In this document: one piece after another, positions 1 to 64,000 of the stretch
How positions within the stretch are numbered: position 1 is the first letter of the stretch
Layout: every line of letters starts with the position of its first letter
Assembly (NCBI GenBank): GCA_006383075.2
Contig: SMNH02000006.1
Location: 3,899 to 67,898, forward strand
DNA length: 64,000 nucleotides
Origin: Kordia sp. TARA_039_SRF
GTDB taxonomy: Bacteria; Bacteroidota; Bacteroidia; Flavobacteriales; Flavobacteriaceae
Direction of reading: 5' to 3'
Made by a program: the position numbers and the translations under genes
The notes under the pieces: model-generated
What the model saw: only the letters and a program-made list of their open reading frames with translations
What the model was told of the DNA's origin: nothing
The model's database searches: none

Positions 1-1
1 T

Positions 2-700
2 TTCAAATCAATATTCATAGACAACATGGTATTCGCAACCTTCTTAGGAATGTGTTCGTACCTTGCTGTATCTAAAAAAGTATCTACTGCTGTCGGATTA
101 GGAGCTGCAGTAATCTTTGTACTTGCCATTACAGTACCGTTAAACTGGTTATTAGACCAATACATCTTACAGCCTAGTGCGTTGTCATGGTTAGGAGCAG
201 AATATGCAGATTACGATCTTAGTTTCTTATCCTTTATCATGTTTATTGCTACCATTGCAACCATGGTACAATTGGTAGAAATCATTGTAGAGAAGTTTTC
301 ACCATCACTATACAATTCATTAGGTATCTTTTTACCATTAATCGCGGTAAACTGTGCTATCTTAGGAGGTTCATTATTCATGCAATCTCGTGAAATCGCA
401 ACCTTAGGATTGGCTACAACGTACGGAGTCGGTTCAGGAATCGGATGGTTCTTAGCTATCTTGGCAATTGCGGCAATTCGTGAAAAAATCAGATACTCAG
501 CTGTTCCTGCACCATTAAGAGGTTTAGGAATTACCTTCATCATCACAGGATTAATGGCTATCGGATTTATGAGTTTTGGGGGAATGTTAACAGGTGGAGA
601 CGAATCTGAAGAAGCAAAAGACACTACAGCTCAAACAGAAACAATTCAAGACAATAGTACAGCAAAAGAAATCGCTAACAATACAAAAGTAATTAATTAA
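2..700 (+). CDS. nqrE: Na+-translocating NADH:quinone reductase subunit E (5' truncated)
   Basis: This is an integral membrane subunit of Na+-NQR, which oxidises NADH, reduces quinone and pumps Na+. The reading frame is open to the window edge: codons before the first ATG (position 26) read FKSIFIDN and run straight into [19 protein letters not shown], a characteristic NqrE stretch, so the true start lies upstream. Several hydrophobic helices follow (for example [17 protein letters not shown], with the conserved cysteine-containing membrane segments). After the last helix there is a polar tail of roughly 30 residues rich in E, T, Q and N, longer than in proteobacterial NqrE. The stop is 2 nt before nqrF, so the two are co-transcribed. 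The family assignment is very secure; only the N-terminus is missing. Confidence 0.96.
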
Positions 701-702
701 TT

Positions 703-2016
703 ATGATGATATTACAAGCAAGTACAACAGGAACAATCGTTGCTACAGTTGCAGCCTTCTTACTAATCATATTAGTATTGGTTTCACTATTGTTGTACGT
801 AAAACAAAAATTATCACCATCGGGTCCAGTAAAAATTACCATCAATGGTGAACGAGAAATAGAAGTTGCTTCAGGAGGAACCTTATTATCTACCCTTGGT
901 AGCGAAAAAATATTCTTACCATCAGCTTGTGGTGGTGGTGGAACATGTATTCAGTGTGAATGTCATGTATTAGAAGGTGGAGGAGAAGCTTTGCCAACGG
1001 AAACACCACACTTTACACGTAAAGAATTACAACACGGAGCGCGTTTGGCATGTCAAGTAAAAGTGAAGCAAGACATGGACATCACCATTCCAGAAGAAGT
1101 ATTCGGAATTAAAAAGTGGGAAGCTGTGGTTGTTCGTAACTATAACGTAGCTTCTTTTATTAAGGAATTCGTTGTTGAAATTCCAGAAGATATGGGATAC
1201 AAAGCAGGTGGATATATTCAAATTGAAATTCCTCCATGCGAAATAAAATACGAAGACATTGACATTACAGCGCATCCAGAAGAGCATGAAACGCCAGACA
1301 AGTTCCAAGCAGAATGGGATAAATTTGGATTATGGCCTTTAGTGATGAAAAATAATGAAACGGTGGAGCGTGCCTACTCTATGGCTTCGTACCCAGCAGA
1401 AGGACGTGAAATTATGTTGAACGTTCGTATTGCTACGCCACCATGGGACAGAGCTAAAAACCAATGGATGAATGTAAATCCAGGGGTGGCTTCATCGTAT
1501 ATTTTTGCGCAAAAGCCAGGTGATAAAGTAACTATTTCAGGACCTTACGGAGAATTCTTTATCAACGAATCGGACGCAGAAATGTTATACGTTGGTGGTG
1601 GAGCAGGAATGGCGCCAATGCGTTCACACTTGTACCACTTATTCAAAACCATTAAAACAGGAAGAAAAGTTACGTATTGGTACGGAGGACGTTCGAAGCG
1701 TGAGTTATTCTACATTGAACACTTTAGAGAATTGGAAAGAGACTTCCCGAACTTCAAATTCTACATGGCACTTTCTGAGCCGTTAGAAGAAGACAACTGG
1801 AAAGTTAAAAAAGATATCAACGACGAAGAAGGAGACGGTTTCGTAGGATTCATTCACAACTGTGTAATTGATAACTATCTAAACCATCACGAAGCACCAG
1901 AAGATATTGAATTATACTTCTGTGGACCACCATTAATGAACCAAGCCGTTCAAAAAATGGGAGAAGACTTCGGTATTCCAGATGAAAACATCCGATTTGA
2001 TGACTTCGGAGGGTAA
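703..2016 (+). CDS. nqrF: Na+-translocating NADH:quinone reductase subunit F
   Basis: NqrF is the NADH-oxidising entry subunit of Na+-NQR. The 437-residue protein has an N-terminal membrane anchor (about residues 10-33). A ferredoxin-type [2Fe-2S] domain follows, with cysteines at 76, 82, 85 and 117 (CGGGGTCIQC). The FAD-binding site is RAYSMASYP and the NADH-binding loop is YVGGGAGMAPMRS. The protein ends in the family-typical FDDFGG. Length and domain order are normal. It is the last gene of the nqr operon here and is followed by a clear terminator. Electrons pass from NADH through FAD and the 2Fe-2S centre to the flavins of NqrC and NqrB, which are attached by ApbE (encoded near 18.9 kb). 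Confidence 0.97.
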   Translation: MMILQASTTGTIVATVAAFLLIILVLVSLLLYVKQKLSPSGPVKITINGEREIEVASGGTLLSTLGSEKIFLPSACGGGGTCIQCECHVLEGGGEALPTETPHFTRKELQHGARLACQVKVKQDMDITIPEEVFGIKKWEAVVVRNYNVASFIKEFVVEIPEDMGYKAGGYIQIEIPPCEIKYEDIDITAHPEEHETPDKFQAEWDKFGLWPLVMKNNETVERAYSMASYPAEGREIMLNVRIATPPWDRAKNQWMNVNPGVASSYIFAQKPGDKVTISGPYGEFFINESDAEMLYVGGGAGMAPMRSHLYHLFKTIKTGRKVTYWYGGRSKRELFYIEHFRELERDFPNFKFYMALSEPLEEDNWKVKKDINDEEGDGFVGFIHNCVIDNYLNHHEAPEDIELYFCGPPLMNQAVQKMGEDFGIPDENIRFDDFGG

Positions 2017-2037
2017 AAATTACAACTTACATCATAC

Positions 2038-2069
2038 AAAAGGATCGCAACTACAGCGATCCTTTTTTT
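2038..2069 (+). terminator. Rho-independent terminator after nqrF
   Basis: A perfect 8-bp stem (AGGATCGC / GCGATCCT, 2041-2048 and 2056-2063) with a 7-nt loop is followed by a run of T. It lies 22 nt after the nqrF stop and closes the nqr operon. Confidence 0.9.
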
Positions 2070-2146
2070 ATGGGCATTATTAACACTTGATACTTTACAA
2101 ATAAGAAATAATCTACTTATCTTTAGGAATTATTATTACAATACAA

Positions 2147-4921
2147 ATGACTAAAAATTTTCTCTCCCTTTTATTCCTATTACTTTTCTCTTTTGGAATA
2201 ATCAACGCACAAAAAAAAGCAATTACACATAACGATTACGACCTTTGGAAAATAGTTGACAAAACCAAAATTTCCAACAAAGGAAAGCTGATTGTCTCCG
2301 AAATCATCACACGTACAGAACGCGGCGATGGATATTTGCAAGTGTACAACACAAAAAACAAAAAAACGGAACGCTTTTTCAATGGGAGCAAAAGTGCTAT
2401 TTCTCACGATGAAAAATTTGTCATCTTTCTGAAAAAAGTCAAGTATCAAACACAACGACTCGAAAAGAAAAACAAGGTGAAAAAAGAAGACAGAAAAAAA
2501 GAAGTATTGTACATATACGATGCGGAAAATAATGTCATATATGATTCCATTACACGCGTAAAATCGTTCAAGCTTCCTAAAAAGAATAGCGATTACTTGG
2601 TCATAGAAAAATTTAAAAATCCAAAAGACTCTATCAAAGGTGATAGTTTGCCAGCGTGGAAAAACAACTACGCGCTCGTCTACCATTTAAACAGTAAACA
2701 ACGAGATACACTATTCAATATTAAAGATTTCGTGGTTTCAGAGGAAGGAAATACATTGTATTACACAAAAAAACACGAGAAGAAGAAAAAGAAAGCAAAA
2801 GGTGTGTACGCCTTCAATACTGTTACAAAAGCGAACACAATCATTGATACAACGCGCTACGATTACAAAAAGTTAGCTGTTAACAAACAAGGAAATCAAT
2901 TGGCTTTTATTGCTGATAGAGATTCTACTAAAACAGATTCCGTACCCTATAAATTATACTTATACAAAGACAACTCATTAAAAATACTTGCCGATAACGA
3001 AGCAGCAGTTTTTGGAAAAGGACAAACATTAAGTGGCACAAAAAAGCTATTCTTTTCTGAAAATTTGAAGCGTTTATATTTCTATACGAAAGTAAAAAGC
3101 ATTCACGAAAAAGATACAACACTACTCGATGATGAAATTCCACAAGTTGATGTCTGGAATTGGCAGGACGAAATCACACAACCAAGACAAAAAGTAAACA
3201 AAAAGGATTTAGAAGAGGATAATCGTATGTATGTATATCACATCAACGAAAACCGCATCGTGAATTTGCAAGATGATAGTATTGATGAGGTTGAATTGTA
3301 TGATAAATACATGAAAACCTACGCTACAGGAGTTGACTATTCTCCTTACGCTATAGAAACGTGGAAAATGCCTTGGGAACGCGATATATATGCCATCAAT
3401 TTGGAAACAGGTGAAAAAAAATTGGTTTTAAAGAAAGTGCAAACAAGAATGGACATTTCTGAAGATGGAAACTATGGAATCTACTTTGATATTTCTACCA
3501 ACGATTGGATTTCAATAAATCTGAATACTTTAGCAAAACATAATATGACGCAAAGCATTCCTGCTAATTTTCATGATGTGGAAAATGATGTGCCTGCGCC
3601 AGCTTCAGCGTATGGCTCAGGTGGTTTTAATAAAAACGGAAATCTATTATTGTACAGTCAATATGATATTTGGGAAGTTTCATTAGATGGGAAAAATCAA
3701 CCAAAAAACATTACCAAAAACGGCAAAAAGAATAAAATCAAATTTGCTACCATGCGATTGGGTGAAAATCCTTGGTTGGCGACGTATGTGGATGGTAAAC
3801 TTTTAATTAAAGGTTTTAATGAAAAAAACAAGGCGACAGGCGTCTATTTATTGAATGATAATGGTAAGCTGAAAGAGAAAATTAAGCCAGATTCCTATCT
3901 TATCATGGACTTTAAAAAAGCGCTAGAAGCAGATGTTTTGACTTTCACAAAGCAAAACTTTAATATATTTGAAGATGTGCATGTAACCACTAACGATTTT
4001 AAATCGCATGCTAAAATTACAAACGTAAATCCGCATGAAAAAGATTTTAAATGGGGAACTGCCGAATTGGTTTCGTGGAACGCATATGACGGTACAAAAC
4101 TAGAAGGAATCGTATACAAACCTGAAGACTTTGATGCCTCAAAAAAATATCCGATGATTACATACTTTTATGAACGAAATGCAGAAAGACTTCATAATCA
4201 CTATTCACCAAGACCAAGTGCTTCTACGGTTGATAAAACCTACTTAGTAAGTAATGATTATATCGTATTCGTTCCAGACATCGTTTACAAAACAGGACAA
4301 CCTGGCGATGATGCGTACAACTGTATAGTTTCTGGTGTAGAAATGATGGAAAAAACAGGCTATATCGATAGTAACCTTATGGCAATTCAAGGACAAAGTT
4401 GGGGCGGTTACCAAGTAGCATATCTTATCACAAAAACAAATAAATTCAAAGCTGCGATGGCTGGCGCGCCCGTAAGTAATATGACTTCTGCCTATGGTGG
4501 AATTCGCTGGGGAAGCGGACTGAGTCGAATGTTTCAATATGAAAAAACCCAAAGTCGTATCGGAACAGATTTGTGGGACGGATTTGATTTATACGTAAAA
4601 AATTCACCATTATTTCACTTGCCAAATGTAGAAACGCCGCTACTCATTATGCATAATGACAATGATGGAGCGGTACCATATTATCAAGGAATTGAACTTT
4701 TTATGGGAATGCGCCGATTGAAGAAGCCTGTTTGGATGTTGGTGTATAATAATGAGGCGCACAATCTTCGGAAAATGAAAAACAAGCAAGATTTATCCAT
4801 CAGAATGATGCAGTTTTTTGACCACTACCTAAAAGACGCGCCAGCGCCAATTTGGATGACCAAAGGTGTTCCGCGCTCGGAAAAAGGAGTCAATCTTGGA
4901 TATGAGCTAGATAAAAGCTAA
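2147..4921 (+). CDS. Secreted S9 family (prolyl oligopeptidase) peptidase
   Basis: The 924-residue protein begins with a Sec signal peptide (MTKNFLSLLFLLLFSFGIINAQ), so it is exported. A long N-terminal region, probably a beta-propeller, precedes a C-terminal alpha/beta-hydrolase domain. The catalytic triad is visible: Ser751 in GQSWGGYQ, Asp840 in HNDNDGAVP and His872 in NNEAHNL. Family knowledge suggests cleavage of short peptides by a serine mechanism in the periplasm or at the cell surface, which suits a peptide-using flavobacterium. It stands alone between two terminators, so it is probably monocistronic. Its substrate cannot be predicted beyond the S9 family. Confidence 0.93.
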   Translation: MTKNFLSLLFLLLFSFGIINAQKKAITHNDYDLWKIVDKTKISNKGKLIVSEIITRTERGDGYLQVYNTKNKKTERFFNGSKSAISHDEKFVIFLKKVKYQTQRLEKKNKVKKEDRKKEVLYIYDAENNVIYDSITRVKSFKLPKKNSDYLVIEKFKNPKDSIKGDSLPAWKNNYALVYHLNSKQRDTLFNIKDFVVSEEGNTLYYTKKHEKKKKKAKGVYAFNTVTKANTIIDTTRYDYKKLAVNKQGNQLAFIADRDSTKTDSVPYKLYLYKDNSLKILADNEAAVFGKGQTLSGTKKLFFSENLKRLYFYTKVKSIHEKDTTLLDDEIPQVDVWNWQDEITQPRQKVNKKDLEEDNRMYVYHINENRIVNLQDDSIDEVELYDKYMKTYATGVDYSPYAIETWKMPWERDIYAINLETGEKKLVLKKVQTRMDISEDGNYGIYFDISTNDWISINLNTLAKHNMTQSIPANFHDVENDVPAPASAYGSGGFNKNGNLLLYSQYDIWEVSLDGKNQPKNITKNGKKNKIKFATMRLGENPWLATYVDGKLLIKGFNEKNKATGVYLLNDNGKLKEKIKPDSYLIMDFKKALEADVLTFTKQNFNIFEDVHVTTNDFKSHAKITNVNPHEKDFKWGTAELVSWNAYDGTKLEGIVYKPEDFDASKKYPMITYFYERNAERLHNHYSPRPSASTVDKTYLVSNDYIVFVPDIVYKTGQPGDDAYNCIVSGVEMMEKTGYIDSNLMAIQGQSWGGYQVAYLITKTNKFKAAMAGAPVSNMTSAYGGIRWGSGLSRMFQYEKTQSRIGTDLWDGFDLYVKNSPLFHLPNVETPLLIMHNDNDGAVPYYQGIELFMGMRRLKKPVWMLVYNNEAHNLRKMKNKQDLSIRMMQFFDHYLKDAPAPIWMTKGVPRSEKGVNLGYELDKS

Positions 4922-4973
4922 AGCGCTATACAGAAGCTTTTTCAAAAAGCTGAAAAAATAATTCAAAAAAATA

Positions 4974-5016
4974 CCTCGTCATACTTGCAGTAAAGTTTAG
5001 TGTGACGAGTTTTTTA
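4974..5016 (+). terminator. Terminator after the S9 peptidase gene
   Basis: The stem CTCGTCA / TGACGAG (4975-4981 and 5003-5009) is followed by GTTTTTTA. It lies about 50 nt after the S9 stop and insulates the hydrogenase genes from the upstream gene. Confidence 0.8.
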
Positions 5017-5295
5017 TATGCTTGTTAGTTAAAGATGCTGATTCTTTCTTTATAAAAATCACGTCAACCGTTATTCTTTCTTGAATGATTATTTTGTAAG
5101 AATATGTTTTCTAAAAAAACAAAGAATACTCTTTCTTTTACAGAGACTTTTTTTAAGATTCTTAAAATTGCTAGTAATCAATTGTTTAGAACAAAAATAA
5201 ATAACGATTTAATTATGAAAAATTCAATAAAACCGTTAAAAAAATAAACGGTATGCATTATATTCATTAAATTTTTTTAACTAAATCAATCATTT
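5017..5295 (+). promoter_or_regulatory. Upstream region of the hydrogenase genes with repeated half-sites
   Basis: This AT-rich leader lies before the hydrogenase small subunit. AACCGTT occurs at 5066-5072 and again at 5231-5237, and the second copy faces AACGGT at 5247-5252, giving an inverted repeat with ACCGTT arms. A separate perfect palindrome, TTTAAGATTCTTAAA, is at 5152-5166. These could be operator sites for a hydrogenase regulator, but that is inference. I see no clean TTG / TAnnTTTG promoter pair and no sigma-54 -24/-12 box. No gene is visible. Confidence 0.35.
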
Positions 5296-6255
5296 ATGGC
5301 TAACGTTTTATGGTTACAAGGAGGAGCATGTAGTGGAAACACGATGTCTTTTCTGAACGCGGAAGAACCAACCGTTGTAGAGCTGATCACTGATTTTGGT
5401 CTCAATATACTTTGGCATCCAACAACTGGATTGCAAATTGGAGATCAAGTACAAGATTTACTAAAAGATATTCTAGCAGGAAAAACCCAAATGGATATTT
5501 TAGTATATGAAGGCTCATTAATTGAAGGACCTAATGGTACAGGTTCTATGAATTATTTTGCAGATCGTCCAATGAAAGATTGGATAAAGGAACTTTCGGA
5601 AGTAGCAGGTTATGTTGTTGCCATAGGAGATTGTGCTACTTGGGGAGGAATTCCTGCGGTTCCACCAAATCCTAGTGAATCTACAGGATTGCAATTTCAC
5701 AAAAAAGAAAAAGGAGGTTTTCTAGGAGCCAATTATGTTTCCAAAGGAGGATTGCCTGTTATCAACATTCCTGGCTGTCCAGCGCATCCTGATTGGATAA
5801 CTCAAATATTAGTAGCAATTGCAGTTGGAAGAATTGGAGATGTAGTTATTGATGATTATCACAGACCAAAAACATTCTTTACAGATTTCGTTCAAGATGG
5901 ATGTACCAACGTGACAAACTTTGCTCAAAAAGTAGATGGAAACTTCGGAAAACGCGGTGGCTGTCTCTTCTATGAAGTCGGTTGTCGTGGACCAATGACG
6001 CGCGCTAGTTGTAACAATATATTGTGGAATCGTCAATCAAGTAAAACTCGTTCCAATCATCCATGTTTGGGATGTACAGAACCTGGTTTTCCACACAATG
6101 ACTTGATGAAAGGAAGCGTATTTAAAACCATGAAATACATGGGCGTTTTTCCAAAAGAAGTTCCTACAGGAAGAAACAGACTTGCATATTACATGGAAGC
6201 AGGATTCCAAAAAATATTGCCTACCAATAAAAAAATAATGGAAACATCTAAATAA
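5296..6255 (+). CDS. hupS: Uptake [NiFe]-hydrogenase small subunit, group 2a type
   Basis: This is the electron-transfer subunit of an H2-oxidising hydrogenase. The 319-residue protein resembles cyanobacterial HupS and mycobacterial HucS, with LQGGACSGNTMSFLNAEEPT at the start, GDCATWGGIPA, INIPGCPAHPDWITQI and GCRGPMT. There is no Tat signal, so the enzyme is cytoplasmic. Cysteines suitable as Fe-S ligands are 12, 113, 161, 203, 223, 230, 239, 257 and 260. Two usual ligands are changed: the second Cys of the CxxC near the N-terminus is Asn15, and the distal-cluster His is Gln200. Both changes occur in group 2a. There is a 19-nt gap to hupL. The subgroup is assigned from remembered family sequences, not from a tree. 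Confidence 0.95.
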   Translation: MANVLWLQGGACSGNTMSFLNAEEPTVVELITDFGLNILWHPTTGLQIGDQVQDLLKDILAGKTQMDILVYEGSLIEGPNGTGSMNYFADRPMKDWIKELSEVAGYVVAIGDCATWGGIPAVPPNPSESTGLQFHKKEKGGFLGANYVSKGGLPVINIPGCPAHPDWITQILVAIAVGRIGDVVIDDYHRPKTFFTDFVQDGCTNVTNFAQKVDGNFGKRGGCLFYEVGCRGPMTRASCNNILWNRQSSKTRSNHPCLGCTEPGFPHNDLMKGSVFKTMKYMGVFPKEVPTGRNRLAYYMEAGFQKILPTNKKIMETSK

Positions 6256-6274
6256 TCATTTTAAAAACATAAAA

Positions 6275-7870
6275 ATGTCAGTAAAAGAATTAAATATATC
6301 ACCAGTAGGAAGAGTTGAAGGAGATTTAGATGTTAAGGTGTACATAGATAATGGTAAAGTAACTCGTGCACATACGCAAGCAGCTATGTTTAGAGGCTTT
6401 GAGAAAATTATGGCAGGGAAAGATCCGCAGTCAGGACTAATTGTAACACCTAGAATTTGTGGGATTTGCGGAGGTTCACACTTATATTGTGCTTCCTCAG
6501 CTTTAGACACTGCTTGGGGAACAAAACTATCTCCAAATGCTTTATTACTTAGAGCTATTGGGCAAGCTACAGAAACCATACAAAGTATTCCGCGTTGGTT
6601 TTATGCAATATTTGCTACGGATATGGCAAACAAAAAATTTGCAGATAAACCTCTATACCAAGAAGTCGTAAAACGTTGGTCTGCCTATGTGGGCGAAACA
6701 TTTCAAATAGGATTGACGGCGAGTGGACTGCCTGTACAAGTATATGCATTATTTGGTGGACAATGGCCGCATTCAAGTTATATGGTGCCTGGTGGTGTAA
6801 TGTGCGCACCTACGCTAAAAGATATTACGCGAGCGCATGCTATTATGACGCAATTTAAAAATGATTGGCTAGAGCCTGTTTGGTTAGGTTGCTCTATTGA
6901 ACGCTATCTCAAAATCAAATCTTGGGATGATATGTTAGCTTGGATGGATGAAAGTGAATCTCATAAAAATAGTGACTTAGGATTGCTTATCAGAGCTGGT
7001 TTGGAATTTGGACTAGATACTTTTGGAAAAGGAGTAGGTAAATTTTTAGCCTTTGGAACCTATCTGCACAAAGACTTATACAACAACCCAACAATAGAAG
7101 GTAGAAACAAAGCACTCATCAGTTCAAGTGGTTATTTTGATGGTGAAAATTGGCATGAATTCGATCATCTAAAAGTTAGTGAACACGTAAAACATTCTTG
7201 GTACAACAATCAAGAAGACGGACTACATCCTTGGGACGAACCATTACCAACACCAGCAAAATCGCAAACATTACACGATTCAGATTTTGATGGACAATAT
7301 AGCTGGTCAAAAGCACCGCGTTACGACGGACAAGCTGTAGAAGCAGGACCAATGGCGCGTTGTATCATGAACGGAAATCCAAACAATTTAGATCATCAAA
7401 TAAAAGATCCATTCTTTATTGATGCTTATCGCAAACTTGGAGGCGCAAGTGTCTTTACACGTGTACTTGCACGTGTCCACGAAGCACCAAGACTATACAC
7501 ATTAATCGATCAATGGTTGTCTGAAATTGACTTAGATGGAGAATTTTACATCAAGCCAGTTGAAAAAGATGGAAAAGGTTTTGGAGCAACAGAAGCAGCG
7601 CGTGGAGCCTTAGCACATTGGATTGAAATAGAAGGTGGTGTTATTAAAAACTATCAAGTAATGGCTCCAACAACTTGGAACGTAGGACCTAATGATGGAA
7701 ATGATAATCCAGGACCTATTGAAGCAGCTTTAGAAGGTACTGACATTGAAGATCCGGCAGATCCTGTAGAAGTAGGAATGGTAGCACGCTCTTTTGATTC
7801 GTGTTTGGTATGTACAGTACATGCACATGACGAACAAAGCGGCGTTGAACTATCAAGATTTAAAATATAA
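6275..7870 (+). CDS. hupL: Uptake [NiFe]-hydrogenase large subunit, group 2a type
   Basis: This catalytic subunit holds the Ni-Fe(CN)2CO centre that splits H2. The 531-residue protein has the N-terminal L1 motif RICGICGGSH (Cys62, Cys65) and the C-terminal L2 motif DSCLVCTVH (Cys510, Cys513, His516). A 15-residue tail follows His516 (AHDEQSGVELSRFKI); family knowledge says it is cut off by a dedicated protease after nickel insertion, and that protease is encoded just downstream. L2 has Ser instead of the commoner Pro, as in group 2a enzymes. The full length and intact motifs suggest an active enzyme. It is co-transcribed with hupS and followed by a strong terminator. Confidence 0.96.
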   Translation: MSVKELNISPVGRVEGDLDVKVYIDNGKVTRAHTQAAMFRGFEKIMAGKDPQSGLIVTPRICGICGGSHLYCASSALDTAWGTKLSPNALLLRAIGQATETIQSIPRWFYAIFATDMANKKFADKPLYQEVVKRWSAYVGETFQIGLTASGLPVQVYALFGGQWPHSSYMVPGGVMCAPTLKDITRAHAIMTQFKNDWLEPVWLGCSIERYLKIKSWDDMLAWMDESESHKNSDLGLLIRAGLEFGLDTFGKGVGKFLAFGTYLHKDLYNNPTIEGRNKALISSSGYFDGENWHEFDHLKVSEHVKHSWYNNQEDGLHPWDEPLPTPAKSQTLHDSDFDGQYSWSKAPRYDGQAVEAGPMARCIMNGNPNNLDHQIKDPFFIDAYRKLGGASVFTRVLARVHEAPRLYTLIDQWLSEIDLDGEFYIKPVEKDGKGFGATEAARGALAHWIEIEGGVIKNYQVMAPTTWNVGPNDGNDNPGPIEAALEGTDIEDPADPVEVGMVARSFDSCLVCTVHAHDEQSGVELSRFKI

Positions 7871-7891
7871 AACTTAAAATCAGACGGTTAT

Positions 7892-7929
7892 AAAACTTTC
7901 TTGAGGCTCACTTCTCAAGAAAGTTTTTT
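7892..7929 (+). terminator. Strong hairpin terminator or attenuator between hydrogenase structural and accessory genes
   Basis: A perfect 14-bp stem (7892-7905 AAAACTTTCTTGAG, 7914-7927 CTCAAGAAAGTTTT) has an 8-nt loop and ends in a T run. It lies 21 nt after hupL and 41 nt before the protease gene. Partial read-through would give much more hupSL mRNA than accessory mRNA, matching the catalytic need for maturation factors. No separate promoter with a clean consensus is visible for the downstream genes. Confidence 0.88.
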
Positions 7930-7970
7930 AGTTTACGTAAAATAATCTGTTAAATAAAAAAAAGATACAC

Positions 7971-8447
7971 GTGAAAACAGCCATAATGGGTTTTGGAAAT
8001 CCTGTACGAAGTGATGATGCTATAGGAATTTATGTGATAGAGCAGCTAAAAAAAATCATTGGAGACAATGAAAATATCAGCATATTTGATATGGGAACCG
8101 CGGCTTTTGAAGTATTATTCGGATTAAAAGGACATCAGAAAATTATTTTGGTTGATGCAGTCATCAACACAAACGAACCTGTTGGAACGTTATTTAAAGT
8201 GCCTGCCGAAGAAGTGATGCGTGCGCCTAAAGATGATCCAATGGTATTTTTACACGGAATGAAGTGGGATCAGGCGTTGTCGTATGCTAAAAAAATATTG
8301 CAAGACGAATACCCTGAGGATATTCAAGTTTATTTAATTGCCGTTGAAAATACACGATTGGAAGTAGAGCTGAGCAAAGAAGTACAAGATGCTGGAGATA
8401 AAGTAGTACGGCATGTATTGAATGACTTGCAAATTTCGGTTGGTTAA
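7971..8447 (+). CDS. Hydrogenase maturation protease for the large subunit
   Basis: This 158-residue HyaD/HybD/HoxW-family endopeptidase removes the C-terminal tail of HupL after nickel insertion. The start reads MGFGNPVRSDDAIG, the family's N-terminal motif. Nickel-sensing residues by alignment with HybD are Asp15 or Asp16, Asp62 (VDAV) and His95 (FLHGMKW). Translation is taken from a GTG at 7971, because the next ATG (7986) would cut into the first beta strand. Its stop overlaps the next start by one base (TAATG), so the genes are translationally coupled. The gene name varies between organisms (hupD, hoxW, hucD), so no symbol is assigned. Confidence 0.93.
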   Translation: MKTAIMGFGNPVRSDDAIGIYVIEQLKKIIGDNENISIFDMGTAAFEVLFGLKGHQKIILVDAVINTNEPVGTLFKVPAEEVMRAPKDDPMVFLHGMKWDQALSYAKKILQDEYPEDIQVYLIAVENTRLEVELSKEVQDAGDKVVRHVLNDLQISVG

Positions 8448-8758
8448 TGGTGTCATTAAAGTCATCACACATATATTTAAACAATGAGTTGGTAAAAACT
8501 GTATTTGGCAACATTCATTATGCGTATGCAGTATACAATTCGAATCAAAAACAATTATTGATAACACCAGTTTCAAGTCAATGGTTTGTAAAAATGTATG
8601 AAAGTCCAGCGCAATTTTTATTAAAAGATCGCAACTTAAAAGGAGATAAAACATTGGCAATTCGCGAAATTTTAATTGATAATGATTTAGATACTTCTGA
8701 TAGAAATTTAGAATTCGAACTTGTAGAAAAAACGAGTTTATTAAAAATAATACTATGA
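8447..8758 (+). CDS. Hydrogenase-operon protein of unknown function (103 aa)
   Basis: I do not recognise a family. The 103-residue protein has no signal peptide, membrane helix or cysteine pair. It is an alternation of short beta-like and polar segments (YLNNELVKTVFGNIHYAYAV, then KQLLITPVSSQWFVKMY), consistent with a small cytoplasmic alpha/beta protein. Its start overlaps the protease stop by one base and its stop overlaps the next start by 4 bases (ATGA), so it belongs to the hydrogenase accessory operon. From memory, small unknown genes sit at the same place in group 2a operons of other phyla, which suggests a role in assembly or electron transfer specific to this subgroup; this is inference. 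Confidence 0.8.
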   Translation: MVSLKSSHIYLNNELVKTVFGNIHYAYAVYNSNQKQLLITPVSSQWFVKMYESPAQFLLKDRNLKGDKTLAIREILIDNDLDTSDRNLEFELVEKTSLLKIIL

Positions 8759-9015
8759 CGCAATCTGAAAATGATAAATGGTTGATGGATGCAGAAGTGC
8801 AAAGTCAAATTACCTATGAAAAAGGGCGTTGGGTAGTATCTTTAATTTTTATCGACACAAAAGATCCAAATCGTATCCTAATCAAAAAAATAAACGATTA
8901 CCGTTCTCAACGCTTGGCAGAAATTGCAGCGTTACACATGAAAAATACAGCAGCAAAAGATGTTCGTGGAACACAAAAAGTAACAAAAGATGCTTACAAT
9001 TTTAACAACAACTAA
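8755..9015 (+). CDS. Hydrogenase-operon protein of unknown function (86 aa)
   Basis: This is an unrecognised 86-residue protein. The first half is beta-like (YEKGRWVVSLIFIDTKDPNR) and the second half is a basic amphipathic helix (RSQRLAEIAALHMKNTAAKD) ending in a polar, Asn-rich tail. It has no cysteines and no signal peptide. It overlaps the upstream gene by ATGA and the downstream TPR gene by 26 nt, the tightest packing in the operon, implying coupled translation and perhaps a stoichiometric complex with the TPR protein. It could be a small adaptor of the hydrogenase, but no function can be assigned from sequence alone. Confidence 0.78.
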   Translation: MTQSENDKWLMDAEVQSQITYEKGRWVVSLIFIDTKDPNRILIKKINDYRSQRLAEIAALHMKNTAAKDVRGTQKVTKDAYNFNNN

Positions 9016-10471
9016 TCATCAACATAAGCTCGAAAGCATCATTCAATCAATACACCGATTGGATGAGTTAGTTCAAGTGGTAACAGATGCGAAAAAAGTA
9101 CAAGCTACTTCAAAAGCAATCGTAGTTGAAAATAATAGTATCGTAAAACCATTAGATTGGTACGATAGCGAACCTCCATATATTATTCCTTCGCAAGAGT
9201 TTACTACAAACAATGTATTGGCGTTGGTATTTTATAGTTTAGGGAATCATCAAAAAGCGTTTGAATATCTTACTGAAAAAGATGCTTTGTATCATGATTT
9301 ATTGATAGCAACATACATTCAAATAGGTTATGAAATCACTGAAGAGCTTCAAGCAGCCGCTAAATTGTCCAAACACAATACGTGTATTTTACATCACTAT
9401 GGAAATTACGCAAATCGTTTGTCTTTAGAGGCGTTGAAAGTCTCATATGAAGAAGCGATTGAAGCTGCGGAACATGATGAGTTAAAAATATTTACAGCAA
9501 AACATTATGTCAACCTATTGATGGATGTGCATGAATTCGGCAAAGCAGTCACTTTGATTCGTTCATTATCACCACATGCAATATCAGAAGAAGCAAAAAA
9601 TGCGATGCATGTACAACTTGCAACGGCATTAATGCAACAACTCCAAATGCCTTTCAATACAGATGATTTAAAAGAAATTCAAGAATTATTTCAAAAAGGA
9701 ATTGACTTTTACACAAAAAAACGACTTTTCGTAAATGCAGGTTTATTACTGATTGATGCTTCTGAAATTGCAAACTACCAACAAGATTACATCACATCAA
9801 AAAATTATATCAATCAAGCAATTCAATATTTCAAACAAGAAGATGTTCCTGAATTTTTAGGCGAAGCAGGCTTGCGAAAAGCGACATTATTATACACGTG
9901 GAGCAAAAATGGGCAACCACAATATTACAAGCCAGCCATTAATGCTTTTCAAGACACATTGAAAGTGTTTAAACGCGATACGCATCCGCAGAAATTTGCA
10001 GATATTCATCACAATATGGCGCTTATCTATTCTGAAATTCCAGTGTCGCCTGAAGAAAAGCCAATGTGGACCGCCTTCTGTGCGTCGTCATTCAAGGAAG
10101 CATTGGCGTTTTACACCAAAGATAAATACCCATACGAGTACGCAATGGTAAGTCATAATTATGCAACAGCACTGATAAACTTTCCAGAAGCAAAATTGCA
10201 TAATAACTTCGACAAAGCGCATGGTTTATTTGAAGAAGCTTTGCAAATTCGTACAGCAGAAACATATCCTTTTGAGCGCGCTTCCACATTACTCAATCAA
10301 TTAGAATTGTATTGGCTATTGCACAATGAAACGGATACGGACGCGCAAAAACGTTTTGAGGAAATGGAACGTAAAATAAACGAAATAAAAACCTTAATAA
10401 ACGATTCAAAAATGTTAGAAAAAGCAGCATTTCATGAAACGAAATTACAATCTTTAAAAACTGTATTATAA
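8990..10471 (+). CDS. TPR-repeat protein of the hydrogenase operon
   Basis: The 493-residue protein is built largely of helix pairs of tetratricopeptide type. Examples are NVLALVFYSLGNHQKAFEYL, the segment around FADIHHNMALIYSEIP and YEYAMVSHNYATALINFPEA. There is no signal peptide, so it is cytoplasmic. TPR solenoids bind other proteins, so a scaffold or chaperone role for the hydrogenase subunits or Hyp proteins is plausible. The ATG at 8990 overlaps the previous gene by 26 nt; a later start would remove part of the N-terminal helix (LESIIQSIHRLDELVQVV). hypA follows after 1 nt. The family call is good; the specific role is inference. Confidence 0.85.
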   Translation: MLTILTTTNHQHKLESIIQSIHRLDELVQVVTDAKKVQATSKAIVVENNSIVKPLDWYDSEPPYIIPSQEFTTNNVLALVFYSLGNHQKAFEYLTEKDALYHDLLIATYIQIGYEITEELQAAAKLSKHNTCILHHYGNYANRLSLEALKVSYEEAIEAAEHDELKIFTAKHYVNLLMDVHEFGKAVTLIRSLSPHAISEEAKNAMHVQLATALMQQLQMPFNTDDLKEIQELFQKGIDFYTKKRLFVNAGLLLIDASEIANYQQDYITSKNYINQAIQYFKQEDVPEFLGEAGLRKATLLYTWSKNGQPQYYKPAINAFQDTLKVFKRDTHPQKFADIHHNMALIYSEIPVSPEEKPMWTAFCASSFKEALAFYTKDKYPYEYAMVSHNYATALINFPEAKLHNNFDKAHGLFEEALQIRTAETYPFERASTLLNQLELYWLLHNETDTDAQKRFEEMERKINEIKTLINDSKMLEKAAFHETKLQSLKTVL

Positions 10472-10472
10472 T

Positions 10473-10820
10473 ATGCACGAAACATCTATTGTAAATAGTA
10501 TTATGCGTACCTTAGAGATGGAATTTGAAGCAGAAAAGCTTCAAAAAATGAAAGCAATCTATCTAAAAGTAGGTGTGTTATCTAATATTGAACCACGCTT
10601 ATTGCACAACGCGTACGGAGCTTACAATTATTGCGGTTCCAAATATCACAATGTAGACTTGCATATAGAATCTACAGCAATCAAAATTCAGTGTGAAGTT
10701 TGTAATCACATTACGCTAGTGGAGCAATATAAATTTTTGTGTGAAAATTGTGGTCGGCCTAGTAAAAATATCATTCAAGGCGAAGAAATGTTAATCCATA
10801 AAATAGAATTCGAAGACTAA
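10473..10820 (+). CDS. hypA: Hydrogenase nickel incorporation protein HypA
   Basis: HypA delivers Ni2+ to the hydrogenase large subunit together with HypB. The 115-residue protein starts MHE, where His2 and neighbours bind nickel. The structural zinc site is formed by Cys74/Cys77 (CEVC) and Cys90/Cys93 (CENC). Length and motif spacing are normal for the family. The gene is packed 1 nt after the TPR gene and 6 nt before hypB in the accessory operon. Confidence 0.96.
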   Translation: MHETSIVNSIMRTLEMEFEAEKLQKMKAIYLKVGVLSNIEPRLLHNAYGAYNYCGSKYHNVDLHIESTAIKIQCEVCNHITLVEQYKFLCENCGRPSKNIIQGEEMLIHKIEFED

Positions 10821-10826
10821 AATATT

Positions 10827-11528
10827 ATGAGTGTAGAAAAATCAGCAAAAGCGGCTCGCGGAACTATACAATGCGAGAATACAAATATCAATTTATTAAA
10901 AGCGAATGATTTTGTGGCAGACATTATTCGTAAAGAAATGGCGAAGCACAAAACCTTGTTAGTCAATATTACGTCCTCTGCGGGAAGCGGAAAAACAACC
11001 TTAATGCAAAAAACGGCAGAGAGGTTAAAAGACAAACTGACCATGGCGGTTATGGTAGGAGACTTAGAAACAGAACGTGATGCTGCCCGAATTCGAGAAA
11101 CTGGAATTCAAGCATTGCAAATTGTTACGGGTGGAATTTGTCATTTAGAATCGCAAATGATTCATCAAGTATTGGATCAATTTGATTTGGAAAATATTGA
11201 CTTACTTTTTATTGAAAATGTTGGAAATTTAGTCTGTCCAGCTTCTTTTGATTTAGGAGAAGACTATCGCGTTACACTCATGGCAACTACCGAAGGCGAC
11301 GATAAACCTAAAAAATATCCGCGTATGTTTCTCACAAGCGATTTAATGTTAGTTTCAAAAGCAGATTTATTGCCGCATTTGCCATTTTCGGTAGAAGCAG
11401 TTACGAAAGATGCACGAGAAGTCAATCATGAACTCGAAATGATTCAAATTTCTTCTATCACAGAAGAAGGACTTGATGCGTGGTGCGATTGGTTGGTAAA
11501 TAAAGTGAATCAAAAGCAAGAAGCCTAG
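10827..11528 (+). CDS. hypB: Hydrogenase nickel incorporation GTPase HypB
   Basis: HypB is the SIMIBI-class GTPase that drives nickel insertion with HypA. The P-loop is SAGSGKTT (Lys56), and the conserved VGDLETERDAARI, GGICHLE and ENVGNLVCPASFDLGE blocks are present; the last holds the metal-site cysteine at the dimer interface. The usual NKxD motif reads SKAD. The N-terminus lacks both the CxxCGC high-affinity nickel site and the histidine-rich stretch seen in some HypBs, so this form should not store nickel. At 233 residues it is compact but complete. Confidence 0.96.
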   Translation: MSVEKSAKAARGTIQCENTNINLLKANDFVADIIRKEMAKHKTLLVNITSSAGSGKTTLMQKTAERLKDKLTMAVMVGDLETERDAARIRETGIQALQIVTGGICHLESQMIHQVLDQFDLENIDLLFIENVGNLVCPASFDLGEDYRVTLMATTEGDDKPKKYPRMFLTSDLMLVSKADLLPHLPFSVEAVTKDAREVNHELEMIQISSITEEGLDAWCDWLVNKVNQKQEA

Positions 11529-11539
11529 TCATAACATTC

Positions 11540-13801
11540 GTGAATCAAACATTTAAAATACAAATTCAAGGACGAGTCCAAGGTGTTGGTTTTCGTCCTT
11601 TTATTTTTAACCTTGCAAAATCATTTCAGCTAAAAGGAACTGTTTCCAATAACGAAAGCGGCGTCATCATTTTTTGTAATACATCTGAAAGTAAAGCAAC
11701 GCAGTTTTTAGAAAATATATGTCATAGCAAACCCAAAATGGCAATCATTACGTCGCATACGTTAACGGAAGTTTCATTTACAAATTATGATGATTTTACC
11801 ATCATTCCGTCTGAGGCAACTGCGAAAATTACAATTCCGCTCACGCCTGATTTTGCAATTTGTACTACTTGTAAAACAGAAATTGCAGACACAACCAATA
11901 AACGATTTCAGTATCCGTTTACGACCTGTGTCAATTGCGGACCGCGATACGCGATAACAGAAACATATCCATTTGAGCGCGCACACACTTCTATGGAAAA
12001 TTATACCATGTGTACGACGTGTGTAAATGAGTATGAGAATCCTGCTGACAGACGGTTTCATTCACAAACAAATTCGTGTAGCTCTTGTGGAATACAATTA
12101 GAATTGGTAGATGGTAAAGGAAACACAATTTCCAAACGGCAAGAAGATATCATCACGAAAACCGTAGAGTTATTGCGGAATGGTAAAATCATAGCAATCA
12201 AAAATACGAGTGGATATTTACTATGTTGTGATGCTGCTAATCCAACGGCAATTCAAACCTTACGACAGCGAAAAAAAAGACCAAGCAAGCCTTTTGCGGT
12301 TATATATCCATCACTAAAAGCAATTCAAAAAGATTTTAAAATATCTTTTCATGAACAACAAGCATTGCAATCCACAGTAGCACCAATTGTGATTCTTCAA
12401 AACACAAAAAATACCAAAATCTCAACACGTACCATTGCGCCAAATATCGAGCAGACTGGTGTAATGCTTCCTTCAACAGCACTCATGGAAACTTTAATGC
12501 AGCAAATGCAACAACCCATAGTGGCTACGAGCGGAAACATTCATGGAAGCCCGATTATTGCTGATAATGATACAGCACAAAAGCAATTACAAACAGTAGC
12601 GGATTATTTTTTACATCACAATTTAAAAGTTCAGTTTCCACAAGATGATTCTGTGCTAAAATTTAGCGATGAAACAGAAATCATTATTAGACGTTCAAGA
12701 GGAATGGCACCAAACTATTTAGGTGCAAATATTGATGCTGACAAAAACACTATAGCAATGGGAGCGCATCTCAAAAGTACGTTTACTTTTGTTCCAAATA
12801 AACAAGTGTATGTAAGTCAGTACTTTGGGAATTTAGATGCTTACGAAGTAGTACAGCGTTATGAAAACTGTATACAGCAATACATAGAATTATTTGATGC
12901 CAAGCCAGAAATCATTCTTATAGACAAACATTTGCAATATCAAAGTAGTGTGTTAGGAAGTGAATTCGCTGAGAAGTACAATGCTGCCATATATGAAATT
13001 CAACATCACAAAGCACACTTTGCTAGTGTTTTGGGAGAGCATCACTTATTTCATTCCAAAGAAAAAATACTAGGTGTTATTTGGGATGGTACTGGTCTTG
13101 GAGACGATTATAAAATTTGGGGAGGCGAATTTTTTAGCTACCACCATCAAAAAATAGAACGGCTAACACATGTTGACTATTATGACTGGTTGGCAAATGA
13201 TAAAATGGCAAAAGAGCCGCGTTTGGCATTGTTTAGTCTACTTAACGAAGAGGATAGAGCATATATAAAAGATAAATTCTCCAATACAGAATGGAATGTT
13301 TACACCAAAACAATACGCAGCAATACTTTGCAAACATCTTCGGTTGGTAGATTGTTTGATGCGGTAGCTTCTGCGCTGGATATTACCGATATCAACACTT
13401 TTGAAGCAGAAGCGGCAATGCGACTTGAAAACTGTGCGCAAACTTCAGCAAACCTAGAAAATGTTGATTTGTTAGCACATATAGATTATGAAAAAATTCC
13501 ATCAAAACTTCTATTAAAAATTATACTAAAAGCATACAAAGAAGATGGAATTTCAAAAGCAATTATTGCGAGAAGCTTTATATACACCTTAGCAAAATCT
13601 ATTATAAAAATTGCTCACAAAAATGACATAAAAATTATTGCGTGTAGCGGAGGAGTTTTTCAAAATACGGTGTTAGTATCTATGCTACATAAAATGGCTG
13701 AAAAAGAAGAAATAAAATTAAAATTAAATCGTAAATTGTCGAGTAATGATGAAAATATATCATTTGGACAATTGATGTATTATCAACATATAAAAAACTG
13801 A
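11540..13801 (+). CDS. hypF: Carbamoyltransferase HypF
   Basis: HypF makes carbamoyl-AMP from carbamoyl phosphate and ATP and transfers the carbamoyl group to the C-terminal Cys of HypE, the source of the active-site CN ligands. The 753-residue protein has four domains in the usual order. These are an acylphosphatase-like domain (GRVQGVGFRPF, about 1-90), two zinc fingers (CTTC, CVNC, CTTC and CSSC, about 105-190), a YrdC-like domain (KNTSGYLLCCDA, RQRKKRPSKPFAV, about 200-390) and a Kae1-like domain (HHKAHFASV, WDGTGLGDD, CSGGVFQN). Translation starts at GTG 11540, 11 nt after hypB; no ATG precedes the acylphosphatase motif. Intact and full length. Confidence 0.96.
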   Translation: MNQTFKIQIQGRVQGVGFRPFIFNLAKSFQLKGTVSNNESGVIIFCNTSESKATQFLENICHSKPKMAIITSHTLTEVSFTNYDDFTIIPSEATAKITIPLTPDFAICTTCKTEIADTTNKRFQYPFTTCVNCGPRYAITETYPFERAHTSMENYTMCTTCVNEYENPADRRFHSQTNSCSSCGIQLELVDGKGNTISKRQEDIITKTVELLRNGKIIAIKNTSGYLLCCDAANPTAIQTLRQRKKRPSKPFAVIYPSLKAIQKDFKISFHEQQALQSTVAPIVILQNTKNTKISTRTIAPNIEQTGVMLPSTALMETLMQQMQQPIVATSGNIHGSPIIADNDTAQKQLQTVADYFLHHNLKVQFPQDDSVLKFSDETEIIIRRSRGMAPNYLGANIDADKNTIAMGAHLKSTFTFVPNKQVYVSQYFGNLDAYEVVQRYENCIQQYIELFDAKPEIILIDKHLQYQSSVLGSEFAEKYNAAIYEIQHHKAHFASVLGEHHLFHSKEKILGVIWDGTGLGDDYKIWGGEFFSYHHQKIERLTHVDYYDWLANDKMAKEPRLALFSLLNEEDRAYIKDKFSNTEWNVYTKTIRSNTLQTSSVGRLFDAVASALDITDINTFEAEAAMRLENCAQTSANLENVDLLAHIDYEKIPSKLLLKIILKAYKEDGISKAIIARSFIYTLAKSIIKIAHKNDIKIIACSGGVFQNTVLVSMLHKMAEKEEIKLKLNRKLSSNDENISFGQLMYYQHIKN

Positions 13802-13806
13802 AAACT

Positions 13807-14088
13807 ATGTGTTTAGCAATTCCTGGAAAAATAAAAAGCGTAGAGCTGAAATATGACGGTTTGGTACGTATGGCAAAAATATCTTTTGGAGGTATAACGA
13901 AAGAAGCTAGCTTAGAAATGCTGCCAGATGCTGACGTAGGCGATTATGTATTGGTACATGTAGGTGTAGCTATCAGCAAAGTAAATGAAGAAGAAGCCAA
14001 AAAAACCTTTGAATACTTAGAAGAAATAGGCGAATTAGGGGAACTCGAAGATGTAGAAGAATATCTTCCTAAAAAAGAAGAATTATGA
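13807..14088 (+). CDS. hypC: Hydrogenase assembly chaperone HypC
   Basis: HypC carries the Fe(CN)2CO group from HypD to the large subunit. The 93-residue protein begins MCLAIPGKI, with the essential Cys2 that binds HypD and iron. An OB-like beta barrel follows, and then an acidic C-terminal helix (EEEAKKTFEYLEEIGELGEL) that is somewhat longer than in short HypCs. Its stop overlaps the hypD start by ATGA, fitting their action as a HypCD complex. Confidence 0.96.
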   Translation: MCLAIPGKIKSVELKYDGLVRMAKISFGGITKEASLEMLPDADVGDYVLVHVGVAISKVNEEEAKKTFEYLEEIGELGELEDVEEYLPKKEEL

Positions 14089-15179
14089 AATACATGAAAG
14101 AATACCGAGATCCTGAACTCGCAAAAAAATATCTCGAAGAAATCAAAAAAAGTGTCACACAACCTTGGTCAATTATGGAAGTGTGTGGCGGACAAACACA
14201 TAGCTTAGTTAAAAATGGAATCATAGACATGTTGCCAAAAGAAGTAACCATGATTCACGGTCCTGGATGTCCAGTATGTGTAACGCCTATAAACTTGATT
14301 GACAAAGCAATTCATTTGGCACTTAATGAAAATGTAATTCTATGCTCGTTTGGTGATATGTTGCGTGTGCCAGGCTCTAAAATCAATTTGCTAGAAGCCA
14401 AAGCTAAAGGAGCTGATGTGCGCATTTTATATTCGCCATTAGAAGCGGTAAACATTGCAGAAGACAATCCAGATAGGGAAGTAGTATTTTTTGCTGTAGG
14501 CTTTGAAACTACAGCACCTGCAAATGCGTTATCCGTTATTCATGCGCACCGAAAAGGATTAAGAAACTATGCTATTTTAGCATCACATGTCTTAGTTCCA
14601 CCAGCAATAAAAGCGGTAATTGACGATGATGAAAGTAATATTGATGGTTTCTTAGCGGCAGGACATGTGTGTACCATTATGGGAAATTCAGAATACCATC
14701 CGCTCGCATCAACATACAACGTGCCCATTGTGGTGACAGGTTTTGAACCGTTAGATGTACTGCAAGGAATTCTAATGGTTATTCGACAATTAGAAGCCAA
14801 CAAGGCAACCGTAGAAAATCAATATTCAAGAATCGTCAAAGAAGAAGGAAACACAGAAGCACAGAAAATGATTTTTGAAGTCTTCGAAATCAAAAATCAA
14901 ATGTGGCGTGGAATTGGTGAAATTCCTGAAAGTGGATATGCAGTCAAAGAAAAATATGCCTTATATGATGCGAATAAAAAATTTAGCATCTCTATAAAAG
15001 AAGCTCCCGAACACCCTGATTGTATCTCTGGTCAAATTATGAAAGGCATCAAAAAGCCTTTTGAATGTCCTCAATTTGGTAAAAAATGCAAACCGTCATT
15101 CCCGTTAGGTGCGCCTATGGTTAGTAGTGAAGGTGCTTGCGCAGCATACTATCATTTTTCTGGATTGATTGAAGCATAA
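14085..15179 (+). CDS. hypD: Hydrogenase formation protein HypD
   Basis: HypD is the iron-sulfur scaffold on which the Fe(CN)2CO unit is built, using CN from HypE. The 364-residue protein shows the family blocks EVCGGQTHSL, GPGCPVCVTP (the two Cys of the iron-binding and redox site), GFETTAPA and GHVCTIMG. The C-terminal [4Fe-4S] ligands lie in CISGQIMKG, FECPQFGKKCKP and SEGACAAYY. It is complete. It is followed by 189 nt before hypE, the largest gap inside the accessory operon. Confidence 0.96.
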   Translation: MKYMKEYRDPELAKKYLEEIKKSVTQPWSIMEVCGGQTHSLVKNGIIDMLPKEVTMIHGPGCPVCVTPINLIDKAIHLALNENVILCSFGDMLRVPGSKINLLEAKAKGADVRILYSPLEAVNIAEDNPDREVVFFAVGFETTAPANALSVIHAHRKGLRNYAILASHVLVPPAIKAVIDDDESNIDGFLAAGHVCTIMGNSEYHPLASTYNVPIVVTGFEPLDVLQGILMVIRQLEANKATVENQYSRIVKEEGNTEAQKMIFEVFEIKNQMWRGIGEIPESGYAVKEKYALYDANKKFSISIKEAPEHPDCISGQIMKGIKKPFECPQFGKKCKPSFPLGAPMVSSEGACAAYYHFSGLIEA

Positions 15180-15190
15180 TTTGGTGTTTC

Positions 15191-15217
15191 CAAAACCTTT
15201 GAAAACTTAAGGTTTTG
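15191..15217 (+). other. Hairpin in the hypD-hypE spacer
   Basis: A perfect 9-bp stem (CAAAACCTT / AAGGTTTTG, 15191-15199 and 15209-15217) with a 9-nt loop lies 11 nt after hypD. No T run follows, so it is unlikely to be a full terminator. It may be a pause or mRNA-stability site. The rest of the 15180-15368 spacer is AT-rich without a visible gene. Confidence 0.5.
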
Positions 15218-15368
15218 ATTGTACTTTCACGATTCACTCTCTACGAAGAAATCTAACAAGTTGTTCAAAAGAATATTCACAATTTTAAATGTAATAGAAA
15301 TTAATCTCTAGCACAGGTCAAATAAACAGTAACAAAAAGTACCTATAAAGATAAAAGGAAACGAGTAC

Positions 15369-16430
15369 ATGGAAAACAATGCCAAACTAAAAATGCAATT
15401 GCAATGCCCAATGCCAAAATTAGATTTTGATGTCATCACACTCGGGCATGGTAGCGGTGGAATGCTGACAAATAAGTTACTAGATAGTGGTGTTTTTGAC
15501 TTGTTAAGCAATGATATTTTAGACAAACGACACGATGGTGCTTTTTTAGAAATGAACGGAAAAATGGCATTCTCAACAGATAGCTTTTTAGTATCTCCTA
15601 TTTTTTTTCCAGGGGGTAATATTGGAGAATTGGCCGTCAATGGAACCGTTAATGATTTGGCAGTATGTGGCGCAGTTCCTAAATACCTATCCTTGAGTTT
15701 TATCATTGAAGAAGGATTAAAAATGACAGAATTTTGGGAAATTTTAGTAGCTATCAAATATGCTTGTGAAAAGGCAAACGTGAAAGTCGTAACAGGCGAT
15801 ACCAAAGTAGTTGAAAAAGGGAAAGGAGACAAAATATTCATCAACACTTCTGGTGTCGGAATGATGCATCCAAAAGCGGCAATCAGTCAAGAAAATATAA
15901 AAATAGGCGATAAAATAATTCTTAGTGGAAATATTGCTACACATGGTATGGCAATTATGTCGGTACGTGAAGGATTGGAATTTGAAACGACTATAGAAAG
16001 TGACAGTACCAATCTCAATCACACCATCATCAACTTGATTGAAAAATTCGGAAAAGATATTCACCTGTTAACCGATCCTACTCGTGGCGGCGTAGCCACG
16101 GTTCTCAAAGAAATAGCGGTATCGGCAAACTTAGGGATTGATATTTTTCAAAAAAATATCCCAATTGATGACCAAGTAGCCAGTGCTTGCGAATTGCTAG
16201 GATTAGATCCTTTATACGTTGCAAATGAAGGGCTATTTTTGAGTTTTGTAGATGCTTCAGTAGCAGATTCGTTTGTGGAAACACTTCAACAAGATGAAAA
16301 TGGTACTACTGCAAAAATCATTGGTTCTGTGGTAGAAGCGCATCCTAAACAGGTTATTTTAGAAAGTGCTATTGGCGGAAAACGTGTTGTGAGTATGCTT
16401 CCAGGCGAACAATTGCCTCGAATTTGCTAA
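15369..16430 (+). CDS. hypE: Carbamoyl-dehydratase HypE
   Basis: HypE dehydrates its own carbamoylated C-terminal cysteine to a thiocyanate and passes CN to HypCD. The 353-residue protein belongs to the PurM/AIRS fold: GHGSGGMLTNKL near the N-terminus, the ATP-binding region FSTDSFLVSP, VNGTVNDLAVCGA, TGDTKVVEKG and LTDPTRGGVATVL. It ends in PRIC, so the essential C-terminal Cys353 is present. The N-terminus may be about 8 residues shorter if the second Met is used. Confidence 0.96.
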   Translation: MENNAKLKMQLQCPMPKLDFDVITLGHGSGGMLTNKLLDSGVFDLLSNDILDKRHDGAFLEMNGKMAFSTDSFLVSPIFFPGGNIGELAVNGTVNDLAVCGAVPKYLSLSFIIEEGLKMTEFWEILVAIKYACEKANVKVVTGDTKVVEKGKGDKIFINTSGVGMMHPKAAISQENIKIGDKIILSGNIATHGMAIMSVREGLEFETTIESDSTNLNHTIINLIEKFGKDIHLLTDPTRGGVATVLKEIAVSANLGIDIFQKNIPIDDQVASACELLGLDPLYVANEGLFLSFVDASVADSFVETLQQDENGTTAKIIGSVVEAHPKQVILESAIGGKRVVSMLPGEQLPRIC

Positions 16431-16500
16431 TCTTTTTTAGTAAAATCTTCAGAATAATTTTAAGACTTTCAATACAAAAATACGAAACGAACACAAGTAT

Positions 16501-17589
16501 ATGAACTACAAAACATTAGGTGATAAAATAAAAAACGCGTACACATTTAAAGGTTCGGAACAAAAACCTTTCTTAGCACCAAGAGGCGTTTTTGTAGCAA
16601 ACAATATGTTGTTTGTTTCTGATACTGGACAAAATCGTGTGTTCATTTGGAAAAACATTCCCACCACTGAGTTTCAAGAACCAGATGTTATTTTAGGACA
16701 AGAAGTTATTGAAGACTCAGGAAGAAATGCAAACACAGAAGTTTCTTCAAAAACATTGCACTATCCGTCAGGAATTTGGAGTGATGGAAAAAAACTCATC
16801 GTAGCAGACGCTTGGAATCACCGCGTGTTACTATGGCATACCATGCCAACTAAAAATGCACAGCCGGCAGATGTAGTATTGGGGCAGCCAAATTTTAATA
16901 GTAATCAGCCAAATGTAAAAGGGCAGGCCGAAAATCCAGAGGCAAACACGCTCAATTGGCCGTATGGTGTTTTTTCAAATGGAGAAAATTTATGGATTGC
17001 AGATACTGGAAATCGGCGTGTTCTGTTTTTTGAGAACTTACCCACAGAAAATTTTTCAAGAGCTGATAAAGTCATTGGTAAACCAAATTTTACGACAAGA
17101 GATTATGAAAATAACAATCCTATCTGGCCGTATTCGGTAAAAGTGAATGAGAAAGGAGCGTTGGCAATTGCAGATACACAATTTTACCGAGTTTTAGTTT
17201 GGCACACTCAAAATGATGCTTTTCAAAAGCAAGCTGACATCATTATTGGACAAGAAAACTTTGATGCCTGTGGGCAAAATCAATTTCGATTGACACCAGA
17301 AGCCAATACGCTCAATTGGACATATGACGCATGTTTTTACAAAGAAGGAATTTTAGTAAATGACACAGGAAACAGTAGAATTTTAGGATTTAATACGATT
17401 CCAACCGTAAACAATAAGCCAGCAGATTGGTTGATAGGACGACCTAATTTTCAAACAAGTAGTGAATACAAGGAAAATTTAACAGGTACACAAAGTGCTA
17501 TCTATTGGCCATTTTCAATCACAACGTATGCAAATCAGTTATTTATTGCAGATACGGGAAATCACCGTGTCATTATAGGAAGCTTATAA
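16501..17589 (+). CDS. Cytoplasmic NHL-repeat beta-propeller protein
   Basis: The 362-residue protein contains six NHL-type blades, seen as repeated (A/S)DTGxxRV cores: VSDTGQNRVFIW, VADAWNHRVLLW, IADTGNRRVLFF, IADTQFYRVLVW, VNDTGNSRILGF and IADTGNHRVIIG. The blades alternate with a second motif of the type VLGQPNF or VIGKPNF. There is no signal peptide, unusual for NHL proteins, so it works in the cytoplasm where the hydrogenase is. It lies 70 nt after hypE, in the same direction, at the end of the locus. A scaffold role, or a docking role for electron transfer, is plausible but unproven. Confidence 0.85.
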   Translation: MNYKTLGDKIKNAYTFKGSEQKPFLAPRGVFVANNMLFVSDTGQNRVFIWKNIPTTEFQEPDVILGQEVIEDSGRNANTEVSSKTLHYPSGIWSDGKKLIVADAWNHRVLLWHTMPTKNAQPADVVLGQPNFNSNQPNVKGQAENPEANTLNWPYGVFSNGENLWIADTGNRRVLFFENLPTENFSRADKVIGKPNFTTRDYENNNPIWPYSVKVNEKGALAIADTQFYRVLVWHTQNDAFQKQADIIIGQENFDACGQNQFRLTPEANTLNWTYDACFYKEGILVNDTGNSRILGFNTIPTVNNKPADWLIGRPNFQTSSEYKENLTGTQSAIYWPFSITTYANQLFIADTGNHRVIIGSL

Positions 17590-18270
17590 ACTCAAATACA
17601 TCCAATAAATACCAACGACCAAAGCAAAAACACCGCCTGTTACTCGAATACCATTCAACAAAGTCATATTGTTAGTAGACGATTTGGTAAGACCTCCTAA
17701 AATCAGCGTATAAACTGTCATGGCTACTACGGTTCCAATTGCAAAACCAATAATATATTGAACGCTTTCAAATTGAGTTGCAAATCCAAGCGCAGGAAGT
17801 AACAAAAGAAAATGTGCCACACCAGCAAGTCCATGTAAAACACCAATGCTAAAAGACGAAACGTGATGTTTCTTTTTAGATTTTTTTACATGTGTATTGT
17901 TGAGGTGTTTTTCCTCGTGTTGATGAATATAAACGTCGCCATCAGCATGAATATGAGGTCGGTGATGTATTTTTTCTTTATAAAATAATTTATAAAGCGA
18001 CCACAATCCGATACCAATTAAAACCAACGCTACCAGCTGTTCGCTAAACTCTGAAATTGCTTCAACAGGGATAACTTCTTTAAACAGAAAAAATAAAATA
18101 CCAATAATCAGCATTCCTAACAAATGACCAGCGCCCCAAAGAAAACCAATTCGCCACACTTTTCGTTTTGTTTCAATTGCAATTGGTGTTACAGCAGCCA
18201 AATGATCGGGTCCTGATATTACATGGAGCATTGAAGCTATAACTCCTGCTATAATTGGCAAACTTGTCAT
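17584..18270 (-). CDS. Nickel permease of the UreH/NicO type
   Basis: This 228-residue membrane protein probably imports nickel for the hydrogenase. The first helix contains HVISGPDHLAAVTPI (residues 16-30), the His/Asp signature of UreH/NicO/NiCoT-like transporters, and a matching HGLAGVAHFLLLLPALG lies in the second half. Five to six helices are visible. The cytoplasmic loop between the halves (about 101-137) is very rich in histidine, as expected for metal binding. The gene is convergent with the NHL gene and overlaps its last 6 nt. Export of nickel or cobalt (RcnA-like) is an alternative, but the genomic context favours uptake. Confidence 0.82.
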   Translation of the reverse strand: MTSLPIIAGVIASMLHVISGPDHLAAVTPIAIETKRKVWRIGFLWGAGHLLGMLIIGILFFLFKEVIPVEAISEFSEQLVALVLIGIGLWSLYKLFYKEKIHHRPHIHADGDVYIHQHEEKHLNNTHVKKSKKKHHVSSFSIGVLHGLAGVAHFLLLLPALGFATQFESVQYIIGFAIGTVVAMTVYTLILGGLTKSSTNNMTLLNGIRVTGGVFALVVGIYWMYLSL

Positions 18271-18353
18271 TGTTAAAAATTTACACTAAATATATAAAAA
18301 TAGTAAAGATATAAGGAACTTTTTAAAAAGACTTAAATCCGCTGAAATTAAAG

Positions 18354-18361
18354 TATCTTTG
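18354..18361 (+). promoter_or_regulatory. Candidate -7 box for the 120-aa gene and apbE
   Basis: TATCTTTG matches the Bacteroidota -7 consensus TAnnTTTG exactly. It lies 125 nt before the 18487 start, leaving a long 5' leader. No clear TTG is present at -33, so the call is moderate. Confidence 0.45.
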
Positions 18362-18486
18362 TATTAAATTTCATTTAAAAGATAAAAGTGAACACTTTAT
18401 CGATTTTCAATACAAAACAAAAAATAAAAATCAAGACGACCTGTAAACTACTACATTCGTGGTGTGTTGGTCAGTGAATTCTACTA

Positions 18487-18849
18487 ATGGAAAAGCTCAC
18501 GAAACAGGAATTGCATAACCTTGCGATGAATATTGTAGGAAAGGAATTGGAGGAAAAAGGATTTGAATTCTTGGCTGTTAACAGCAAACTCAACAAACAT
18601 CCACAATTTGTCTGCATAGATAAACACAACAAAAAAAAGTTTGTGTTGGTCAAAGCAGTTACCTATCCTGAAGATCCAAAAGAATACGACGCCATATGGA
18701 TGGAAACCTTTAAACAACATGTAGAAAAGTTTGAAGCTGAACTCTATTTTGCAGGTGTCGGACTCGGAAATGCAGAAAATCCATTAGAAGATGTCATAAA
18801 AGACCAACCGTACATACTCGATTATGATGGTTTAATACAAATACTATAA
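18487..18849 (+). CDS. Conserved 120-aa protein paired with apbE (often annotated as NqrF-like)
   Basis: The 120-residue cytoplasmic protein has a helix (KLTKQELHNLAMNIVGKEL) and then an alternating beta/alpha pattern (FEFLAVNSKL, PQFVCIDKHN, KKFVLVKAVTYP, AELYFAGVGLGNAEN). From memory, close relatives in flavobacteria lie near nqr and apbE and are labelled Na+-NQR subunit F. It has neither the [2Fe-2S] nor the FAD and NADH motifs of NqrF, so that label looks wrong. The fold may be restriction-endonuclease-like, but this is a guess. It is 6 nt upstream of apbE and shares its operon, which hints at a role in Nqr assembly or flavinylation. Confidence 0.8.
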   Translation: MEKLTKQELHNLAMNIVGKELEEKGFEFLAVNSKLNKHPQFVCIDKHNKKKFVLVKAVTYPEDPKEYDAIWMETFKQHVEKFEAELYFAGVGLGNAENPLEDVIKDQPYILDYDGLIQIL

Positions 18850-18855
18850 TAACAA

Positions 18856-19887
18856 ATGAAAGCAATTACATTTCCCCTATACATATGTATAGCTTTTCTA
18901 GTAACGTCGTGCATTGAAAAACCCAAAGAGGTATTAATGCACAAAAACCAAGGTTTTGCGCTTGGGACTACGTACAATATTCAATACGAAATTCAAAAAG
19001 AAGGCGAAGACTACCAAGATGCTATTGAAAACATATTTCATGTGGTCAACAAATCAATGTCTGCCTACATTCCAACATCCGATATTTCACGTATCAACAG
19101 AAATGAAAAAGATGTGGTGATTGACGAATATTTTAGAGAAGTATATAATTTCTCAAGAGAAGTCTATCAAAAAACAGATGGCTTTTTTGATCCTAGTGTT
19201 GGCGCGTTGGTAAATGCGTGGGGATTTGGTCCAGAAAAACCAATTAACAACCTCACAAAGCAACAAGTAGATAGCATTATGGCGTTTACAGGATTTGACA
19301 AAGTGCGCATTTCTGAAGATGGAAAAGTGTACAAAGAACATCCGTCGTTAACCTTTGATTTTAATGCGCTTGGAAAAGGATATGCAATCGATTTAATTGG
19401 TAAAATGTTTGATGAAAAAGGGATAAAAAACTATATCATTGAAGTTGGCGGCGAAATCTTAACGAAAGGAAAAAATACCAAAAAAGTAAAAAAATGGACG
19501 GTTGCCATTGACAGTCCTGTGCAAGAATCTAGTGAGCGACAATACATTGAATACATTACGCTAGAAAACAAAGCGATGGCGACTTCTGGAAACTACCGAA
19601 AATATAGAGTAGATCCAGAAACGGGCGACCATTACGTGCATATTCTAAATGCTAAAACGGGCTATCCTATGAAAAACAATGTTTTAAGTGTTTCGGTGAT
19701 TGCAGATAACTGTATGAAAGCTGATGCGTATGCTACTGCGTTTATGGTAATGCCTTACAACAAAACAAAAAAACTGCTCAGTGAGTTAAAAGATGTAGAT
19801 GCATACATTGTGAGCAGAGACGAATTTGGAAACATTCAAAAATATACGACAAACGGTTTCCAAAACTTAATCATTACCGACTTTTAA
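18856..19887 (+). CDS. apbE: FAD:protein FMN transferase ApbE (lipoprotein)
   Basis: ApbE transfers FMN from FAD to a threonine of target proteins, here most likely NqrB and NqrC of Na+-NQR. The 343-residue protein has a lipobox (LVTSC, lipidated Cys19), placing it on the periplasmic face of a membrane. Family motifs are ALGTTYNIQY, MSAYIPTSDISRIN, FNALGKGYAIDLIG (FAD and Mg site), IIEVGGEI, the block around KAMATSGNYRKYR, and the AKTGYPMKN and DAYATAFMVM regions. It is complete. Its operon partner is the 120-aa protein just upstream. Confidence 0.94.
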   Translation: MKAITFPLYICIAFLVTSCIEKPKEVLMHKNQGFALGTTYNIQYEIQKEGEDYQDAIENIFHVVNKSMSAYIPTSDISRINRNEKDVVIDEYFREVYNFSREVYQKTDGFFDPSVGALVNAWGFGPEKPINNLTKQQVDSIMAFTGFDKVRISEDGKVYKEHPSLTFDFNALGKGYAIDLIGKMFDEKGIKNYIIEVGGEILTKGKNTKKVKKWTVAIDSPVQESSERQYIEYITLENKAMATSGNYRKYRVDPETGDHYVHILNAKTGYPMKNNVLSVSVIADNCMKADAYATAFMVMPYNKTKKLLSELKDVDAYIVSRDEFGNIQKYTTNGFQNLIITDF

Positions 19888-20025
19888 TTCAACTCGAAAT
19901 TGAATATTTAAAGCATGCTGCAGCATGTTAATTAAGGTTTTAGAATACTAATAGTGAGGTTTTTAAATAAAAAATTCTTTAAAATCGAAAGTATCTTTAA
20001 GGGATTAACTTAAAAATCATATATC

Positions 20026-20274
20026 ATGAAAAAAAAGAATCTAAAACACACAGGACTTAGTTTAAACAAAAATGTAATTTCTAACTTTTCTACGGAAGAA
20101 TTAAAAGGAGGAACTCGCGTACGAACGTTTTCTTGCTTTGCGGATGCAGATACCAATTGTGGCGCGTTGACGGGAACATGTCAAACAGCTTTAGGGTGTC
20201 CATACACGCAAGACTGCGCTCCAACAGAATTATGTATTCCATCTATTTCTTGTGAGCCTAACGGAATTTGCTAA
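20026..20274 (+). CDS. GG-leader cysteine-rich peptide precursor 1
   Basis: The 82-residue peptide has a leader of the Bacteroidota class I lanthipeptide/natural-product type: MKKKNLKHTGLSLNKNVIS, then ELKGG with Gly28-Gly29. The 53-residue core that follows holds eight cysteines and many Thr residues and ends in NGIC. A double-glycine leader implies export and cleavage by a C39-type peptidase transporter. The leader family is recognised, but cyclisation or thioether formation cannot be shown, and no LanB, LanC, transporter or radical-SAM gene is in the window. It forms a tandem pair with the next gene, whose leader and C-terminus are alike. Confidence 0.82.
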   Translation: MKKKNLKHTGLSLNKNVISNFSTEELKGGTRVRTFSCFADADTNCGALTGTCQTALGCPYTQDCAPTELCIPSISCEPNGIC

Positions 20275-20374
20275 ATGTTAAATAAGGTTTTCATGTACAC
20301 TTAGTGTGGTTCAATTTTTTTACGTACAACAATAACGTTGTAATTTTAAACAGTAACTAAAAATTTAAGTAATC

Positions 20375-20641
20375 ATGAAAAAAAGAAATTTAAATCACAG
20401 TGGACTTCGATTAAACAAAAATGTTATTTCTACTTTAGAATCACAAAATGTAATGGGTGGAGCAACCAATTCGTGTTTTCTTTATGTAGACACAAATTGT
20501 GCTGAAACTGTTGGATGTAACCAGACAAACACATGTCCGCCACCAACCAACAACGGATGCCAAACAAATACGTGTCCACCGCAAACACAAGTAGATTGTC
20601 CATTTATTTCACAATCGTGTCCAGATAACGGAATTTGTTAA
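20375..20641 (+). CDS. GG-leader cysteine-rich peptide precursor 2
   Basis: This 88-residue paralogue of the preceding gene has a leader (MKKRNLNHSGLRLNKNVIS, then VMGG) with Gly28-Gly29 at the same place. The 59-residue core has nine cysteines, a short internal duplication (QTNTCPPPTNNGC and QTNTCPPQTQVDC) and the same NGIC end. Many Pro and Asn residues make it look like a flexible, possibly disulfide- or thioether-bridged peptide. It begins 100 nt after peptide 1 and is followed by a strong terminator, so the two are probably expressed together or from similar promoters. Confidence 0.82.
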   Translation: MKKRNLNHSGLRLNKNVISTLESQNVMGGATNSCFLYVDTNCAETVGCNQTNTCPPPTNNGCQTNTCPPQTQVDCPFISQSCPDNGIC

Positions 20642-20665
20642 AAAACAAACTTCAATTACGTATAC

Positions 20666-20702
20666 AAACGGTCATTAGTCTCTCTAATGGCCGTTTTTTT
20701 AT
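20666..20702 (+). terminator. Terminator after the GG-leader peptide pair
   Basis: A 13-bp stem with one G-T pair (20666-20678 AAACGGTCATTAG, 20684-20696 CTAATGGCCGTTT) has a 5-nt loop and is followed by TTTT. It lies 25 nt after the stop of peptide 2. Confidence 0.9.
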
Positions 20703-20874
20703 TTTTTCTCTTGAGAACTCTTCTTTCACAACAACCGATGATTTGCTGAAGTCTACACTTCAAAAACTCAAACCTACATTTGAGCAAATAGTTACTCGGT
20801 TAACGAATAGTCAAGTGTATATTTACATCGAAACAAAAAATAAGAGCTTATTACAAGCCGGAGTAGGACAATAG
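20703..20874 (+). pseudogene. Possible gene remnant (about 56 codons)
   Basis: After the terminator a frame stays open for about 56 codons and reads like a protein (DDLLKSTLQKLKPTFEQIVT, then NSQVYIYIETKN), ending at a TAG at 20872. It has no start codon of its own. The only upstream ATG in frame (20635) lies inside peptide 2 and would require reading through the terminator. It may be the 3' piece of a lost gene or a chance frame. No family recognised. Confidence 0.25.
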
Positions 20875-20925
20875 TCAACTTCAAAATCTAGTTTTAAAAA
20901 GAAAGCATGAGTAACTTTCTTAGGG

Positions 20926-20958
20926 AAAAAGATTTCATCATACGATGGAATCTTTTTT
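20926..20958 (+). terminator. Hairpin with T run
   Basis: AGATTTCATC (20930-20939) pairs with GATGGAATCT (20944-20953) with one G-T pair and is followed by TTTTTT. With no intact gene directly before it, it may be the old terminator of the remnant at 20703-20874. The rest of 20875-21222 holds only a tandem repeat and a G-rich tract (listed separately) in AT-rich DNA. Confidence 0.6.
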
Positions 20959-21106
20959 GTTTGAGTCATACATTGAAAAATAAAAAGAAAACAAAGAAAT
21001 GTAAAGTGTAAAAATATTCTTCACAAACAACAAATAACAAATAATGAATAACGAATAACGAAATTTAAAATGTAAAACTCAAAATGTAAAATGAAAAAGT
21101 ATTTTT

Positions 21107-21162
21107 AACAGACAACAGACAACAGACAACAGACAACAGACAACAGACAACAGACAACAGAC
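21107..21162. repeat. Tandem 7-bp repeat, eight perfect copies
   Basis: The unit AACAGAC is repeated eight times without error and followed by a degenerate AACAAAC. It is non-coding and lies 60 nt beyond the end of the minus-strand methyltransferase gene. Such perfect short tandem arrays change length by slippage. Confidence 0.95.
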
Positions 21163-21188
21163 AACAAACAACCAAAAAGCGCCAGCGA

Positions 21189-21212
21189 CCTAACACCCAA
21201 AACCCAATACCC
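21189..21212 (-). repeat. G-rich 3'-UTR tract, copy 1
   Basis: Read on the minus strand, the downstream region of the methyltransferase gene is GGGTATTGGGTTTTGGG followed by TGTTAGG: three GGG runs and one GG with short T-rich spacers. Related tracts follow three other genes (26556, 37474, 44519). Confidence 0.6.
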
Positions 21213-21222
21213 AAAAAAACAC

Positions 21223-21987
21223 CTACTTAAAACAAACAGGAATAATTTCACCTTCCATCAAACAATAGCGTTCAATTTCTTCGGGAGTGAAATTTGCAGT
21301 GTAATCTTCTTCTTTTACGGTAAAACCGATGTCGCGAAGTTTGTCAAAAAAGTCCAATCCGTACACGCGTACATGATCGTATTGACCAAAGATTTTTGTA
21401 CGCTCCTTTTTATCGGTGACCGAATCGTCTTCAAAAGTAGTGTTACGCTCCAAATCCTGCGGAATTTGTAAAATCGCCATGCCGCCAGGTTTTAAAACGC
21501 GATACAATTCTTGCATGGCTTTGGTGTCATTAGGAATATGTTCCAACACATGATTGCACAAAATCGTATCAAAAGAATTATCTTCAAAAGGTAAATCGCA
21601 AATATCAGCTTTCACATCTGCGAGTGGCGAATACAAATCGGTCGTCGTATAATCTAAATTCTCCTGATTACGAAAACGCTTGTAAAATGCTTGTTCAGGC
21701 GCAAAATGAAGTACCTTTTGTGGTTTGGTAAAAAAGTCAGTTTCGTTTTGTAAATACAACCATAACAATCGATGTCGCTCTAGCGAGAAAGTACTTGGCG
21801 ACAACGCATTTTCACGATTAATTGCATATCCATACGATAAAAATGTTCGAAAACTTTTGCCGTCAATCGGATCGGTATAGTTGCTTCCTTTTAATACAAA
21901 TGTGATGATAGGACGAATCCAATAACTCATTTTAATTAAAAATGGTCTCGGAATCGTATTTAATATGTATTTAAAAAGTTTTCTCAC
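21223..21987 (-). CDS. Class I SAM-dependent methyltransferase
   Basis: The 254-residue protein has the methyltransferase type 11 core: VLHFAPEQAFYKRF as motif I (a variant of the usual GxGxG), DLYSPLADVKADICDLPFEDNSFD and the LCNHVLEHIPND and LYRVLKPGGMAILQIP blocks. A basic N-terminal stretch (RKLFKYILNTIPRPFLIKM) may touch the membrane. The substrate is unknown. It lies 15 nt downstream of map in the same direction, with map, the HAD gene and others forming a minus-strand run. Confidence 0.88.
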   Translation of the reverse strand: MRKLFKYILNTIPRPFLIKMSYWIRPIITFVLKGSNYTDPIDGKSFRTFLSYGYAINRENALSPSTFSLERHRLLWLYLQNETDFFTKPQKVLHFAPEQAFYKRFRNQENLDYTTTDLYSPLADVKADICDLPFEDNSFDTILCNHVLEHIPNDTKAMQELYRVLKPGGMAILQIPQDLERNTTFEDDSVTDKKERTKIFGQYDHVRVYGLDFFDKLRDIGFTVKEEDYTANFTPEEIERYCLMEGEIIPVCFK

Positions 21988-22002
21988 AAATGTATTTGCT
22001 AG

Positions 22003-22809
22003 CTAGGCTTGTCTGAATTCGTCTTCTTCATCACTTTCTATGCCCAAAGCTTCATAAATATATTTAAAGGTAGAAAGCAATTCAGGTTTTCCGTTGACTA
22101 AGGCAACGTCATGTTCAAAATGTGCGCTTGGTTTTCCGTCTTTCGTCAATACAGTCCAGCCATCACGTAAAAACTTAATTTCTTTTACGCCCATATTAAT
22201 CATTGGTTCAATGGCAACAACCATGCCTTCAATAAATTTCTTTCCACGTCCGCGACGTCCGTAGTTTGGCATGTTTGGATCTTCGTGCATTTTGCGTCCC
22301 AATCCATGACCAACCAAATCGCGAACTACACCATATCCGTGTGCTTCACAATGTTTTTGAATGGCAAAACCAACATCGCCCACGCGATTGCCTGCTTTAA
22401 ATTCACGAATACCAACATACAAAGATTCTTTCGTCACTTTTAATAGTTGTTCCACTTCGGGAGCAATTTCACCGACAGGAAACGTATATGCATGATCGCC
22501 ATAGAATTCATTCTTAATTGCGCCACAATCGATGGAAATAATATCTCCTTCTTGCAACGGCTCGTTGTTAGGAATTCCGTGAACGACTTGTGCATTTGGA
22601 CTCATACACAATGTATTTGGAAAATCGTACAAACCCAAAAATCCGGGAATAGCACCGTGATCGCGGATAAATTCTTCCGCCAATTTATCTAAATATAAGG
22701 AAGTCACGCCAGGTTTAATTTCACCGGCCAACATTCCCAACGTTTTGGAGACGATTAATGCACTTTCGCGCATCAATTCAATTTCTTCTCGTGTTTTTGG
22801 TATAATCAT
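22003..22809 (-). CDS. map: Type I methionine aminopeptidase
   Basis: Map removes the N-terminal Met from new proteins in the cytosol. The 268-residue protein has all five metal ligands by alignment: Asp94 and Asp105 (SIDCGAIKNEFYGDHAYTF), His168 (GHGLGRKMHEDP), Glu201 (AIEPM) and Glu232 (FEHDVAL). The His in VVHGIP completes the active site. Its start overlaps the stop of the upstream HAD gene by 4 nt (ATGA). Full length and intact. Confidence 0.96.
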   Translation of the reverse strand: MIIPKTREEIELMRESALIVSKTLGMLAGEIKPGVTSLYLDKLAEEFIRDHGAIPGFLGLYDFPNTLCMSPNAQVVHGIPNNEPLQEGDIISIDCGAIKNEFYGDHAYTFPVGEIAPEVEQLLKVTKESLYVGIREFKAGNRVGDVGFAIQKHCEAHGYGVVRDLVGHGLGRKMHEDPNMPNYGRRGRGKKFIEGMVVAIEPMINMGVKEIKFLRDGWTVLTKDGKPSAHFEHDVALVNGKPELLSTFKYIYEALGIESDEEDEFRQA

Positions 22810-23216
22810 CTTTTCAAGAAGGAAAACAATCCTTTTTTCTTTGTTAATTTTTCATCGGGCGATTCGTTGGTGAGGATTTGATATACCTTTCCCCAACCAA
22901 TAAATCCGCCAATATTTCTATCGTCAACAAAATAGTCAGCGTTGATTTTTCTACTTACTTTTCCATCAAACTTTTCTTCAGGATAACTGCTATTTACAGC
23001 ATAAAATTCAATGCCATTATCAGCGCAGAATTTTACAGCTTCTTCCAGTTTTTTACCGCTTCGATACGTCCATAAAATAAGCCGATGTCCATCTTGCTGT
23101 AGCCGTTTCATGGTTTCAAACGCAAAGATTTTAGGTGATCCAATTTTAGGATACGCATCTTCTACAATAGTACCATCAAAATCAACAGCAATCAGTAAGC
23201 TTTCTTTCACAATCAT
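22806..23216 (-). CDS. Small HAD-superfamily hydrolase (BT0820-like)
   Basis: The 136-residue protein has the HAD phosphatase motif I DFDGTIVED (Asp12 nucleophile, Asp14), motif II LWTYRSG and a late acidic site YFVDDRN. This matches the capless BT_0820-like family of Bacteroidota. The substrate is unknown, probably a phosphorylated small molecule. It overlaps map by 4 nt and is co-transcribed with it. Confidence 0.85.
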   Translation of the reverse strand: MIVKESLLIAVDFDGTIVEDAYPKIGSPKIFAFETMKRLQQDGHRLILWTYRSGKKLEEAVKFCADNGIEFYAVNSSYPEEKFDGKVSRKINADYFVDDRNIGGFIGWGKVYQILTNESPDEKLTKKKGLFSFLKR

Positions 23217-23260
23217 TCCACATCCTATTTTGTGCCTGCAAAGCTACAAAGAATTACCAA

Positions 23261-23842
23261 CTATTCAGCATAGATGTGCTTATAGTCTTCGCCAGATAAA
23301 ATACTAAGCATGTCTTTTTCTAAAGAAATTACGGGCGATTCCACAATACGATTGATTTCTTTTCCGTCCTTGTAAAAGATAAAAGTTGGTACGTTAGTAA
23401 TGTCCAATCCTTCCTCTAAATTTTCAGGAGTGGTTTTATCTTCATCAACTGTAATTAATGTGATGATGTCATTACTGATGTTCATTTTGTCTAAAATTTT
23501 GTAAAACTGTGGCACTTCGCGTTGACTGTCAGAACACCAAGTTCCCATAAAAATTTTCACGTTTACATCAGCCATAAGTGGTTGCACTTTTTCTGCTGTT
23601 TCTTTATCAACAGGATAAGTGGCGTAGGTTGGCGCAAACCAACTGTCGTACGGTTCAGAAGAAATGGCTTCACGCGTTTGCGTACCTACAATAATCGGCA
23701 ATGCTTCTTCCTCTTCGTCAATCACTTCTTTAGTGATTTCAATTTCTTTTTTGTCTTCTGTATTTTCTGTCGAATTTGTCTTTTTTCCGTCTTTACACGC
23801 GAAAAATGTAAGTGCAAGAATGATATAGCTTATTTTTTTCAT
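23261..23842 (-). CDS. Thioredoxin-fold lipoprotein with a single active-site Cys
   Basis: The 193-residue protein has a lipoprotein signal (LTFFAC, Cys16) and an acidic, low-complexity linker before a thioredoxin domain. The active site reads GTWCSDSQRE: only the first Cys of the usual CxxC is present and the second is Ser. The cis-Pro loop (NVPTFIFYKDGKE) is intact. A single-Cys site suits a reductase using mixed disulfides, or a binding rather than oxidising role. Located on the periplasmic side of a membrane. It directly follows gpmI, sharing one base. Confidence 0.85.
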   Translation of the reverse strand: MKKISYIILALTFFACKDGKKTNSTENTEDKKEIEITKEVIDEEEEALPIIVGTQTREAISSEPYDSWFAPTYATYPVDKETAEKVQPLMADVNVKIFMGTWCSDSQREVPQFYKILDKMNISNDIITLITVDEDKTTPENLEEGLDITNVPTFIFYKDGKEINRIVESPVISLEKDMLSILSGEDYKHIYAE

Positions 23843-25359
23843 CAGATAAGTGATTTTTGCGTCATTAATTCAGGTTGAGGGATTCCAATCATTTGTAAAA
23901 TAGTCGGTGCGATATCGCCCAAAACTCCATCGTTAACATGTGTAATGTCTTCATCGACTAAAATAATTGGAACTGGATTTGTGGTGTGTGCTGTGTTTGG
24001 ACTTCCGTCAGGATTGATCATCGTATCGCAATTTCCATGATCGGCAATAACAATGGTACTATACCCATGTTTTTGTGCCGTTTCAATAATAGCTTTTGCA
24101 CAGGTATCAACTACTTCACAGGCTTTTACGGCAGCTTGAAAATCGCCCGTATGCCCAACCATATCTGGATTGGCAAAGTTTAAACAGACAAAATCAGCGA
24201 CTTCTTTTTCCAACTCAGGAATAATTTTATCGCGAATTTCGTACGCGCTCATTTCGGGTTTTAAATCGTACGTAGCCACTTTTGGTGACGGACATAATAT
24301 GCGTTCTTCGCCTTCAAAAGGCGTTTCTTGTCCACCATTAAAGAAAAACGTCACATGCGGATATTTTTCCGTTTCCGCGATACGAATTTGTTTCTTTCCA
24401 TGTTTTGCCAACACTTCTCCAAGTGTATCTTTGATATTTTCTTTGTTGAAAACCACATGAATTCCCTCAAAAGAAGCATCATAATTGGTCATGGTTACGT
24501 AATACAACGGCAGTTTTTTCATGCCAACTTCTGGGAAGTCTTTTTGTGATAAAGCTTCGGTCAATTGACGCCCGCGATCGGTTCTAAAGTTGAAAAAGAT
24601 AACCACATCATCTGGTTTGATTGTCGCGATGGGTTGTTCATTTTCATCCATCATTACAATCGGTTTGATGAATTCGTCTGTCACACCAGTATCGTAACTT
24701 TCTTGAATGCTTTGTGTAGCGTTGGAACTCAGTTTTCCTTGTCCGTGAACGAGCGCGTTGTATGCTAATTGTACACGTTCCCAACGTTTGTCTCTGTCCA
24801 TTGCATAATAGCGTCCTGTAACAGTTGCAAGTTTGGCATTTGCTTTTTCACAAAAAGCTGCTGTTTGTGCAATAAAATCTTTTCCAGATTTCGGATCAAC
24901 ATCTCTACCATCTGTAAAGGCATGTACAAACACATTCTCCAAATCATAACTATGTGTCAATTGTACCAAACCTTCCAAATGATTGATGTGTGAATGCACG
25001 CCTCCGTCAGAAACGAGTCCTAATAAATGAACTGCCTTATTGTGTGTTTTGGCATGTTGCAAAGCATTTTTGAGAACAGCTTCGTCCTTTAACGTGTTAT
25101 TTTGAATGGCTAAATTAATCTTAGCCAAATCTTGATATACAATGCGTCCTGCGCCTAAATTCATGTGTCCAACTTCACTATTTCCCATCTGTCCATCAGG
25201 CAAACCTACATTCATTCCGTCTGTCAATAAATTGGCATTTGGATAGTTGGCATATAAACTATTGATAAAAGGAACATTGGCGTTGGCAATGGCAGATACT
25301 TTCGGATTGGGCGATTTTCCCCATCCATCTAAAATCATTAAAATGACTTTCTTATTCAT
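23842..25359 (-). CDS. gpmI: 2,3-bisphosphoglycerate-independent phosphoglycerate mutase
   Basis: GpmI interconverts 3- and 2-phosphoglycerate in glycolysis using two Mn2+ ions. The 505-residue protein has the alkaline-phosphatase-fold motifs MILDGWG (Asp11), GNSEVGHMNLGAGR (nucleophile Ser61), VSDGGVHSH, TDGRDVDP, NFRTDRGRQ and IADHGNCD. Full length and intact. It is the first gene of the minus-strand run at 21.2-25.4 kb. Confidence 0.97.
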   Translation of the reverse strand: MNKKVILMILDGWGKSPNPKVSAIANANVPFINSLYANYPNANLLTDGMNVGLPDGQMGNSEVGHMNLGAGRIVYQDLAKINLAIQNNTLKDEAVLKNALQHAKTHNKAVHLLGLVSDGGVHSHINHLEGLVQLTHSYDLENVFVHAFTDGRDVDPKSGKDFIAQTAAFCEKANAKLATVTGRYYAMDRDKRWERVQLAYNALVHGQGKLSSNATQSIQESYDTGVTDEFIKPIVMMDENEQPIATIKPDDVVIFFNFRTDRGRQLTEALSQKDFPEVGMKKLPLYYVTMTNYDASFEGIHVVFNKENIKDTLGEVLAKHGKKQIRIAETEKYPHVTFFFNGGQETPFEGEERILCPSPKVATYDLKPEMSAYEIRDKIIPELEKEVADFVCLNFANPDMVGHTGDFQAAVKACEVVDTCAKAIIETAQKHGYSTIVIADHGNCDTMINPDGSPNTAHTTNPVPIILVDEDITHVNDGVLGDIAPTILQMIGIPQPELMTQKSLI

Positions 25360-25705
25360 GCTACATAAGATTTTTTAAAAAATAAAAATAAGTGTATTTG
25401 TGTACATAACACAATACAAACCTGAAAAACGCGGTTTTTTTGCTTAGGATTATCAAATTCACAGTAAAAGACTGTTTTTTCTGTAAAAGCGTCAAAAAAA
25501 TGTTATTAAACAATTCTTAAGAATCTCTGTATAAAATCTTAATGTGTTTTCAAATTTTAAGAGCGTCTTAACAGATTTGATAGTAAATGGTTAAGGAAGT
25601 GTTATAATTGAAATTTTGTTGCAACATTTTCCGAGAAGCGTCGTCTATTTGGTGTGACCAGATTAGAAAAGGTCATATAATCATCAATTAAAAAACAACA
25701 ACATT
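25360..25705. other. Intergenic region between gpmI and the ankyrin gene
   Basis: This 346-nt spacer separates divergent genes and must hold both promoters. It contains a 12-nt palindrome ATTCTTAAGAAT (25513-25524), similar in composition to the TTTAAGATTCTTAAA palindrome before the hydrogenase genes. TTTGTTGCAAC followed by TATTTGG (about 25616-25653) is a weak promoter candidate for the ankyrin gene. No small ORF or structured RNA recognised. Confidence 0.4.
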
Positions 25706-26101
25706 ATGAGAAAAACAATCTTTATGATGGCTCTTATAGTAGGAGCATCATTCACTACGGCTAACGCAACTGAAAACAACAACGAATCAACTCCGTCAAC
25801 TTACAAAGTGGAAGTAACAAACGTAACTAAAATCAATTCATTTTGTGTTGCGATTGCAAAAGGCGATTTTGATACGGTAAAGAAAATGATAGAGTTTGGC
25901 GAAAATGTCAACAAAACATCTAACGGAAAAACGCCTTTAATGTATGCAGCTCGTTTTAACCGCGTTGAAATTATCAAATTATTATTGGAAAATGGTGCAA
26001 AAGTAGATATTAAAGATAATCAAGGACACACTGCTGTGGATTATGCCAAAATTTCAAAGGCATTGGATGCAAAGAAAGTATTGGAGAACGCTTCAAAATA
26101 A
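25706..26101 (+). CDS. Secreted ankyrin-repeat protein
   Basis: The 131-residue protein starts with a signal peptide (MRKTIFMMALIVGASFTTANA), so it is exported, probably to the periplasm. Two to three ankyrin repeats fill the C-terminal half (NGKTPLMYAARFNRVEIIKL, then DNQGHTAVDYAKIS). Ankyrin stacks bind other proteins; no enzymatic motif is seen. It is monocistronic and followed by a strong terminator. Confidence 0.88.
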   Translation: MRKTIFMMALIVGASFTTANATENNNESTPSTYKVEVTNVTKINSFCVAIAKGDFDTVKKMIEFGENVNKTSNGKTPLMYAARFNRVEIIKLLLENGAKVDIKDNQGHTAVDYAKISKALDAKKVLENASK

Positions 26102-26122
26102 TCACTAAATTAGTTCACATTG

Positions 26123-26157
26123 AAAAGCCGTTTCTGAAAGGAAACGGCTTTTTTTTG
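26123..26157 (+). terminator. Terminator after the ankyrin gene
   Basis: AAAAGCCGTTTC (26123-26134) pairs with GAAACGGCTTTT (26141-26152), and a T run follows. It lies 21 nt after the stop. Confidence 0.9.
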
Positions 26158-26205
26158 ACTTACACCAAAGCAACATCGCTTTTTAAAGTCGAATTGGTGT
26201 TGTTT

Positions 26206-26382
26206 TTATGGTTGTGGTGGCCATTTTTGACATTGATTGGCTCCGTAACACATGGTGATTTGTACTGTTTCTTCAGGGCAAGCATTTGTCCATCTTGGAG
26301 GAAAACCTCCTTTTACGGCAGTAGCATTTAAAACACTCACTTGTTTCTTGTTTAATCGTAATTGATTTACTTTTTTCTTCAT
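26206..26382 (-). CDS. GG-leader small peptide precursor 3
   Basis: A 58-residue ORF, short enough to be missed by size filters, reads MKKKVNQLRLNKKQVSVLNA, then TAVKGG and a 32-residue core (FPPRWTNACPEETVQ, ITMCYGANQCQKWPPQP). The leader has the same MKKK, LxLNKK and double-glycine plan (Gly25-Gly26) as the two peptides at 20.0-20.6 kb. The core has only three cysteines and is rich in Pro and Trp. No modification or export genes are adjacent. Start and stop codons were checked base by base. It is probably another ribosomal natural-product precursor of the same leader family. Confidence 0.75.
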   Translation of the reverse strand: MKKKVNQLRLNKKQVSVLNATAVKGGFPPRWTNACPEETVQITMCYGANQCQKWPPQP

Positions 26383-26555
26383 GATTATAAAAATTAAAAA
26401 GGTTAATTGGCAGAAGATACAGAGAAAAACAAGGAATCAATTACAGTTTCACCACCGTTTTGGTAGTGGTTTTTGGGATAAGTTGATATTCAAGAATCAG
26501 GATTCAAGAATCTAGAGTCAAGACAAATCGACGAAAAACAAAAAAAGCAAAGCGA

Positions 26556-26578
26556 CCTAACACCCAACACCTAACACC
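26556..26578 (-). repeat. G-rich 3'-UTR tract, copy 2
   Basis: On the minus strand, 9 nt after the M48 peptidase stop, the sequence is GGTGTTAGGTGTTGGG followed by TGTTAGG: four G runs with TGTT(A) spacers. It shares GGGTGTTAGG with copies 1 and 3. Confidence 0.6.
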
Positions 26579-26587
26579 TAAATAAAA

Positions 26588-27346
26588 TCACTGATATTCC
26601 TCAATTACTTCTTTGATTTTCTGAATTCTATTTTCAGGATCGGGATGCGTACTTTGAAACTCAGGAACTCTATTAGGACCTGCGGCAGCTTTTAAAATTT
26701 TCATCACTTCAATCATAGCTTCGGGTTCGTAGCCAGCGTAAATCATCAATTCTACGCCAAGTTTATCGCTTTCCAATTCGTCTTCACGACCATTTTTCAA
26801 TAATTTTTGTTGCCCGATGCTACCGACCATATTTCCCATATCAGCGCCTACAGAAGCTCCTGTAGTAACGGTTTGCCAAAAGTCAGATTCTGCAATACGT
26901 TCCGCAGAATGTCTACCCAACACATGTCCAATTTCATGTCCGAGAACACCTGCTAATTGTGCATCGTCGAGTTTGCTATAAAGTGCGTTTGTGATAAAAA
27001 TTTGTCCGCCAGGCAAGGCAAAGGCATTAATGGAACGATTATCCGCCAATAAATGAAATTCAAATTGATAACCCGATTCTTTTGCCATGCTCATGTTAAC
27101 CAGTTTTTCACCAATCATATCTACACGAGCTTGCGCGCCAGCATCTGGATACAAACCGCCGTATTGTCGCGCCATGGCTTCTCTATTTTGAAAGCCAAGC
27201 GCAATTTCTTCTTCGGTGGTCATGCTGATGGTTTGTGTGCGACCTGTATATTCGTTCATTTCACGATTGGCACATTTTTTAAAAAAAGCAAAAGCGACAA
27301 TAGCAAGACCAATCAACAATCTGATTTTTACATTGTTTCCTCTCAT
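26588..27346 (-). CDS. M48 family metallopeptidase
   Basis: The 252-residue protein is a membrane-anchored or exported zinc protease. The N-terminal hydrophobic segment (IRLLIGLAIVAFAFF) has no lipobox, so it may stay as an anchor. The zinc site is HEIGHVLGRH (His137, Glu138, His141), with Glu190 in ELESD as the third ligand. This is the BepA/LoiP/Oma1-like pattern linked to envelope quality control. Intact. Confidence 0.92.
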   Translation of the reverse strand: MRGNNVKIRLLIGLAIVAFAFFKKCANREMNEYTGRTQTISMTTEEEIALGFQNREAMARQYGGLYPDAGAQARVDMIGEKLVNMSMAKESGYQFEFHLLADNRSINAFALPGGQIFITNALYSKLDDAQLAGVLGHEIGHVLGRHSAERIAESDFWQTVTTGASVGADMGNMVGSIGQQKLLKNGREDELESDKLGVELMIYAGYEPEAMIEVMKILKAAAGPNRVPEFQSTHPDPENRIQKIKEVIEEYQ

Positions 27347-27380
27347 AATTCTATCAATACGGTTTTTAAAAATACAAAAC

Positions 27381-28112
27381 CTACGATAAAAGTTCAGGAT
27401 TGATATCCAAAATATTTTCGTTTATGTACGAATGGATAAAAGCTTCGCTGAAATGCTCACTACCCATCAATTTTTCTTTTTGCAGCATGGTTTTGATGTC
27501 TAGTTCTCGATACGCTTTCAACATCGGCTTGGAAAGTGGTGCGTAGCTGTAATGCCACGGTTCGTATTTAAAACCTTTTCGGTCGTGCTTGTCCGTATAC
27601 ACAATATAAAAACCAAACGAATTTGCATTTTTCTCTAACCATTCGCGCAATTTGCAAAACGGTCCGTCACCGTGAAATTTTTTTGGAACCAACACATCGC
27701 CACTATACGTAGCATTCGCATCAATAATGTCAATATCGGTTGCCCAATGATGTCTGGAAGTTCCTGGAATGGTAGAATACGCAATGATTTTTTTAATCGC
27801 CTTTTCAGGAGATAATCCTTGCGTTGTATAGCGTTTGTACTTGCGTTCCCAAATGCGATTTTGATGTGCGTAATTACGATAGCTAGAAACTACATGAATG
27901 GAAAAGCCATCTTTTGCAGCTGCAGCACGCATTTTTATAAAAGCCTCATACGCTTCTTTTCGTAACGAAAAACCATCACCAAAAACGGTTGGATTTCCTT
28001 TGCCAATCAACTCATCAGTAGGTAATTGCGGTTGCTGAAAAGCGAAACTAGGAAAACTGTGCAAAGCAACTGCACCCAATCCTAAAAGTTTTGAGAAGTC
28101 TTTTCTATTCAC
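27381..28112 (-). CDS. VanY-like D-Ala-D-Ala carboxypeptidase
   Basis: This 243-residue exported LAS-family zinc peptidase probably trims peptidoglycan stem peptides. The N-terminus (MNRKDFSKLLGLGAVALHSF) looks like a signal sequence with a weak Tat flavour. The zinc motif is GTSRHHWATDIDI (SxHxxGxAxD type, with Trp in place of Gly), and EPWHY supplies the second His. SSYRN is the conserved substrate-side motif. It overlaps the upstream PD40 gene by 8 nt. Confidence 0.9.
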   Translation of the reverse strand: MNRKDFSKLLGLGAVALHSFPSFAFQQPQLPTDELIGKGNPTVFGDGFSLRKEAYEAFIKMRAAAAKDGFSIHVVSSYRNYAHQNRIWERKYKRYTTQGLSPEKAIKKIIAYSTIPGTSRHHWATDIDIIDANATYSGDVLVPKKFHGDGPFCKLREWLEKNANSFGFYIVYTDKHDRKGFKYEPWHYSYAPLSKPMLKAYRELDIKTMLQKEKLMGSEHFSEAFIHSYINENILDINPELLS

Positions 28113-29073
28113 GAGAAAGCGATTTTAATAAGTTATCAAACGAAAGATAGTAAATTTTTGAAGTTCCGTTGCTTCCATCATTTAGAATTGCTTTCAATTT
28201 CTCCATATTCAGATTTTCATATACAGGTTGAATCGTACTTTTTTCACTGGTAAAGAAGAAATATTTTTTATCAAACGAAACAAACGGACAATAATCAATT
28301 TGATTGGAATTAACCAAATTTCCTAAGTGAATTGCGTTGTCCCAAATTCCATTCTTACGAAAGCTAATATACAAATCGCCGCGTCCCAAACTTCCTTTTC
28401 TACCGTAAGATCCAAAAATAATAAACAATTCATCGGGACTCACATATGCATTGTATTCATACGTTTTTGTATTGACACCAGTTCCTAAACTTACAGGTGT
28501 TTGATAGCTTCCGTTGGTAAATTCACTTTTGTAAATATCTTCTTTTCCCTTTGCGTCAGGTCGTTCCGCAGTAAAATAAATTGTTCCGTTTGTAGCTATA
28601 GAAGGATAATATTCGTTTTGGTCTGAATTGATAATTTCGGGTAATCGTGTCGGATTTTTCCAAACACCATTTTCTTTAGACACAAACCAAATATCGTAAT
28701 CTTTTTTTGGAGTTTTTTCACCGTTTAATGGACGCTTTGAAGCAAAAAATAGTTTGGTGCCATCAGGTGAAAATGCAGGTTCAATATCGTGATACTTTCC
28801 AGAAAACGAAGCAATTGAAAAAGGAGTCCATTGTCCGTCTACTTTTTTAGAAGTTAAAATGGTTCGAAATGCATTTTTTGGCGCGTCAAGTGTAAAGAAA
28901 ATTTCATCGTAGTTGGGCGAAATGGCGATATCGCGCAGATTGATATTTTTAAATTCAGGAAGTTCTAAAAATACTTTGGCCGTTGCCGAATTGTTCTCAA
29001 AGACAATATTTGGTGGGTTTTGCGCGCACAATTGCAGACTCGTCCACAAGAGGATAAAGACGATTTTTTTCAT
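28105..29073 (-). CDS. Secreted PD40 (TolB-like) beta-propeller protein
   Basis: The 322-residue protein has a Sec signal (MKKIVFILLWTSLQLCAQ) and at least five PD40 blades, visible as ISPNYDEIFFTL, FSPDGTKLFFASKRP, IATNGTIYFTAERPD, VSPDELFIIFGSYG and VSFDKKYFFFTSEKS. No catalytic motif is evident. Related proteins in Bacteroidota occur alone or fused to OmpA domains; this one is propeller only. It is the first gene of a pair with the VanY-like gene, so a cell-wall-related role is possible. Confidence 0.85.
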   Translation of the reverse strand: MKKIVFILLWTSLQLCAQNPPNIVFENNSATAKVFLELPEFKNINLRDIAISPNYDEIFFTLDAPKNAFRTILTSKKVDGQWTPFSIASFSGKYHDIEPAFSPDGTKLFFASKRPLNGEKTPKKDYDIWFVSKENGVWKNPTRLPEIINSDQNEYYPSIATNGTIYFTAERPDAKGKEDIYKSEFTNGSYQTPVSLGTGVNTKTYEYNAYVSPDELFIIFGSYGRKGSLGRGDLYISFRKNGIWDNAIHLGNLVNSNQIDYCPFVSFDKKYFFFTSEKSTIQPVYENLNMEKLKAILNDGSNGTSKIYYLSFDNLLKSLSRE

Positions 29074-29154
29074 AAAAAATGTTTTTGATTGATGATTGTT
29101 GTCGCAAAAAGTACACTTTTTACTGCTGTAGAAGCGTTAAAAAGGCGTTAATAT

Positions 29155-29607
29155 TCACACCAACGATTTTACCATCACAAAATGCAGTCCAATTTTCGGA
29201 ATGGTAAATGGAGTTCTATGTTTTTGGTAGCCTAATTTTTCATAAAATCGCACAGCAACTTCACGAGCATTCATCCAAATAAAAGTTCCGCCGCGAGCGA
29301 GAATCATTTGTTCTGCTTTTTTTACGAGCGCATCACCAATGCCACGCTTTTGAAAATTGGTCAACACCGCCATGCCGCGCAGTTGATACTGATTCTCGAT
29401 AGTGATTTCAGCATCATTATTTTTCATCAAGGTAACTACGCCCACAAGTTGTTCGTCAATATAACATCCCAAATGAAATGTTGAAGGCAAATCGTCGCCC
29501 GCAAAATGGCAAGACTCTAAAGGTTTTCCTTCTCGCAACACAGGATGACGCACTTTAAAAGCAGTTGTTGCAGTAATTTCTTTAACGGTGTAATTGGAAG
29601 CTTCCAT
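29155..29607 (-). CDS. GNAT family N-acetyltransferase
   Basis: The GNAT core is clear: LVGVVTLMKN, LRGMAVLTNFQKRGIGDALVKKAEQ (acetyl-CoA binding R/QxxGxG/A) and REVAVRFYEKLGYQ. An upstream in-frame ATG (29706) would overlap the divergent neighbour and add a hydrophobic 33-residue extension unlike the family. I therefore choose the ATG at 29607 (MEASNYTVKEI), giving 150 residues. The substrate is unknown. It is divergent from another GNAT gene at 29701. Confidence 0.85.
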   Translation of the reverse strand: MEASNYTVKEITATTAFKVRHPVLREGKPLESCHFAGDDLPSTFHLGCYIDEQLVGVVTLMKNNDAEITIENQYQLRGMAVLTNFQKRGIGDALVKKAEQMILARGGTFIWMNAREVAVRFYEKLGYQKHRTPFTIPKIGLHFVMVKSLV

Positions 29608-29700
29608 AGTCACAAAATTGATACAAGTACTCAAAAGTATAACTAATTTGGGAGTTGTGTTTTGCAGAAATAAATTAATTTTGAATAAAAAAGAATTCGT

Positions 29701-30126
29701 ATGCAAATTACGTTCAAATCACTTTCCAAAGAAGAAGCGTCTATTATTTTACCATATTTGGACATTATGAATCAACAAAAAGTTCCGATGGATTTGTTAC
29801 AAGCGCGTTTTGAAGAGATGTTGTCTCAAAATTACGAAGCTTTCGCCATTTACGACCGCGATCAACTCATTGGTTGTTTTGGATTGTGGAGCATGACGCG
29901 TCATTATTGTGGAAAAAGTTTAGAGCCAGACCATGTGTATATTGAAGATGCGTACCGAAGTAAAGGAATTGGCGCAAAACTATTTCAATGGATTGAAGCT
30001 TACGGAAAGGAAAAAGGTGTGACTACGATTGAATTGAATACCTATATCGAAAACTTTCCATCGCACAAATTCTATTATAATCAGGGATTTGTGGCGCGCG
30101 GCTATCATTTTTTGAAAAAAATCTAA
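29701..30126 (+). CDS. GNAT family N-acetyltransferase
   Basis: The 141-residue cytoplasmic protein shows the GNAT pattern: LIGCFGLWSMTRH, HVYIEDAYRSKGIGAKLFQWIEAYGK (acetyl-CoA loop) and NFPSHKFYYNQGFVARGYHF. The acceptor is unknown. It is not closely similar to the neighbouring divergent GNAT beyond the fold. It is followed directly by the tRNA-Gly promoter. Confidence 0.88.
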   Translation: MQITFKSLSKEEASIILPYLDIMNQQKVPMDLLQARFEEMLSQNYEAFAIYDRDQLIGCFGLWSMTRHYCGKSLEPDHVYIEDAYRSKGIGAKLFQWIEAYGKEKGVTTIELNTYIENFPSHKFYYNQGFVARGYHFLKKI

Positions 30127-30134
30127 AAAAACAT

Positions 30135-30166
30135 TTGGAAATAGAAATCATAATTTTCTATATTTG
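30135..30166 (+). promoter_or_regulatory. Promoter of the tRNA-Gly gene
   Basis: TTG (30135-30137) and TATATTTG (30159-30166), 21 nt apart, match the Bacteroidota -33/-7 promoter (TTG and TAnnTTTG). The -7 box lies 11 nt before the tRNA, as expected for a short leader. This is the cleanest promoter in the window. Confidence 0.8.
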
Positions 30167-30177
30167 CATCCGCTAAT

Positions 30178-30250
30178 GCGAGAGTAGCTCAGTTGGTAGA
30201 GCGTCAGCCTTCCAAGCTGAATGTCGCCGGTTCGAACCCGGTCTCTCGCT
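30178..30250 (+). tRNA. tRNA-Gly (anticodon TCC)
   Basis: The 73-nt cloverleaf has acceptor stem GCGAGAG / CTCTCGC, D stem GCTC / GAGC, anticodon stem TCAGC / GCTGA with loop CTTCCAA (anticodon TCC) and T arm GCCGG-TTCGAAC-CCGGT. The discriminator base is T, as in bacterial tRNA-Gly. CCA is not encoded. Confidence 0.98.
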
Positions 30251-30254
30251 CTAC

Positions 30255-30285
30255 AAAGCCGATTCCGTCCGAATCGGCTTTTTTT
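30255..30285 (+). terminator. Terminator between tRNA-Gly and pepE
   Basis: AAAGCCGATTC (30255-30265) pairs with GAATCGGCTTT (30271-30281), followed by T. It ends the tRNA transcript and, being symmetric, may also end the convergent pepE mRNA. Confidence 0.92.
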
Positions 30286-30988
30286 ATGGAACTATAATTT
30301 CTGAACCTGTTTCTAGTTCGTACGGTGTTTTGTTTTGTTCAAAAATACGTGCGCTGTGTGGTCCTTCCAATCGAATGTCATCGCCTTGTACGCGAATCCA
30401 ACTACCTTCTCTAATTCCTACCACAGGAAGTGAGTTGAATTTGTGAAATTCTTTAATGCGTGTTTCACGAGTTTCGCCCATGTGTGTACTGCCTTCAATT
30501 GGGTCTAAGTAATGCGGATTGATGTTGAAAGGAATCACACCCAAAGTTTTAAAACTTGGCGGATAAATTATAGGCATGTCATTAGTCGTTTGCATGGTGA
30601 GTCCGCAAATATTACTTCCAGCGCTTGTTCCCAAATACGGTGTTCCGTTAAAAATAGCTTCTCGTAGCGGCTGAATTACTTCATTCGCATATAATTGTGA
30701 AACTAGCAAAAACGTATTTCCGCCACCCGTAAAAAGTCCTTTGGCATCAGCAATGGCTTGTGCGGGATTTTCAAACGTGTGCACACCGCGTACTTTTTTT
30801 CCAATTTTGCTAAAAGGTTTGCTAACGGCAGCCGTATATTCGTCATGTGTAATTCCACCTGGGCGTGCATATGGGATAAATAAAATTTCTTCCGTATCTT
30901 TATAAAACAAGGAAAGTTCGTCAAGTAAATATGTCAAAGGCGCACTTCCGTGAACGGTTGATGTACTGGCAATGATGAGGTTTTTCAT
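30284..30988 (-). CDS. pepE: Dipeptidase E (alpha-aspartyl dipeptidase)
   Basis: PepE cleaves Asp-X dipeptides in the cytosol with a Ser nucleophile on a glutamine-amidotransferase-like fold (family S51). The 234-residue protein has the nucleophile elbow GTSAGSN (Ser122), the oxyanion stretch FTGGGNTF and the catalytic His in INPHYLD. Length matches E. coli PepE. It stands alone and converges on the tRNA-Gly terminator. Confidence 0.93.
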   Translation of the reverse strand: MKNLIIASTSTVHGSAPLTYLLDELSLFYKDTEEILFIPYARPGGITHDEYTAAVSKPFSKIGKKVRGVHTFENPAQAIADAKGLFTGGGNTFLLVSQLYANEVIQPLREAIFNGTPYLGTSAGSNICGLTMQTTNDMPIIYPPSFKTLGVIPFNINPHYLDPIEGSTHMGETRETRIKEFHKFNSLPVVGIREGSWIRVQGDDIRLEGPHSARIFEQNKTPYELETGSEIIVP

Positions 30989-31130
30989 AAAAATTAATTC
31001 TATGCGTAAAAATAATCATTAAATGTTTTTAACAAAAGTTTAATGTCTGTTGACATTTTTTTAAGTACAAAAAGTAAGTTCTTTATATTATCAAAAAATT
31101 GAAACTATTTAACCAATAATACCAATTGCT

Positions 31131-31898
31131 ATGAAACTAAAATTACTTCTATATTCATTATTCATTTCTACCATGATGCTTGCGCAAGATGCAGAACGCG
31201 AAATTTTACGCGGTGCAGTGGTGTATAGAGATGTAAAGGTGCCCAATGTGAACATTATCAACAATACGACAAGTACAGGAACGACAACAAATCAAAAAGG
31301 AGAATTTGAAATTTTAGCTAAAAAAGATGATATTTTGATTTTTTCTTCAGTTCAGTATACGATTAAAGAAATTGTAATTACAGATAAAATTATAGAGAAC
31401 AATCGCTTAGTAGTAGAAGTGAAGGAGAAAGTGGAGGAGTTGGACGAAGTGGTGATTAGTCCAGAAAATAAAGACAAGTTTCTTGATTTTCAAGAGGAAC
31501 AAATCGTCAAATACCAAGATTATCAATTTGCAGACGACCGTTATTCGGAAGTTCGAAATACGGCAATGGGACAAGCGGAATTTCGTGGAGCAAATATTTT
31601 AGGATTGGTTGGAATGTTGGTGAATTCTATCTTTAAAGGTAATGGTAAAAAGAAAGAAAAGGCAAAACCAATTTATGAACGCACAAGTTTCAACGAGATT
31701 CGCAATCGTTACGAGGACAAATTTTTCACTGAAAACTTAGGCATTCCGAAAGAAAACATTAGTGCTTTTCTATATTATTGTGACGACCAAATGCCATCGG
31801 AAGATATCTTTTTAGAGAAAAACGAATTTTTAATGATTGATTTTATGGTAAAACACAGTAAAGAATATCTAAAATCAATTGCCACAACTAAAAATTAA
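31131..31898 (+). CDS. Exported carboxypeptidase-regulatory-like domain protein
   Basis: The 255-residue protein has a signal peptide (MKLKLLLYSLFISTMMLAQ) followed by a CarboxypepD_reg-like beta-sandwich (LRGAVVYRDVKVPNVNIINN, then TNQKGEFEILAKKDDILIFS), as found at the N-terminus of SusC/TonB receptors. Unlike those receptors there is no plug or barrel. Instead a basic alpha-helical C-terminal part follows with no recognised motif. Small proteins of this kind are common in Bacteroidota envelopes; function unknown. Confidence 0.82.
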   Translation: MKLKLLLYSLFISTMMLAQDAEREILRGAVVYRDVKVPNVNIINNTTSTGTTTNQKGEFEILAKKDDILIFSSVQYTIKEIVITDKIIENNRLVVEVKEKVEELDEVVISPENKDKFLDFQEEQIVKYQDYQFADDRYSEVRNTAMGQAEFRGANILGLVGMLVNSIFKGNGKKKEKAKPIYERTSFNEIRNRYEDKFFTENLGIPKENISAFLYYCDDQMPSEDIFLEKNEFLMIDFMVKHSKEYLKSIATTKN

Positions 31899-31946
31899 AA
31901 AGAAGTATTGCATTAAAAATTTCTACAATTTGGAATGCTTTTTGGA

Positions 31947-31954
31947 TATCTTTG
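31947..31954 (+). promoter_or_regulatory. Candidate -7 box for the DUF6702/M1 gene pair
   Basis: TATCTTTG matches TAnnTTTG. A transcript starting about 6 nt later would begin after the upstream ATG at 31935, supporting the start at 31983 for the next gene. No TTG at the expected -33 distance. Confidence 0.4.
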
Positions 31955-31982
31955 TCATTATATAAAACTGTTATACAATCTC

Positions 31983-32483
31983 ATGAAAATACAAAGAGTC
32001 CTTCTGCTATTTTTTATAATTCCGTTCTTTGGATTTACTGCGTTGCACAAATTTTATGTAAGTGTTACTAATATTGAGTACAGTGAAGCTGATAAAGCAT
32101 TGCAAATTACAACTCGAATCTTTATCGATGATTTTCAGCGTGTTTTAAAAGAGCGTTATGGAATGCAAGAAGAATTGACTGTTGAAAAAAATGTAGCGGA
32201 AGTAGAAAATCTTATGCGAAAATATTTAACCAAAAAGATAAAGATTTGGGTAAATGGAGAAGTGAGGACCTTCAATTTTATCGGAAAAAAATACGAAGAT
32301 GATGTTACCGTTTGTTATCTAGAAATTAAAGCTGTTGATGAAGTACAATCGCTCACTATTGAAAATGGGTTACTTTATGAAATAGAAGAAGATCAGCAGA
32401 ATTTGGTACATGTTAAAATCAATAATTCACGGAAAAGCCTGTTACTTGTGCGGGAAAACGATAAAGGTTTGTTAAAATTTTAA
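31983..32483 (+). CDS. DUF6702-like exported protein
   Basis: The chosen ATG gives a 166-residue protein with a proper signal sequence (MKIQRVLLLFFIIPFFGFTA). The earlier ATG at 31935 adds 16 residues that would spoil it. The mature part starts LHKFYVSVTNIEYSEADKAL, then RIFIDDFQRVL, typical of a Bacteroidota family found next to M1 peptidases, as here 61 nt upstream. Predicted periplasmic beta-rich protein; no catalytic motif. It may assist the M1 peptidase. Confidence 0.8.
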   Translation: MKIQRVLLLFFIIPFFGFTALHKFYVSVTNIEYSEADKALQITTRIFIDDFQRVLKERYGMQEELTVEKNVAEVENLMRKYLTKKIKIWVNGEVRTFNFIGKKYEDDVTVCYLEIKAVDEVQSLTIENGLLYEIEEDQQNLVHVKINNSRKSLLLVRENDKGLLKF

Positions 32484-32544
32484 CAAGAACTTTTTAAAAT
32501 GGTTATTTTTAGGGCTTCAAAACCACAAACCTATTTAAAACCTA

Positions 32545-34815
32545 ATGAAACGAGTACATTTCTACATCTTAGCGTTCCTATTTTTGGGAGCAAATTTTGC
32601 CATAGCGCAGGAAACAGACGATAAAAAGCCACAAGGACATACGAATAACAACAAATTTAGACAGCTGTATCAAGAGTTTGCAACGCCAAACATGTACAGA
32701 ACAGCTTCTGGAGCTCCTGGAAAGGCGTACTACCAGCAACAAGCCGATTACGAAATGGAAATTGAGCTTGATGATAAAAATCAAAAATTGTATGGAGTTG
32801 AAACGATTACCTATACCAATAACTCTCCTGATGATTTAGCATACCTTTGGGTACAACTAGATCAAAACATACGAGCAAAAAACTCGCAAGCAAAACTAAA
32901 AAATGGTGGTAGAATTCCACGTTTGCAACGCGCTTCTACATTTGTAGGTAGCTATGTTGCCGATCCGTTTGATGGTGGTTTTAATATTGACTATGTAAAA
33001 AATGATAAAGGAAGACCAATGTCTTTTACCATCAACGAAACTATGATGCGAATTGACTTGCCAACACCATTAGAATCTGGTGATAAAGTTTCATTCTCTA
33101 TCAAATGGTGGTACAATATTAACAATCACGTGACCAATAGAGGACGCTCTGGTTATGAATTCTTCGAAAAAGATGGAAACTATGCATACGTAATTGCGCA
33201 ATTCTTTCCACGTATGGCAGTATATAATGATGTAGAAGGATGGCAAAACTATCAATTTTGGGGGAATGGTGAATTTGCTTTGCCATTTGGAAATTACAAT
33301 GTGAAAATTACAGTGCCTGCGGATCATGTGTTAGATGCAACAGGAAAACTACAAAATAGAAAGAAAGTTTACTCAAAAGAAATGATGAATCGTTACGAAC
33401 GTGCATTGGAATCATACGATAAGCCAGTGATTATTGTAACGCAAGATGAAGTAGAAAAAGCAGAAAAAGACTTTTCAAACAAAAAGAAAACTTGGGAATT
33501 TTATGCGGAAAACGTGCGTGACTTTGCCTTTGCGACATCGCGTAAGTTTATTTGGGACATGCAAGCGGTAGATATCAATGGAAAGCGCGTAATGGCAGTT
33601 TCAATGTATCCAAAAGAAGGAAATCCACTTTGGGAAAAATATTCTACAAAAGCAGTAGTAAGTACATTAAAAACATATTCAAAGCACACATTCGATTATC
33701 CATACCACAAAGCCATTTCAGTTCACGCTAAAAATCAAGGAATGGAATATCCGATGATTTGCTGGAATTACGGTCGTCCAAGTGAAGACGGAACCTATTC
33801 TGAGCGTGTAAAATTTGGAATGATTAGTGTAATTATTCACGAAGTTGGACACAACTTTTTCCCAATGATTGTCAACTCTGACGAACGTCAATGGGGATGG
33901 ATGGACGAAGGTTTAGACACATTCATGCAGTACTTAGCTGAACAAGAATTCGCGAAAGCACATCCAGAATCTGTAGCATCTACTGATGGAAAATATCCAT
34001 CGCGTAGGGGAGAAGCTTCTAAAATTGTTCCGTACATGAAAGGAAGTCAAGATCGTTTGTCGCCAATCATGTCCAATCCTGAAAACGTATACCAATTAGG
34101 ACCAAACGCGTATGGAAAGCCAGCAACTGGATTAAATATTTTACGTGAAACTATCATGGGACACGAAGCATTTGACCATGCTTTCAAAACGTACGCGCAA
34201 CGCTGGATGTTTAAGCATCCAACTCCAGAAGATTTCTTTAGAACAATGGAGGATGCTTCAGGATATGACTTAGATTGGTTCTGGCGCGGATGGTTTTACA
34301 CAACAGACTTTGTAGACATCGGAATCGAAAGCGTAAAGAAATATCAAGTTGGTTCGCGTACTATCAGAAATCAAGGTGTTGTATACTTTATTCCAGAAGA
34401 CGATGAAAATTACAAAAAGGAAAACGAAGGAAAATCGTTAATCGACATGGAACAAAATGCGCCGTTGAAAGAATATTTGATGGACAACTTTACAGCAGCA
34501 GAAAGAGCGGCTATGGGCGATCCTAAATATTTCTATGAAATTGCGTTCAACAAGCCAGGAGGTTTGGTAATGCCAATTATTTTTGAATGTACTTATGCAG
34601 ATGGTTCAAAAGAAATGATGCGTTATCCTGCACAAATCTGGAGAAAAAATGACGACCAAGCAAAAGTGGTGATTGCTTCAGAAAAGCAATTGGTAGGCAT
34701 TCAGCTAGATCCAAAACTGGAAACTGCTGATATTGATACGACCAACAATTCATGGCCAAAAGAAGAAGGTCAGTCAGACTTTAACAAGTTTAAAGAAAAT
34801 AAGATGAAACAATAA
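32545..34815 (+). CDS. Secreted M1 family metallopeptidase
   Basis: The 756-residue protein has a Sec signal (MKRVHFYILAFLFLGANFAIAQ) and is an aminopeptidase-N-like zinc protease. The zinc site is HEVGHNFFP (His432, Glu433, His436), with Glu455 in WMDEGLDTF as third ligand. The usual GAMEN exopeptidase loop appears as GMEYPM (QGMEYPMICW). The early beta domain (YEMEIELDDKNQKLYGVETI) fits M1 architecture. It follows the DUF6702-like gene and ends at a clear terminator. Confidence 0.93.
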   Translation: MKRVHFYILAFLFLGANFAIAQETDDKKPQGHTNNNKFRQLYQEFATPNMYRTASGAPGKAYYQQQADYEMEIELDDKNQKLYGVETITYTNNSPDDLAYLWVQLDQNIRAKNSQAKLKNGGRIPRLQRASTFVGSYVADPFDGGFNIDYVKNDKGRPMSFTINETMMRIDLPTPLESGDKVSFSIKWWYNINNHVTNRGRSGYEFFEKDGNYAYVIAQFFPRMAVYNDVEGWQNYQFWGNGEFALPFGNYNVKITVPADHVLDATGKLQNRKKVYSKEMMNRYERALESYDKPVIIVTQDEVEKAEKDFSNKKKTWEFYAENVRDFAFATSRKFIWDMQAVDINGKRVMAVSMYPKEGNPLWEKYSTKAVVSTLKTYSKHTFDYPYHKAISVHAKNQGMEYPMICWNYGRPSEDGTYSERVKFGMISVIIHEVGHNFFPMIVNSDERQWGWMDEGLDTFMQYLAEQEFAKAHPESVASTDGKYPSRRGEASKIVPYMKGSQDRLSPIMSNPENVYQLGPNAYGKPATGLNILRETIMGHEAFDHAFKTYAQRWMFKHPTPEDFFRTMEDASGYDLDWFWRGWFYTTDFVDIGIESVKKYQVGSRTIRNQGVVYFIPEDDENYKKENEGKSLIDMEQNAPLKEYLMDNFTAAERAAMGDPKYFYEIAFNKPGGLVMPIIFECTYADGSKEMMRYPAQIWRKNDDQAKVVIASEKQLVGIQLDPKLETADIDTTNNSWPKEEGQSDFNKFKENKMKQ

Positions 34816-34836
34816 CAACTGTTTCTACAATCATAC

Positions 34837-34865
34837 AAAAGCCAGCATTATTGCTGGCTTTTTCT
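34837..34865 (+). terminator. Terminator after the M1 peptidase gene
   Basis: AAAAGCCAGCA (34837-34847) pairs with TGCTGGCTTTT (34852-34862) around a tight 4-nt loop, followed by TCTTT. It lies 22 nt after the stop. Confidence 0.88.
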
Positions 34866-34953
34866 TTGCATGTAAATCAAATATGTCAAAATTAAAGAGC
34901 ATTACAAAAGAAAAAGATTAAACAACTTCATCATACTATTCTATTAACTTGAT

Positions 34954-34961
34954 TATATTTG
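34954..34961 (+). promoter_or_regulatory. Candidate -7 box for tatA
   Basis: TATATTTG is an exact TAnnTTTG match 20 nt before the tatA start. The -33 position has no TTG. Confidence 0.45.
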
Positions 34962-34981
34962 TATAATAATTTGGACAACGT

Positions 34982-35254
34982 ATGGTATTATTCATAAGTG
35001 GTGGAGAAATATTTGTAATCATGTTGATTGTGGTCATGGTTTTTGGTGCGGATAAAATTCCTGAAATTGCGCGCGGTTTGGGAAAAGGAATGCGCCAATT
35101 AAAAGATGCTACCAACGAAATAAAACATGAAATTCAAAAAAGTGCAGAAGACAACGGAATAGATACTGACATTGCTGGCGATGTTCAAAATGAAATCAAC
35201 AAAGTAAAAGAAGATATAGAAGACATGTCAGGACCGATCAAAAGGCAATTTTAA
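34982..35254 (+). CDS. tatA: Twin-arginine translocase subunit TatA/E
   Basis: TatA oligomers form the pore of the Tat pathway, which exports folded proteins. The 90-residue protein has one N-terminal membrane helix (IFVIMLIVVMVFGADKIPEI), the FG-hinge and an amphipathic helix (ARGLGKGMRQLKDATNEIKH), followed by a polar acidic tail. TatC is not in the window. The gene overlaps the next start by one base (TAATG). Confidence 0.92.
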   Translation: MVLFISGGEIFVIMLIVVMVFGADKIPEIARGLGKGMRQLKDATNEIKHEIQKSAEDNGIDTDIAGDVQNEINKVKEDIEDMSGPIKRQF

Positions 35255-35817
35255 TGCTCGATGAACTATTGATATATGATAAAGAACTTCTCATTTACCT
35301 AAATAACTTAGGAAACTTACAATTTAAAACTTTCTGGCTATTTGTAACCAAATTCATTTATTGGGTTCCTGTTTTGGTGCTTATTTTTTACAAAATCCAC
35401 CAAAAATTCCCAAAAAAACAGGCGCAACTCATCATAGGCTACGGAATCATTATTCTACTTTTTTCCTTGCTCGTTGTTGAAGTTATTAAAATTGGCATAG
35501 AACGTATGCGACCGTGCAATGATGCTTCGGTAGCACCATTTCTAAACGTCATTATTCAGCCAAAAAATTATAGTTTTTTCTCAGGGCATGCTACGGTTTC
35601 AGTGGCATTGACAACCTTTCTTTTTTTAACGTTACGCAAAACACTTCCGTGGATAAAACTCTTGGTTATTTGGCCGTTGCTTTTCATGTACAGTCGCTTG
35701 TACTTCGGTGTACATTATCCGTCGGACATCCTCACAGGAATCATAGTAGGAATATTGATTGGAATTGCATTTCATCGAATTTGTAATGCGCGCATAGTAA
35801 AATTGCGAATTTATTAA
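35254..35817 (+). CDS. Membrane PAP2-family phosphatase
   Basis: This 187-residue integral membrane phosphatase may act on a lipid such as undecaprenyl pyrophosphate or phosphatidic acid derivatives. All three PAP2 motifs are visible: KIGIERMRP (KxxxxxxRP), FFSGHA (the SGH motif) and SRLYFGVHYPSD (SRxxxxxHxxxD). Four to five hydrophobic helices. Translationally coupled to tatA. Confidence 0.9.
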   Translation: MLDELLIYDKELLIYLNNLGNLQFKTFWLFVTKFIYWVPVLVLIFYKIHQKFPKKQAQLIIGYGIIILLFSLLVVEVIKIGIERMRPCNDASVAPFLNVIIQPKNYSFFSGHATVSVALTTFLFLTLRKTLPWIKLLVIWPLLFMYSRLYFGVHYPSDILTGIIVGILIGIAFHRICNARIVKLRIY

Positions 35818-35854
35818 TATATTCGTTAAAATTTTAACCAATCAACAATTAAGC

Positions 35855-37366
35855 ATGAAAAAACTTAACCTAAGACTAGCCGTATTAGTAGCGGCTTTCA
35901 GTGTAATTTCTTGTTCAAACGATCCTGCAATCGAAACACTAGAAGAAAACAGCGTAGTAACGCTACAAAAAACACCGTTGACACCAACACAAATCAATGC
36001 CAAAATTAACGAAACCGTTTCCAGTCGCGAACGCTTTGAGTGGACAAATATGGACGCACATACCATTTGGAGTGCTACAGTTCATGGCGATCAAATCCTA
36101 ACAATTGGTTATGGAAGCGATGACAATGATTTCAACAAAGAAAACTCAAATGCTGAAAACATCAAGAATAGACTTCTTCAACGAATCGTAGCTGTAGAAG
36201 GCAACGGACAAAAAGCAACCAAAGACGTTCTGTTAGAAGAAGACGATAAACTCAATATTATTGATGTAAAAATTGAAGACTTAGAAACGGTCATTGATTT
36301 ACTATCGCAAAAAGGAATTCGTTACATTGAGCCAACAGGCTATCGATACTTAGACCATGAAGTGACAGCAAAATCTGGAGCAGGTTGCGGATATGAAACT
36401 GCTACACTAAACTCAGCAGATTATACAACGGTAGCGCCAGGAGCCAAAGTATCTTGGACGTTTTACGAACATAACATTCCAGCTGCGTGGAGTTATAGTA
36501 CAGGCTCAGGAGTTGGTATCGGAGTTATTGATACAGGATTAACACCAAACAATTCTTTGATGAATGGAAGTTTTAATGACGGATATTCTTCAGGAAGATA
36601 CGTTCAAAAATATGGAACGTTTGTAGATTCATTTTGGCCTTGGTCAACAAGTACAGATGGTCCAAACGACAAATGTGGACACGGAACTAGCATGACAGCA
36701 GTAGCTACTGCGCCTAGAAATAACAACGGAATGCCAGTCGGAGTTGCATATAATTCAAATTTAATTAGTTATCGTGGAACAAAAAATGTACTTTTAGACG
36801 GTTATCACGAACAAAAAGGGGTAGCAAACGCTCTAAAAGCTTTAGGAAACAGAAGTGACGTAAAGATAATTTCGATGTCTATTGGACATATTATTTCGGT
36901 AGGAAGAATCAAGGATGCCGTGCGATATGCAAACAATAGAGGAAAATTAATCTTTGCAGCTGGTGGAACTTCCACAACTTTCACTAACTTTGTAGGAGTT
37001 ATATTTCCTGCATGGATGGACGAAACAGTAGCCGTAACAGGAGTAACTGATGCAAGTTACTATAAAGAATGCGATGTTTGTCACAAAGGAGGCGATATTG
37101 ATTTCACCGTAGTAATGCAACGTCACGGAAACGGAAGTAGAACAACGCCAGTATTAAGTTACTATAACGGACAAACAGATTATGTAGGAGGTTCGTCAGT
37201 AGCAACGGCAACAACAGCAGGAATCGCGGCCTTAGTATGGTCTAGACATCCAGGCTGGTCAAAAACACAGGTATTAAACAGATTGAAACAATCTGCAGAT
37301 TTCTATCCATCTAAAAACTCACAATATGGATATGGAAATATAGACGCATTGCAGGCAGTTCAGTAG
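35855..37366 (+). CDS. S8 subtilisin-like peptidase lipoprotein
   Basis: The 503-residue protein has a lipobox (SVISC, Cys20), a roughly 150-residue acidic pro-region and a subtilase domain. The catalytic triad is Asp226 (GVIDTG), His276 (CGHGTSM) and Ser448 (GGSSVATA, replacing the usual GTSMA). Expected on the periplasmic side or cell surface as a serine protease. Monocistronic, with a terminator downstream. Confidence 0.92.
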   Translation: MKKLNLRLAVLVAAFSVISCSNDPAIETLEENSVVTLQKTPLTPTQINAKINETVSSRERFEWTNMDAHTIWSATVHGDQILTIGYGSDDNDFNKENSNAENIKNRLLQRIVAVEGNGQKATKDVLLEEDDKLNIIDVKIEDLETVIDLLSQKGIRYIEPTGYRYLDHEVTAKSGAGCGYETATLNSADYTTVAPGAKVSWTFYEHNIPAAWSYSTGSGVGIGVIDTGLTPNNSLMNGSFNDGYSSGRYVQKYGTFVDSFWPWSTSTDGPNDKCGHGTSMTAVATAPRNNNGMPVGVAYNSNLISYRGTKNVLLDGYHEQKGVANALKALGNRSDVKIISMSIGHIISVGRIKDAVRYANNRGKLIFAAGGTSTTFTNFVGVIFPAWMDETVAVTGVTDASYYKECDVCHKGGDIDFTVVMQRHGNGSRTTPVLSYYNGQTDYVGGSSVATATTAGIAALVWSRHPGWSKTQVLNRLKQSADFYPSKNSQYGYGNIDALQAVQ

Positions 37367-37400
37367 AACAGTTGGCATATTTAGTTTAGTAAATAGGGAG

Positions 37401-37431
37401 AAACTCTCGTCGTAATGGCGAGAGTTTTTTT
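37401..37431 (+). terminator. Terminator after the S8 peptidase gene
   Basis: AAACTCTCG (37401-37409) pairs with CGAGAGTTT (37419-37427), and a T run follows. 35 nt after the stop. Confidence 0.88.
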
Positions 37432-37473
37432 ATGCTTTTAAATGATGCTAGTTTTTTAATAAATCAAGAAACA

Positions 37474-37497
37474 CCAAAAACCAAACATCCAAAACCC
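37474..37497 (-). repeat. G-rich 3'-UTR tract, copy 4 (divergent)
   Basis: On the minus strand, immediately after the O-methyltransferase stop, there is GGGTTTTGGATGTTTGG followed by TTTTTGG: four G runs with T-rich spacers, related in plan to copies 1-3 but less similar. Confidence 0.45.
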
Positions 37498-37498
37498 A

Positions 37499-38140
37499 TC
37501 AAACAATCCTACTAATCGTCAAACCATCGCGAATCGGTAATACAACCGTTTCTACACGTGCGTCTTCTTTTAAAAGTGAATTATATTCTAAAAGTGCTTT
37601 GGTGGAAATATCATTTTTCTGTAATGGCTCAATTACTTTTCCGCTCCACAAAACATTATCGGACAAAATCACGCCATTCGGTTGCATCTTTTCAATAATC
37701 GCATGAAAATAAGCTGGATAATTTGGTTTATCAGCGTCAATAAACACCAAATCAAAACGTAGGTCCATATCGGGAATAATCTCCAAAGCATTTCCCGTAT
37801 ATTGATGAATTCGCTTGCCATAATCAGAAGCGTCAAAATACTTGCGTTGAAAATCGTGCAGCTCTTCGTTGATGTCAATTGTATGCAATTCGCCATCGGC
37901 TTTCATGCCTTCTGCCAAACACAAAGCGGAATAGCCTGTGTAGGTTCCGATTTCCAGAATGTTTTTGGGCGAAATCAATTTAGACAACATACTCAACAAA
38001 CGCCCTTGATAATGTCCGCTCAACATGCGCGGCTGCAACACCTTCTGATACGTTTCGCGAGTTAAGGCTTTCAATAACGCTGGTTCGTCTTCCGAATGGG
38101 TAACTACATAATCGTCTAAAGCTTCTGGAATAAAATGCAT
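37499..38140 (-). CDS. Class I O-methyltransferase (COMT-like)
   Basis: The SAM-binding core is ILEIGTYTGYSALCLAEGM, with LHTIDINEE, the metal-binding DLVFIDADKPNY and ILSDNVLWSGKV, the pattern of Mg2+-dependent catechol or caffeoyl-CoA-type O-methyltransferases. I take the ATG at 38140 (MHFIPEALDDYV), giving 213 residues. The longer frame to 38266 adds a non-homologous stretch overlapping kynU upstream DNA. Divergent from kynU; a substrate from aromatic amino acid metabolism is possible but unproven. Confidence 0.9.
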   Translation of the reverse strand: MHFIPEALDDYVVTHSEDEPALLKALTRETYQKVLQPRMLSGHYQGRLLSMLSKLISPKNILEIGTYTGYSALCLAEGMKADGELHTIDINEELHDFQRKYFDASDYGKRIHQYTGNALEIIPDMDLRFDLVFIDADKPNYPAYFHAIIEKMQPNGVILSDNVLWSGKVIEPLQKNDISTKALLEYNSLLKEDARVETVVLPIRDGLTISRIV

Positions 38141-38264
38141 GACTACTAATTTTCTACAAAAATATCGATTAAAAAAGAAATCGCGCAAAAGTAAATTACA
38201 AAATGACATATATCTTTTTATTACCAAAATGGAATGCGTATTTTTGAGGAAAATAGCATTGCAC

Positions 38265-39524
38265 ATGTTTCAAAATACATTGGCGTTTGCACAAGCACAA
38301 GACGCAAAAGATCCTTTAAAAAACTACCGAACAAAATTTCACATTCCCAAAGATGCTGATGGAAACGAATGGTTATATTTCTGTGGGAATTCGCTCGGAT
38401 TGCAACCTAAAATTACGCAAGAATATATTCAACAAGAGTTGAACGATTGGGCAAATTTAGGTGTAGAAGGACATTTTGATGCGAAAAATCCGTGGATGCC
38501 TTATCATGAGTTTCTCACGGAAAACATGGCAAAAATAGTAGGCGCAAAACCTATCGAAGTCGTGATTATGAACACGCTAACGACAAATCTTCACTTGTTG
38601 ATGGTGTCGTTCTACCAACCGACAAAAACCAAATACAAAATCGTCATAGAAAGTGATGCTTTTCCGTCGGACAGATATGCGGTAGAATCACAATTAAAAT
38701 TTCACGGTTTCAATCCGAAAGAAGGCTTGCTAGAATGGAAACCGCGTGAAGGAGAAGAATTGTTACGCATGGAAGATTTGGAAGCCATGCTCAACGAACA
38801 TGGAGACGAAATTGCATTGTTGATGATTGGCGGCGTGAATTATTACACAGGACAATATCTCGACATCAAAAAAATAGCGGAACTCGGTCATGCAAAAGGC
38901 GCGATGGTCGGAATTGATTTGGCGCATGGAGCAGGAAACATTCAACCGAATTTGCACGATTCTAATGTAGATTTTGCCGCTTGGTGTACGTATAAATATC
39001 TCAACTCCGGACCAGGAAGTTTGGCAGGATTGTTTGTACACGAAAAACATGCGCACAACAAAGAATTGCATCGTTTTGCGGGTTGGTGGGGACACGATAA
39101 GGAAACGCGTTTCAACATGCGCTACGATTTCAATCCGATTCCAGGCGCGGAAAGTTGGCAATTGAGCAATCCGCCAATATTATCAATGGCAGCAATAAAA
39201 GCGTCACTAGATATGTTTAATGAAGTGGGAATGGACGCTTTGCGCGAAAAATCTAAAAACTTAACGGCGTATTTTGAATATTTGATTAACGAGATTGATA
39301 CCAATCGCATCAAAATCATTACGCCATTAAATCCTGACGAAAGAGGTTGTCAATTGTCAATTCAAGTTCAACATGCAGACAAATCTTTACATCAACAACT
39401 GTTAGACAAACATATTATTTCCGATTGGCGCGAACCTGATGTGATTCGATGTGCGCCAGTGCCATTGTACAATTCATTTGAAGATGTGTACAAAATGGTA
39501 GACGAACTCAAAAAATGCTTATAA
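38265..39524 (+). CDS. kynU: Kynureninase
   Basis: KynU is a PLP enzyme cutting 3-hydroxykynurenine (or kynurenine) to 3-hydroxyanthranilate (or anthranilate) and alanine. The ATG at 38265 (MFQNTLAFAQAQD) gives 419 residues, the usual length. The longer frame from 38139 adds a basic extension not found in the family. Signature blocks are YFCGNSLGLQP, GIDLAHGAGN and WCTYKYLNSGPG, with PLP-binding Lys244. It lies 1 nt before kmo, forming the first two steps of a kynurenine-degradation cluster. Confidence 0.95.
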   Translation: MFQNTLAFAQAQDAKDPLKNYRTKFHIPKDADGNEWLYFCGNSLGLQPKITQEYIQQELNDWANLGVEGHFDAKNPWMPYHEFLTENMAKIVGAKPIEVVIMNTLTTNLHLLMVSFYQPTKTKYKIVIESDAFPSDRYAVESQLKFHGFNPKEGLLEWKPREGEELLRMEDLEAMLNEHGDEIALLMIGGVNYYTGQYLDIKKIAELGHAKGAMVGIDLAHGAGNIQPNLHDSNVDFAAWCTYKYLNSGPGSLAGLFVHEKHAHNKELHRFAGWWGHDKETRFNMRYDFNPIPGAESWQLSNPPILSMAAIKASLDMFNEVGMDALREKSKNLTAYFEYLINEIDTNRIKIITPLNPDERGCQLSIQVQHADKSLHQQLLDKHIISDWREPDVIRCAPVPLYNSFEDVYKMVDELKKCL

Positions 39525-39525
39525 G

Positions 39526-40926
39526 ATGGAAAAGAAGGAAAACATACTGATTATTGGCGCAGGATTGTGCGGCTCTTTGTTGGCGTTGCGTTTGGGACAG
39601 CGCGGTTATAAAGTGACTGTGATGGAAAGTCGTCCCGATTTACGAAAAGTAGACATTTCTGCAGGAAGATCCATCAACTTAGCATTTTCTGATCGTGGCA
39701 TCAAAGCCATGAATATGGTGGGAATCGCGGATAAAGTCATGCCATTGTGCATTCCGATGCATGGACGTTTGGTGCACGATGTGGAAGGAAATTCGTTTAT
39801 GTCCAACTATTCGGGACGTGAAGGCGAATATATCAATTCCATTTCGCGAGGTGATTTGAACGCGTTGTTATTGACAGAAGCCGAAGCGCACGAAGCTGTA
39901 AACATCCACTTTAACAAAAAATGTACTGGCGTTGATATTGAAAACAATGTGGCTTCTTTTTACTGTTATGAAACAAAGAAAGACATGGAAGTTGCTGCAG
40001 ATGTTATTTTTGGAGCAGATGGCGCAGGTTCCGCATTGCGAAAAAGTTACTATTTGGAGCGTAAATTTTTATTCAGCTATTCACAAAACTATTTAACCCA
40101 CGGATATAAAGAATTAAGCATTCCACCAACGGCAACAGGTGGATTCCGAACGGAGAAAAACGCACTGCATATTTGGCCACGCGGAGATTATATGATTATT
40201 GCGCTGCCGAATTTAGATGGAAGTTTTACGGTAACGTTGTTTTTATCGTATGATGAAGGCGAATACAACTTCAACAATATTACAACGCCAGAACGTGTAC
40301 AGGAATTCTTTGAAGCACAATTTCCAGATTTGCTACCACTGATTCCAGAGTTGACGAAAGAATACTTTGAAAATCCGACTGCACCTTTGGGAACTGTAAA
40401 ATGTTCGCCATGGTCGTATAAAAATAACACCTTATTAATGGGCGATGCAGCACACGCCATTGTTCCGTTTTACGGACAAGGGATGAATGCTTCTTTTGAA
40501 GATGTCGTAGTGTTGGATGCGGTTTTAGACCAACACGAAGGCGATTGGGAAGCAGTTTTTAAAGCGTATGAGAAAATACGTAAAAAAGATACGGATGCCA
40601 TTGCCGATTTAGCCATTGACAATTACTATGAAATGCGCGACCATGTGGCGAATCCGATTTTTAAGGAAAAACGAAAATTGGAAATGGATTTGGAAAAAAA
40701 CTTCCCTGAGCAGTATTTTTCCAAATATTCGATGGTGACGTTCAATGAAGATATTCCATACAGTAAAGCCATGCAAATTGGGCGTGCGCAAGACAAAGCT
40801 TTGTTAAATATGATTGCTGATGACGAAATCGACACAACAGAAGATTTACACGCAATTCTTAAAAAAGTTCAAGCAGAAACGAATGAAATTTTAGAGGAAG
40901 ATAGTGTTGCGAAGATGAAACATTAA
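39526..40926 (+). CDS. kmo: Kynurenine 3-monooxygenase
   Basis: KMO is an FAD monooxygenase hydroxylating kynurenine to 3-hydroxykynurenine with NADPH and O2. The 466-residue protein has the FAD motif IIGAGLCGSLLALRLGQRG, the kynurenine-specific RSINLAFSDRGIKA, the block around GADGAGSALRKSY and GDAAHAIVPFYGQGMNASFED. The C-terminal part resembles the membrane-associating tail of the family. Co-transcribed with kynU; convergent with the TPM genes 11 nt away. Confidence 0.95.
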   Translation: MEKKENILIIGAGLCGSLLALRLGQRGYKVTVMESRPDLRKVDISAGRSINLAFSDRGIKAMNMVGIADKVMPLCIPMHGRLVHDVEGNSFMSNYSGREGEYINSISRGDLNALLLTEAEAHEAVNIHFNKKCTGVDIENNVASFYCYETKKDMEVAADVIFGADGAGSALRKSYYLERKFLFSYSQNYLTHGYKELSIPPTATGGFRTEKNALHIWPRGDYMIIALPNLDGSFTVTLFLSYDEGEYNFNNITTPERVQEFFEAQFPDLLPLIPELTKEYFENPTAPLGTVKCSPWSYKNNTLLMGDAAHAIVPFYGQGMNASFEDVVVLDAVLDQHEGDWEAVFKAYEKIRKKDTDAIADLAIDNYYEMRDHVANPIFKEKRKLEMDLEKNFPEQYFSKYSMVTFNEDIPYSKAMQIGRAQDKALLNMIADDEIDTTEDLHAILKKVQAETNEILEEDSVAKMKH

Positions 40927-40937
40927 ACGAATAGAAC

Positions 40938-41465
40938 TTACGATTCTTTCAACTCTTTAATAATTTCTTGAATTCCCTTTTCGAAACCTGTAAAGAAGTC
41001 GTTTTTCTTAAACTCAGGCACAATCACTTGGTTGATGATTTCGAGTGCTTCTTCATCGGTGAGTTTATGCATCACTCCAACGTCATTATGAATCCAAATG
41101 CGGCGGTCTTTCATGTATAATGCAATCAAAACGCCATTATTTTTATTTTCTTCGCCAATTTCCCAGTGATTCGATAAATCCAACGAATATTCTACCAAAC
41201 CAGAATATCCTTGTAGTGACGTTAGCGTAACAATAACGATTTCGTCTGTGGTAGTTGCTTTGTGTTTTTGAATTAATTGAAGTAAATCGGCTTCTTGTTT
41301 TTTAGATAAGATGTTATCATAATCGTTCACACTTCCTTTCAAAGTAGGGAAGTCAACCTTGGCAGCATGTTTGCCAATAAATGACTTGGAGTGCATTTTA
41401 TGCGTAGCTTCACAGCTAAAACAAAGCACAATTAGCAGGCAGAGCAGTAGGCGTTTACATATCAT
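40938..41465 (-). CDS. TPM-domain lipoprotein, copy 1
   Basis: The 175-residue protein has a lipobox (VLCFSC, Cys18) and one TPM domain (VNDYDNILSKKQEADLLQLI, then TTDEIVIVTLTSLQGYSGLV and NNGVLIALYMKDRRIWI). TPM domains are found in thylakoid TLP18.3-type phosphatases and bacterial envelope proteins; activity here is unknown. There is no C-terminal membrane helix. It is a tandem paralogue of the next gene, with the same signal, domain and length. Confidence 0.87.
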   Translation of the reverse strand: MICKRLLLCLLIVLCFSCEATHKMHSKSFIGKHAAKVDFPTLKGSVNDYDNILSKKQEADLLQLIQKHKATTTDEIVIVTLTSLQGYSGLVEYSLDLSNHWEIGEENKNNGVLIALYMKDRRIWIHNDVGVMHKLTDEEALEIINQVIVPEFKKNDFFTGFEKGIQEIIKELKES

Positions 41466-41594
41466 GGCGGGCTATTAAAAATCAATTGGGTTCTTGCAAG
41501 ATAAGAAAATCAACGATACATCGTTTAAAATTAATCATTTAAATAGCAAATTTTCGATGAAATGAACTCTGGAATTAACTTTTTAAAAAGAAAA

Positions 41595-42131
41595 TTAGTC
41601 TTCTGTTTTATTGACTTCTCTAATAATTGCTTCAATTCCTCTGTAGACACCTTTGTAATAATCGCTTCTTCTAAACTCAGGAATTATCTTAGATTTAATA
41701 ATATAACTTGTTTCAGCGTCTGTTAGCTTTTCTACCATTCCATCGCCATTTTGTATCCACAGTTTTTTACCATCTGCATGAATTGAGATGAGTACGCCGT
41801 TGCTTTTTTCTTTTTGTCCAACGCCCCAATAATTTGCCAAATCCAACGAATACTTTTCAATATCCGTGTACGTTCCTAAATCATTCACCGTTACCACAGC
41901 AATCTGATTGGTAGTCGCAGCTTCGTGTAATTTGATAAGTTTTAGTAAATCTGCTCGTTCCGTTTCGGAAAAAATACTATCAAAATCATTGACAAAACCG
42001 ACAGGTTTCGGGAAAATTTCACTGGTAGCGTCTTTATCAAAATTAGGAAATGTTGCGGGTGTATTTTTGCATGAAAAACAAAAAATGACACAACAAAGGA
42101 GTAGAATATGTTTATAGTTCATAAATAACAA
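41595..42131 (-). CDS. TPM-domain lipoprotein, copy 2
   Basis: The 178-residue TPM protein has a lipobox (IFCFSC) and the same layout as its downstream paralogue (VNDFDSIFSETERADLLKLI, NNGVLI-type core read here as SNGVLISIHADGKKLWI). Met4 (42122) is an equally likely start and gives a more compact signal. Duplication of this gene probably occurred in place. It lies 8 nt downstream of the dienelactone-hydrolase-like gene. Confidence 0.87.
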   Translation of the reverse strand: MLFMNYKHILLLCCVIFCFSCKNTPATFPNFDKDATSEIFPKPVGFVNDFDSIFSETERADLLKLIKLHEAATTNQIAVVTVNDLGTYTDIEKYSLDLANYWGVGQKEKSNGVLISIHADGKKLWIQNGDGMVEKLTDAETSYIIKSKIIPEFRRSDYYKGVYRGIEAIIREVNKTED

Positions 42132-42139
42132 TTAAAAAA

Positions 42140-43027
42140 TTACACCAATTTCTCTTTAAAAAAATCAATCGTTCGTTTCCACGCTAAGGTTGCAGCTTTT
42201 TTATCATAACGAGGTGTCGTATTGTTGTGAAATCCGTGGTTGACGTTTGGATAAAAATGTGCCGTATGTTCTATGTTGTTAGCTTTTAATACCTTTTCAA
42301 AAGCTTCCCAACCTGCATTGACGCGCGTATCTAATTCGGCATATTGCAATAATAAAGGCGCTTTGATTTTGGCAGCATCCTCGTCACTTGGTTGTCGTCC
42401 GTAGAAAGGAACTGCGGCTTTTAAATCGCTTAATCGGACAGCCATCATGTTGGAAATCCAGCCACCAAAGCAAAACCCTACGACTCCGACATTGCCGTCA
42501 CATTGCGGATGATTCTTAACGTATTCAAACGCAGCAATAAAATCTTCCAACATTTCATTACGGTCGCGTTTACGTTGCATAGCTCTACCATCGTCGTCGT
42601 TGCCAGGATAACCGCCAAGTGGCGACAAAGCATCTGGTGCCAGACTGATAAAACCTTCCAAAGCGGTACGTCTGCCCACATCTTCAATATACGGATTCAA
42701 TCCGCGGTTTTCATGTACTATGACAACGCCTGGAATTTTCGTTTTGGTATCTTTCGGAATAGAAAGCAAGCCTTTAATATCGCCACCACCTTTCGGAGAT
42801 TTGTATGTTATGTAATCTGAATCAATATTCGGGTCATCTTTTGCCACTTCCGCAGTCGTTCGGTAATTGGGCGACATAAAACTTAGCAAGGCACCAACCG
42901 TAACACTTCCAGCGGCATACAAGGAAAGTCGCTCCACAAACTGGCGACGCCCAATCTTATTATGCGCATAATCGTCGTATAAATCAAATACTTCTTGGTT
43001 GATATCTTCTTTTTTCAGTTGGCTCAT
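42140..43027 (-). CDS. Dienelactone-hydrolase-family protein with an internal signal-like helix
   Basis: The 295-residue alpha/beta hydrolase has the Cys nucleophile in VGFCFGGW, an acidic site around AELDTRVNAGW and the His in NVNHGFHN. The N-terminal part (KIGRRQFVERLSLYAAGSVT) carries an RRxF-type pattern before a hydrophobic helix, so it may be a Tat substrate anchored to the membrane; tatA is 7 kb away. The substrate is unknown; the name reflects the family, not proven dienelactone activity. Confidence 0.87.
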   Translation of the reverse strand: MSQLKKEDINQEVFDLYDDYAHNKIGRRQFVERLSLYAAGSVTVGALLSFMSPNYRTTAEVAKDDPNIDSDYITYKSPKGGGDIKGLLSIPKDTKTKIPGVVIVHENRGLNPYIEDVGRRTALEGFISLAPDALSPLGGYPGNDDDGRAMQRKRDRNEMLEDFIAAFEYVKNHPQCDGNVGVVGFCFGGWISNMMAVRLSDLKAAVPFYGRQPSDEDAAKIKAPLLLQYAELDTRVNAGWEAFEKVLKANNIEHTAHFYPNVNHGFHNNTTPRYDKKAATLAWKRTIDFFKEKLV

Positions 43028-43096
43028 GATGGTTGGATTTTTTGGTTTGACTTTAAAGTTACGGAAATTTTGGAAGCTTTCTTCTAATTAGATTTA

Positions 43097-43735
43097 TTAA
43101 AGTTTACCCGAGAATGTGTTCTCTGTATCTCTGAGTAACTTCGTAATTATGTCACTATTATATTCTCCTCTTGAGGCGTAGAAGTTTCCATAAGAATCTA
43201 TCAATACAAAACTCCCACAAGGATAAGGAAGTGGTAAAAAAAGTTTCCTTATCGTGTCAAAAGTATCTGGAATCCATTCTAATTTTTTACCATATTTTTC
43301 TATTCCTTCATCAGATTTATACATAAAAAATTGACTCACATTCTTTTCTCTGGAAATTCTTCTTCGATATCCGTTCATTTTTTTCCTAGCAAAGCTAAAA
43401 TCACCACCAGAATTACAACGGTCTTTACCATGATAATAATTAATGACGATAATATGATTTTTAGGTATTTTTTTGTTTGATAAAGAAGTTAATTGTGACC
43501 TTATAGTATCTAATAATGATTTGGAAATTTTTCCTTTCTTATTGTTAATAACCTTTGCATGAATGATTAAACTATCCAACTCTATATGTATTTGATAGGT
43601 GTGATAATGCTCTTTTTTATTAAACTTTTTAATAGTGATTTCTTTTAAATCATCATTCACATAAATTTCTTTCTTCTGTGAATAGACCAAAAAAATAGAG
43701 AGAAAGAATGTGGCTAGTGTTACTTTAAATTTCAT
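43097..43735 (-). CDS. Exported protein of unknown function (212 aa)
   Basis: No family recognised. A signal peptide (MKFKVTLATFFLSIFLVYSQ) is followed by a Lys- and Ile-rich domain (KKIPKNHIIVINYYHGKDRC, then the segment FVLIDSYGNFYASRG). Two cysteines. Codon use appears more AT-rich than the neighbours by eye. The fold may be thioredoxin-like or nuclease-like, but I cannot support either. It stands alone. Confidence 0.75.
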   Translation of the reverse strand: MKFKVTLATFFLSIFLVYSQKKEIYVNDDLKEITIKKFNKKEHYHTYQIHIELDSLIIHAKVINNKKGKISKSLLDTIRSQLTSLSNKKIPKNHIIVINYYHGKDRCNSGGDFSFARKKMNGYRRRISREKNVSQFFMYKSDEGIEKYGKKLEWIPDTFDTIRKLFLPLPYPCGSFVLIDSYGNFYASRGEYNSDIITKLLRDTENTFSGKL

Positions 43736-43905
43736 ATATAAATGTAATCATAATATATAAAACTTGATAAAAACATCTTCTTGTAATAAATGTAGTAAGA
43801 ATTTCCATCTTGGGAATTTGCTACCGCTATTATACAACTAACTTTTAAAACAATACCAAGCCAGATTTCAGTAATAAAACAAAAGAAACAAAAAGACAAA
43901 TCCAT

Positions 43906-43928
43906 ACTTCGACAGGCTCAGTGTAAAC
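43906..43928. repeat. Dispersed intergenic repeat CTTCGACAGGCTCAG, copy 1
   Basis: CTTCGACAGGCTCAGTGTAA with flanks lies 61 nt before the DUF1697 gene. A near-identical copy in the same orientation lies after that gene (44562-44585). The motif is a relative of the palindromic repeats at 47.2-48.5 and 57.4-57.8 kb. Confidence 0.75.
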
Positions 43929-43988
43929 AAACAACAAAAAACAAGAAAAAAGAAAAACCGTATCTTTGAAAACACACAACCAACCAAC

Positions 43989-44510
43989 ATGACTTACATC
44001 GCTATTTTACGCGGAATTAACGTTTCTGGAAGTAAAAAACTGCCCATGGCGGAACTTCGAACATTACTTGCGAAACTCGATTTTCAAAAGGTTCAAACCT
44101 ATATCCAAAGCGGAAATGTAGTATTTACATCGGATGAAAAAAATCAAGAAAAATTAGGAGAACAGATTTCAGAAGCCATCAAAAAGCAGTACGATTATGA
44201 CGTGCCTGTGTTGGTAAAAACAATTGCCGAATGGAAAACAGCAATGGTTAACAATCCGTTTACGGACAAAGATATTTCCAAACAAGCAATAACCTTTTTA
44301 GCAACAACACCCACAGAAACTGACTTTGAAATCGATAGCAAAGACGACGAATTTAAAATCATCAATTCGGAAGTGTATTTGTATTGTCCAAATGGTTTCG
44401 GACGCAGTAAATTGACCAATAATCTGTTTGAACGAAAACTAAAAACTCAAGCCACTACAAGAAACTGGAAAACGATTCATAAATTGTTAGAAATGGCGGA
44501 AGTTCTTTGA
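43989..44510 (+). CDS. DUF1697 family protein
   Basis: The 173-residue cytoplasmic protein starts MTYIAILRGINVSGSKKLPM, followed by MAELRTLLAKLDF and QTYIQSGNVVF, the diagnostic DUF1697 pattern. No enzymatic function is known for the family. The gene is bracketed by two direct copies of a 20-nt intergenic repeat and followed by a G-rich tract, suggesting that this piece of DNA may have moved as a unit. Confidence 0.9.
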   Translation: MTYIAILRGINVSGSKKLPMAELRTLLAKLDFQKVQTYIQSGNVVFTSDEKNQEKLGEQISEAIKKQYDYDVPVLVKTIAEWKTAMVNNPFTDKDISKQAITFLATTPTETDFEIDSKDDEFKIINSEVYLYCPNGFGRSKLTNNLFERKLKTQATTRNWKTIHKLLEMAEVL

Positions 44511-44518
44511 AGTTTTTA

Positions 44519-44534
44519 GGTGTTGGGTGTTAGG
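44519..44534 (+). repeat. G-rich 3'-UTR tract, copy 3
   Basis: GGTGTTGGGTGTTAGG begins 9 nt after the DUF1697 stop and shares GGGTGTTAGG with copies 1 and 2, again on the coding strand just after a gene. Confidence 0.6.
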
Positions 44535-44561
44535 AATTAGTAGTAAAGTAAAACAAATTGA

Positions 44562-44585
44562 CGCTTCGACAGGCTCAGCGTAAAC
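44562..44585. repeat. Dispersed intergenic repeat CTTCGACAGGCTCAG, copy 2
   Basis: CTTCGACAGGCTCAGCGTAA matches copy 1 (43906-43928) with one change, in direct orientation. Between this and the RidA gene the DNA is AT-rich and without features. Confidence 0.75.
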
Positions 44586-44647
44586 ACAAACCAGCAAAAA
44601 GAGCGCAGCGATAAAATCAAATAACAAAAAACAAATAAACATACAAA

Positions 44648-45049
44648 ATGGAAAAAAAAGTAACCCCAAGAGGCGCGTATCCACACACTAAGCAAGTGGG
44701 CGATTTTATATTTGTATCAGGAACCAGTTCGCGACGCCCTGATAATAGCATTGCAGGCGTAGATATTATTGACGAAATGGGAACGAAACACTTAAACATT
44801 CGCACGCAAACACGCGAAGTCTTGAAAAATATTGACAAAAATTTACAAAGTGTAGGTGCAAGTCTGGCAGATGTGGTTGATGTAACGTCGTTTCTAGTCA
44901 ATATGAACGATTTTGCAGGATATAACGAAGCCTATGGCGAATTTTTCGATAAAGCTACCGGACCAACTCGAACAACAGTTGCCGTACATCAATTGCCGCA
45001 TCCAGATTTGGTGGTGGAAATCAAAGTAGTCGCTTACAAAAAACAATAA
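44648..45049 (+). CDS. RidA-family 2-aminomuconate deaminase
   Basis: The 133-residue protein belongs to the RidA/YjgF family; the subgroup with [16 protein letters not shown] and [21 protein letters not shown] resembles 2-aminomuconate deaminase. [15 protein letters not shown] carries the conserved Arg. In context (kynurenine cluster; semialdehyde dehydrogenase and ACMS decarboxylase nearby) it probably converts 2-aminomuconate to 2-oxo-3-hexenedioate plus ammonia. A general imine deaminase role is the alternative. Confidence 0.85.
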
Positions 45050-45700
45050 ATGAAAAAGATTGTATTCATTGTATGTTTGCTCTTTAGTTTCAAAGGAAAA
45101 GCTGTAGACGCTGGATATGCCTATCGTTTCTATGTAAATATTGCTTTAAAAAATGGAGAAACGCATCATGGCTATGTTTACAAATACAGTTATGATGAAT
45201 TTAAAATACATCAAACTAACATTATTGACTTTTTAAGCAAACTATCAAATGGGAAAATTAAAATCTACCCACATATCTTAGAGGTAAATGCGGGTAGACA
45301 TGTAATTGATTTTATACCAAAAGGAATAAATACACAAGTATCTCTCAATGAAATTGAAAAACTTGACATTATAGAATATGTTTATTTTACGCCAGATGAA
45401 AGACTCAAAGAGTTAACAAAAGAGCAGTTTCAACTTATTAAAACAACAAAAGCAAGGTTTGAAGTAATTGAAGATGTACATCTTTATGAGAATATAAAAT
45501 TTATATTATTTACATGGGATGAAAATAAAGAGCTTTCAAGACTAAAGAATAAAACTGCGAACGCAATTAAAGAACAAAGGAAACGCTATATTGAGACTGA
45601 AATTATAAAATCTGAAAAGTTTACTACATTTATGAAAATATTGAAAGAAGATCTTTTAAAAGAAAATATATTACTCATAGAATTTGCCGAAGCCCTTTAA
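45050..45700 (+). CDS. Exported protein of unknown function (216 aa)
   Basis: I do not recognise this 216-residue protein. It has a signal-like N-terminus (MKKIVFIVCLLFSFKGKA), a beta-rich part (YAYRFYVNIALKNGETHHGY) and a charged helical C-terminal half (RLKNKTANAIKEQRKRYIET). It starts at the base after the RidA stop and ends 2 nt before the aldehyde dehydrogenase, so it sits inside the kynurenine operon, yet its codons look more AT-rich than its neighbours. It may be an insertion that kept the operon reading; no metabolic role can be inferred. Confidence 0.75.
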   Translation: MKKIVFIVCLLFSFKGKAVDAGYAYRFYVNIALKNGETHHGYVYKYSYDEFKIHQTNIIDFLSKLSNGKIKIYPHILEVNAGRHVIDFIPKGINTQVSLNEIEKLDIIEYVYFTPDERLKELTKEQFQLIKTTKARFEVIEDVHLYENIKFILFTWDENKELSRLKNKTANAIKEQRKRYIETEIIKSEKFTTFMKILKEDLLKENILLIEFAEAL

Positions 45701-45702
45701 CA

Positions 45703-47148
45703 ATGAAAAAGATTCTTAACTATATCAACGGAAGTTATGTTTCGCCGAAAAGCGACGAATGGATTGACAATTACAATCCGTCCAATGGAGAAATCTACGG
45801 ACAAATTCCAAACTCATCTGCGGAAGATGTAGAAGCAGCCTATCAAGCAGCCAAAGCGGCGTTTCCCAATTGGTCACAAACCACCATCGATGAACGCAGT
45901 CGTATTCTTGATAAAATTGCTTCTCTAATTTCAGAAAACTTAGCAGATTTAGCACATGCAGAATCTTTAGACAATGGAAAACCGCTCAGTTTGGCGACGC
46001 AAATAGACATTCCTAGAGCGACGAGTAATTTTAAATTCTTTGCACAAGCTATTACACAATTTTCAAGTGAAGCCCACGAAAGTGTCGGTCTCAATGCGAT
46101 GAATTTCACACTGCGTCAACCGATTGGTGTTGTAGGCTGTATTTCTCCTTGGAATTTACCGTTATACTTATTCACATGGAAAATCGCACCAGCACTCGCA
46201 GCAGGAAACACAGTAGTTGCCAAACCAAGTGAAGTCACGCCAATGACAGCTTATCTTTTGGGCGATATTTGTACCAAAGCAGGTCTGCCAAACGGCGTTT
46301 TGAATATTGTACACGGTTTGGGACACACTACGGGACAAGCCATTACGGAGCATCCTAACATTAAAGCGATTTCTTTTACAGGTGGAACGGCAACTGGCGC
46401 GCATATTGCTAGAACGGCGGCTCCGATGTTTAAAAAGCTTTCGCTGGAATTGGGCGGAAAAAATCCAAATATCATTTTTGCAGATTGTGATTATGACGAA
46501 ATGCTCAACGTGACCGTACGTTCTTCTTTTGCGAATCAAGGGCAAATCTGTTTGTGTGGTTCGCGAATTTTTGTGGAGCGAAGCATTTATGACAAATTCA
46601 AAACGGATTTTGTAGCACGTGTGAAGCAACTCAAGGTTGGAAATCCGTTTGCGGAAACCACGAAAGTAGGCGCGCTAGTATCAAAACCACATTTAGAAAA
46701 AGTAAAATCATACATAGAAATCGCGAAAGAAGAAGGCGGAACCGTTCTCTGCGGAGGAAACGAAGTTACTGTAGAAGGATTTGAAAACGGATACTATCTA
46801 GAACCAACAGTCATTGAAGTACCAACCGATCAATGTCGCGTCAATCAAGAAGAGATATTCGGGCCAGTAGTTACCATAATGCCGTTTGATACGGAAGCAG
46901 CAGTCTTGCAAATGGCAAATGGCGTTCGCTACGGATTATCAGCTACACTTTGGACAAACAATTTAAACCGAACCATGCGCATGAGTAAACAATTAGAAGC
47001 AGGAATCGTTTGGGTAAACACGTGGTTACTACGCGATTTACGAACACCTTTCGGCGGAATGAAAAACTCTGGCGTAGGACGTGAAGGCGGACTAGAAGCC
47101 CTACGCTTCTTTACTGAGCCGAAAAATGTGTGTATTAAGTATTCTTGA
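45703..47148 (+). CDS. 2-aminomuconate 6-semialdehyde dehydrogenase (ALDH family)
   Basis: The 481-residue NAD+-dependent aldehyde dehydrogenase has ISPWNLPLYL (Asn151), SLELGGKNPNI (Glu249) and GQICLCGSRI (nucleophile Cys283). The family branch (2-hydroxymuconate or 2-aminomuconate semialdehyde dehydrogenase, ALDH8-like) is suggested by GSRIFVERSIYDKF, the C-terminal TPFGGMKNSGVGREGG and the kynurenine context. It would oxidise the unstable product of ACMS decarboxylase. Full length and intact. Confidence 0.9.
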   Translation: MKKILNYINGSYVSPKSDEWIDNYNPSNGEIYGQIPNSSAEDVEAAYQAAKAAFPNWSQTTIDERSRILDKIASLISENLADLAHAESLDNGKPLSLATQIDIPRATSNFKFFAQAITQFSSEAHESVGLNAMNFTLRQPIGVVGCISPWNLPLYLFTWKIAPALAAGNTVVAKPSEVTPMTAYLLGDICTKAGLPNGVLNIVHGLGHTTGQAITEHPNIKAISFTGGTATGAHIARTAAPMFKKLSLELGGKNPNIIFADCDYDEMLNVTVRSSFANQGQICLCGSRIFVERSIYDKFKTDFVARVKQLKVGNPFAETTKVGALVSKPHLEKVKSYIEIAKEEGGTVLCGGNEVTVEGFENGYYLEPTVIEVPTDQCRVNQEEIFGPVVTIMPFDTEAAVLQMANGVRYGLSATLWTNNLNRTMRMSKQLEAGIVWVNTWLLRDLRTPFGGMKNSGVGREGGLEALRFFTEPKNVCIKYS

Positions 47149-47175
47149 TAGTGTTAAGTGTTTGAAATAAAAGGC

Positions 47176-47199
47176 ATCTCGACTGCGCTCGATGTGACA
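47176..47199. repeat. Palindromic intergenic repeat, left flank of the GIY-YIG gene
   Basis: TCTCGACTGCGCTCGATGTG (47177-47196) and flanks form the inverted partner of the copy at 47560-47586: they match as inverted repeats over about 23 nt with two mismatches. It ends 27 nt before the GIY-YIG start. Confidence 0.85.
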
Positions 47200-47225
47200 A
47201 CAGAAAATTCAATTGACAATTTATA

Positions 47226-47537
47226 ATGAAGACATATTACGTATATATCCTCAAATGTAAAGACAATTTATTATATGTTGGAATGACGAATAATTTAGAA
47301 CGCAGAGTAAATGAACATACATCAGGATTCAATAGAAACTGTTTTACATTTTCGAGAAGACCAGTTGAACTAATTTTTTATCAAGATTTTAATGATGTAG
47401 CACAAGCTATTTATTTTGAAAAGAAAATCAAAAAATGGAGTCAAAAAAAGAAATTAGCATTAGTAGAAGGTAACTATGATAGGATACAAATTTTGGCAGA
47501 ATGTAGAAATGCAACTCATTTTAAATACAAAAACTAA
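47226..47537 (+). CDS. GIY-YIG nuclease-domain protein (small, YhbQ-like)
   Basis: This single-domain 103-residue protein has the GIY-YIG core as YYVYILKCKDNLLYVGMTNN, then LERRVNEHTSG (Arg) and a later acidic YFEKKIKKWSQKKK. This is the UPF0213/YhbQ-type branch, often multi-copy in Bacteroidota. By family it should be a Mg2+-dependent endonuclease. It is bracketed by inverted copies of a palindromic repeat at 47176 and 47560, with no other gene inside, so gene plus repeats form a unit of about 410 bp. Confidence 0.9.
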   Translation: MKTYYVYILKCKDNLLYVGMTNNLERRVNEHTSGFNRNCFTFSRRPVELIFYQDFNDVAQAIYFEKKIKKWSQKKKLALVEGNYDRIQILAECRNATHFKYKN

Positions 47538-47559
47538 TAATATATATAATAACAGAAAG

Positions 47560-47586
47560 TGTCAGTTCGAGCGCAGTCGAGAACAC
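47560..47586. repeat. Palindromic intergenic repeat, right flank of the GIY-YIG gene
   Basis: TGTCAGTTCGAGCGCAGTCG plus AGAAC reads as the conserved ends of the repeat family (CAGTTCGAG ... TCGAGAAC) with a minimal CGCAG core. It is inverted relative to the copy at 47176-47199. Confidence 0.85.
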
Positions 47587-47625
47587 TTTGAAACTTTCAG
47601 ATTTAATAACTAATCAAAGTAAAAA

Positions 47626-48414
47626 ATGAACCTAAACATACAAAACAAAAACGCCCTCGTTTGTGGAAGCACGCAAGGCATCGGAAAAGCAGCAGCTATA
47701 GAATTAGCAAATCTCGGAGCAAATGTGGTGTTGACCGCTAGAAACGAAGAAAAACTCAAAAATGTACTTGCTGAATTAGATACTTCAAAAGGACAACAGC
47801 ATAATTACATTGTCGCAGATTTTCAGAATCCTACAGAGTTACAAAAGAAGATTGAAGCGTACATCGCTAATCATCATGCTTTTCATATTTTAGTCAACAA
47901 TACGGGCGGACCTGCTGGCGGGCCAGTTTTTAATGCTAAAATTGAAGAATTTGAACGTGCATTTACACAACACTTAAAATGCAATCATATTTTGGTGCAA
48001 GCGTTGGTTGGTGGCATGAAAGAAGCTGGCTACGGACGTATCATCAATGTAATCTCTACTTCTGTAAAACAACCATTAGATGGTTTAGGAGTTTCGAATA
48101 CCATTCGTGGTGCGGTGGCAAATTGGTCCAAAACACTAGCAAACGAACTAGGTCAGTTTGGAATCACTGTTAACAACGTATTGCCTGGCGCAACGGCGAC
48201 GGAACGCTTGTCAGAAATCATCAAAAACAAAGCTGCCAAAACAGGAAAAACTATTGATGAGGTTAGTGAAGCTATGAAAAACAGTGTTCCTGCAAAACGT
48301 TTTGCAAAGCCAGAAGAAATTGCGAATGCTATTGCATTTTTAGCAAGTGAAGCAGCTTCGTATATCAATGGCATCAACGTTCCTGTAGATGGTGGACGAA
48401 CGAAGTCGTTGTAA
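47626..48414 (+). CDS. SDR-family oxidoreductase with altered catalytic residues
   Basis: The 262-residue Rossmann protein has the nucleotide motif CGSTQGIGKAAAIELA and NNTGGPAGG. At the active site, ISTSVKQPLDGLGVSNTIRG has Ser and Arg where Tyr and Lys of YxxxK are expected. This variant is known in a subgroup labelled 3-oxoacyl-ACP reductase-like. From memory, members of this subgroup lie in kynurenine clusters of Bacteroidota; the reaction is unknown. A downstream copy of the palindromic repeat lies 43 nt after the stop. Confidence 0.87.
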   Translation: MNLNIQNKNALVCGSTQGIGKAAAIELANLGANVVLTARNEEKLKNVLAELDTSKGQQHNYIVADFQNPTELQKKIEAYIANHHAFHILVNNTGGPAGGPVFNAKIEEFERAFTQHLKCNHILVQALVGGMKEAGYGRIINVISTSVKQPLDGLGVSNTIRGAVANWSKTLANELGQFGITVNNVLPGATATERLSEIIKNKAAKTGKTIDEVSEAMKNSVPAKRFAKPEEIANAIAFLASEAASYINGINVPVDGGRTKSL

Positions 48415-48456
48415 AAGTTTGTGACTGATTATAAATTTAAAATGCTGACGCCGACT

Positions 48457-48480
48457 GTCAAATCGAGCGCAGTCAAGATG
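48457..48480. repeat. Palindromic intergenic repeat, third copy
   Basis: TGTCAAATCGAGCGCAGTCA plus AGATG matches the GIY-YIG right flank (TCGAGCGCAGTC core identical). It lies in the 48415-48753 gap, which also holds a perfect palindrome CTCGATTATCGAG (48613-48625) and GTCAATTTTTTGAC near 48652, but no gene that I can see. Confidence 0.7.
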
Positions 48481-48753
48481 CTTTTCAATGTTAAAAATCT
48501 GTAATTAAATTTCCCACAAGCAAAAAAAATCAACTACTTTGGGGCAAGCACACGAAGCATCAAGTAGAAACTATTGAAACATTTCGCCGCAAGCGTTGGA
48601 GTATTTTTTAATCTCGATTATCGAGTAAAACTACCTGACGTTAACATTTTTAGTCAATTTTTTGACGAAAGTGTTAAAAAATCCTTAAATTGGAAACAGA
48701 AAACCGCATTTGCAATCTTTTAAAACGTTGCAAACAAATAAACTAACCAATAT

Positions 48754-49338
48754 ATGGACAGAAGAAACTTTATTGTATCTAGTGTCATTGGAGCAGGAGC
48801 GCTCTCTATGTTTCCTAGCTCGGCACTAGCAAGTAATCAAAGTGTTTCGTTAACTAGCATCGGAAAAGGATTCAACCGTTTGCTACACAACGTAACACGC
48901 ATTTCCATCGCCAATGTATCTGAAAATGTTTTCAATACGCATGCGCGATTGGTAAAGGTACTCAAGCAAGAAGGATACGAGTACAATGCTTCAGAAATGA
49001 TACAGCTCAACAACAATTCGTACGCCATTCCATTACACAAAAATCCAATTTTAGGATTTAAAAGTAAAGAATTGGCTTTGATTGTGCGCCAAAATGGAGG
49101 AAGCAAATTCTACATCTTAAACGAAAAATTAGCAACCGAGTTTGCAGGACTTATTGAAAGTTACAGCGAAAATGCGGAAGGTCACGAATTGAGTTTAGAC
49201 GCAGCTTCTTTTGTATTTCCAACAAAAGTAGTAGCTCAAAAACAAGGAAGAGAAACTATATTTACCTATCAGAATAAGTTTAATAATACAATTACACTCA
49301 AAAGTGCTCGCAAAATGGCGGCAGTAGTTGTAAGTTAA
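48754..49338 (+). CDS. Exported protein of unknown function (194 aa)
   Basis: The 194-residue protein starts MDRRNFIVSSVIGAGALSMF, an RRxF-type signal that could be Tat or Sec, cleaved near SALASN. The mature part is beta-rich with a conserved-looking core (YAIPLHKNPILGFKSKELAL) but no motif I recognise. It is located where flavobacterial kynurenine clusters often carry the 3-hydroxyanthranilate dioxygenase gene, but has none of its features. It is followed by a long hairpin terminator. Confidence 0.75.
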   Translation: MDRRNFIVSSVIGAGALSMFPSSALASNQSVSLTSIGKGFNRLLHNVTRISIANVSENVFNTHARLVKVLKQEGYEYNASEMIQLNNNSYAIPLHKNPILGFKSKELALIVRQNGGSKFYILNEKLATEFAGLIESYSENAEGHELSLDAASFVFPTKVVAQKQGRETIFTYQNKFNNTITLKSARKMAAVVVS

Positions 49339-49366
49339 GCAAATAACCAACCAACCATATTTTTAT

Positions 49367-49416
49367 TGAAGTCTCTATGCTTTTGTGTTTACAAAAAGTA
49401 GTAGGGACTTTTTTTA
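49367..49416 (+). terminator. Terminator after the 194-aa gene
   Basis: The outer stem AAGTCTCTA (49369-49377) / TAGGGACTT (49402-49410) has one G-T pair, and the inner stem is CTTTTGT / ACAAAAG. A T run follows. Confidence 0.85.
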
Positions 49417-49573
49417 CGCTATAATTTTAGGTTAACTATTTTTAAATGTTAAATACATCACAAATTCTCTAATAAATAGTATTTTTATAGCAATAATTTG
49501 CGATTAAAACTGCGCGAATATTGTATTTGATATATTGTAATTTATTACGAACACGACTAAAAACAACAGAACT

Positions 49574-50665
49574 TTGAAACGAAAATTGCGTATAAACGGA
49601 CATTCACATTTGTTACCTTATCCAGAACAAATTCCTGCTTTTATGAAAGAAAAAAAAGTGTTTTGGGTTGATGATGAACGTAAATATATGTTGCAAGATG
49701 ACTGGAAACGTCCTGTAACAGATTCAAGTTTTTTCTTAAATGAAAAACTTGAATGGATGGAACGTAATAAAATTGACCATGCAGTAATTTTAAATCTATC
49801 GCAATTGTATGGAAATGGTTTGCGTTTGGAAGTGATGAAACACGCACTGCGTTTTCAAAATGATTTTAATGCGGAAGTGCAGCGAAATCATCCGTCAAAA
49901 TTTACCTGTGGATTTGTAGTGCATCCAGGTTTTATACATGGTGCTTTGTGGGAAATTGAGCGTTGTGTGGAAGAATTAGGATTGCGTCTTTTGTGTTTGC
50001 CTACACACTTTATGGATTCGATAGGGCAGTGGCGTTCGGTTTTTGATGAAGAAAATGATCCTATTTTTGAATTGGCAGATAAATATAAACTTGCTATTGA
50101 GATTCATCCATATGATGGTGATAAAATGATTAAACTGCAAAATGTAAACTGGCGTTTTCACCTTATTTGGATGCTAGCGCAATGTGGTGATGCTTATCAT
50201 TTTTATACCTTAAACGGAATGCAAGAACGCTTCCCAAATATTCGTACCTGTTTTGCACATGGCGGGCAGTTGGCACAAATGAATCTTGGGCGACGTATAC
50301 AAGGATTTGACGGACGACCAGATTTATTTAAAGGAAAAGTACATCCTCGAAAAGCGGTAGGACATCCAAATATTTACTTTGATACATTAGTACACGATAC
50401 TGATTCGTTCAAATTGATGGTTGATCGTCAAGGAAGCAATCAAATCATTATGGGATTAGACGATCCGTATCCGTTGGGCGAAATGGAAAGCAAACCACAA
50501 TCTTCATATCCTGGAAAGCTTCTCGATTTGGCAATTGACAGAAACATCATCAATCAACAACAATACGACGATATTTGGGAAGACAATGTACTACGTTGGT
50601 TATTCGGAAATGATGAGGAAACAAAGCAGCAATTGGTTCAAAAAATTCTAGCAGAAAGACCGTAA
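49574..50665 (+). CDS. 2-amino-3-carboxymuconate-6-semialdehyde decarboxylase (ACMSD)
   Basis: ACMSD decarboxylates ACMS to 2-aminomuconate 6-semialdehyde, diverting it from NAD synthesis. The 363-residue amidohydrolase-superfamily protein has the metal motif GHSHLLP (His10, His12), CFAHGGQLAQMNLGRRIQGF, FDTLVHDTDSFKLM and MGLDDPYPLGEME, all close to known ACMSDs. Translation starts at TTG 49574; no ATG or GTG lies closer to the HSH motif. The substrate-producing dioxygenase is not in this window. Confidence 0.92.
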   Translation: MKRKLRINGHSHLLPYPEQIPAFMKEKKVFWVDDERKYMLQDDWKRPVTDSSFFLNEKLEWMERNKIDHAVILNLSQLYGNGLRLEVMKHALRFQNDFNAEVQRNHPSKFTCGFVVHPGFIHGALWEIERCVEELGLRLLCLPTHFMDSIGQWRSVFDEENDPIFELADKYKLAIEIHPYDGDKMIKLQNVNWRFHLIWMLAQCGDAYHFYTLNGMQERFPNIRTCFAHGGQLAQMNLGRRIQGFDGRPDLFKGKVHPRKAVGHPNIYFDTLVHDTDSFKLMVDRQGSNQIIMGLDDPYPLGEMESKPQSSYPGKLLDLAIDRNIINQQQYDDIWEDNVLRWLFGNDEETKQQLVQKILAERP

Positions 50666-50697
50666 AAAAGAACTACTAGTAAACACACAGTCGCGTC

Positions 50698-50718
50698 AAA
50701 CTGAACTTGATTCAGTTT
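50698..50718. repeat. Palindromic hairpin after ACMSD
   Basis: AAACTGAA (50698-50705) and TTCAGTTT (50711-50718) form a perfect 8-bp stem with a CTTGA loop, within GTCAAACTGAACTTG ... TTTCACA. The flanks (GTCAAACTGA, CACA) resemble the dispersed palindromic repeats in this region, so it may be a diverged member. Confidence 0.5.
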
Positions 50719-50754
50719 CACATAACAGAAAAATTCAGAACTTATTTCAAATAA

Positions 50755-50784
50755 AAAGCCTTGCAAGATACATCGCAAGGCTTT
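50755..50784. terminator. Bidirectional terminator between ACMSD and the T9SS protein gene
   Basis: AAAGCCTTGC (50755-50764) pairs with GCAAGGCTTT (50775-50784). A T run exists on the minus-strand side (TTTTTATTT), so it serves the convergent genes on both sides. Confidence 0.8.
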
Positions 50785-50814
50785 CCTAATTTAGCACTAA
50801 TATGTTGCTCAGAA

Positions 50815-52758
50815 TTACTTCTTCACAATAAGTTTTGTATAAACGTTTCCAGCAGTATTTTGCAGCGTTACAAAATAGCTTCCTGCTTTTAAGTTTGAAA
50901 TATCAATAGATTTTTGATTGGTTTGCAAGTTGAATGCTTTTACCTGTTGTCCTACCAAATTATACACGTGTACCGTTGAAATATGCTGTGTAGTTTCAAT
51001 CTGTAATCTTCCTGTGGTTGGATTTGGAAATAAAGCAAAATCGGTTGTTTCTATTTCCGTCGTGCTCAACGTATTTGTAATCGTCATCATTGTGGTTGCT
51101 TGATACAAACTGCAATCTCCAACTGTGTGTGTAATGGTATAGACACCATCGGTAGAAGCTGATAAATCAATTGCTCCCGTAGTCGCATTGATAACCAATC
51201 CTGCTGGAGAGGCAGTAAAAACACCTGTGACGCCTGTAGTTCGTGTTGGTGTTGGGTCTGAATCATCCGTGGCGTAAGTGTTTGAACTGTATGCAAAATC
51301 AGCAAAGTCATTATAATGAATATTGATATAATTGGTAATAACGGTTGCATAATCGTCCGCAAAAGGGACTAAGGTTTGCGGTCGTGTGTCGTACACATTT
51401 CCGTTATACGTTCCCAAATCGCGCACACGTCGGTTGACTTCTGTCATAATTCCGTCAATCGTTCCGCCGCCGCCAACACCATCGCTTGCTGCTGGTCCAG
51501 AACCATGTCGTCTGTTATTATAAAAATCACCATCAAAATAGGCATTTGAATACGGACGTGTATCATCACAGCTCGAATTTCCTGTATCAATATGACTAGG
51601 AACAGTTCTATATCCCTGTGTAGAACTACAACCTGGATACCCTTGTGCGTTGTAAAAAGCACCGCCAGTCGTAGCAAATAATCCACCTAAGCTCGTCGTA
51701 CCGCGTACCAATTGTTCTTGGGTAAGGTTTCCTAAATTATTACTTACTAAACTTGTTATGGTAGAGTTTGAAACTGAATTTAAGTAGTTAGGCGTTGTAT
51801 TATTCAAATCGGAAGCAGAAATATTATATCCAGCTTCAATTCGAGGTATGCTGTGACTTTGTCCGTGCAAATCGATATACAGTCCTTTTCCCCACTTGCT
51901 CATCACATCAGTGCTGGCTTGGTCGATGAAGTCATGGAACGTATTCCAATAGAAAATTGCATCTGTATCACCACACGTAGCTTCATTTACTTCTCTGTTC
52001 GGATCAAGCTTGCTTCGGTGTAAATTGTTGATAATGATATACGGATAACAACCTGTTTGGTCGTACACCGATTGTTGAATTTCACGAATTAAAATATCGG
52101 TATTATCGTCTCTTTCATTCGTTCCGCAGCTTCTATCTGGCAATGTACTATCATTATCTGGATAAAACGTGCCACCAATAGTTTGTCCCGATTGTTTTAC
52201 ACCACCATGAGGTGCTGAAATGATGACAGGCATGTTCCCAGGAATGTATTCAATGTATTCGTTTCCGCTGGTGTCAAACTGTGAAACACCTGGAAACGGA
52301 GGTGGAGGCGCAGGAGCTTCTTCCACAGCAAAATAAAACGTTTCCATAATTTCTACAGGATTTCCTGAAGAGACATTCGACGTAAAATCACCATCAAACG
52401 TAAAAGCGGTTTGTCCGTCTACGGTAACGGTTAAGTTTCCGCCGCCATTCCAGTCGTCACCATAGGTATCATATACAATTACATAATAGCCAGAATTTAC
52501 TGGTACATTGTCATCTACAGGATAACTTACGGCTACAGTTGTTTCGTTGTACGCAGTATTGGCGCTGCCATCAAAGCCATTGTCAATTGTTTGTAAAAGC
52601 GTTCCAGCTGGACTGTAAAATTCCACTTTATTTTCGGTGGACCAATTGGGCCAATCTACCGAAAGGATTACATCCACATTTTGAGCGTTGCTAGTAAAAC
52701 TCATCATCAGACAAAACAAGAAAGCGTTTTTGACCAATGAAAATGTAGTTTTTTTCAT
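50815..52758 (-). CDS. T9SS-secreted N-formylglutamate-amidohydrolase-like protein
   Basis: The 647-residue protein has a Sec signal (KNAFLFCLMMSFTSNAQ), a beta-sandwich domain (to about residue 150), and a Pro-rich linker (APAPPPPFPG). A hydrolase domain follows with FGase-type metal motifs: ISAPHGGVKQSG, INNLHRSKLDPNRE and YIDLHGQSH. After a cadherin/Ig-like piece the C-terminus is a type A T9SS sorting domain (FALFPNPTTGRLQIE, ending in TKLIVKK). It is therefore exported across the outer membrane and probably surface-anchored. FGases cut N-acyl amino acids; here a peptide or amidated glycan is equally possible. This domain combination is unusual. Confidence 0.87.
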   Translation of the reverse strand: MKKTTFSLVKNAFLFCLMMSFTSNAQNVDVILSVDWPNWSTENKVEFYSPAGTLLQTIDNGFDGSANTAYNETTVAVSYPVDDNVPVNSGYYVIVYDTYGDDWNGGGNLTVTVDGQTAFTFDGDFTSNVSSGNPVEIMETFYFAVEEAPAPPPPFPGVSQFDTSGNEYIEYIPGNMPVIISAPHGGVKQSGQTIGGTFYPDNDSTLPDRSCGTNERDDNTDILIREIQQSVYDQTGCYPYIIINNLHRSKLDPNREVNEATCGDTDAIFYWNTFHDFIDQASTDVMSKWGKGLYIDLHGQSHSIPRIEAGYNISASDLNNTTPNYLNSVSNSTITSLVSNNLGNLTQEQLVRGTTSLGGLFATTGGAFYNAQGYPGCSSTQGYRTVPSHIDTGNSSCDDTRPYSNAYFDGDFYNNRRHGSGPAASDGVGGGGTIDGIMTEVNRRVRDLGTYNGNVYDTRPQTLVPFADDYATVITNYINIHYNDFADFAYSSNTYATDDSDPTPTRTTGVTGVFTASPAGLVINATTGAIDLSASTDGVYTITHTVGDCSLYQATTMMTITNTLSTTEIETTDFALFPNPTTGRLQIETTQHISTVHVYNLVGQQVKAFNLQTNQKSIDISNLKAGSYFVTLQNTAGNVYTKLIVKK

Positions 52759-52875
52759 AGAAATAGGTTTAAGTAAGATTATTTTGGGTACGATTTAAAA
52801 TTTTTTCCCTACAATTGTTGTTTGGGCTAAAAACTAAAAACAATAATACGATAAATGGTATAAAATTCTGATAAA

Positions 52876-53682
52876 ATGAACGATAATTATTTTAAGACGA
52901 ACAAAGAAACTTGGAATAAAAAGGTTGCTATTCACGCAAAAAGTGACCTATACAATATGGACGCTTTTAAGAAAGGCACTTCTTCTTTGATGAAGTATGA
53001 ATTGGAGAGTTTACCAAATATCAATGGAAAGTCGTTGTTGCATTTGCAGTGTCACTTTGGACAAGACACATTGACTTTTGCCAGAATGGGCGCAAAATGT
53101 ACAGGAATCGATTTGTCAGATGAAGCGATTAAACTTGCTAAATCGTTAAACGAAGAATTACATCTGGATGCGACATTTCACTGTTGTAATGTGTATGACG
53201 TGAATGCGCATGTAACCGATACTTTTGATGTTGTGTTTACCAGTTATGGTGTTATCGGTTGGTTGCCTGATTTGACAAAATGGGCAGAAATCATTGCGTC
53301 TCGCTTAAAAGAAGGCGGTACATTTTATATGGTTGAATTTCACCCAATTGTTTGGATGTTTGATTATTTACAAAATCCGCCAAAGTTGACTTATGGTTAC
53401 AACCAAGATGAGGTGATTTATGAAGAATATGAAGGTACGTATGCAGAAGATGGCGAAACCAAGATGATTAGTAAAGAATACGGATGGAATCACGGTTTGG
53501 GAGAAGTGATTAATGCGCTAATCCATGCAGGATTGACAATTGAGTTTTTAACCGAACACGACGCGTCACCATATGATGTGTTGCCAAATTTGACACAAAA
53601 TGAAGAAGGTTTGTATGAAACCGCAGATAAATTGTATCCGCTCATTTACGAATTGAAAGCCACAAAAAAACCTCGCGTTTAG
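52876..53682 (+). CDS. Class I SAM-dependent methyltransferase
   Basis: The 268-residue protein has LLHLQCHFGQDTLTFARMG as motif I (a variant GxxxG), CTGIDLSDEAIKLAKSL, DVVFTSYGVIGWLPD and RLKEGGTFYMVEFHPIVW. The HFGQDTL variant marks a Bacteroidota subgroup of unknown substrate. Its stop codon lies within the loop of its own terminator hairpin. Confidence 0.9.
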   Translation: MNDNYFKTNKETWNKKVAIHAKSDLYNMDAFKKGTSSLMKYELESLPNINGKSLLHLQCHFGQDTLTFARMGAKCTGIDLSDEAIKLAKSLNEELHLDATFHCCNVYDVNAHVTDTFDVVFTSYGVIGWLPDLTKWAEIIASRLKEGGTFYMVEFHPIVWMFDYLQNPPKLTYGYNQDEVIYEEYEGTYAEDGETKMISKEYGWNHGLGEVINALIHAGLTIEFLTEHDASPYDVLPNLTQNEEGLYETADKLYPLIYELKATKKPRV

Positions 53683-53695
53683 CGAGGTTTGATTT
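53665..53695 (+). terminator. Terminator overlapping the methyltransferase stop codon
   Basis: AAACCTCGC (53668-53676) pairs with GCGAGGTTT (53682-53690), with the TAG stop at the loop and right arm. A weak T run follows. The symmetric arms may also end the convergent zinc-ribbon-family mRNA. Confidence 0.85.
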
Positions 53696-53712
53696 TGTAT
53701 GTTGAACAGGAA

Positions 53713-54492
53713 TTAAAACTTAGCAAAAAGCTTTTCCATTTTTTCTTGCTCTTCGTCAGCTAGGGCTGGATCTACCAAAATACGACCACTGTGCTCGTCG
53801 GTGATAATTTTCTTTCTAGAAGCAATCTCTACCTGAACTTGTGGAGGAATCGTAAAATACGAACCTCCAGAAGCACCTCTTTCAATCCTAACCACTGCCA
53901 AACCGTTGCGAACGTTGTTACGAATTCGTTTGTAAGCAGCTAATAATCTAGCTTCGATTAATTTTTCAAACTCTTCAGACTTCTGTAAAAGGAATTCTTC
54001 CTCTCTTTTCGTTTCTTCAAGAATATCGTTTAATTCAGCTTTTTTGTGCTTTAAGTGTGATTCTCTTTCTTCCAAACGCTCTTTCGTTTGGTCAATCACC
54101 GCTTTTTTCTGCTCAATAGCGACTTTGAATTCTTTAATATGCTTTTCAGCCAATTGCATTTCTAACTCTTGAAATTCTACTTCCTTAGATAATGCATTGT
54201 ATTCTCTGTTGTTACGAACATTCTTTTGCTGTTCTGTATATTTCTTGATTAAGTTTTTAGCTTCTTCAATAATATTCTTTTTGCTCTTAATGTCATCATC
54301 AATCTGAGCAAGATCGTTGTGTAACTTTTCGAGTCTTGTATTTAATCCAGCTACTTCGTCTTCTAAATCTTCTACTTCCAAAGGAAGCTCTCCACGAACA
54401 TTTCTAATCTCGTCTACGCGAGAGTCAATTAATTGTAAATCAAAAAGTGCGCGTAATTTTTCTTCGACTGTAACTTCTTTCTTCTTTGCCAT
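53713..54492 (-). CDS. C4-type zinc-ribbon family coiled-coil protein lacking the cysteines
   Basis: The 259-residue protein is mostly one long charged coiled coil (about residues 10-180), followed by the family's terminal domain. In most relatives (CT398/HP0958-like) that domain binds zinc with two CxxC pairs. Here the first site reads GGSYFTIPPQ and the second DEHSGRIL, with no cysteines at all, so zinc binding is lost. The family is linked to RNA or flagellar and secretion chaperoning elsewhere; function here unknown. 2 nt downstream of the Nif3-like gene. Confidence 0.87.
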   Translation of the reverse strand: MAKKKEVTVEEKLRALFDLQLIDSRVDEIRNVRGELPLEVEDLEDEVAGLNTRLEKLHNDLAQIDDDIKSKKNIIEEAKNLIKKYTEQQKNVRNNREYNALSKEVEFQELEMQLAEKHIKEFKVAIEQKKAVIDQTKERLEERESHLKHKKAELNDILEETKREEEFLLQKSEEFEKLIEARLLAAYKRIRNNVRNGLAVVRIERGASGGSYFTIPPQVQVEIASRKKIITDEHSGRILVDPALADEEQEKMEKLFAKF

Positions 54493-54494
54493 AT

Positions 54495-55589
54495 TTATGA
54501 ATACTTGATTGGATTTGTATTTTCCACTGATAAAATGAACGCAAAATTAGGAATTTTTTTCGTAAGATGCTCAAATAAAAGATTTTTTGTGTATTGTTCA
54601 CTTTCATAATGTCCAATATCTGCCAAAATTAGCTTTCCTTCTGCCTTATAAAAATCGTGGTATTTCAAGTCTGCCGTTACATACGCATCAACGCCAGCGC
54701 GTTTGGCAGCTTCAATGGCAAAACTTCCACTTCCGCCCAAAACGGCTACTTTTTGAATCATTTTTCCTGATAAAGCAGAATGTCGCACCACAGGCACTTT
54801 CATTTTTGTCTTTAACAAGGTCATAAAATGTACTTCGTTGATGGGTTTTTCCAACTCACCAATCATGCCCATACCAATATGTTGGTTGGTATTTTCGAGC
54901 GTCGTAATTTCATAAGCGACTTCTTCATACGGATGTGATTCGTGTAACGTTTTTATCACTTTTCCTTCCAAATGTCGCGCAAAAGTGATTCCCAACTGTA
55001 CTTCTTCTTCAAAATGGGTTTCTCCTTTTGTTCCTACTGTCGGATTGGAAGCTTCATTTCCTTGAAAACTTCCCAAACCTTCTACATTAAAACTACAATG
55101 GTCATAATTTCCAATGCTGCCTGCACCTACAGCAAACAACGCATTTCGAAGGTTGTCAGCATCTTTTTTCGGAACAAAGGTGATAAGTTTTTTAATGGTT
55201 CCTTTTTGTGGAATCAGAATGGATTTATTGCGCAAGCCTAATTCGTCGCACATACGATCACTCACACCATTCCACGAATTATCCAAAGCGGTATGCATGG
55301 CGTAAATGGCAATATCGTGTTTAATCGCTTTCAAAACGACACGTTCCACGTATGTTTTTCCTGTAATCTTCTTTAAGCCAGAAAAAATAATTGGATGAAA
55401 GCTTACAATCATATTACAATCTTTCTCAATGGCTTCATCCACTACATTTTCGAGCGTATCTAATGAAATCAATACGCCAGAAACTTCTTGTTGGCTATTA
55501 CCGACCAACAATCCTACATTGTCAAAATCTTCCGCATACGCAAGCGGACAGAACTCTTCAATGCATGACATTATATCTTGAACTTTCAT
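54495..55589 (-). CDS. Nif3-like dinuclear metal-centre protein (YqfO-type)
   Basis: The chosen ATG (55589) gives 364 residues. It is preceded by AAAAGGAGATTTAAG, a rare strong Shine-Dalgarno for this genome, whereas the longer frame would need a TTG at 55610. Nif3 motifs are FDNVGLLVGN, VSFHPIIFSG (metal His), the AMHTALDN segment and the C-terminal LADIGHYESEQY. An inserted central PII/CutA-like domain (about residues 130-240) makes it YqfO-type. It is a hexameric metal hydrolase of unknown substrate, widely conserved. Confidence 0.92.
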   Translation of the reverse strand: MKVQDIMSCIEEFCPLAYAEDFDNVGLLVGNSQQEVSGVLISLDTLENVVDEAIEKDCNMIVSFHPIIFSGLKKITGKTYVERVVLKAIKHDIAIYAMHTALDNSWNGVSDRMCDELGLRNKSILIPQKGTIKKLITFVPKKDADNLRNALFAVGAGSIGNYDHCSFNVEGLGSFQGNEASNPTVGTKGETHFEEEVQLGITFARHLEGKVIKTLHESHPYEEVAYEITTLENTNQHIGMGMIGELEKPINEVHFMTLLKTKMKVPVVRHSALSGKMIQKVAVLGGSGSFAIEAAKRAGVDAYVTADLKYHDFYKAEGKLILADIGHYESEQYTKNLLFEHLTKKIPNFAFILSVENTNPIKYS

Positions 55590-55759
55590 CTTAAATCTCC
55601 TTTTTTCCAAATATAAAAATTAGCACGAAAAAATTGACATTTAAAATAAAAAACAAGCCTATTTAGAACGCTTACGAATTTGTAGCTACGCTTATCAATT
55701 AATTGTAAGCTTCAACCATATAAAAATGTATCTTCCATACAAATTATAACTTATTGAAT

Positions 55760-56188
55760 ATGATGAAACTATATATGATAATACTGCTGCTTTTTTTCAA
55801 TATCTGCACTGTGTTTTCGCAAGATGGTATTGAGCCGATTCAAGACGAACGATTGTTTAAAGTCGTGTTGGAAGTGAATGAAAATAATGTGCTTTCGCGA
55901 AGTAACGAGCATTTTCGCATGCAAGCCATCAAAGTGGATAGTAACGAACGTGCGAGTGATGACGAAGATATTCAAGCATTTAAAAGTTTTTATTACATCG
56001 TGATTGCCGATTTTGAAGAATCGCCACAAGGAAAACTATACAAAACTATCAACTTAATCTCACCGCAAATCTCCGTGCATCCTGATAGTTACAAGTATTT
56101 TAAAATTTTAATTACGCACGGCGAACAGCAAGATAAACAGTTGGTATTATTTGCCAATAATGAAAAAATTTATGTGAAAAAGGAGTGA
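55760..56188 (+). CDS. Exported protein of unknown function (about 142 aa)
   Basis: I take the ATG at 55760 (MMKLYMIILLLFFNICTVFS); an in-frame TTG at 55754 adds two residues. A signal peptide is followed by a small beta-rich domain (FKVVLEVNENNVLSRSNEHF, then FYYIVIADFEES, KILITHGEQQDKQLVLFANN). No known family. It lies 43 nt upstream of lpxK in the same direction, so the two may be co-transcribed. Confidence 0.75.
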   Translation: MMKLYMIILLLFFNICTVFSQDGIEPIQDERLFKVVLEVNENNVLSRSNEHFRMQAIKVDSNERASDDEDIQAFKSFYYIVIADFEESPQGKLYKTINLISPQISVHPDSYKYFKILITHGEQQDKQLVLFANNEKIYVKKE

Positions 56189-56231
56189 GGTTTGGCGAAT
56201 CGTTTCCTTAAAAAACCATACATTCGCTATT

Positions 56232-57248
56232 ATGCGAACACTTCGATTGCTATTATTGCCTTTTTCATTGCTGTATGGCGCTATTGTGTACGTGCGAAAT
56301 TGGTTGTTTGATAAAGGCTATTTGAAATCAACTTCGTATGACTTTCCCGTGATTTGCGTTGGAAACCTAAGTGTAGGTGGCACGGGAAAATCTCCTATGA
56401 TAGAGTATTTGATTCGTTTATTAAAAGACGAATACGCTGTTGCCACATTAAGCAGAGGCTACAAACGAAAAACAGAAGGTTTTCTGTTAGCAAACGGGCA
56501 GACTACCGCAGCCGATATTGGCGACGAACCGTTGCAGTTTTATCAAAAGTTTAAAGGAGAAATTCAAGTGGCGGTAGAAGCAGCGCGGACTGTGGGAATT
56601 GAAAAGCTTCGAAATTTGGAGCATCAACCAGAAGTAATTCTGCTTGATGATGCCTTTCAACACCGAAAAGTCACAGCGGGATTTCAAATTTTGTTGACGC
56701 CTTTTTACGATTTGTATGCGAACGATTTTATGTTGCCCGCAGGAAATTTACGCGAACCTATTTCAGGTGCCAAACGTGCTGACGTGATTGTTGTTACCAA
56801 ATGTCCCAAAGATATTTCAGAGGAAAAACGCGCAAAGATTCAGAAAAAGTTGTGTCCAAAACCGCATCAAGAAGTGTTTTTTACTGCGATTACGTATTCG
56901 GAAACCATTCGAAACGCGCAGGAAGAATTGTTGGTATCGTTTTTAAAAGGAACAGAATTTATTCTCATCACAGGAATCGCAAATCCAAAACCGTTGTTGC
57001 AGCATTTAAATCATCAAGAGTTGCAATATGTACACTTAAAATACGCAGATCATTATGATTTCAGCGAAAGCGATATTGAAGCTATCCAACATAAAGCTGG
57101 CGATAAAAAAATCATTACTACTGAAAAAGATTTTATGCGTTTGCAAGGAAGATTAAAGAATTTATATTTTTTGCCGATTCAAGTACAGTTTTTAGCGGAT
57201 GGCTTGAAGTTTCAGCGTAAAGTTGAGGAGTTTATTGGGCGTTTTTAG
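56232..57248 (+). CDS. lpxK: Tetraacyldisaccharide 4'-kinase
   Basis: LpxK phosphorylates the 4' position of the tetraacyldisaccharide to give lipid IVA in lipid A synthesis, at the inner-membrane face. The 338-residue protein has an N-terminal membrane helix (LLLLPFSLLYGAIVYVRNWL), the unusual P-loop VGNLSVGGTGKSPMIEY, ATLSRGYKRKT, EVILLDDAFQHRKV (the DDxFQHR signature) and a C-terminal TEKDFMRL. Intact, confirming a Gram-negative envelope. Confidence 0.95.
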   Translation: MRTLRLLLLPFSLLYGAIVYVRNWLFDKGYLKSTSYDFPVICVGNLSVGGTGKSPMIEYLIRLLKDEYAVATLSRGYKRKTEGFLLANGQTTAADIGDEPLQFYQKFKGEIQVAVEAARTVGIEKLRNLEHQPEVILLDDAFQHRKVTAGFQILLTPFYDLYANDFMLPAGNLREPISGAKRADVIVVTKCPKDISEEKRAKIQKKLCPKPHQEVFFTAITYSETIRNAQEELLVSFLKGTEFILITGIANPKPLLQHLNHQELQYVHLKYADHYDFSESDIEAIQHKAGDKKIITTEKDFMRLQGRLKNLYFLPIQVQFLADGLKFQRKVEEFIGRF

Positions 57249-57360
57249 TTTTTTGTTGGTTGATTCGGTCGCTGCGCTCTTTTTTGTCAATTCGTTGATT
57301 TGTCGATTTGTTTGTTCGTTATTTGTTTTTTTAAAGTAATTTAAAATTCAACAACGAGCA

Positions 57361-57454
57361 TTCAAAATTTAAAGTTTCAAAGTACTTCTCGATACAAATT
57401 TGCTTCATTTCGGCAAGCTCAATGAGCAGCAAATCCACTCGAAGTGACGGTTTT
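57361..57454 (-). repeat. Variable-core palindromic repeat, copy B1
   Basis: Conserved ends TACTTCTCGATACAAA (from 57383) and TCCACTCGAAGTGACGG (to 57451) enclose an imperfect hairpin core built on ATTTGCT / AGCAAAT. The 5' side carries the shared TTCAAAATTTAAAGTTTCAA block. It is the reverse orientation of the A copies. The whole 57249-57814 stretch is non-coding and consists largely of these copies. Confidence 0.8.
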
Positions 57455-57494
57455 GAAATTGAACTTGAAATTGAATCTGAACTTGAAGCGTCAT

Positions 57495-57581
57495 GCGTCA
57501 GTTCGAGTGGCGAACGTAGTTCGTTGTATCGAGAACAGCTATGACTTTCTAAAGATTAAGAGTTTACCTAATTCAAAATTT
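57495..57581 (+). repeat. Variable-core palindromic repeat, copy A1
   Basis: GCGTCAGTTCGAGT, a core with the hairpin CGAAC-GTA-GTTCG (57511-57523), and then a 56-nt tail from GTATCGAGAAC (57526) to AATTCAAAATTT (57581). The tail is identical to that of A2 except for one base. Confidence 0.85.
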
Positions 57582-57642
57582 AAAGTTTCAGAGTACTTCT
57601 CGATACAAAATTCTTGCAGAATTTCACTCGAAGTGACGATTT
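57572..57642 (-). repeat. Variable-core palindromic repeat, copy B2
   Basis: Begins inside the A1 tail with the TTCAAAATTTAAAGTTTCAG block. Conserved ends CTTCTCGATAC and CACTCGAAGTGACG enclose the perfect hairpin AAATTCT-TGC-AGAATTT (57608-57624). Confidence 0.85.
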
Positions 57643-57725
57643 GTTGTATGAAGTTTAATAGTTTAGTTTTGAAAACCTCTCACTACTCAATACTAATATC
57701 TCAGTACTATTCCAAGTTCCACAGT

Positions 57726-57814
57726 GCGTCAGTTCGAGTATTTTTCCAATGGAAAAATGTATCGAGAACAGCTATGATTTTCTAAAGATTAAGAGTTTAC
57801 CTAATTCAAAATTT
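57726..57814 (+). repeat. Variable-core palindromic repeat, copy A2
   Basis: Same ends and 56-nt tail (57759-57814) as A1, but the core is a different perfect hairpin, ATTTTTCC-AAT-GGAAAAAT (57740-57758). It ends at the base next to the CHAT gene stop. Confidence 0.85.
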
Positions 57815-60655
57815 CTAGTTCTTTTTTGTACGATATTTTACAAATACAAATAATGAAATAAGCAATATAACCGCTATTATAATATACCAAATGCTATTAG
57901 AAGACGGAGCAATTGACACCGCACTTTCATCACCGTACAACACAAACCCTGTCCAGTAATACGGTTGTGCTAATTTGGTACCTTGGTGTTTGTTGAGATA
58001 GTGAAGTTTGGCATTTTTCAAGGCTTCCGATTTGGAGTTTCCTACTTTTAAATTCGTGTAAAAACGTTCCATGATTTCACTTGTAGACTGGTCTGGAACT
58101 TCCCACAAACTCACGACTGTAGCAGGAACGCCCGAAAAGGTAAAGGCGCGCTGAAAGGACTCCAAGTTTCTGCCAGCACTTTCTTTTCCCAAGCCTGTGT
58201 TGCACGCGCTCAACACAGCCAAATCAGCTTTAAGTTGCAGCGCATATAATTCTTCCAAATACAAATCGTCGTCGGTTTTGTTGTTTTTGTTGAAAAGTAA
58301 ACGACTCAATCCAGGTTCTTCGGTGTTGATTTCGGCATGCATTGCCAAGTGTAAAATTCCTGCTTTTGGCGCAGTTTCCAAGAAATAGTTTTTGGAAATT
58401 TCTCCGCCGATATACGTTTTGGAAGGAAACAGTCCACTGATAATTTCAGCTTCTTTGGCGGCTCCTTGTAAAAACGAACTATTATTGCCATTTCGCGTGG
58501 CAAGTGCTGTTTTACTTTTTGGATAACTTGGTGCGTAAATCGCCAATACACCTTTTTCTGTCGGTTGCAGGTGGTTTTCAAAATGTATAAACCCTAAGTT
58601 TGAAGTATACCGAATTTGATGATTTTCTGTAAGATAGTGCTCCTTGTGTTGCAATACTTCAAACGGAATACGATACAATTCGCCATCAGGATTGATGATG
58701 ATTTTTTGATAGGTTTTATCAATATCTGGTAATAGTTTTTGTGAAAGTTGCGCTGCGATTTCACGGTCAAATTTCCGATGACGAATACTTTGGATGAGTT
58801 GTTCTTCCAAAGCAATTTCAGTAGTTGTCCACGGACGAAGTTCCCAACTAACGGTATCCGAAGTAATGGAAAAAATAGCGATTTCATCTTCAAAGAGAAG
58901 ATATTTTATGACCATTTCGTCATCGCGAATGTGTTTTTGAAGCGAATCAATATTGAATTCTTTATCGCTCAACAACGCTAAATTCGGAAATTGTTTACCA
59001 GTATATAATTCGTGATTTTGAATGAGCTCCTGAATGGAATCTATGGAGCGAATTTTTTGTTCTTTTTTGGCAGCAGTTAATTGTGTTCTAAGGTTGAGGT
59101 TTCTAAATTTTAACGAATCTAATTTTGGTAAAGAATTCGTATAACGATTTTGATAAAAACGTTGCCACGTCATCTGATTCATGATGGTTTCTGTGCGACT
59201 CAACACATTTCCAATAGTAATGGTTTTGATTTGTGGATATGCTGTTTTCGCAACAAGAAAGCCGTGTAAAATCTTCCGCAAAACATCATTTTGATTCGGA
59301 TTGAATTTGGTACGTGCATAACTATTTTCAAACTGAATAAACGCAATTTCATACAGTTTCGGAATTATTTTTTGAACCGAAACATCATCACTGTAAAATT
59401 TTTCTAACTTTTCCGCTACACGGCGAATCAATCGCGCTTCTCCATAGACTTTACTCGGTTTAAAATTGTTATAATCTTTAGCTAAAATTGTAGTATCTGC
59501 ATGAATGTGTTCAATAGCTTCATGAAAAATCCGCAATGCACTGTCTTTTTGTTGCAACTTGGCTTTTATCAAAGCTTTTTGTGCTAAAAAGAACGGTTTT
59601 CTATAATCGTTTGGCGACATTTCATCTAGCAATTGTACAATTAATGCTTCAGCTTCAATTAATTTATTGGCATGCGTTAAAGCTTTGCATTTGTTGTAGT
59701 TGAATGTGCTTAAGCTTCCGTCGTAATTTTTCTCTTTTACCAAGTTGATGGATTTATCCAAATAAAACACACTTGTTTCCAAATCTTTAGCACTAATTAA
59801 AGAGTCGTGTTTGCGTCCTAAATACCAATCGCCAATATGATTTAAAGCTGTAGTATAGTAAATTTCTTCAGATTTGTTAAATTTCGGAGATGCATGAAGC
59901 TCATCTAACTTCTTTACAATCTTTACTATTTGCAAGCTATCTTCGGGCGTTTCTGAGAGCTTGTATAAAATATATGCTTCTCGGTAGGCTAACACTACTT
60001 CATACCGATCACGTCGTGCTTTGTCCAGATAACCTTTATGGTTTTTGTAGAGGTTGTTTGCGAGTCGAATATGGCGTTTTGCATCTGTAATATTACCATG
60101 ATACGCTGCCTGACTCGCCAAAAAGACATGCGCATCAACCAAATAATCCAAACTGCCTTCGTTGGATTCTGGTAAATATTCAATCGCGGTTTTCATGCTG
60201 AGTTTTGCACGTTTGGCAAAATTCATTTGAGATTCGCCATAAGCTCTTTTGTAATACAAAGCACCCGTATTTAGAATGCCGCGTTCACTTTTATTATCCT
60301 GACAAAAGGGAAGTCCTTTGTTGGCGCTTTTGATACTTTCTAAATAGTTTCCCGTGTAAAAATGACCTTGATATTGGTTGAAGTACAAATCAGAAACGTC
60401 CAAACTGTCCTTTTCGTTTTTGGGCTGTACATCGTGGATATATTTCTCCAAATAAACCAACAATTTGTCAAATTGTTTGGTATTGTTTAGCGCGTTTGAA
60501 GTTTTCCAAAGTGTCTCTATACTTGGTGTAATACTGTCCTGAGTTGTATTTTGAGGAAACCGAATAACGTTTGAAGCAAATGCATGGCATACCAAAAATA
60601 GGCAACTAATCAAACAAAGTTGTTTTGTGGTATGGAATAGCTTTTTGAGGTACAC
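57815..60655 (-). CDS. TPR-CHAT protein with a C-terminal membrane anchor
   Basis: This 946-residue protein has a signal-like N-terminus, TPR-like helix pairs over about residues 60-450, and then a CHAT (caspase-HetF-like) protease domain. The catalytic pair is His773 (LHLAMHAEI) and Cys818 (LSACNTGLG), followed by SLWEVPDQST and YYWTGFVLYGD. A transmembrane helix (about 919-938) and KYRTKKN end it. The layout suggests a periplasmic TPR-CHAT part with a short cytoplasmic tail. The start is GTG (60655). No partner gene (gasdermin, second CHAT or target) is adjacent. CHAT proteases act by regulated cleavage; the substrate is unknown. Confidence 0.9.
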   Translation of the reverse strand: MYLKKLFHTTKQLCLISCLFLVCHAFASNVIRFPQNTTQDSITPSIETLWKTSNALNNTKQFDKLLVYLEKYIHDVQPKNEKDSLDVSDLYFNQYQGHFYTGNYLESIKSANKGLPFCQDNKSERGILNTGALYYKRAYGESQMNFAKRAKLSMKTAIEYLPESNEGSLDYLVDAHVFLASQAAYHGNITDAKRHIRLANNLYKNHKGYLDKARRDRYEVVLAYREAYILYKLSETPEDSLQIVKIVKKLDELHASPKFNKSEEIYYTTALNHIGDWYLGRKHDSLISAKDLETSVFYLDKSINLVKEKNYDGSLSTFNYNKCKALTHANKLIEAEALIVQLLDEMSPNDYRKPFFLAQKALIKAKLQQKDSALRIFHEAIEHIHADTTILAKDYNNFKPSKVYGEARLIRRVAEKLEKFYSDDVSVQKIIPKLYEIAFIQFENSYARTKFNPNQNDVLRKILHGFLVAKTAYPQIKTITIGNVLSRTETIMNQMTWQRFYQNRYTNSLPKLDSLKFRNLNLRTQLTAAKKEQKIRSIDSIQELIQNHELYTGKQFPNLALLSDKEFNIDSLQKHIRDDEMVIKYLLFEDEIAIFSITSDTVSWELRPWTTTEIALEEQLIQSIRHRKFDREIAAQLSQKLLPDIDKTYQKIIINPDGELYRIPFEVLQHKEHYLTENHQIRYTSNLGFIHFENHLQPTEKGVLAIYAPSYPKSKTALATRNGNNSSFLQGAAKEAEIISGLFPSKTYIGGEISKNYFLETAPKAGILHLAMHAEINTEEPGLSRLLFNKNNKTDDDLYLEELYALQLKADLAVLSACNTGLGKESAGRNLESFQRAFTFSGVPATVVSLWEVPDQSTSEIMERFYTNLKVGNSKSEALKNAKLHYLNKHQGTKLAQPYYWTGFVLYGDESAVSIAPSSNSIWYIIIAVILLISLFVFVKYRTKKN

Positions 60656-60713
60656 TTTTTTATTCTGATTAATAGTCGCTTTAAAAATACAATATTTTCT
60701 ATTGGTGTAATCG

Positions 60714-61301
60714 TTAGAAAAGTCCTGTATTTTTCGCGATTTCGATGGCTATTTTTTTATAATCTCGTTTTTTAGCGATTTCATCTTTGTTAAATGGCGA
60801 ACCCGGAACCGTAATGGTAATTATATATCCGTCCATTTTGATAGAAAGTTCTCTTTTTTTGGCAATCCAAATAGCAGCTTTTCCTAAGTCAGAAACAAAC
60901 GAGGACGATTTTGACATTTTCTTTTTAAGTTCCCAAGATTCTTTCCAATCTTCGCCTTCTGCCACTGCATCTTCAACAGCAATGATAGTTCCGTTTAAAT
61001 AGTCGTATTCGTTGTCGCCTAGGTAGACTAAAAATCGACAACTTTTTGTCATGAATGTTTTTCCATCGTCAAATAATATTTTATTCGCATCAGGATATAA
61101 ACTTTTTACATTAGATTCACTAATGAATTCGCACATGTTTTTCGGAAGTGCCGCAAAGTCTTTTTTGTTTCCAGAAAAATTAGTGTTTACAAAATTGGTA
61201 TCTCCCAACTCTTGTCCGACAACAGTATTTTTATCGCCAAAACAGGAAGTAAGGAAAAATGTCAACAAAGAGATGATTGCAATGCGGTGTAAAGTTTTCA
61301 T
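60714..61301 (-). CDS. Lipoprotein of unknown function (195 aa)
   Basis: A lipobox (FLTSC, Cys20) is followed by a compact domain with two cysteines (KNMCEFISESNVKSLYP and TKSCRFLVYL), probably a disulfide, and a C-terminal beta/alpha part. The pattern of Cys and spacing vaguely recalls DUF3558-like lipoproteins, but I cannot confirm this. It is 58 nt upstream of the CHAT gene in the same direction and could share its mRNA. Confidence 0.78.
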   Translation of the reverse strand: MKTLHRIAIISLLTFFLTSCFGDKNTVVGQELGDTNFVNTNFSGNKKDFAALPKNMCEFISESNVKSLYPDANKILFDDGKTFMTKSCRFLVYLGDNEYDYLNGTIIAVEDAVAEGEDWKESWELKKKMSKSSSFVSDLGKAAIWIAKKRELSIKMDGYIITITVPGSPFNKDEIAKKRDYKKIAIEIAKNTGLF

Positions 61302-61322
61302 AAATGTATGGTTGCTATGTTA

Positions 61323-61361
61323 TAAAAAAACACAACGAACTTTTGATGCTCGTTGTGTTTG
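61323..61361 (-). terminator. Terminator of the T9SS leucine-rich-repeat gene
   Basis: AAACACAACGA (61328-61338) pairs with TCGTTGTGTTT (61350-61360). Read on the minus strand it is followed by a T run, 11 nt after the stop at 61372. Confidence 0.85.
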
Positions 61362-61371
61362 TTACGTTTAG

Positions 61372-62913
61372 TTATTGAACAATCAATTTTTTTAGCGTGG
61401 TTGTTCGAGCGGTTTTGATTTGTACCATATACATACCGCTAGAAAGTGCAGTTAGTGATACAGTTTCAAAATTGCTGCGTAAGTTTTCACGACTAAGAAT
61501 TCGTTTTCCTGATAAATCATATATCGAAATTTGCTCTACATTCGTTGGTGCTTGAACATGTAATTGATGTTGCGCAGGATTTGGAAACATACGAATTTCG
61601 TCGGTTGTGGCGTCGATATCATTCACGCTTAACGTGGTTGTATCTTGCACTTCTAAGATAAATCCGCCATTTTGATTTTCTAAGATTACATCGTCATTTC
61701 CTCTGCCACCCGTATTTGCTTCTAACCAAACCTGTAAATAATATGTGGCATTTGGCGTTAAGCCCGTCACTGCCAATTCGTTTTCTTGACATGCAATTGG
61801 ACTAGCATCTGCACAATTAGCATACAACGCAATTTTACCAACCAAAGGTGGCGCGTTGATTGTCATGGTTACACTTCCCGAAGTTGGCGCTTGAAATTCA
61901 TACCAAATGTCTAAAATGGTAATGCCACCTTCTTGACAACCTGGAACGCCTGTGCTATTGGTAGCGTTTTGCGTAGTGCTCGCAGCAGGTTGCGCTAAGG
62001 TAATTGAAACAGCTTGTGCACAATCGTCATTCGATGGAGAGCAGGTAGTGCTAAATCCTGGGAAATTATTTGTGTTGAATCCCCAAAAGGTATTACTCCA
62101 CGCTACATCATCTACTTCTACACAGGTTAGCGAAACATTGTCGCGTACACGAAAACTTTGTCCAATATTGGTATTGGTTCCGTTTTTGATAAAAATGGTT
62201 TCCAACAACGGATTGTCTTCTGCACGTACATCAACAAGTGCTGTATTTGCAGATAAATCAATATAGGTTAGTTGTAAATTGTCATCAAATTCTATGTTTT
62301 CTAACAATGGACATTGTGTCACATCTAATAAATAAAGGTCGTTATTGTTATTTGCCAAAAGCGAGCGCAATGCAGGACAGTTGGAGAAATCCAATTCTGG
62401 AACATTAACAAAGTTGATATACACATCATCTAACAAAGGATTGTTTCCTAGTGTTAGCGATTCTAATGTTAAGTTTTCAAGATTCAAACTTGCTAAATTA
62501 GGACTGTTGGAAAGATCAATATTGGTAAAGGCAGCATCTTTGATGTTTACGTATGTTAAATTGACCAAAGCACTTAAATCGATAGTAGTATCAGTAACGT
62601 CTCTAATGGTCAGTTCTTCTAAGGCTGTGAGGTTTTCAATAGCTGAAATATCTGCTACGGGATCATCTATTCGTAAATCTTTTAGTGCTACAAAATCTTG
62701 TAACCCTGTGATGTCGGTTACGATAAAGTTTCCAAAATCAAAGTCTAAAAGAGTGTTGATGTTTCCCGTAAGAACCAAATTATCTAACGGACCAGAATCA
62801 AGGCCTAATTGTTGTAATCTGGATTCAAAGGCATCGTCTGGCACAAAAGTAGTTTGAGCAAACGCGGTTACACTTGTAAAAAAAGTGAGCAATACTAGTA
62901 ATTTTCTTTTCAT
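61372..62913 (-). CDS. T9SS-secreted leucine-rich-repeat protein
   Basis: The ATG at 62913 (MKRKLLVLLTFFTSVTAFAQ) gives 513 residues with a proper signal peptide; the ATG at 62946 adds 11 residues in front of it. About ten leucine-rich-like repeats follow (LTYVNIKDAAFTNIDLSNSP, LASLNLENLTLESLTLGNNP, LENIEFDDNLQLTYIDLSAN). Next come a beta-sandwich domain (APTSGSVTMTINAPPLVGKI) and a type A T9SS sorting domain (IRMFPNPAQHQLHVQ, ending in LKKLIVQ). It is probably displayed on the cell surface or released, and serves in binding or adhesion. Confidence 0.9.
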   Translation of the reverse strand: MKRKLLVLLTFFTSVTAFAQTTFVPDDAFESRLQQLGLDSGPLDNLVLTGNINTLLDFDFGNFIVTDITGLQDFVALKDLRIDDPVADISAIENLTALEELTIRDVTDTTIDLSALVNLTYVNIKDAAFTNIDLSNSPNLASLNLENLTLESLTLGNNPLLDDVYINFVNVPELDFSNCPALRSLLANNNNDLYLLDVTQCPLLENIEFDDNLQLTYIDLSANTALVDVRAEDNPLLETIFIKNGTNTNIGQSFRVRDNVSLTCVEVDDVAWSNTFWGFNTNNFPGFSTTCSPSNDDCAQAVSITLAQPAASTTQNATNSTGVPGCQEGGITILDIWYEFQAPTSGSVTMTINAPPLVGKIALYANCADASPIACQENELAVTGLTPNATYYLQVWLEANTGGRGNDDVILENQNGGFILEVQDTTTLSVNDIDATTDEIRMFPNPAQHQLHVQAPTNVEQISIYDLSGKRILSRENLRSNFETVSLTALSSGMYMVQIKTARTTTLKKLIVQ

Positions 62914-62938
62914 AAAGTAAAGTTTAAAATTATTGAAA

Positions 62939-62979
62939 GTCCGCATGCACGTTTTGTGTATACAAATGCGTGCACGGAC
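62939..62979. terminator. Long hairpin between the DUF4412-like and leucine-rich-repeat genes
   Basis: GTCCG-CA-TGCACG (62939-62951) pairs with CGTGCACGGAC (62969-62979), with a 2-nt bulge; an inner TTTGT / ACAAA pairing extends it. A T run follows on the plus side and a weaker T-rich stretch on the minus side. Probably the terminator of the minus-strand DUF4412-like gene, allowing some read-through. Confidence 0.55.
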
Positions 62980-62997
62980 AGTTTTTTTAATGATAGA

Positions 62998-64000
62998 TTA
63001 AAACATTTTTTTGTATTCTTTCGGATTGATGGTTTTGTTGATATTTTCTTTGATAGCAATGGTTTTACTCGTCATGTTTCCATCTTTTGATTGTACACTG
63101 TATTCCATAATATAACCATCTACAACACCTGTATTTTGCATAAACCAATTGGATAGTTTGATGCTTGGTGCTACCCAAAAATTAACTTTTACATTTTTGT
63201 CAGACATTGCATATTCGTGACAAGTAGCGCCCAAAATAGTTTTGGTATTTCCTGTTTTTTGAAGTTTTGTATAATCGTAATTTGCCATTTGCTCAGTTGG
63301 ATTCTGCATTTTTTGTCCCATCATGCCGCTTGACATGCGCATTTTCATTCCGCTAGTTTCTACGAAAATATGAGCGTTTCCTTTGTCCATTACAATAATT
63401 GATTCGCCGTCCATTTCATCTTCTGAGTATTCGCTCATATCTGCTTTCATGGCAATATATTTTGTGTTTGGATTGAGTAAATACGACATTTTGTAACTTC
63501 TATTTTGCTCAGGAACAGAAATCTCCGTTACTGCTTCATACGAAAATTGGTAAATTCCAGGTGTTGGCGTATTGTTAGCTGTACTTGGCGTGATGCTATA
63601 TCCTGTGTTTGAAGTGTTTTGCGAATTGTTCGTTTTTGTCACCGTTTCTTCAGAAGTGTATTTTGGACTTTTTCCTGTAACTTCACCATTAATTGTTGTA
63701 TTGTAAAACGTTTCCGAATAATCACTACTATTTGCTTTGCGAATGACCGTTCGTAAAGAAGCTTCTCCGGAAAAACTGAGTTGTACTTTTTCGTCCGACA
63801 ATACAGCAACTGTAACTTCGCCTTTTAAGACATCATAATTTTGATAATCGTCCGTAACGGCACGTTTAAAATTATCATCAGACTTTTTGTTATATGGTAA
63901 TTGCGGATCATAACCAAGTTGTAAGGAGGCTTCTTCAGGAATTTTAAACGTACGTTTGCCCGAATCGGTAGCATTTTTTAAATCGGCGGTTGTTTTGACG
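62998..64000 (-). CDS. DUF4412-like protein (5' truncated at the window edge)
   Basis: The frame is open to the window end (codons before the TTG at 63801 read ...DDYQNYDVLKGEVTVAVL and continue with PEEASLQLGYDPQLPYNKKS upstream), so the start lies outside. The visible part of about 334 residues contains a DUF4412-type region: MKADMSEYSEDEMDGESII, ILGATCHEYAMSDKN, VNFWVAPSIKLSNWF. It is very Ser/Thr/Asn-rich in the middle. Proteins of this type are usually exported and of unknown function; the signal cannot be checked here. Confidence 0.8.
   Translation of the reverse strand, partial: VKTTADLKNATDSGKRTFKIPEEASLQLGYDPQLPYNKKSDDNFKRAVTDDYQNYDVLKGEVTVAVLSDEKVQLSFSGEASLRTVIRKANSSDYSETFYNTTINGEVTGKSPKYTSEETVTKTNNSQNTSNTGYSITPSTANNTPTPGIYQFSYEAVTEISVPEQNRSYKMSYLLNPNTKYIAMKADMSEYSEDEMDGESIIVMDKGNAHIFVETSGMKMRMSSGMMGQKMQNPTEQMANYDYTKLQKTGNTKTILGATCHEYAMSDKNVKVNFWVAPSIKLSNWFMQNTGVVDGYIMEYSVQSKDGNMTSKTIAIKENINKTINPKEYKKMF

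What the first reader, a model, noticed from the sequence alone, without database searches (positions are those of the whole stretch)
47176..47586. GIY-YIG nuclease gene bracketed by inverted palindromic repeats
The two flanks match as inverted repeats over about 23 nt (two mismatches), and each is itself palindromic (TCGA...TCGA around a GCGCAG-type core). With only the nuclease gene inside, this is a compact unit of about 410 bp resembling the pairing of REP repeats with their RAYT enzyme, but with an endonuclease in the enzyme's place. Further copies of the repeat without the gene occur at 48457 and, with larger cores, at 57.4-57.8 kb. A nuclease that cuts or spreads its own flanking palindromes would be a new kind of mobile or repeat-maintaining system.
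Basis: partly seen in the sequence, partly recalled or inferred. Interest (0 to 1): 0.74.

Follow-up and report, generated by a model that had tools for sequence, protein, structure and literature searches.

The report
Nuclease genes paired with genomic palindromes
A small DNA-cutting enzyme gene sits between copies of a short repeated sequence, and the same pairing recurs with matching variants across many bacterial groups, which suggests a mobile system whose enzyme had not been identified.

Summary
The 103-aa GIY-YIG gene (47226-47537) lies between inverted copies of a repeat with 75 copies (up to 1 mismatch) in the genome. The genome's four other small GIY-YIG genes lack this repeat, but each has another repeat on both sides.

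In 80 relatives found by protein alone (76 with usable flanks), GTC-tagged palindromes of "CGTC REP" type flank the gene on both sides in 34/76, against 7/823 control ORFs. Flank-to-flank similarity without any motif: 55/75 against 23/776. Protein and repeat similarity correlate (0.44, permuted maximum 0.24), also after GC correction.

In Azospirillum lipoferum, gene plus repeats sit between sufB and sufC; five relatives read there have neither the gene nor a tagged repeat.

Di Nocera et al. [quoted passage not shown] My ten open-access searches showed no paper linking GIY-YIG genes to REPs.

Best reading: the nuclease recognises its own repeat family and drives copying of repeats and gene by cut-and-repair. 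Association, co-variation and presence/absence are shown; cleavage and copying route are inferred. The window's repeat is a weak hairpin on its own, and its 410-bp unit seems a reduced form of a larger arrangement.

The parts
47226..47537 (+). small GIY-YIG nuclease gene, 103 aa
   Evidence: PF01541 69.8 bits; residues Y7, G19, T21, R27, H31, E65, K76 invariant in the 57 aligned rows; AlphaFold2 mean pLDDT 89
47173..47199 (-). left repeat (REP_B), TGTC tag on the - strand (complement of 47196-47199), tag facing the gene
47560..47588 (+). right repeat (REP_A), TGTC tag at 47560-47563, tag facing the gene
47150..47172 (+). possible remnant of a second, left-hand REP_A that is present in the sister genomes G002 and G003 (inference)
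   Evidence: comparison by eye of the ALDH-SDR junctions
48456..48485 (+). solo copy of the repeat without a gene
57383..57449 (-). larger-core repeat of the related type (TTCTCGATAC...CACTCGAAGTGACG)
57496..57539 (+). larger-core repeat, inverted to the previous one
57593..57638 (-). larger-core repeat
57727..57772 (+). larger-core repeat, inverted to the previous one
45703..47148 (+). left neighbour: ORF called aldehyde dehydrogenase (ALDH) here, name recalled; marks the orthologous site
47626..48414 (+). right neighbour: ORF called short-chain dehydrogenase (SDR) here, name recalled; marks the orthologous site

Best explanation
The gene encodes the dedicated enzyme of a REP-like repeat family. 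The small GIY-YIG nuclease recognises the tagged repeat of its own family, alone or as the longer cruciform that a pair of copies can form, and nicks or cuts there. Repair of the break by copying from another repeat-flanked site spreads both the repeats and, less often, the gene, in a homing-like way: the repeat is both target and homology arm. Repeat pairs without a gene would be its non-autonomous derivatives. Shown here: bracketing, co-variation of protein and repeat, shared orientation of solo pairs and gene-bracketing pairs, presence/absence of the unit at orthologous sites, conserved presumed catalytic residues. Inferred: that the repeat is the substrate, the cut, and the copying route. 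Not explained: how a repeat first reaches a site that has none.
For: Strict tagged palindromes on both sides 34/76 vs 7/823 control ORFs; density 0.55-0.60 per 100 nt beside the gene vs 0.013 beyond 2 kb. Isolated control ORFs 6/185, shuffled flanks 0/1520. Motif-free flank similarity 55/75 vs 23/776; long direct repeats (score >=30) 24/75 vs 5/776. Palindrome on at least one side or similar flanks 70/76. Protein vs repeat similarity 0.44, permuted max 0.235; GC removed 0.432, permuted max 0.242. Nearest protein relative at another site has the same repeat class in 13/17, shuffled mean 3.9, max 11 in 2000 shuffles. Tags outward in 25/37 gene-bracketing pairs and 43/58 solo pairs. Unit between sufB and sufC of A. 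lipoferum, gene and tagged repeat absent from 5 of 5 relatives read. Sister-genome site with a repeat but no gene. Two distinctive repeats in 19 and 14 of 40 relatives, all among the 29 with a small GIY-YIG match. Closest solved folds UPF0213, then Slx1, a structure-specific nuclease, at E 0.003.
Against: No cleavage data. The window's repeat is a poor single-strand hairpin. Within the genus, repeat number does not follow the gene cleanly: G010 has 28 copies and none of its five genes is of the matching class. The 25-mer beside one of the five genes here (L004) occurs nowhere else in the genome. Gene-less Shinella and Novosphingobium sites and 2 of 4 gene-less Sphingobium sites read hold no such repeat, so copying into an existing repeat does not cover all cases. 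No target-site duplication was seen in Azospirillum. Six of 76 cross-phylum genes showed neither sign.
Confidence: 0.6

Rival explanations
1. Passenger: the repeats are moved by another enzyme (a RAYT-like or IS transposase, or host recombination), and the GIY-YIG gene rides inside repeat arrays.
For: The gene often has long direct repeats on both sides (24/75) and sits within alternating arrays in some loci, which recombination alone could expand. Cleavage is not shown.
Against: Protein clade tracks repeat family, also between distant groups and after GC correction. The only Y1 transposase match in this genome is weak (28.6 bits) and has no copy of this repeat in its 3.2-kb locus; the loose detector found two palindromes there, the stronger about 260 nt past the match. 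Di Nocera et al. found CGTC repeats not associated with transposase genes.
Confidence: 0.17
2. Maintenance without mobility: an Slx1-like structure-specific nuclease that resolves cruciforms formed by the repeats, so that genomes rich in them keep the gene close to them.
For: Closest folds after UPF0213 are Slx1 (E 0.003) and, weakly, UvrC (E 0.12); strong hairpin in the canonical class (one sequence, z -5.7).
Against: It does not explain why the gene itself is bracketed, why gene and repeats appear together at a new site, or why several paralogues with different repeats coexist in one genome.
Confidence: 0.15
3. Regulatory hairpins: the repeats are terminators or RNA-stability elements of the nuclease gene.
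For: The right-hand repeat starts a median of 13 nt after the stop codon in 37 bracketed genes.
Against: Upstream copies are about as frequent as downstream ones (45/76 and 46/76); several families are dispersed far from the gene; no Rfam match at 46900-48800.
Confidence: 0.04
4. Chance proximity in a repeat-rich genome.
For: Repeats are common between genes in this genus.
Against: Control ORFs, shuffled flanks and changed tags.
Confidence: 0.01

Closest known systems
REP-RAYT systems (REPtrons, REPINs)
   Same: Short tagged palindromes in intergenic regions, often in inverted pairs; an enzyme gene bracketed by the repeats; repeat-specific enzyme genes where several repeat families coexist (stated for RAYTs in PMC3733652); solo pairs like non-autonomous derivatives (recalled for REPINs).
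   Different: The enzyme is a GIY-YIG nuclease, not an HUH tyrosine transposase; the tag is CGTC/TGTC, not GTAG.
CGTC-tagged REP superfamily (Di Nocera et al. 2013, PMC3733652; includes dRS3 of Neisseria)
   Same: Tag, 8-9 bp stem, CC(A) tail and inverted dimers match the repeats beside many of the relatives; a gonococcal member of the gene lies among GTCATTCCCGC copies of that type.
   Different: That paper reports no dedicated enzyme. The window's own repeat has the tag but not the stable stem.
Free-standing GIY-YIG homing endonucleases
   Same: Same superfamily; gene with sporadic presence at orthologous sites, in places flanked by duplicated repeat sequence.
   Different: The presumed target is a dispersed repeat, not one conserved gene; no intron; cleavage not shown.
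UPF0213 proteins and Slx1
   Same: Nearest sequence and fold relatives among solved structures.
   Different: Not known to me to be tied to repeats (recalled, not searched further).

Membership tests
GIY-YIG nuclease superfamily (PF01541) | GIY-YIG domain with conserved Tyr, Arg, His/Tyr and Glu (residue roles recalled) | tested here: met
   69.8 bits, cut-off 22.6; Y7, G19, R27, H31, E65 invariant, Y17 at least 90% in 57 rows
CGTC REP superfamily | CGTC, TGTC or CCTC tag at one end | tested here: met
   Window repeats begin TGTC; GTC-tagged palindromes beside 57 of 76 relatives
CGTC REP superfamily | 8-9 bp stem with short loop, tail near CCA | tested here: not met
   Window repeat: 4-bp stem, 6-nt loop, not better than shuffles. 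Among strict GTC palindromes of the relatives' loci, which have stems of 8 or more by definition, 282 of 314 have tail CC or CT. So the window's repeat is called CGTC-like, not a member.
CGTC REP superfamily | inverted dimers of one predominant orientation | tested here: met
   43 of 58 solo pairs in the relatives' loci have tags outward
RAYT REPtron | HUH tyrosine transposase between the repeats | tested here: not met
   The gene is GIY-YIG; the single weak Y1 transposase match of the genome lies elsewhere without this repeat
Homing endonuclease | presence/absence at an orthologous site | tested here: met
   ALDH-SDR junction: gene in 4 of 11 genomes; sufB-sufC: 1 of 6 read
Homing endonuclease | insertion into its own recognition site | tested here: inconclusive
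   Empty sites with a repeat: Kordia G002 at the L005 site, two Sphingobium. Empty sites without: two other Sphingobium, Shinella, Novosphingobium, Azospirillum
Homing endonuclease | cuts the empty allele | not testable with these tools
   needs protein
DNA transposon | terminal inverted repeats with target-site duplication | tested here: inconclusive
   Inverted ends in many loci; no duplication recognised in Azospirillum
Known defence system | match to a PADLOC model | tested here: not met
   0 families for 3 of 3 proteins scanned

The most novel reading that the evidence does not exclude
Small GIY-YIG nucleases are the missing dedicated enzymes of the CGTC-type REP superfamily: a class of minimal mobile elements, found in many bacterial phyla, in which a roughly 100-residue endonuclease rather than a transposase spreads its own palindromes by cut-and-repair, with several independent enzyme-repeat pairs in one genome.
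Probability: 0.65. Interest if true: 0.92.

Novelty: new variant of a known kind. Interest (0 to 1): 0.85.

Why it matters
CGTC-type REPs, including the dRS3 repeats of Neisseria, were reported from five phyla in 2013, and that survey left open what mobilises them. A matched enzyme makes this testable with a small protein and a short oligonucleotide. If right, it adds a second, chemically different route by which bacterial genomes acquire dispersed palindromes, and gives a function to a large group of small GIY-YIG proteins now annotated mostly by domain.

Tried and rejected
Ideas dropped. (1) That all small GIY-YIG genes here share the window's repeat: 1 of 5. (2) That each bracketing repeat is a dispersed family: the L004 25-mer occurs only twice (up to 3 mismatches), both beside that gene. 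(3) A strong single-copy hairpin in the window. (4) A known RNA family: none at 46900-48800. (5) A defence system: none. (6) Double-tagged palindromes as the general empty site: seen in two Sphingobium plasmids, but 2 of 314 rows elsewhere, one palindrome read on both strands. Simple deletion between repeat arms would give the same result. (7) Shinella and Novosphingobium comparisons were too diverged to define boundaries. (8) Phages: 18 records, none covering 80% of the protein and all under 60% identity.

Limits of the counts. Of these 80, 4 were dropped for short flanks (5 where 250-nt flanks were needed). Six of the 80 matches have a stop codon inside. The backwards tag CTG also gave an excess (13/76 vs 3/823); I read this as the conserved CC(A) tail seen from the other end. 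The repeat classes S, T, U, V, W were drawn up after looking at the flanks; 74 of 80 genes were long enough to use and 49 of the 74 could be labelled. Searches use no such classes, but only the 61 of 80 loci with a detected repeat. Syntenic sites were joined generously, which lowers n to 17. The group names I assigned from record titles. Repeat counts by genome share ancestry and are not independent. The negative-control loci L067 and L068 have short flanks on one side.

Full report
What is in the window. A 103-aa GIY-YIG gene (47226-47537 +) lies between two dehydrogenase-like ORFs (names recalled), bracketed by inverted copies of a 27-30 nt repeat. The core TCGACTGCGCTCGA has 54 exact and 21 one-mismatch copies in the 4.59-Mb genome, none for the reversed pattern. 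Many copies form divergent pairs 47-48 nt apart. The genome is probably a Kordia: a same-genus genome, G002, has a 950,822-base contig equal in length to a Kordia periserrulae contig found independently. That is inference.

The genome's other copies. Nine GIY-YIG matches exist: five small genes and four proteins of 462-612 aa, one UvrC-like (name recalled). Only the window's gene has this repeat. The other four small genes have other repeats on both sides, read by eye: CTGAACTTGTTTCAG palindromes (66 copies with up to 1 mismatch; 3 exact, two of them beside the gene); GTCATTCCTGC...GCAGGAATC (55 copies with up to 2 mismatches); TTCTCGATAC...CTCGAAGTGACG types (not counted genome-wide); and a 25-mer found only beside its gene. 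The four longer genes and five loci with weak small matches in distant relatives have no tagged palindrome in the loci held, apart from one in L007 about 460 nt from the match.

Cross-phylum test. A protein-only search of one genome per species returned 80 loci. With a strict detector (GTC tag, perfect stem of 8 or more, loop 3-16), 34/76 genes have a palindrome within 150 nt on both sides and 57/76 on at least one. Control ORFs of the same loci give 7/823 and 93/823. Changed tags GAC and AGC give 0/76 on both sides; the backwards tag CTG gives 13/76 vs 3/823. Control ORFs isolated from other ORFs give 6/185, shuffled flanks 0/1520. With no motif at all, the two flanks resemble each other in 55/75 genes and 23/776 controls. 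Counting either sign, 70/76 genes qualify; the six that do not are L110, L139, L146, L147, L152 and L159. The 34 with both sides fall into 16 groups by title, 4 of them unnamed. Several loci missed by the strict detector carry GTCATTCTGAG...CGAAGAATC types by eye.

Architecture. The nearest bracketing pair has tags outward in 25/37, and solo pairs far from the gene in 43/58: the same plan with a short spacer in place of the gene. The two repeats of one gene are more alike (0.84) than shuffled partners (0.49, highest 0.61 of 1000). The window's gene has the minority arrangement, tags inward. Long direct repeats around the gene are common (score 30 or more: 24/75 vs 5/776). In G002 the gene and one repeat lie between 63-nt direct copies, 95% identical. 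The window seems to have lost the left copy (inference).

Matching of enzyme and repeat. Among 74 genes of this genome and its relatives, the five repeat classes (49 labelled rows) need 6 changes on the protein tree, 5 within the genus. Some of this is shared ancestry of sites. After joining sites with any homologous neighbour, the closest protein at another site has the same class in 13/17 (shuffled mean 3.9, max 11). Without classes, protein and repeat similarity correlate across 61 loci: 0.44, permuted max 0.235; GC-corrected 0.432, max 0.242.

Presence and absence. The ALDH-SDR junction has the gene in 4 of 11 Kordia genomes. Of the seven without, G006 has a repeat pair, G007 a larger-core repeat and G004 a degenerate one, by eye; the other four show none. 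G006 and G009 have a copy (broken in G009) about 1-2 kb upstream. At the L003 site the gene is in G000, G001, G002 and G007, amid repeat arrays, and missing from six others whose junctions were read; several of those keep degraded repeats. At the L005 site the 90%-identical G002 has a repeat at that position and no gene; a further repeat lies upstream in both genomes, and other gene-less genomes vary. In Sphingobium, seven plasmids carry the gene between fnrL and a response regulator (one frame-shifted by the two-piece match). Two of four gene-less ones read hold a single palindrome with a tag at both ends; the other two hold none. In A. lipoferum the gene sits between sufB and sufC with a repeat pair on each side. 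Of 115 plasmid records matching this stretch, 1 covers 80% of it. Five Azospirillum relatives read there have neither gene nor tagged palindrome; one, B510, has an untagged 11-bp palindrome. Their hits cover 51-55% of the query at 90-98% identity. That favours gain of the whole unit, though no target duplication was recognised.

Repeat numbers. The window's repeat (17-mer, up to 1 mismatch) is found in 19 of 40 relatives and the GTCATTCCTGC type in 14 of 40. All are among the 29 genomes with a small GIY-YIG match and none among the 11 without. Five of those 29 have only weak matches. G012 has exactly four copies of the second type: a pair around its gene and one solo pair 24 nt apart. Within the genus the fit is loose. 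Counts of the window's repeat run from 1 to 100; G010 has 28 with no gene of the matching class among its five, and G007 has 76 with only the sister clade's gene.

The protein. The presumed catalytic residues are conserved and the model is confident (mean pLDDT 89). Only two UPF0213 structures match below E 0.001; Slx1 follows at 0.003 and UvrC at 0.12 (sequence search agrees). A structure- or sequence-specific nuclease is plausible; neither was tested.

Literature. Di Nocera et al. 2013 (PMC3733652: abstract, CGTC section, transposase section and passages read) define the CGTC repeats and state that they apparently lack a dedicated transposase. Passages only were seen of the 2006 GIY-YIG phylogenomics paper (no 'palindrom'), the 2025 RepRanger paper (neither 'nuclease' nor 'GIY'), a Bradyrhizobium REP paper (no 'GIY' or 'nuclease'), a Moraxella paper that lists a RayT and a GIY-YIG gene in one clade table without linking them, and a mollicute paper. 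The other hits of the ten searches were seen as listings.

Verdict. Association and co-variation are strong. Gain of the unit is supported in one recent case. Cleavage and mechanism are inferred. For membership, the window's repeat is CGTC-like only, because the stem criterion was not met.

Noticed in passing
L070:10880-11157: A dispersed repeat of about 200 nt near the L005 gene, with many copies at 77-89% identity in the Kordia genomes. Not identified.
   Followed up: no
L003:1417-1785: The repeat upstream of this gene is open in frame and could add MSFLRRQEST... to the N-terminus in automatic annotation.
   Followed up: no
L175, L177 (ALDH-SDR junctions of G010 and G007): The gene-less junctions are filled with short tandem units such as CCCAAAA and AACAAAG.
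   Followed up: no
G000:C4:204024-204375: The two repeats beside the L001 gene share a loop variant (TTGTTT) found in only 3 exact copies in the genome; 62 of the other 63 copies read TTGATT.
   Followed up: partly
L268: In a Planktothrix plasmid the gene, amid GTCATTCTGAG repeats, lies between an MmeI-type enzyme and DISARM drmA.
   Followed up: no
L046, L048, L060, L099, L102, L107, L110, L125, L153 and other loci: Several family members are interrupted by stop codons, as expected of a gene that is often lost.
   Followed up: partly
Moraxella catarrhalis, PMC9465073 (passages): A pangenome table lists a RayT gene and a GIY-YIG gene among genes found only in one clade. Whether either is tied to repeats was not looked at.
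   Followed up: no
plasmid collection, NZ_CP119142.1 and similar records: Some records filed as plasmids have chromosome size (2.2-4.9 Mb).
   Followed up: no
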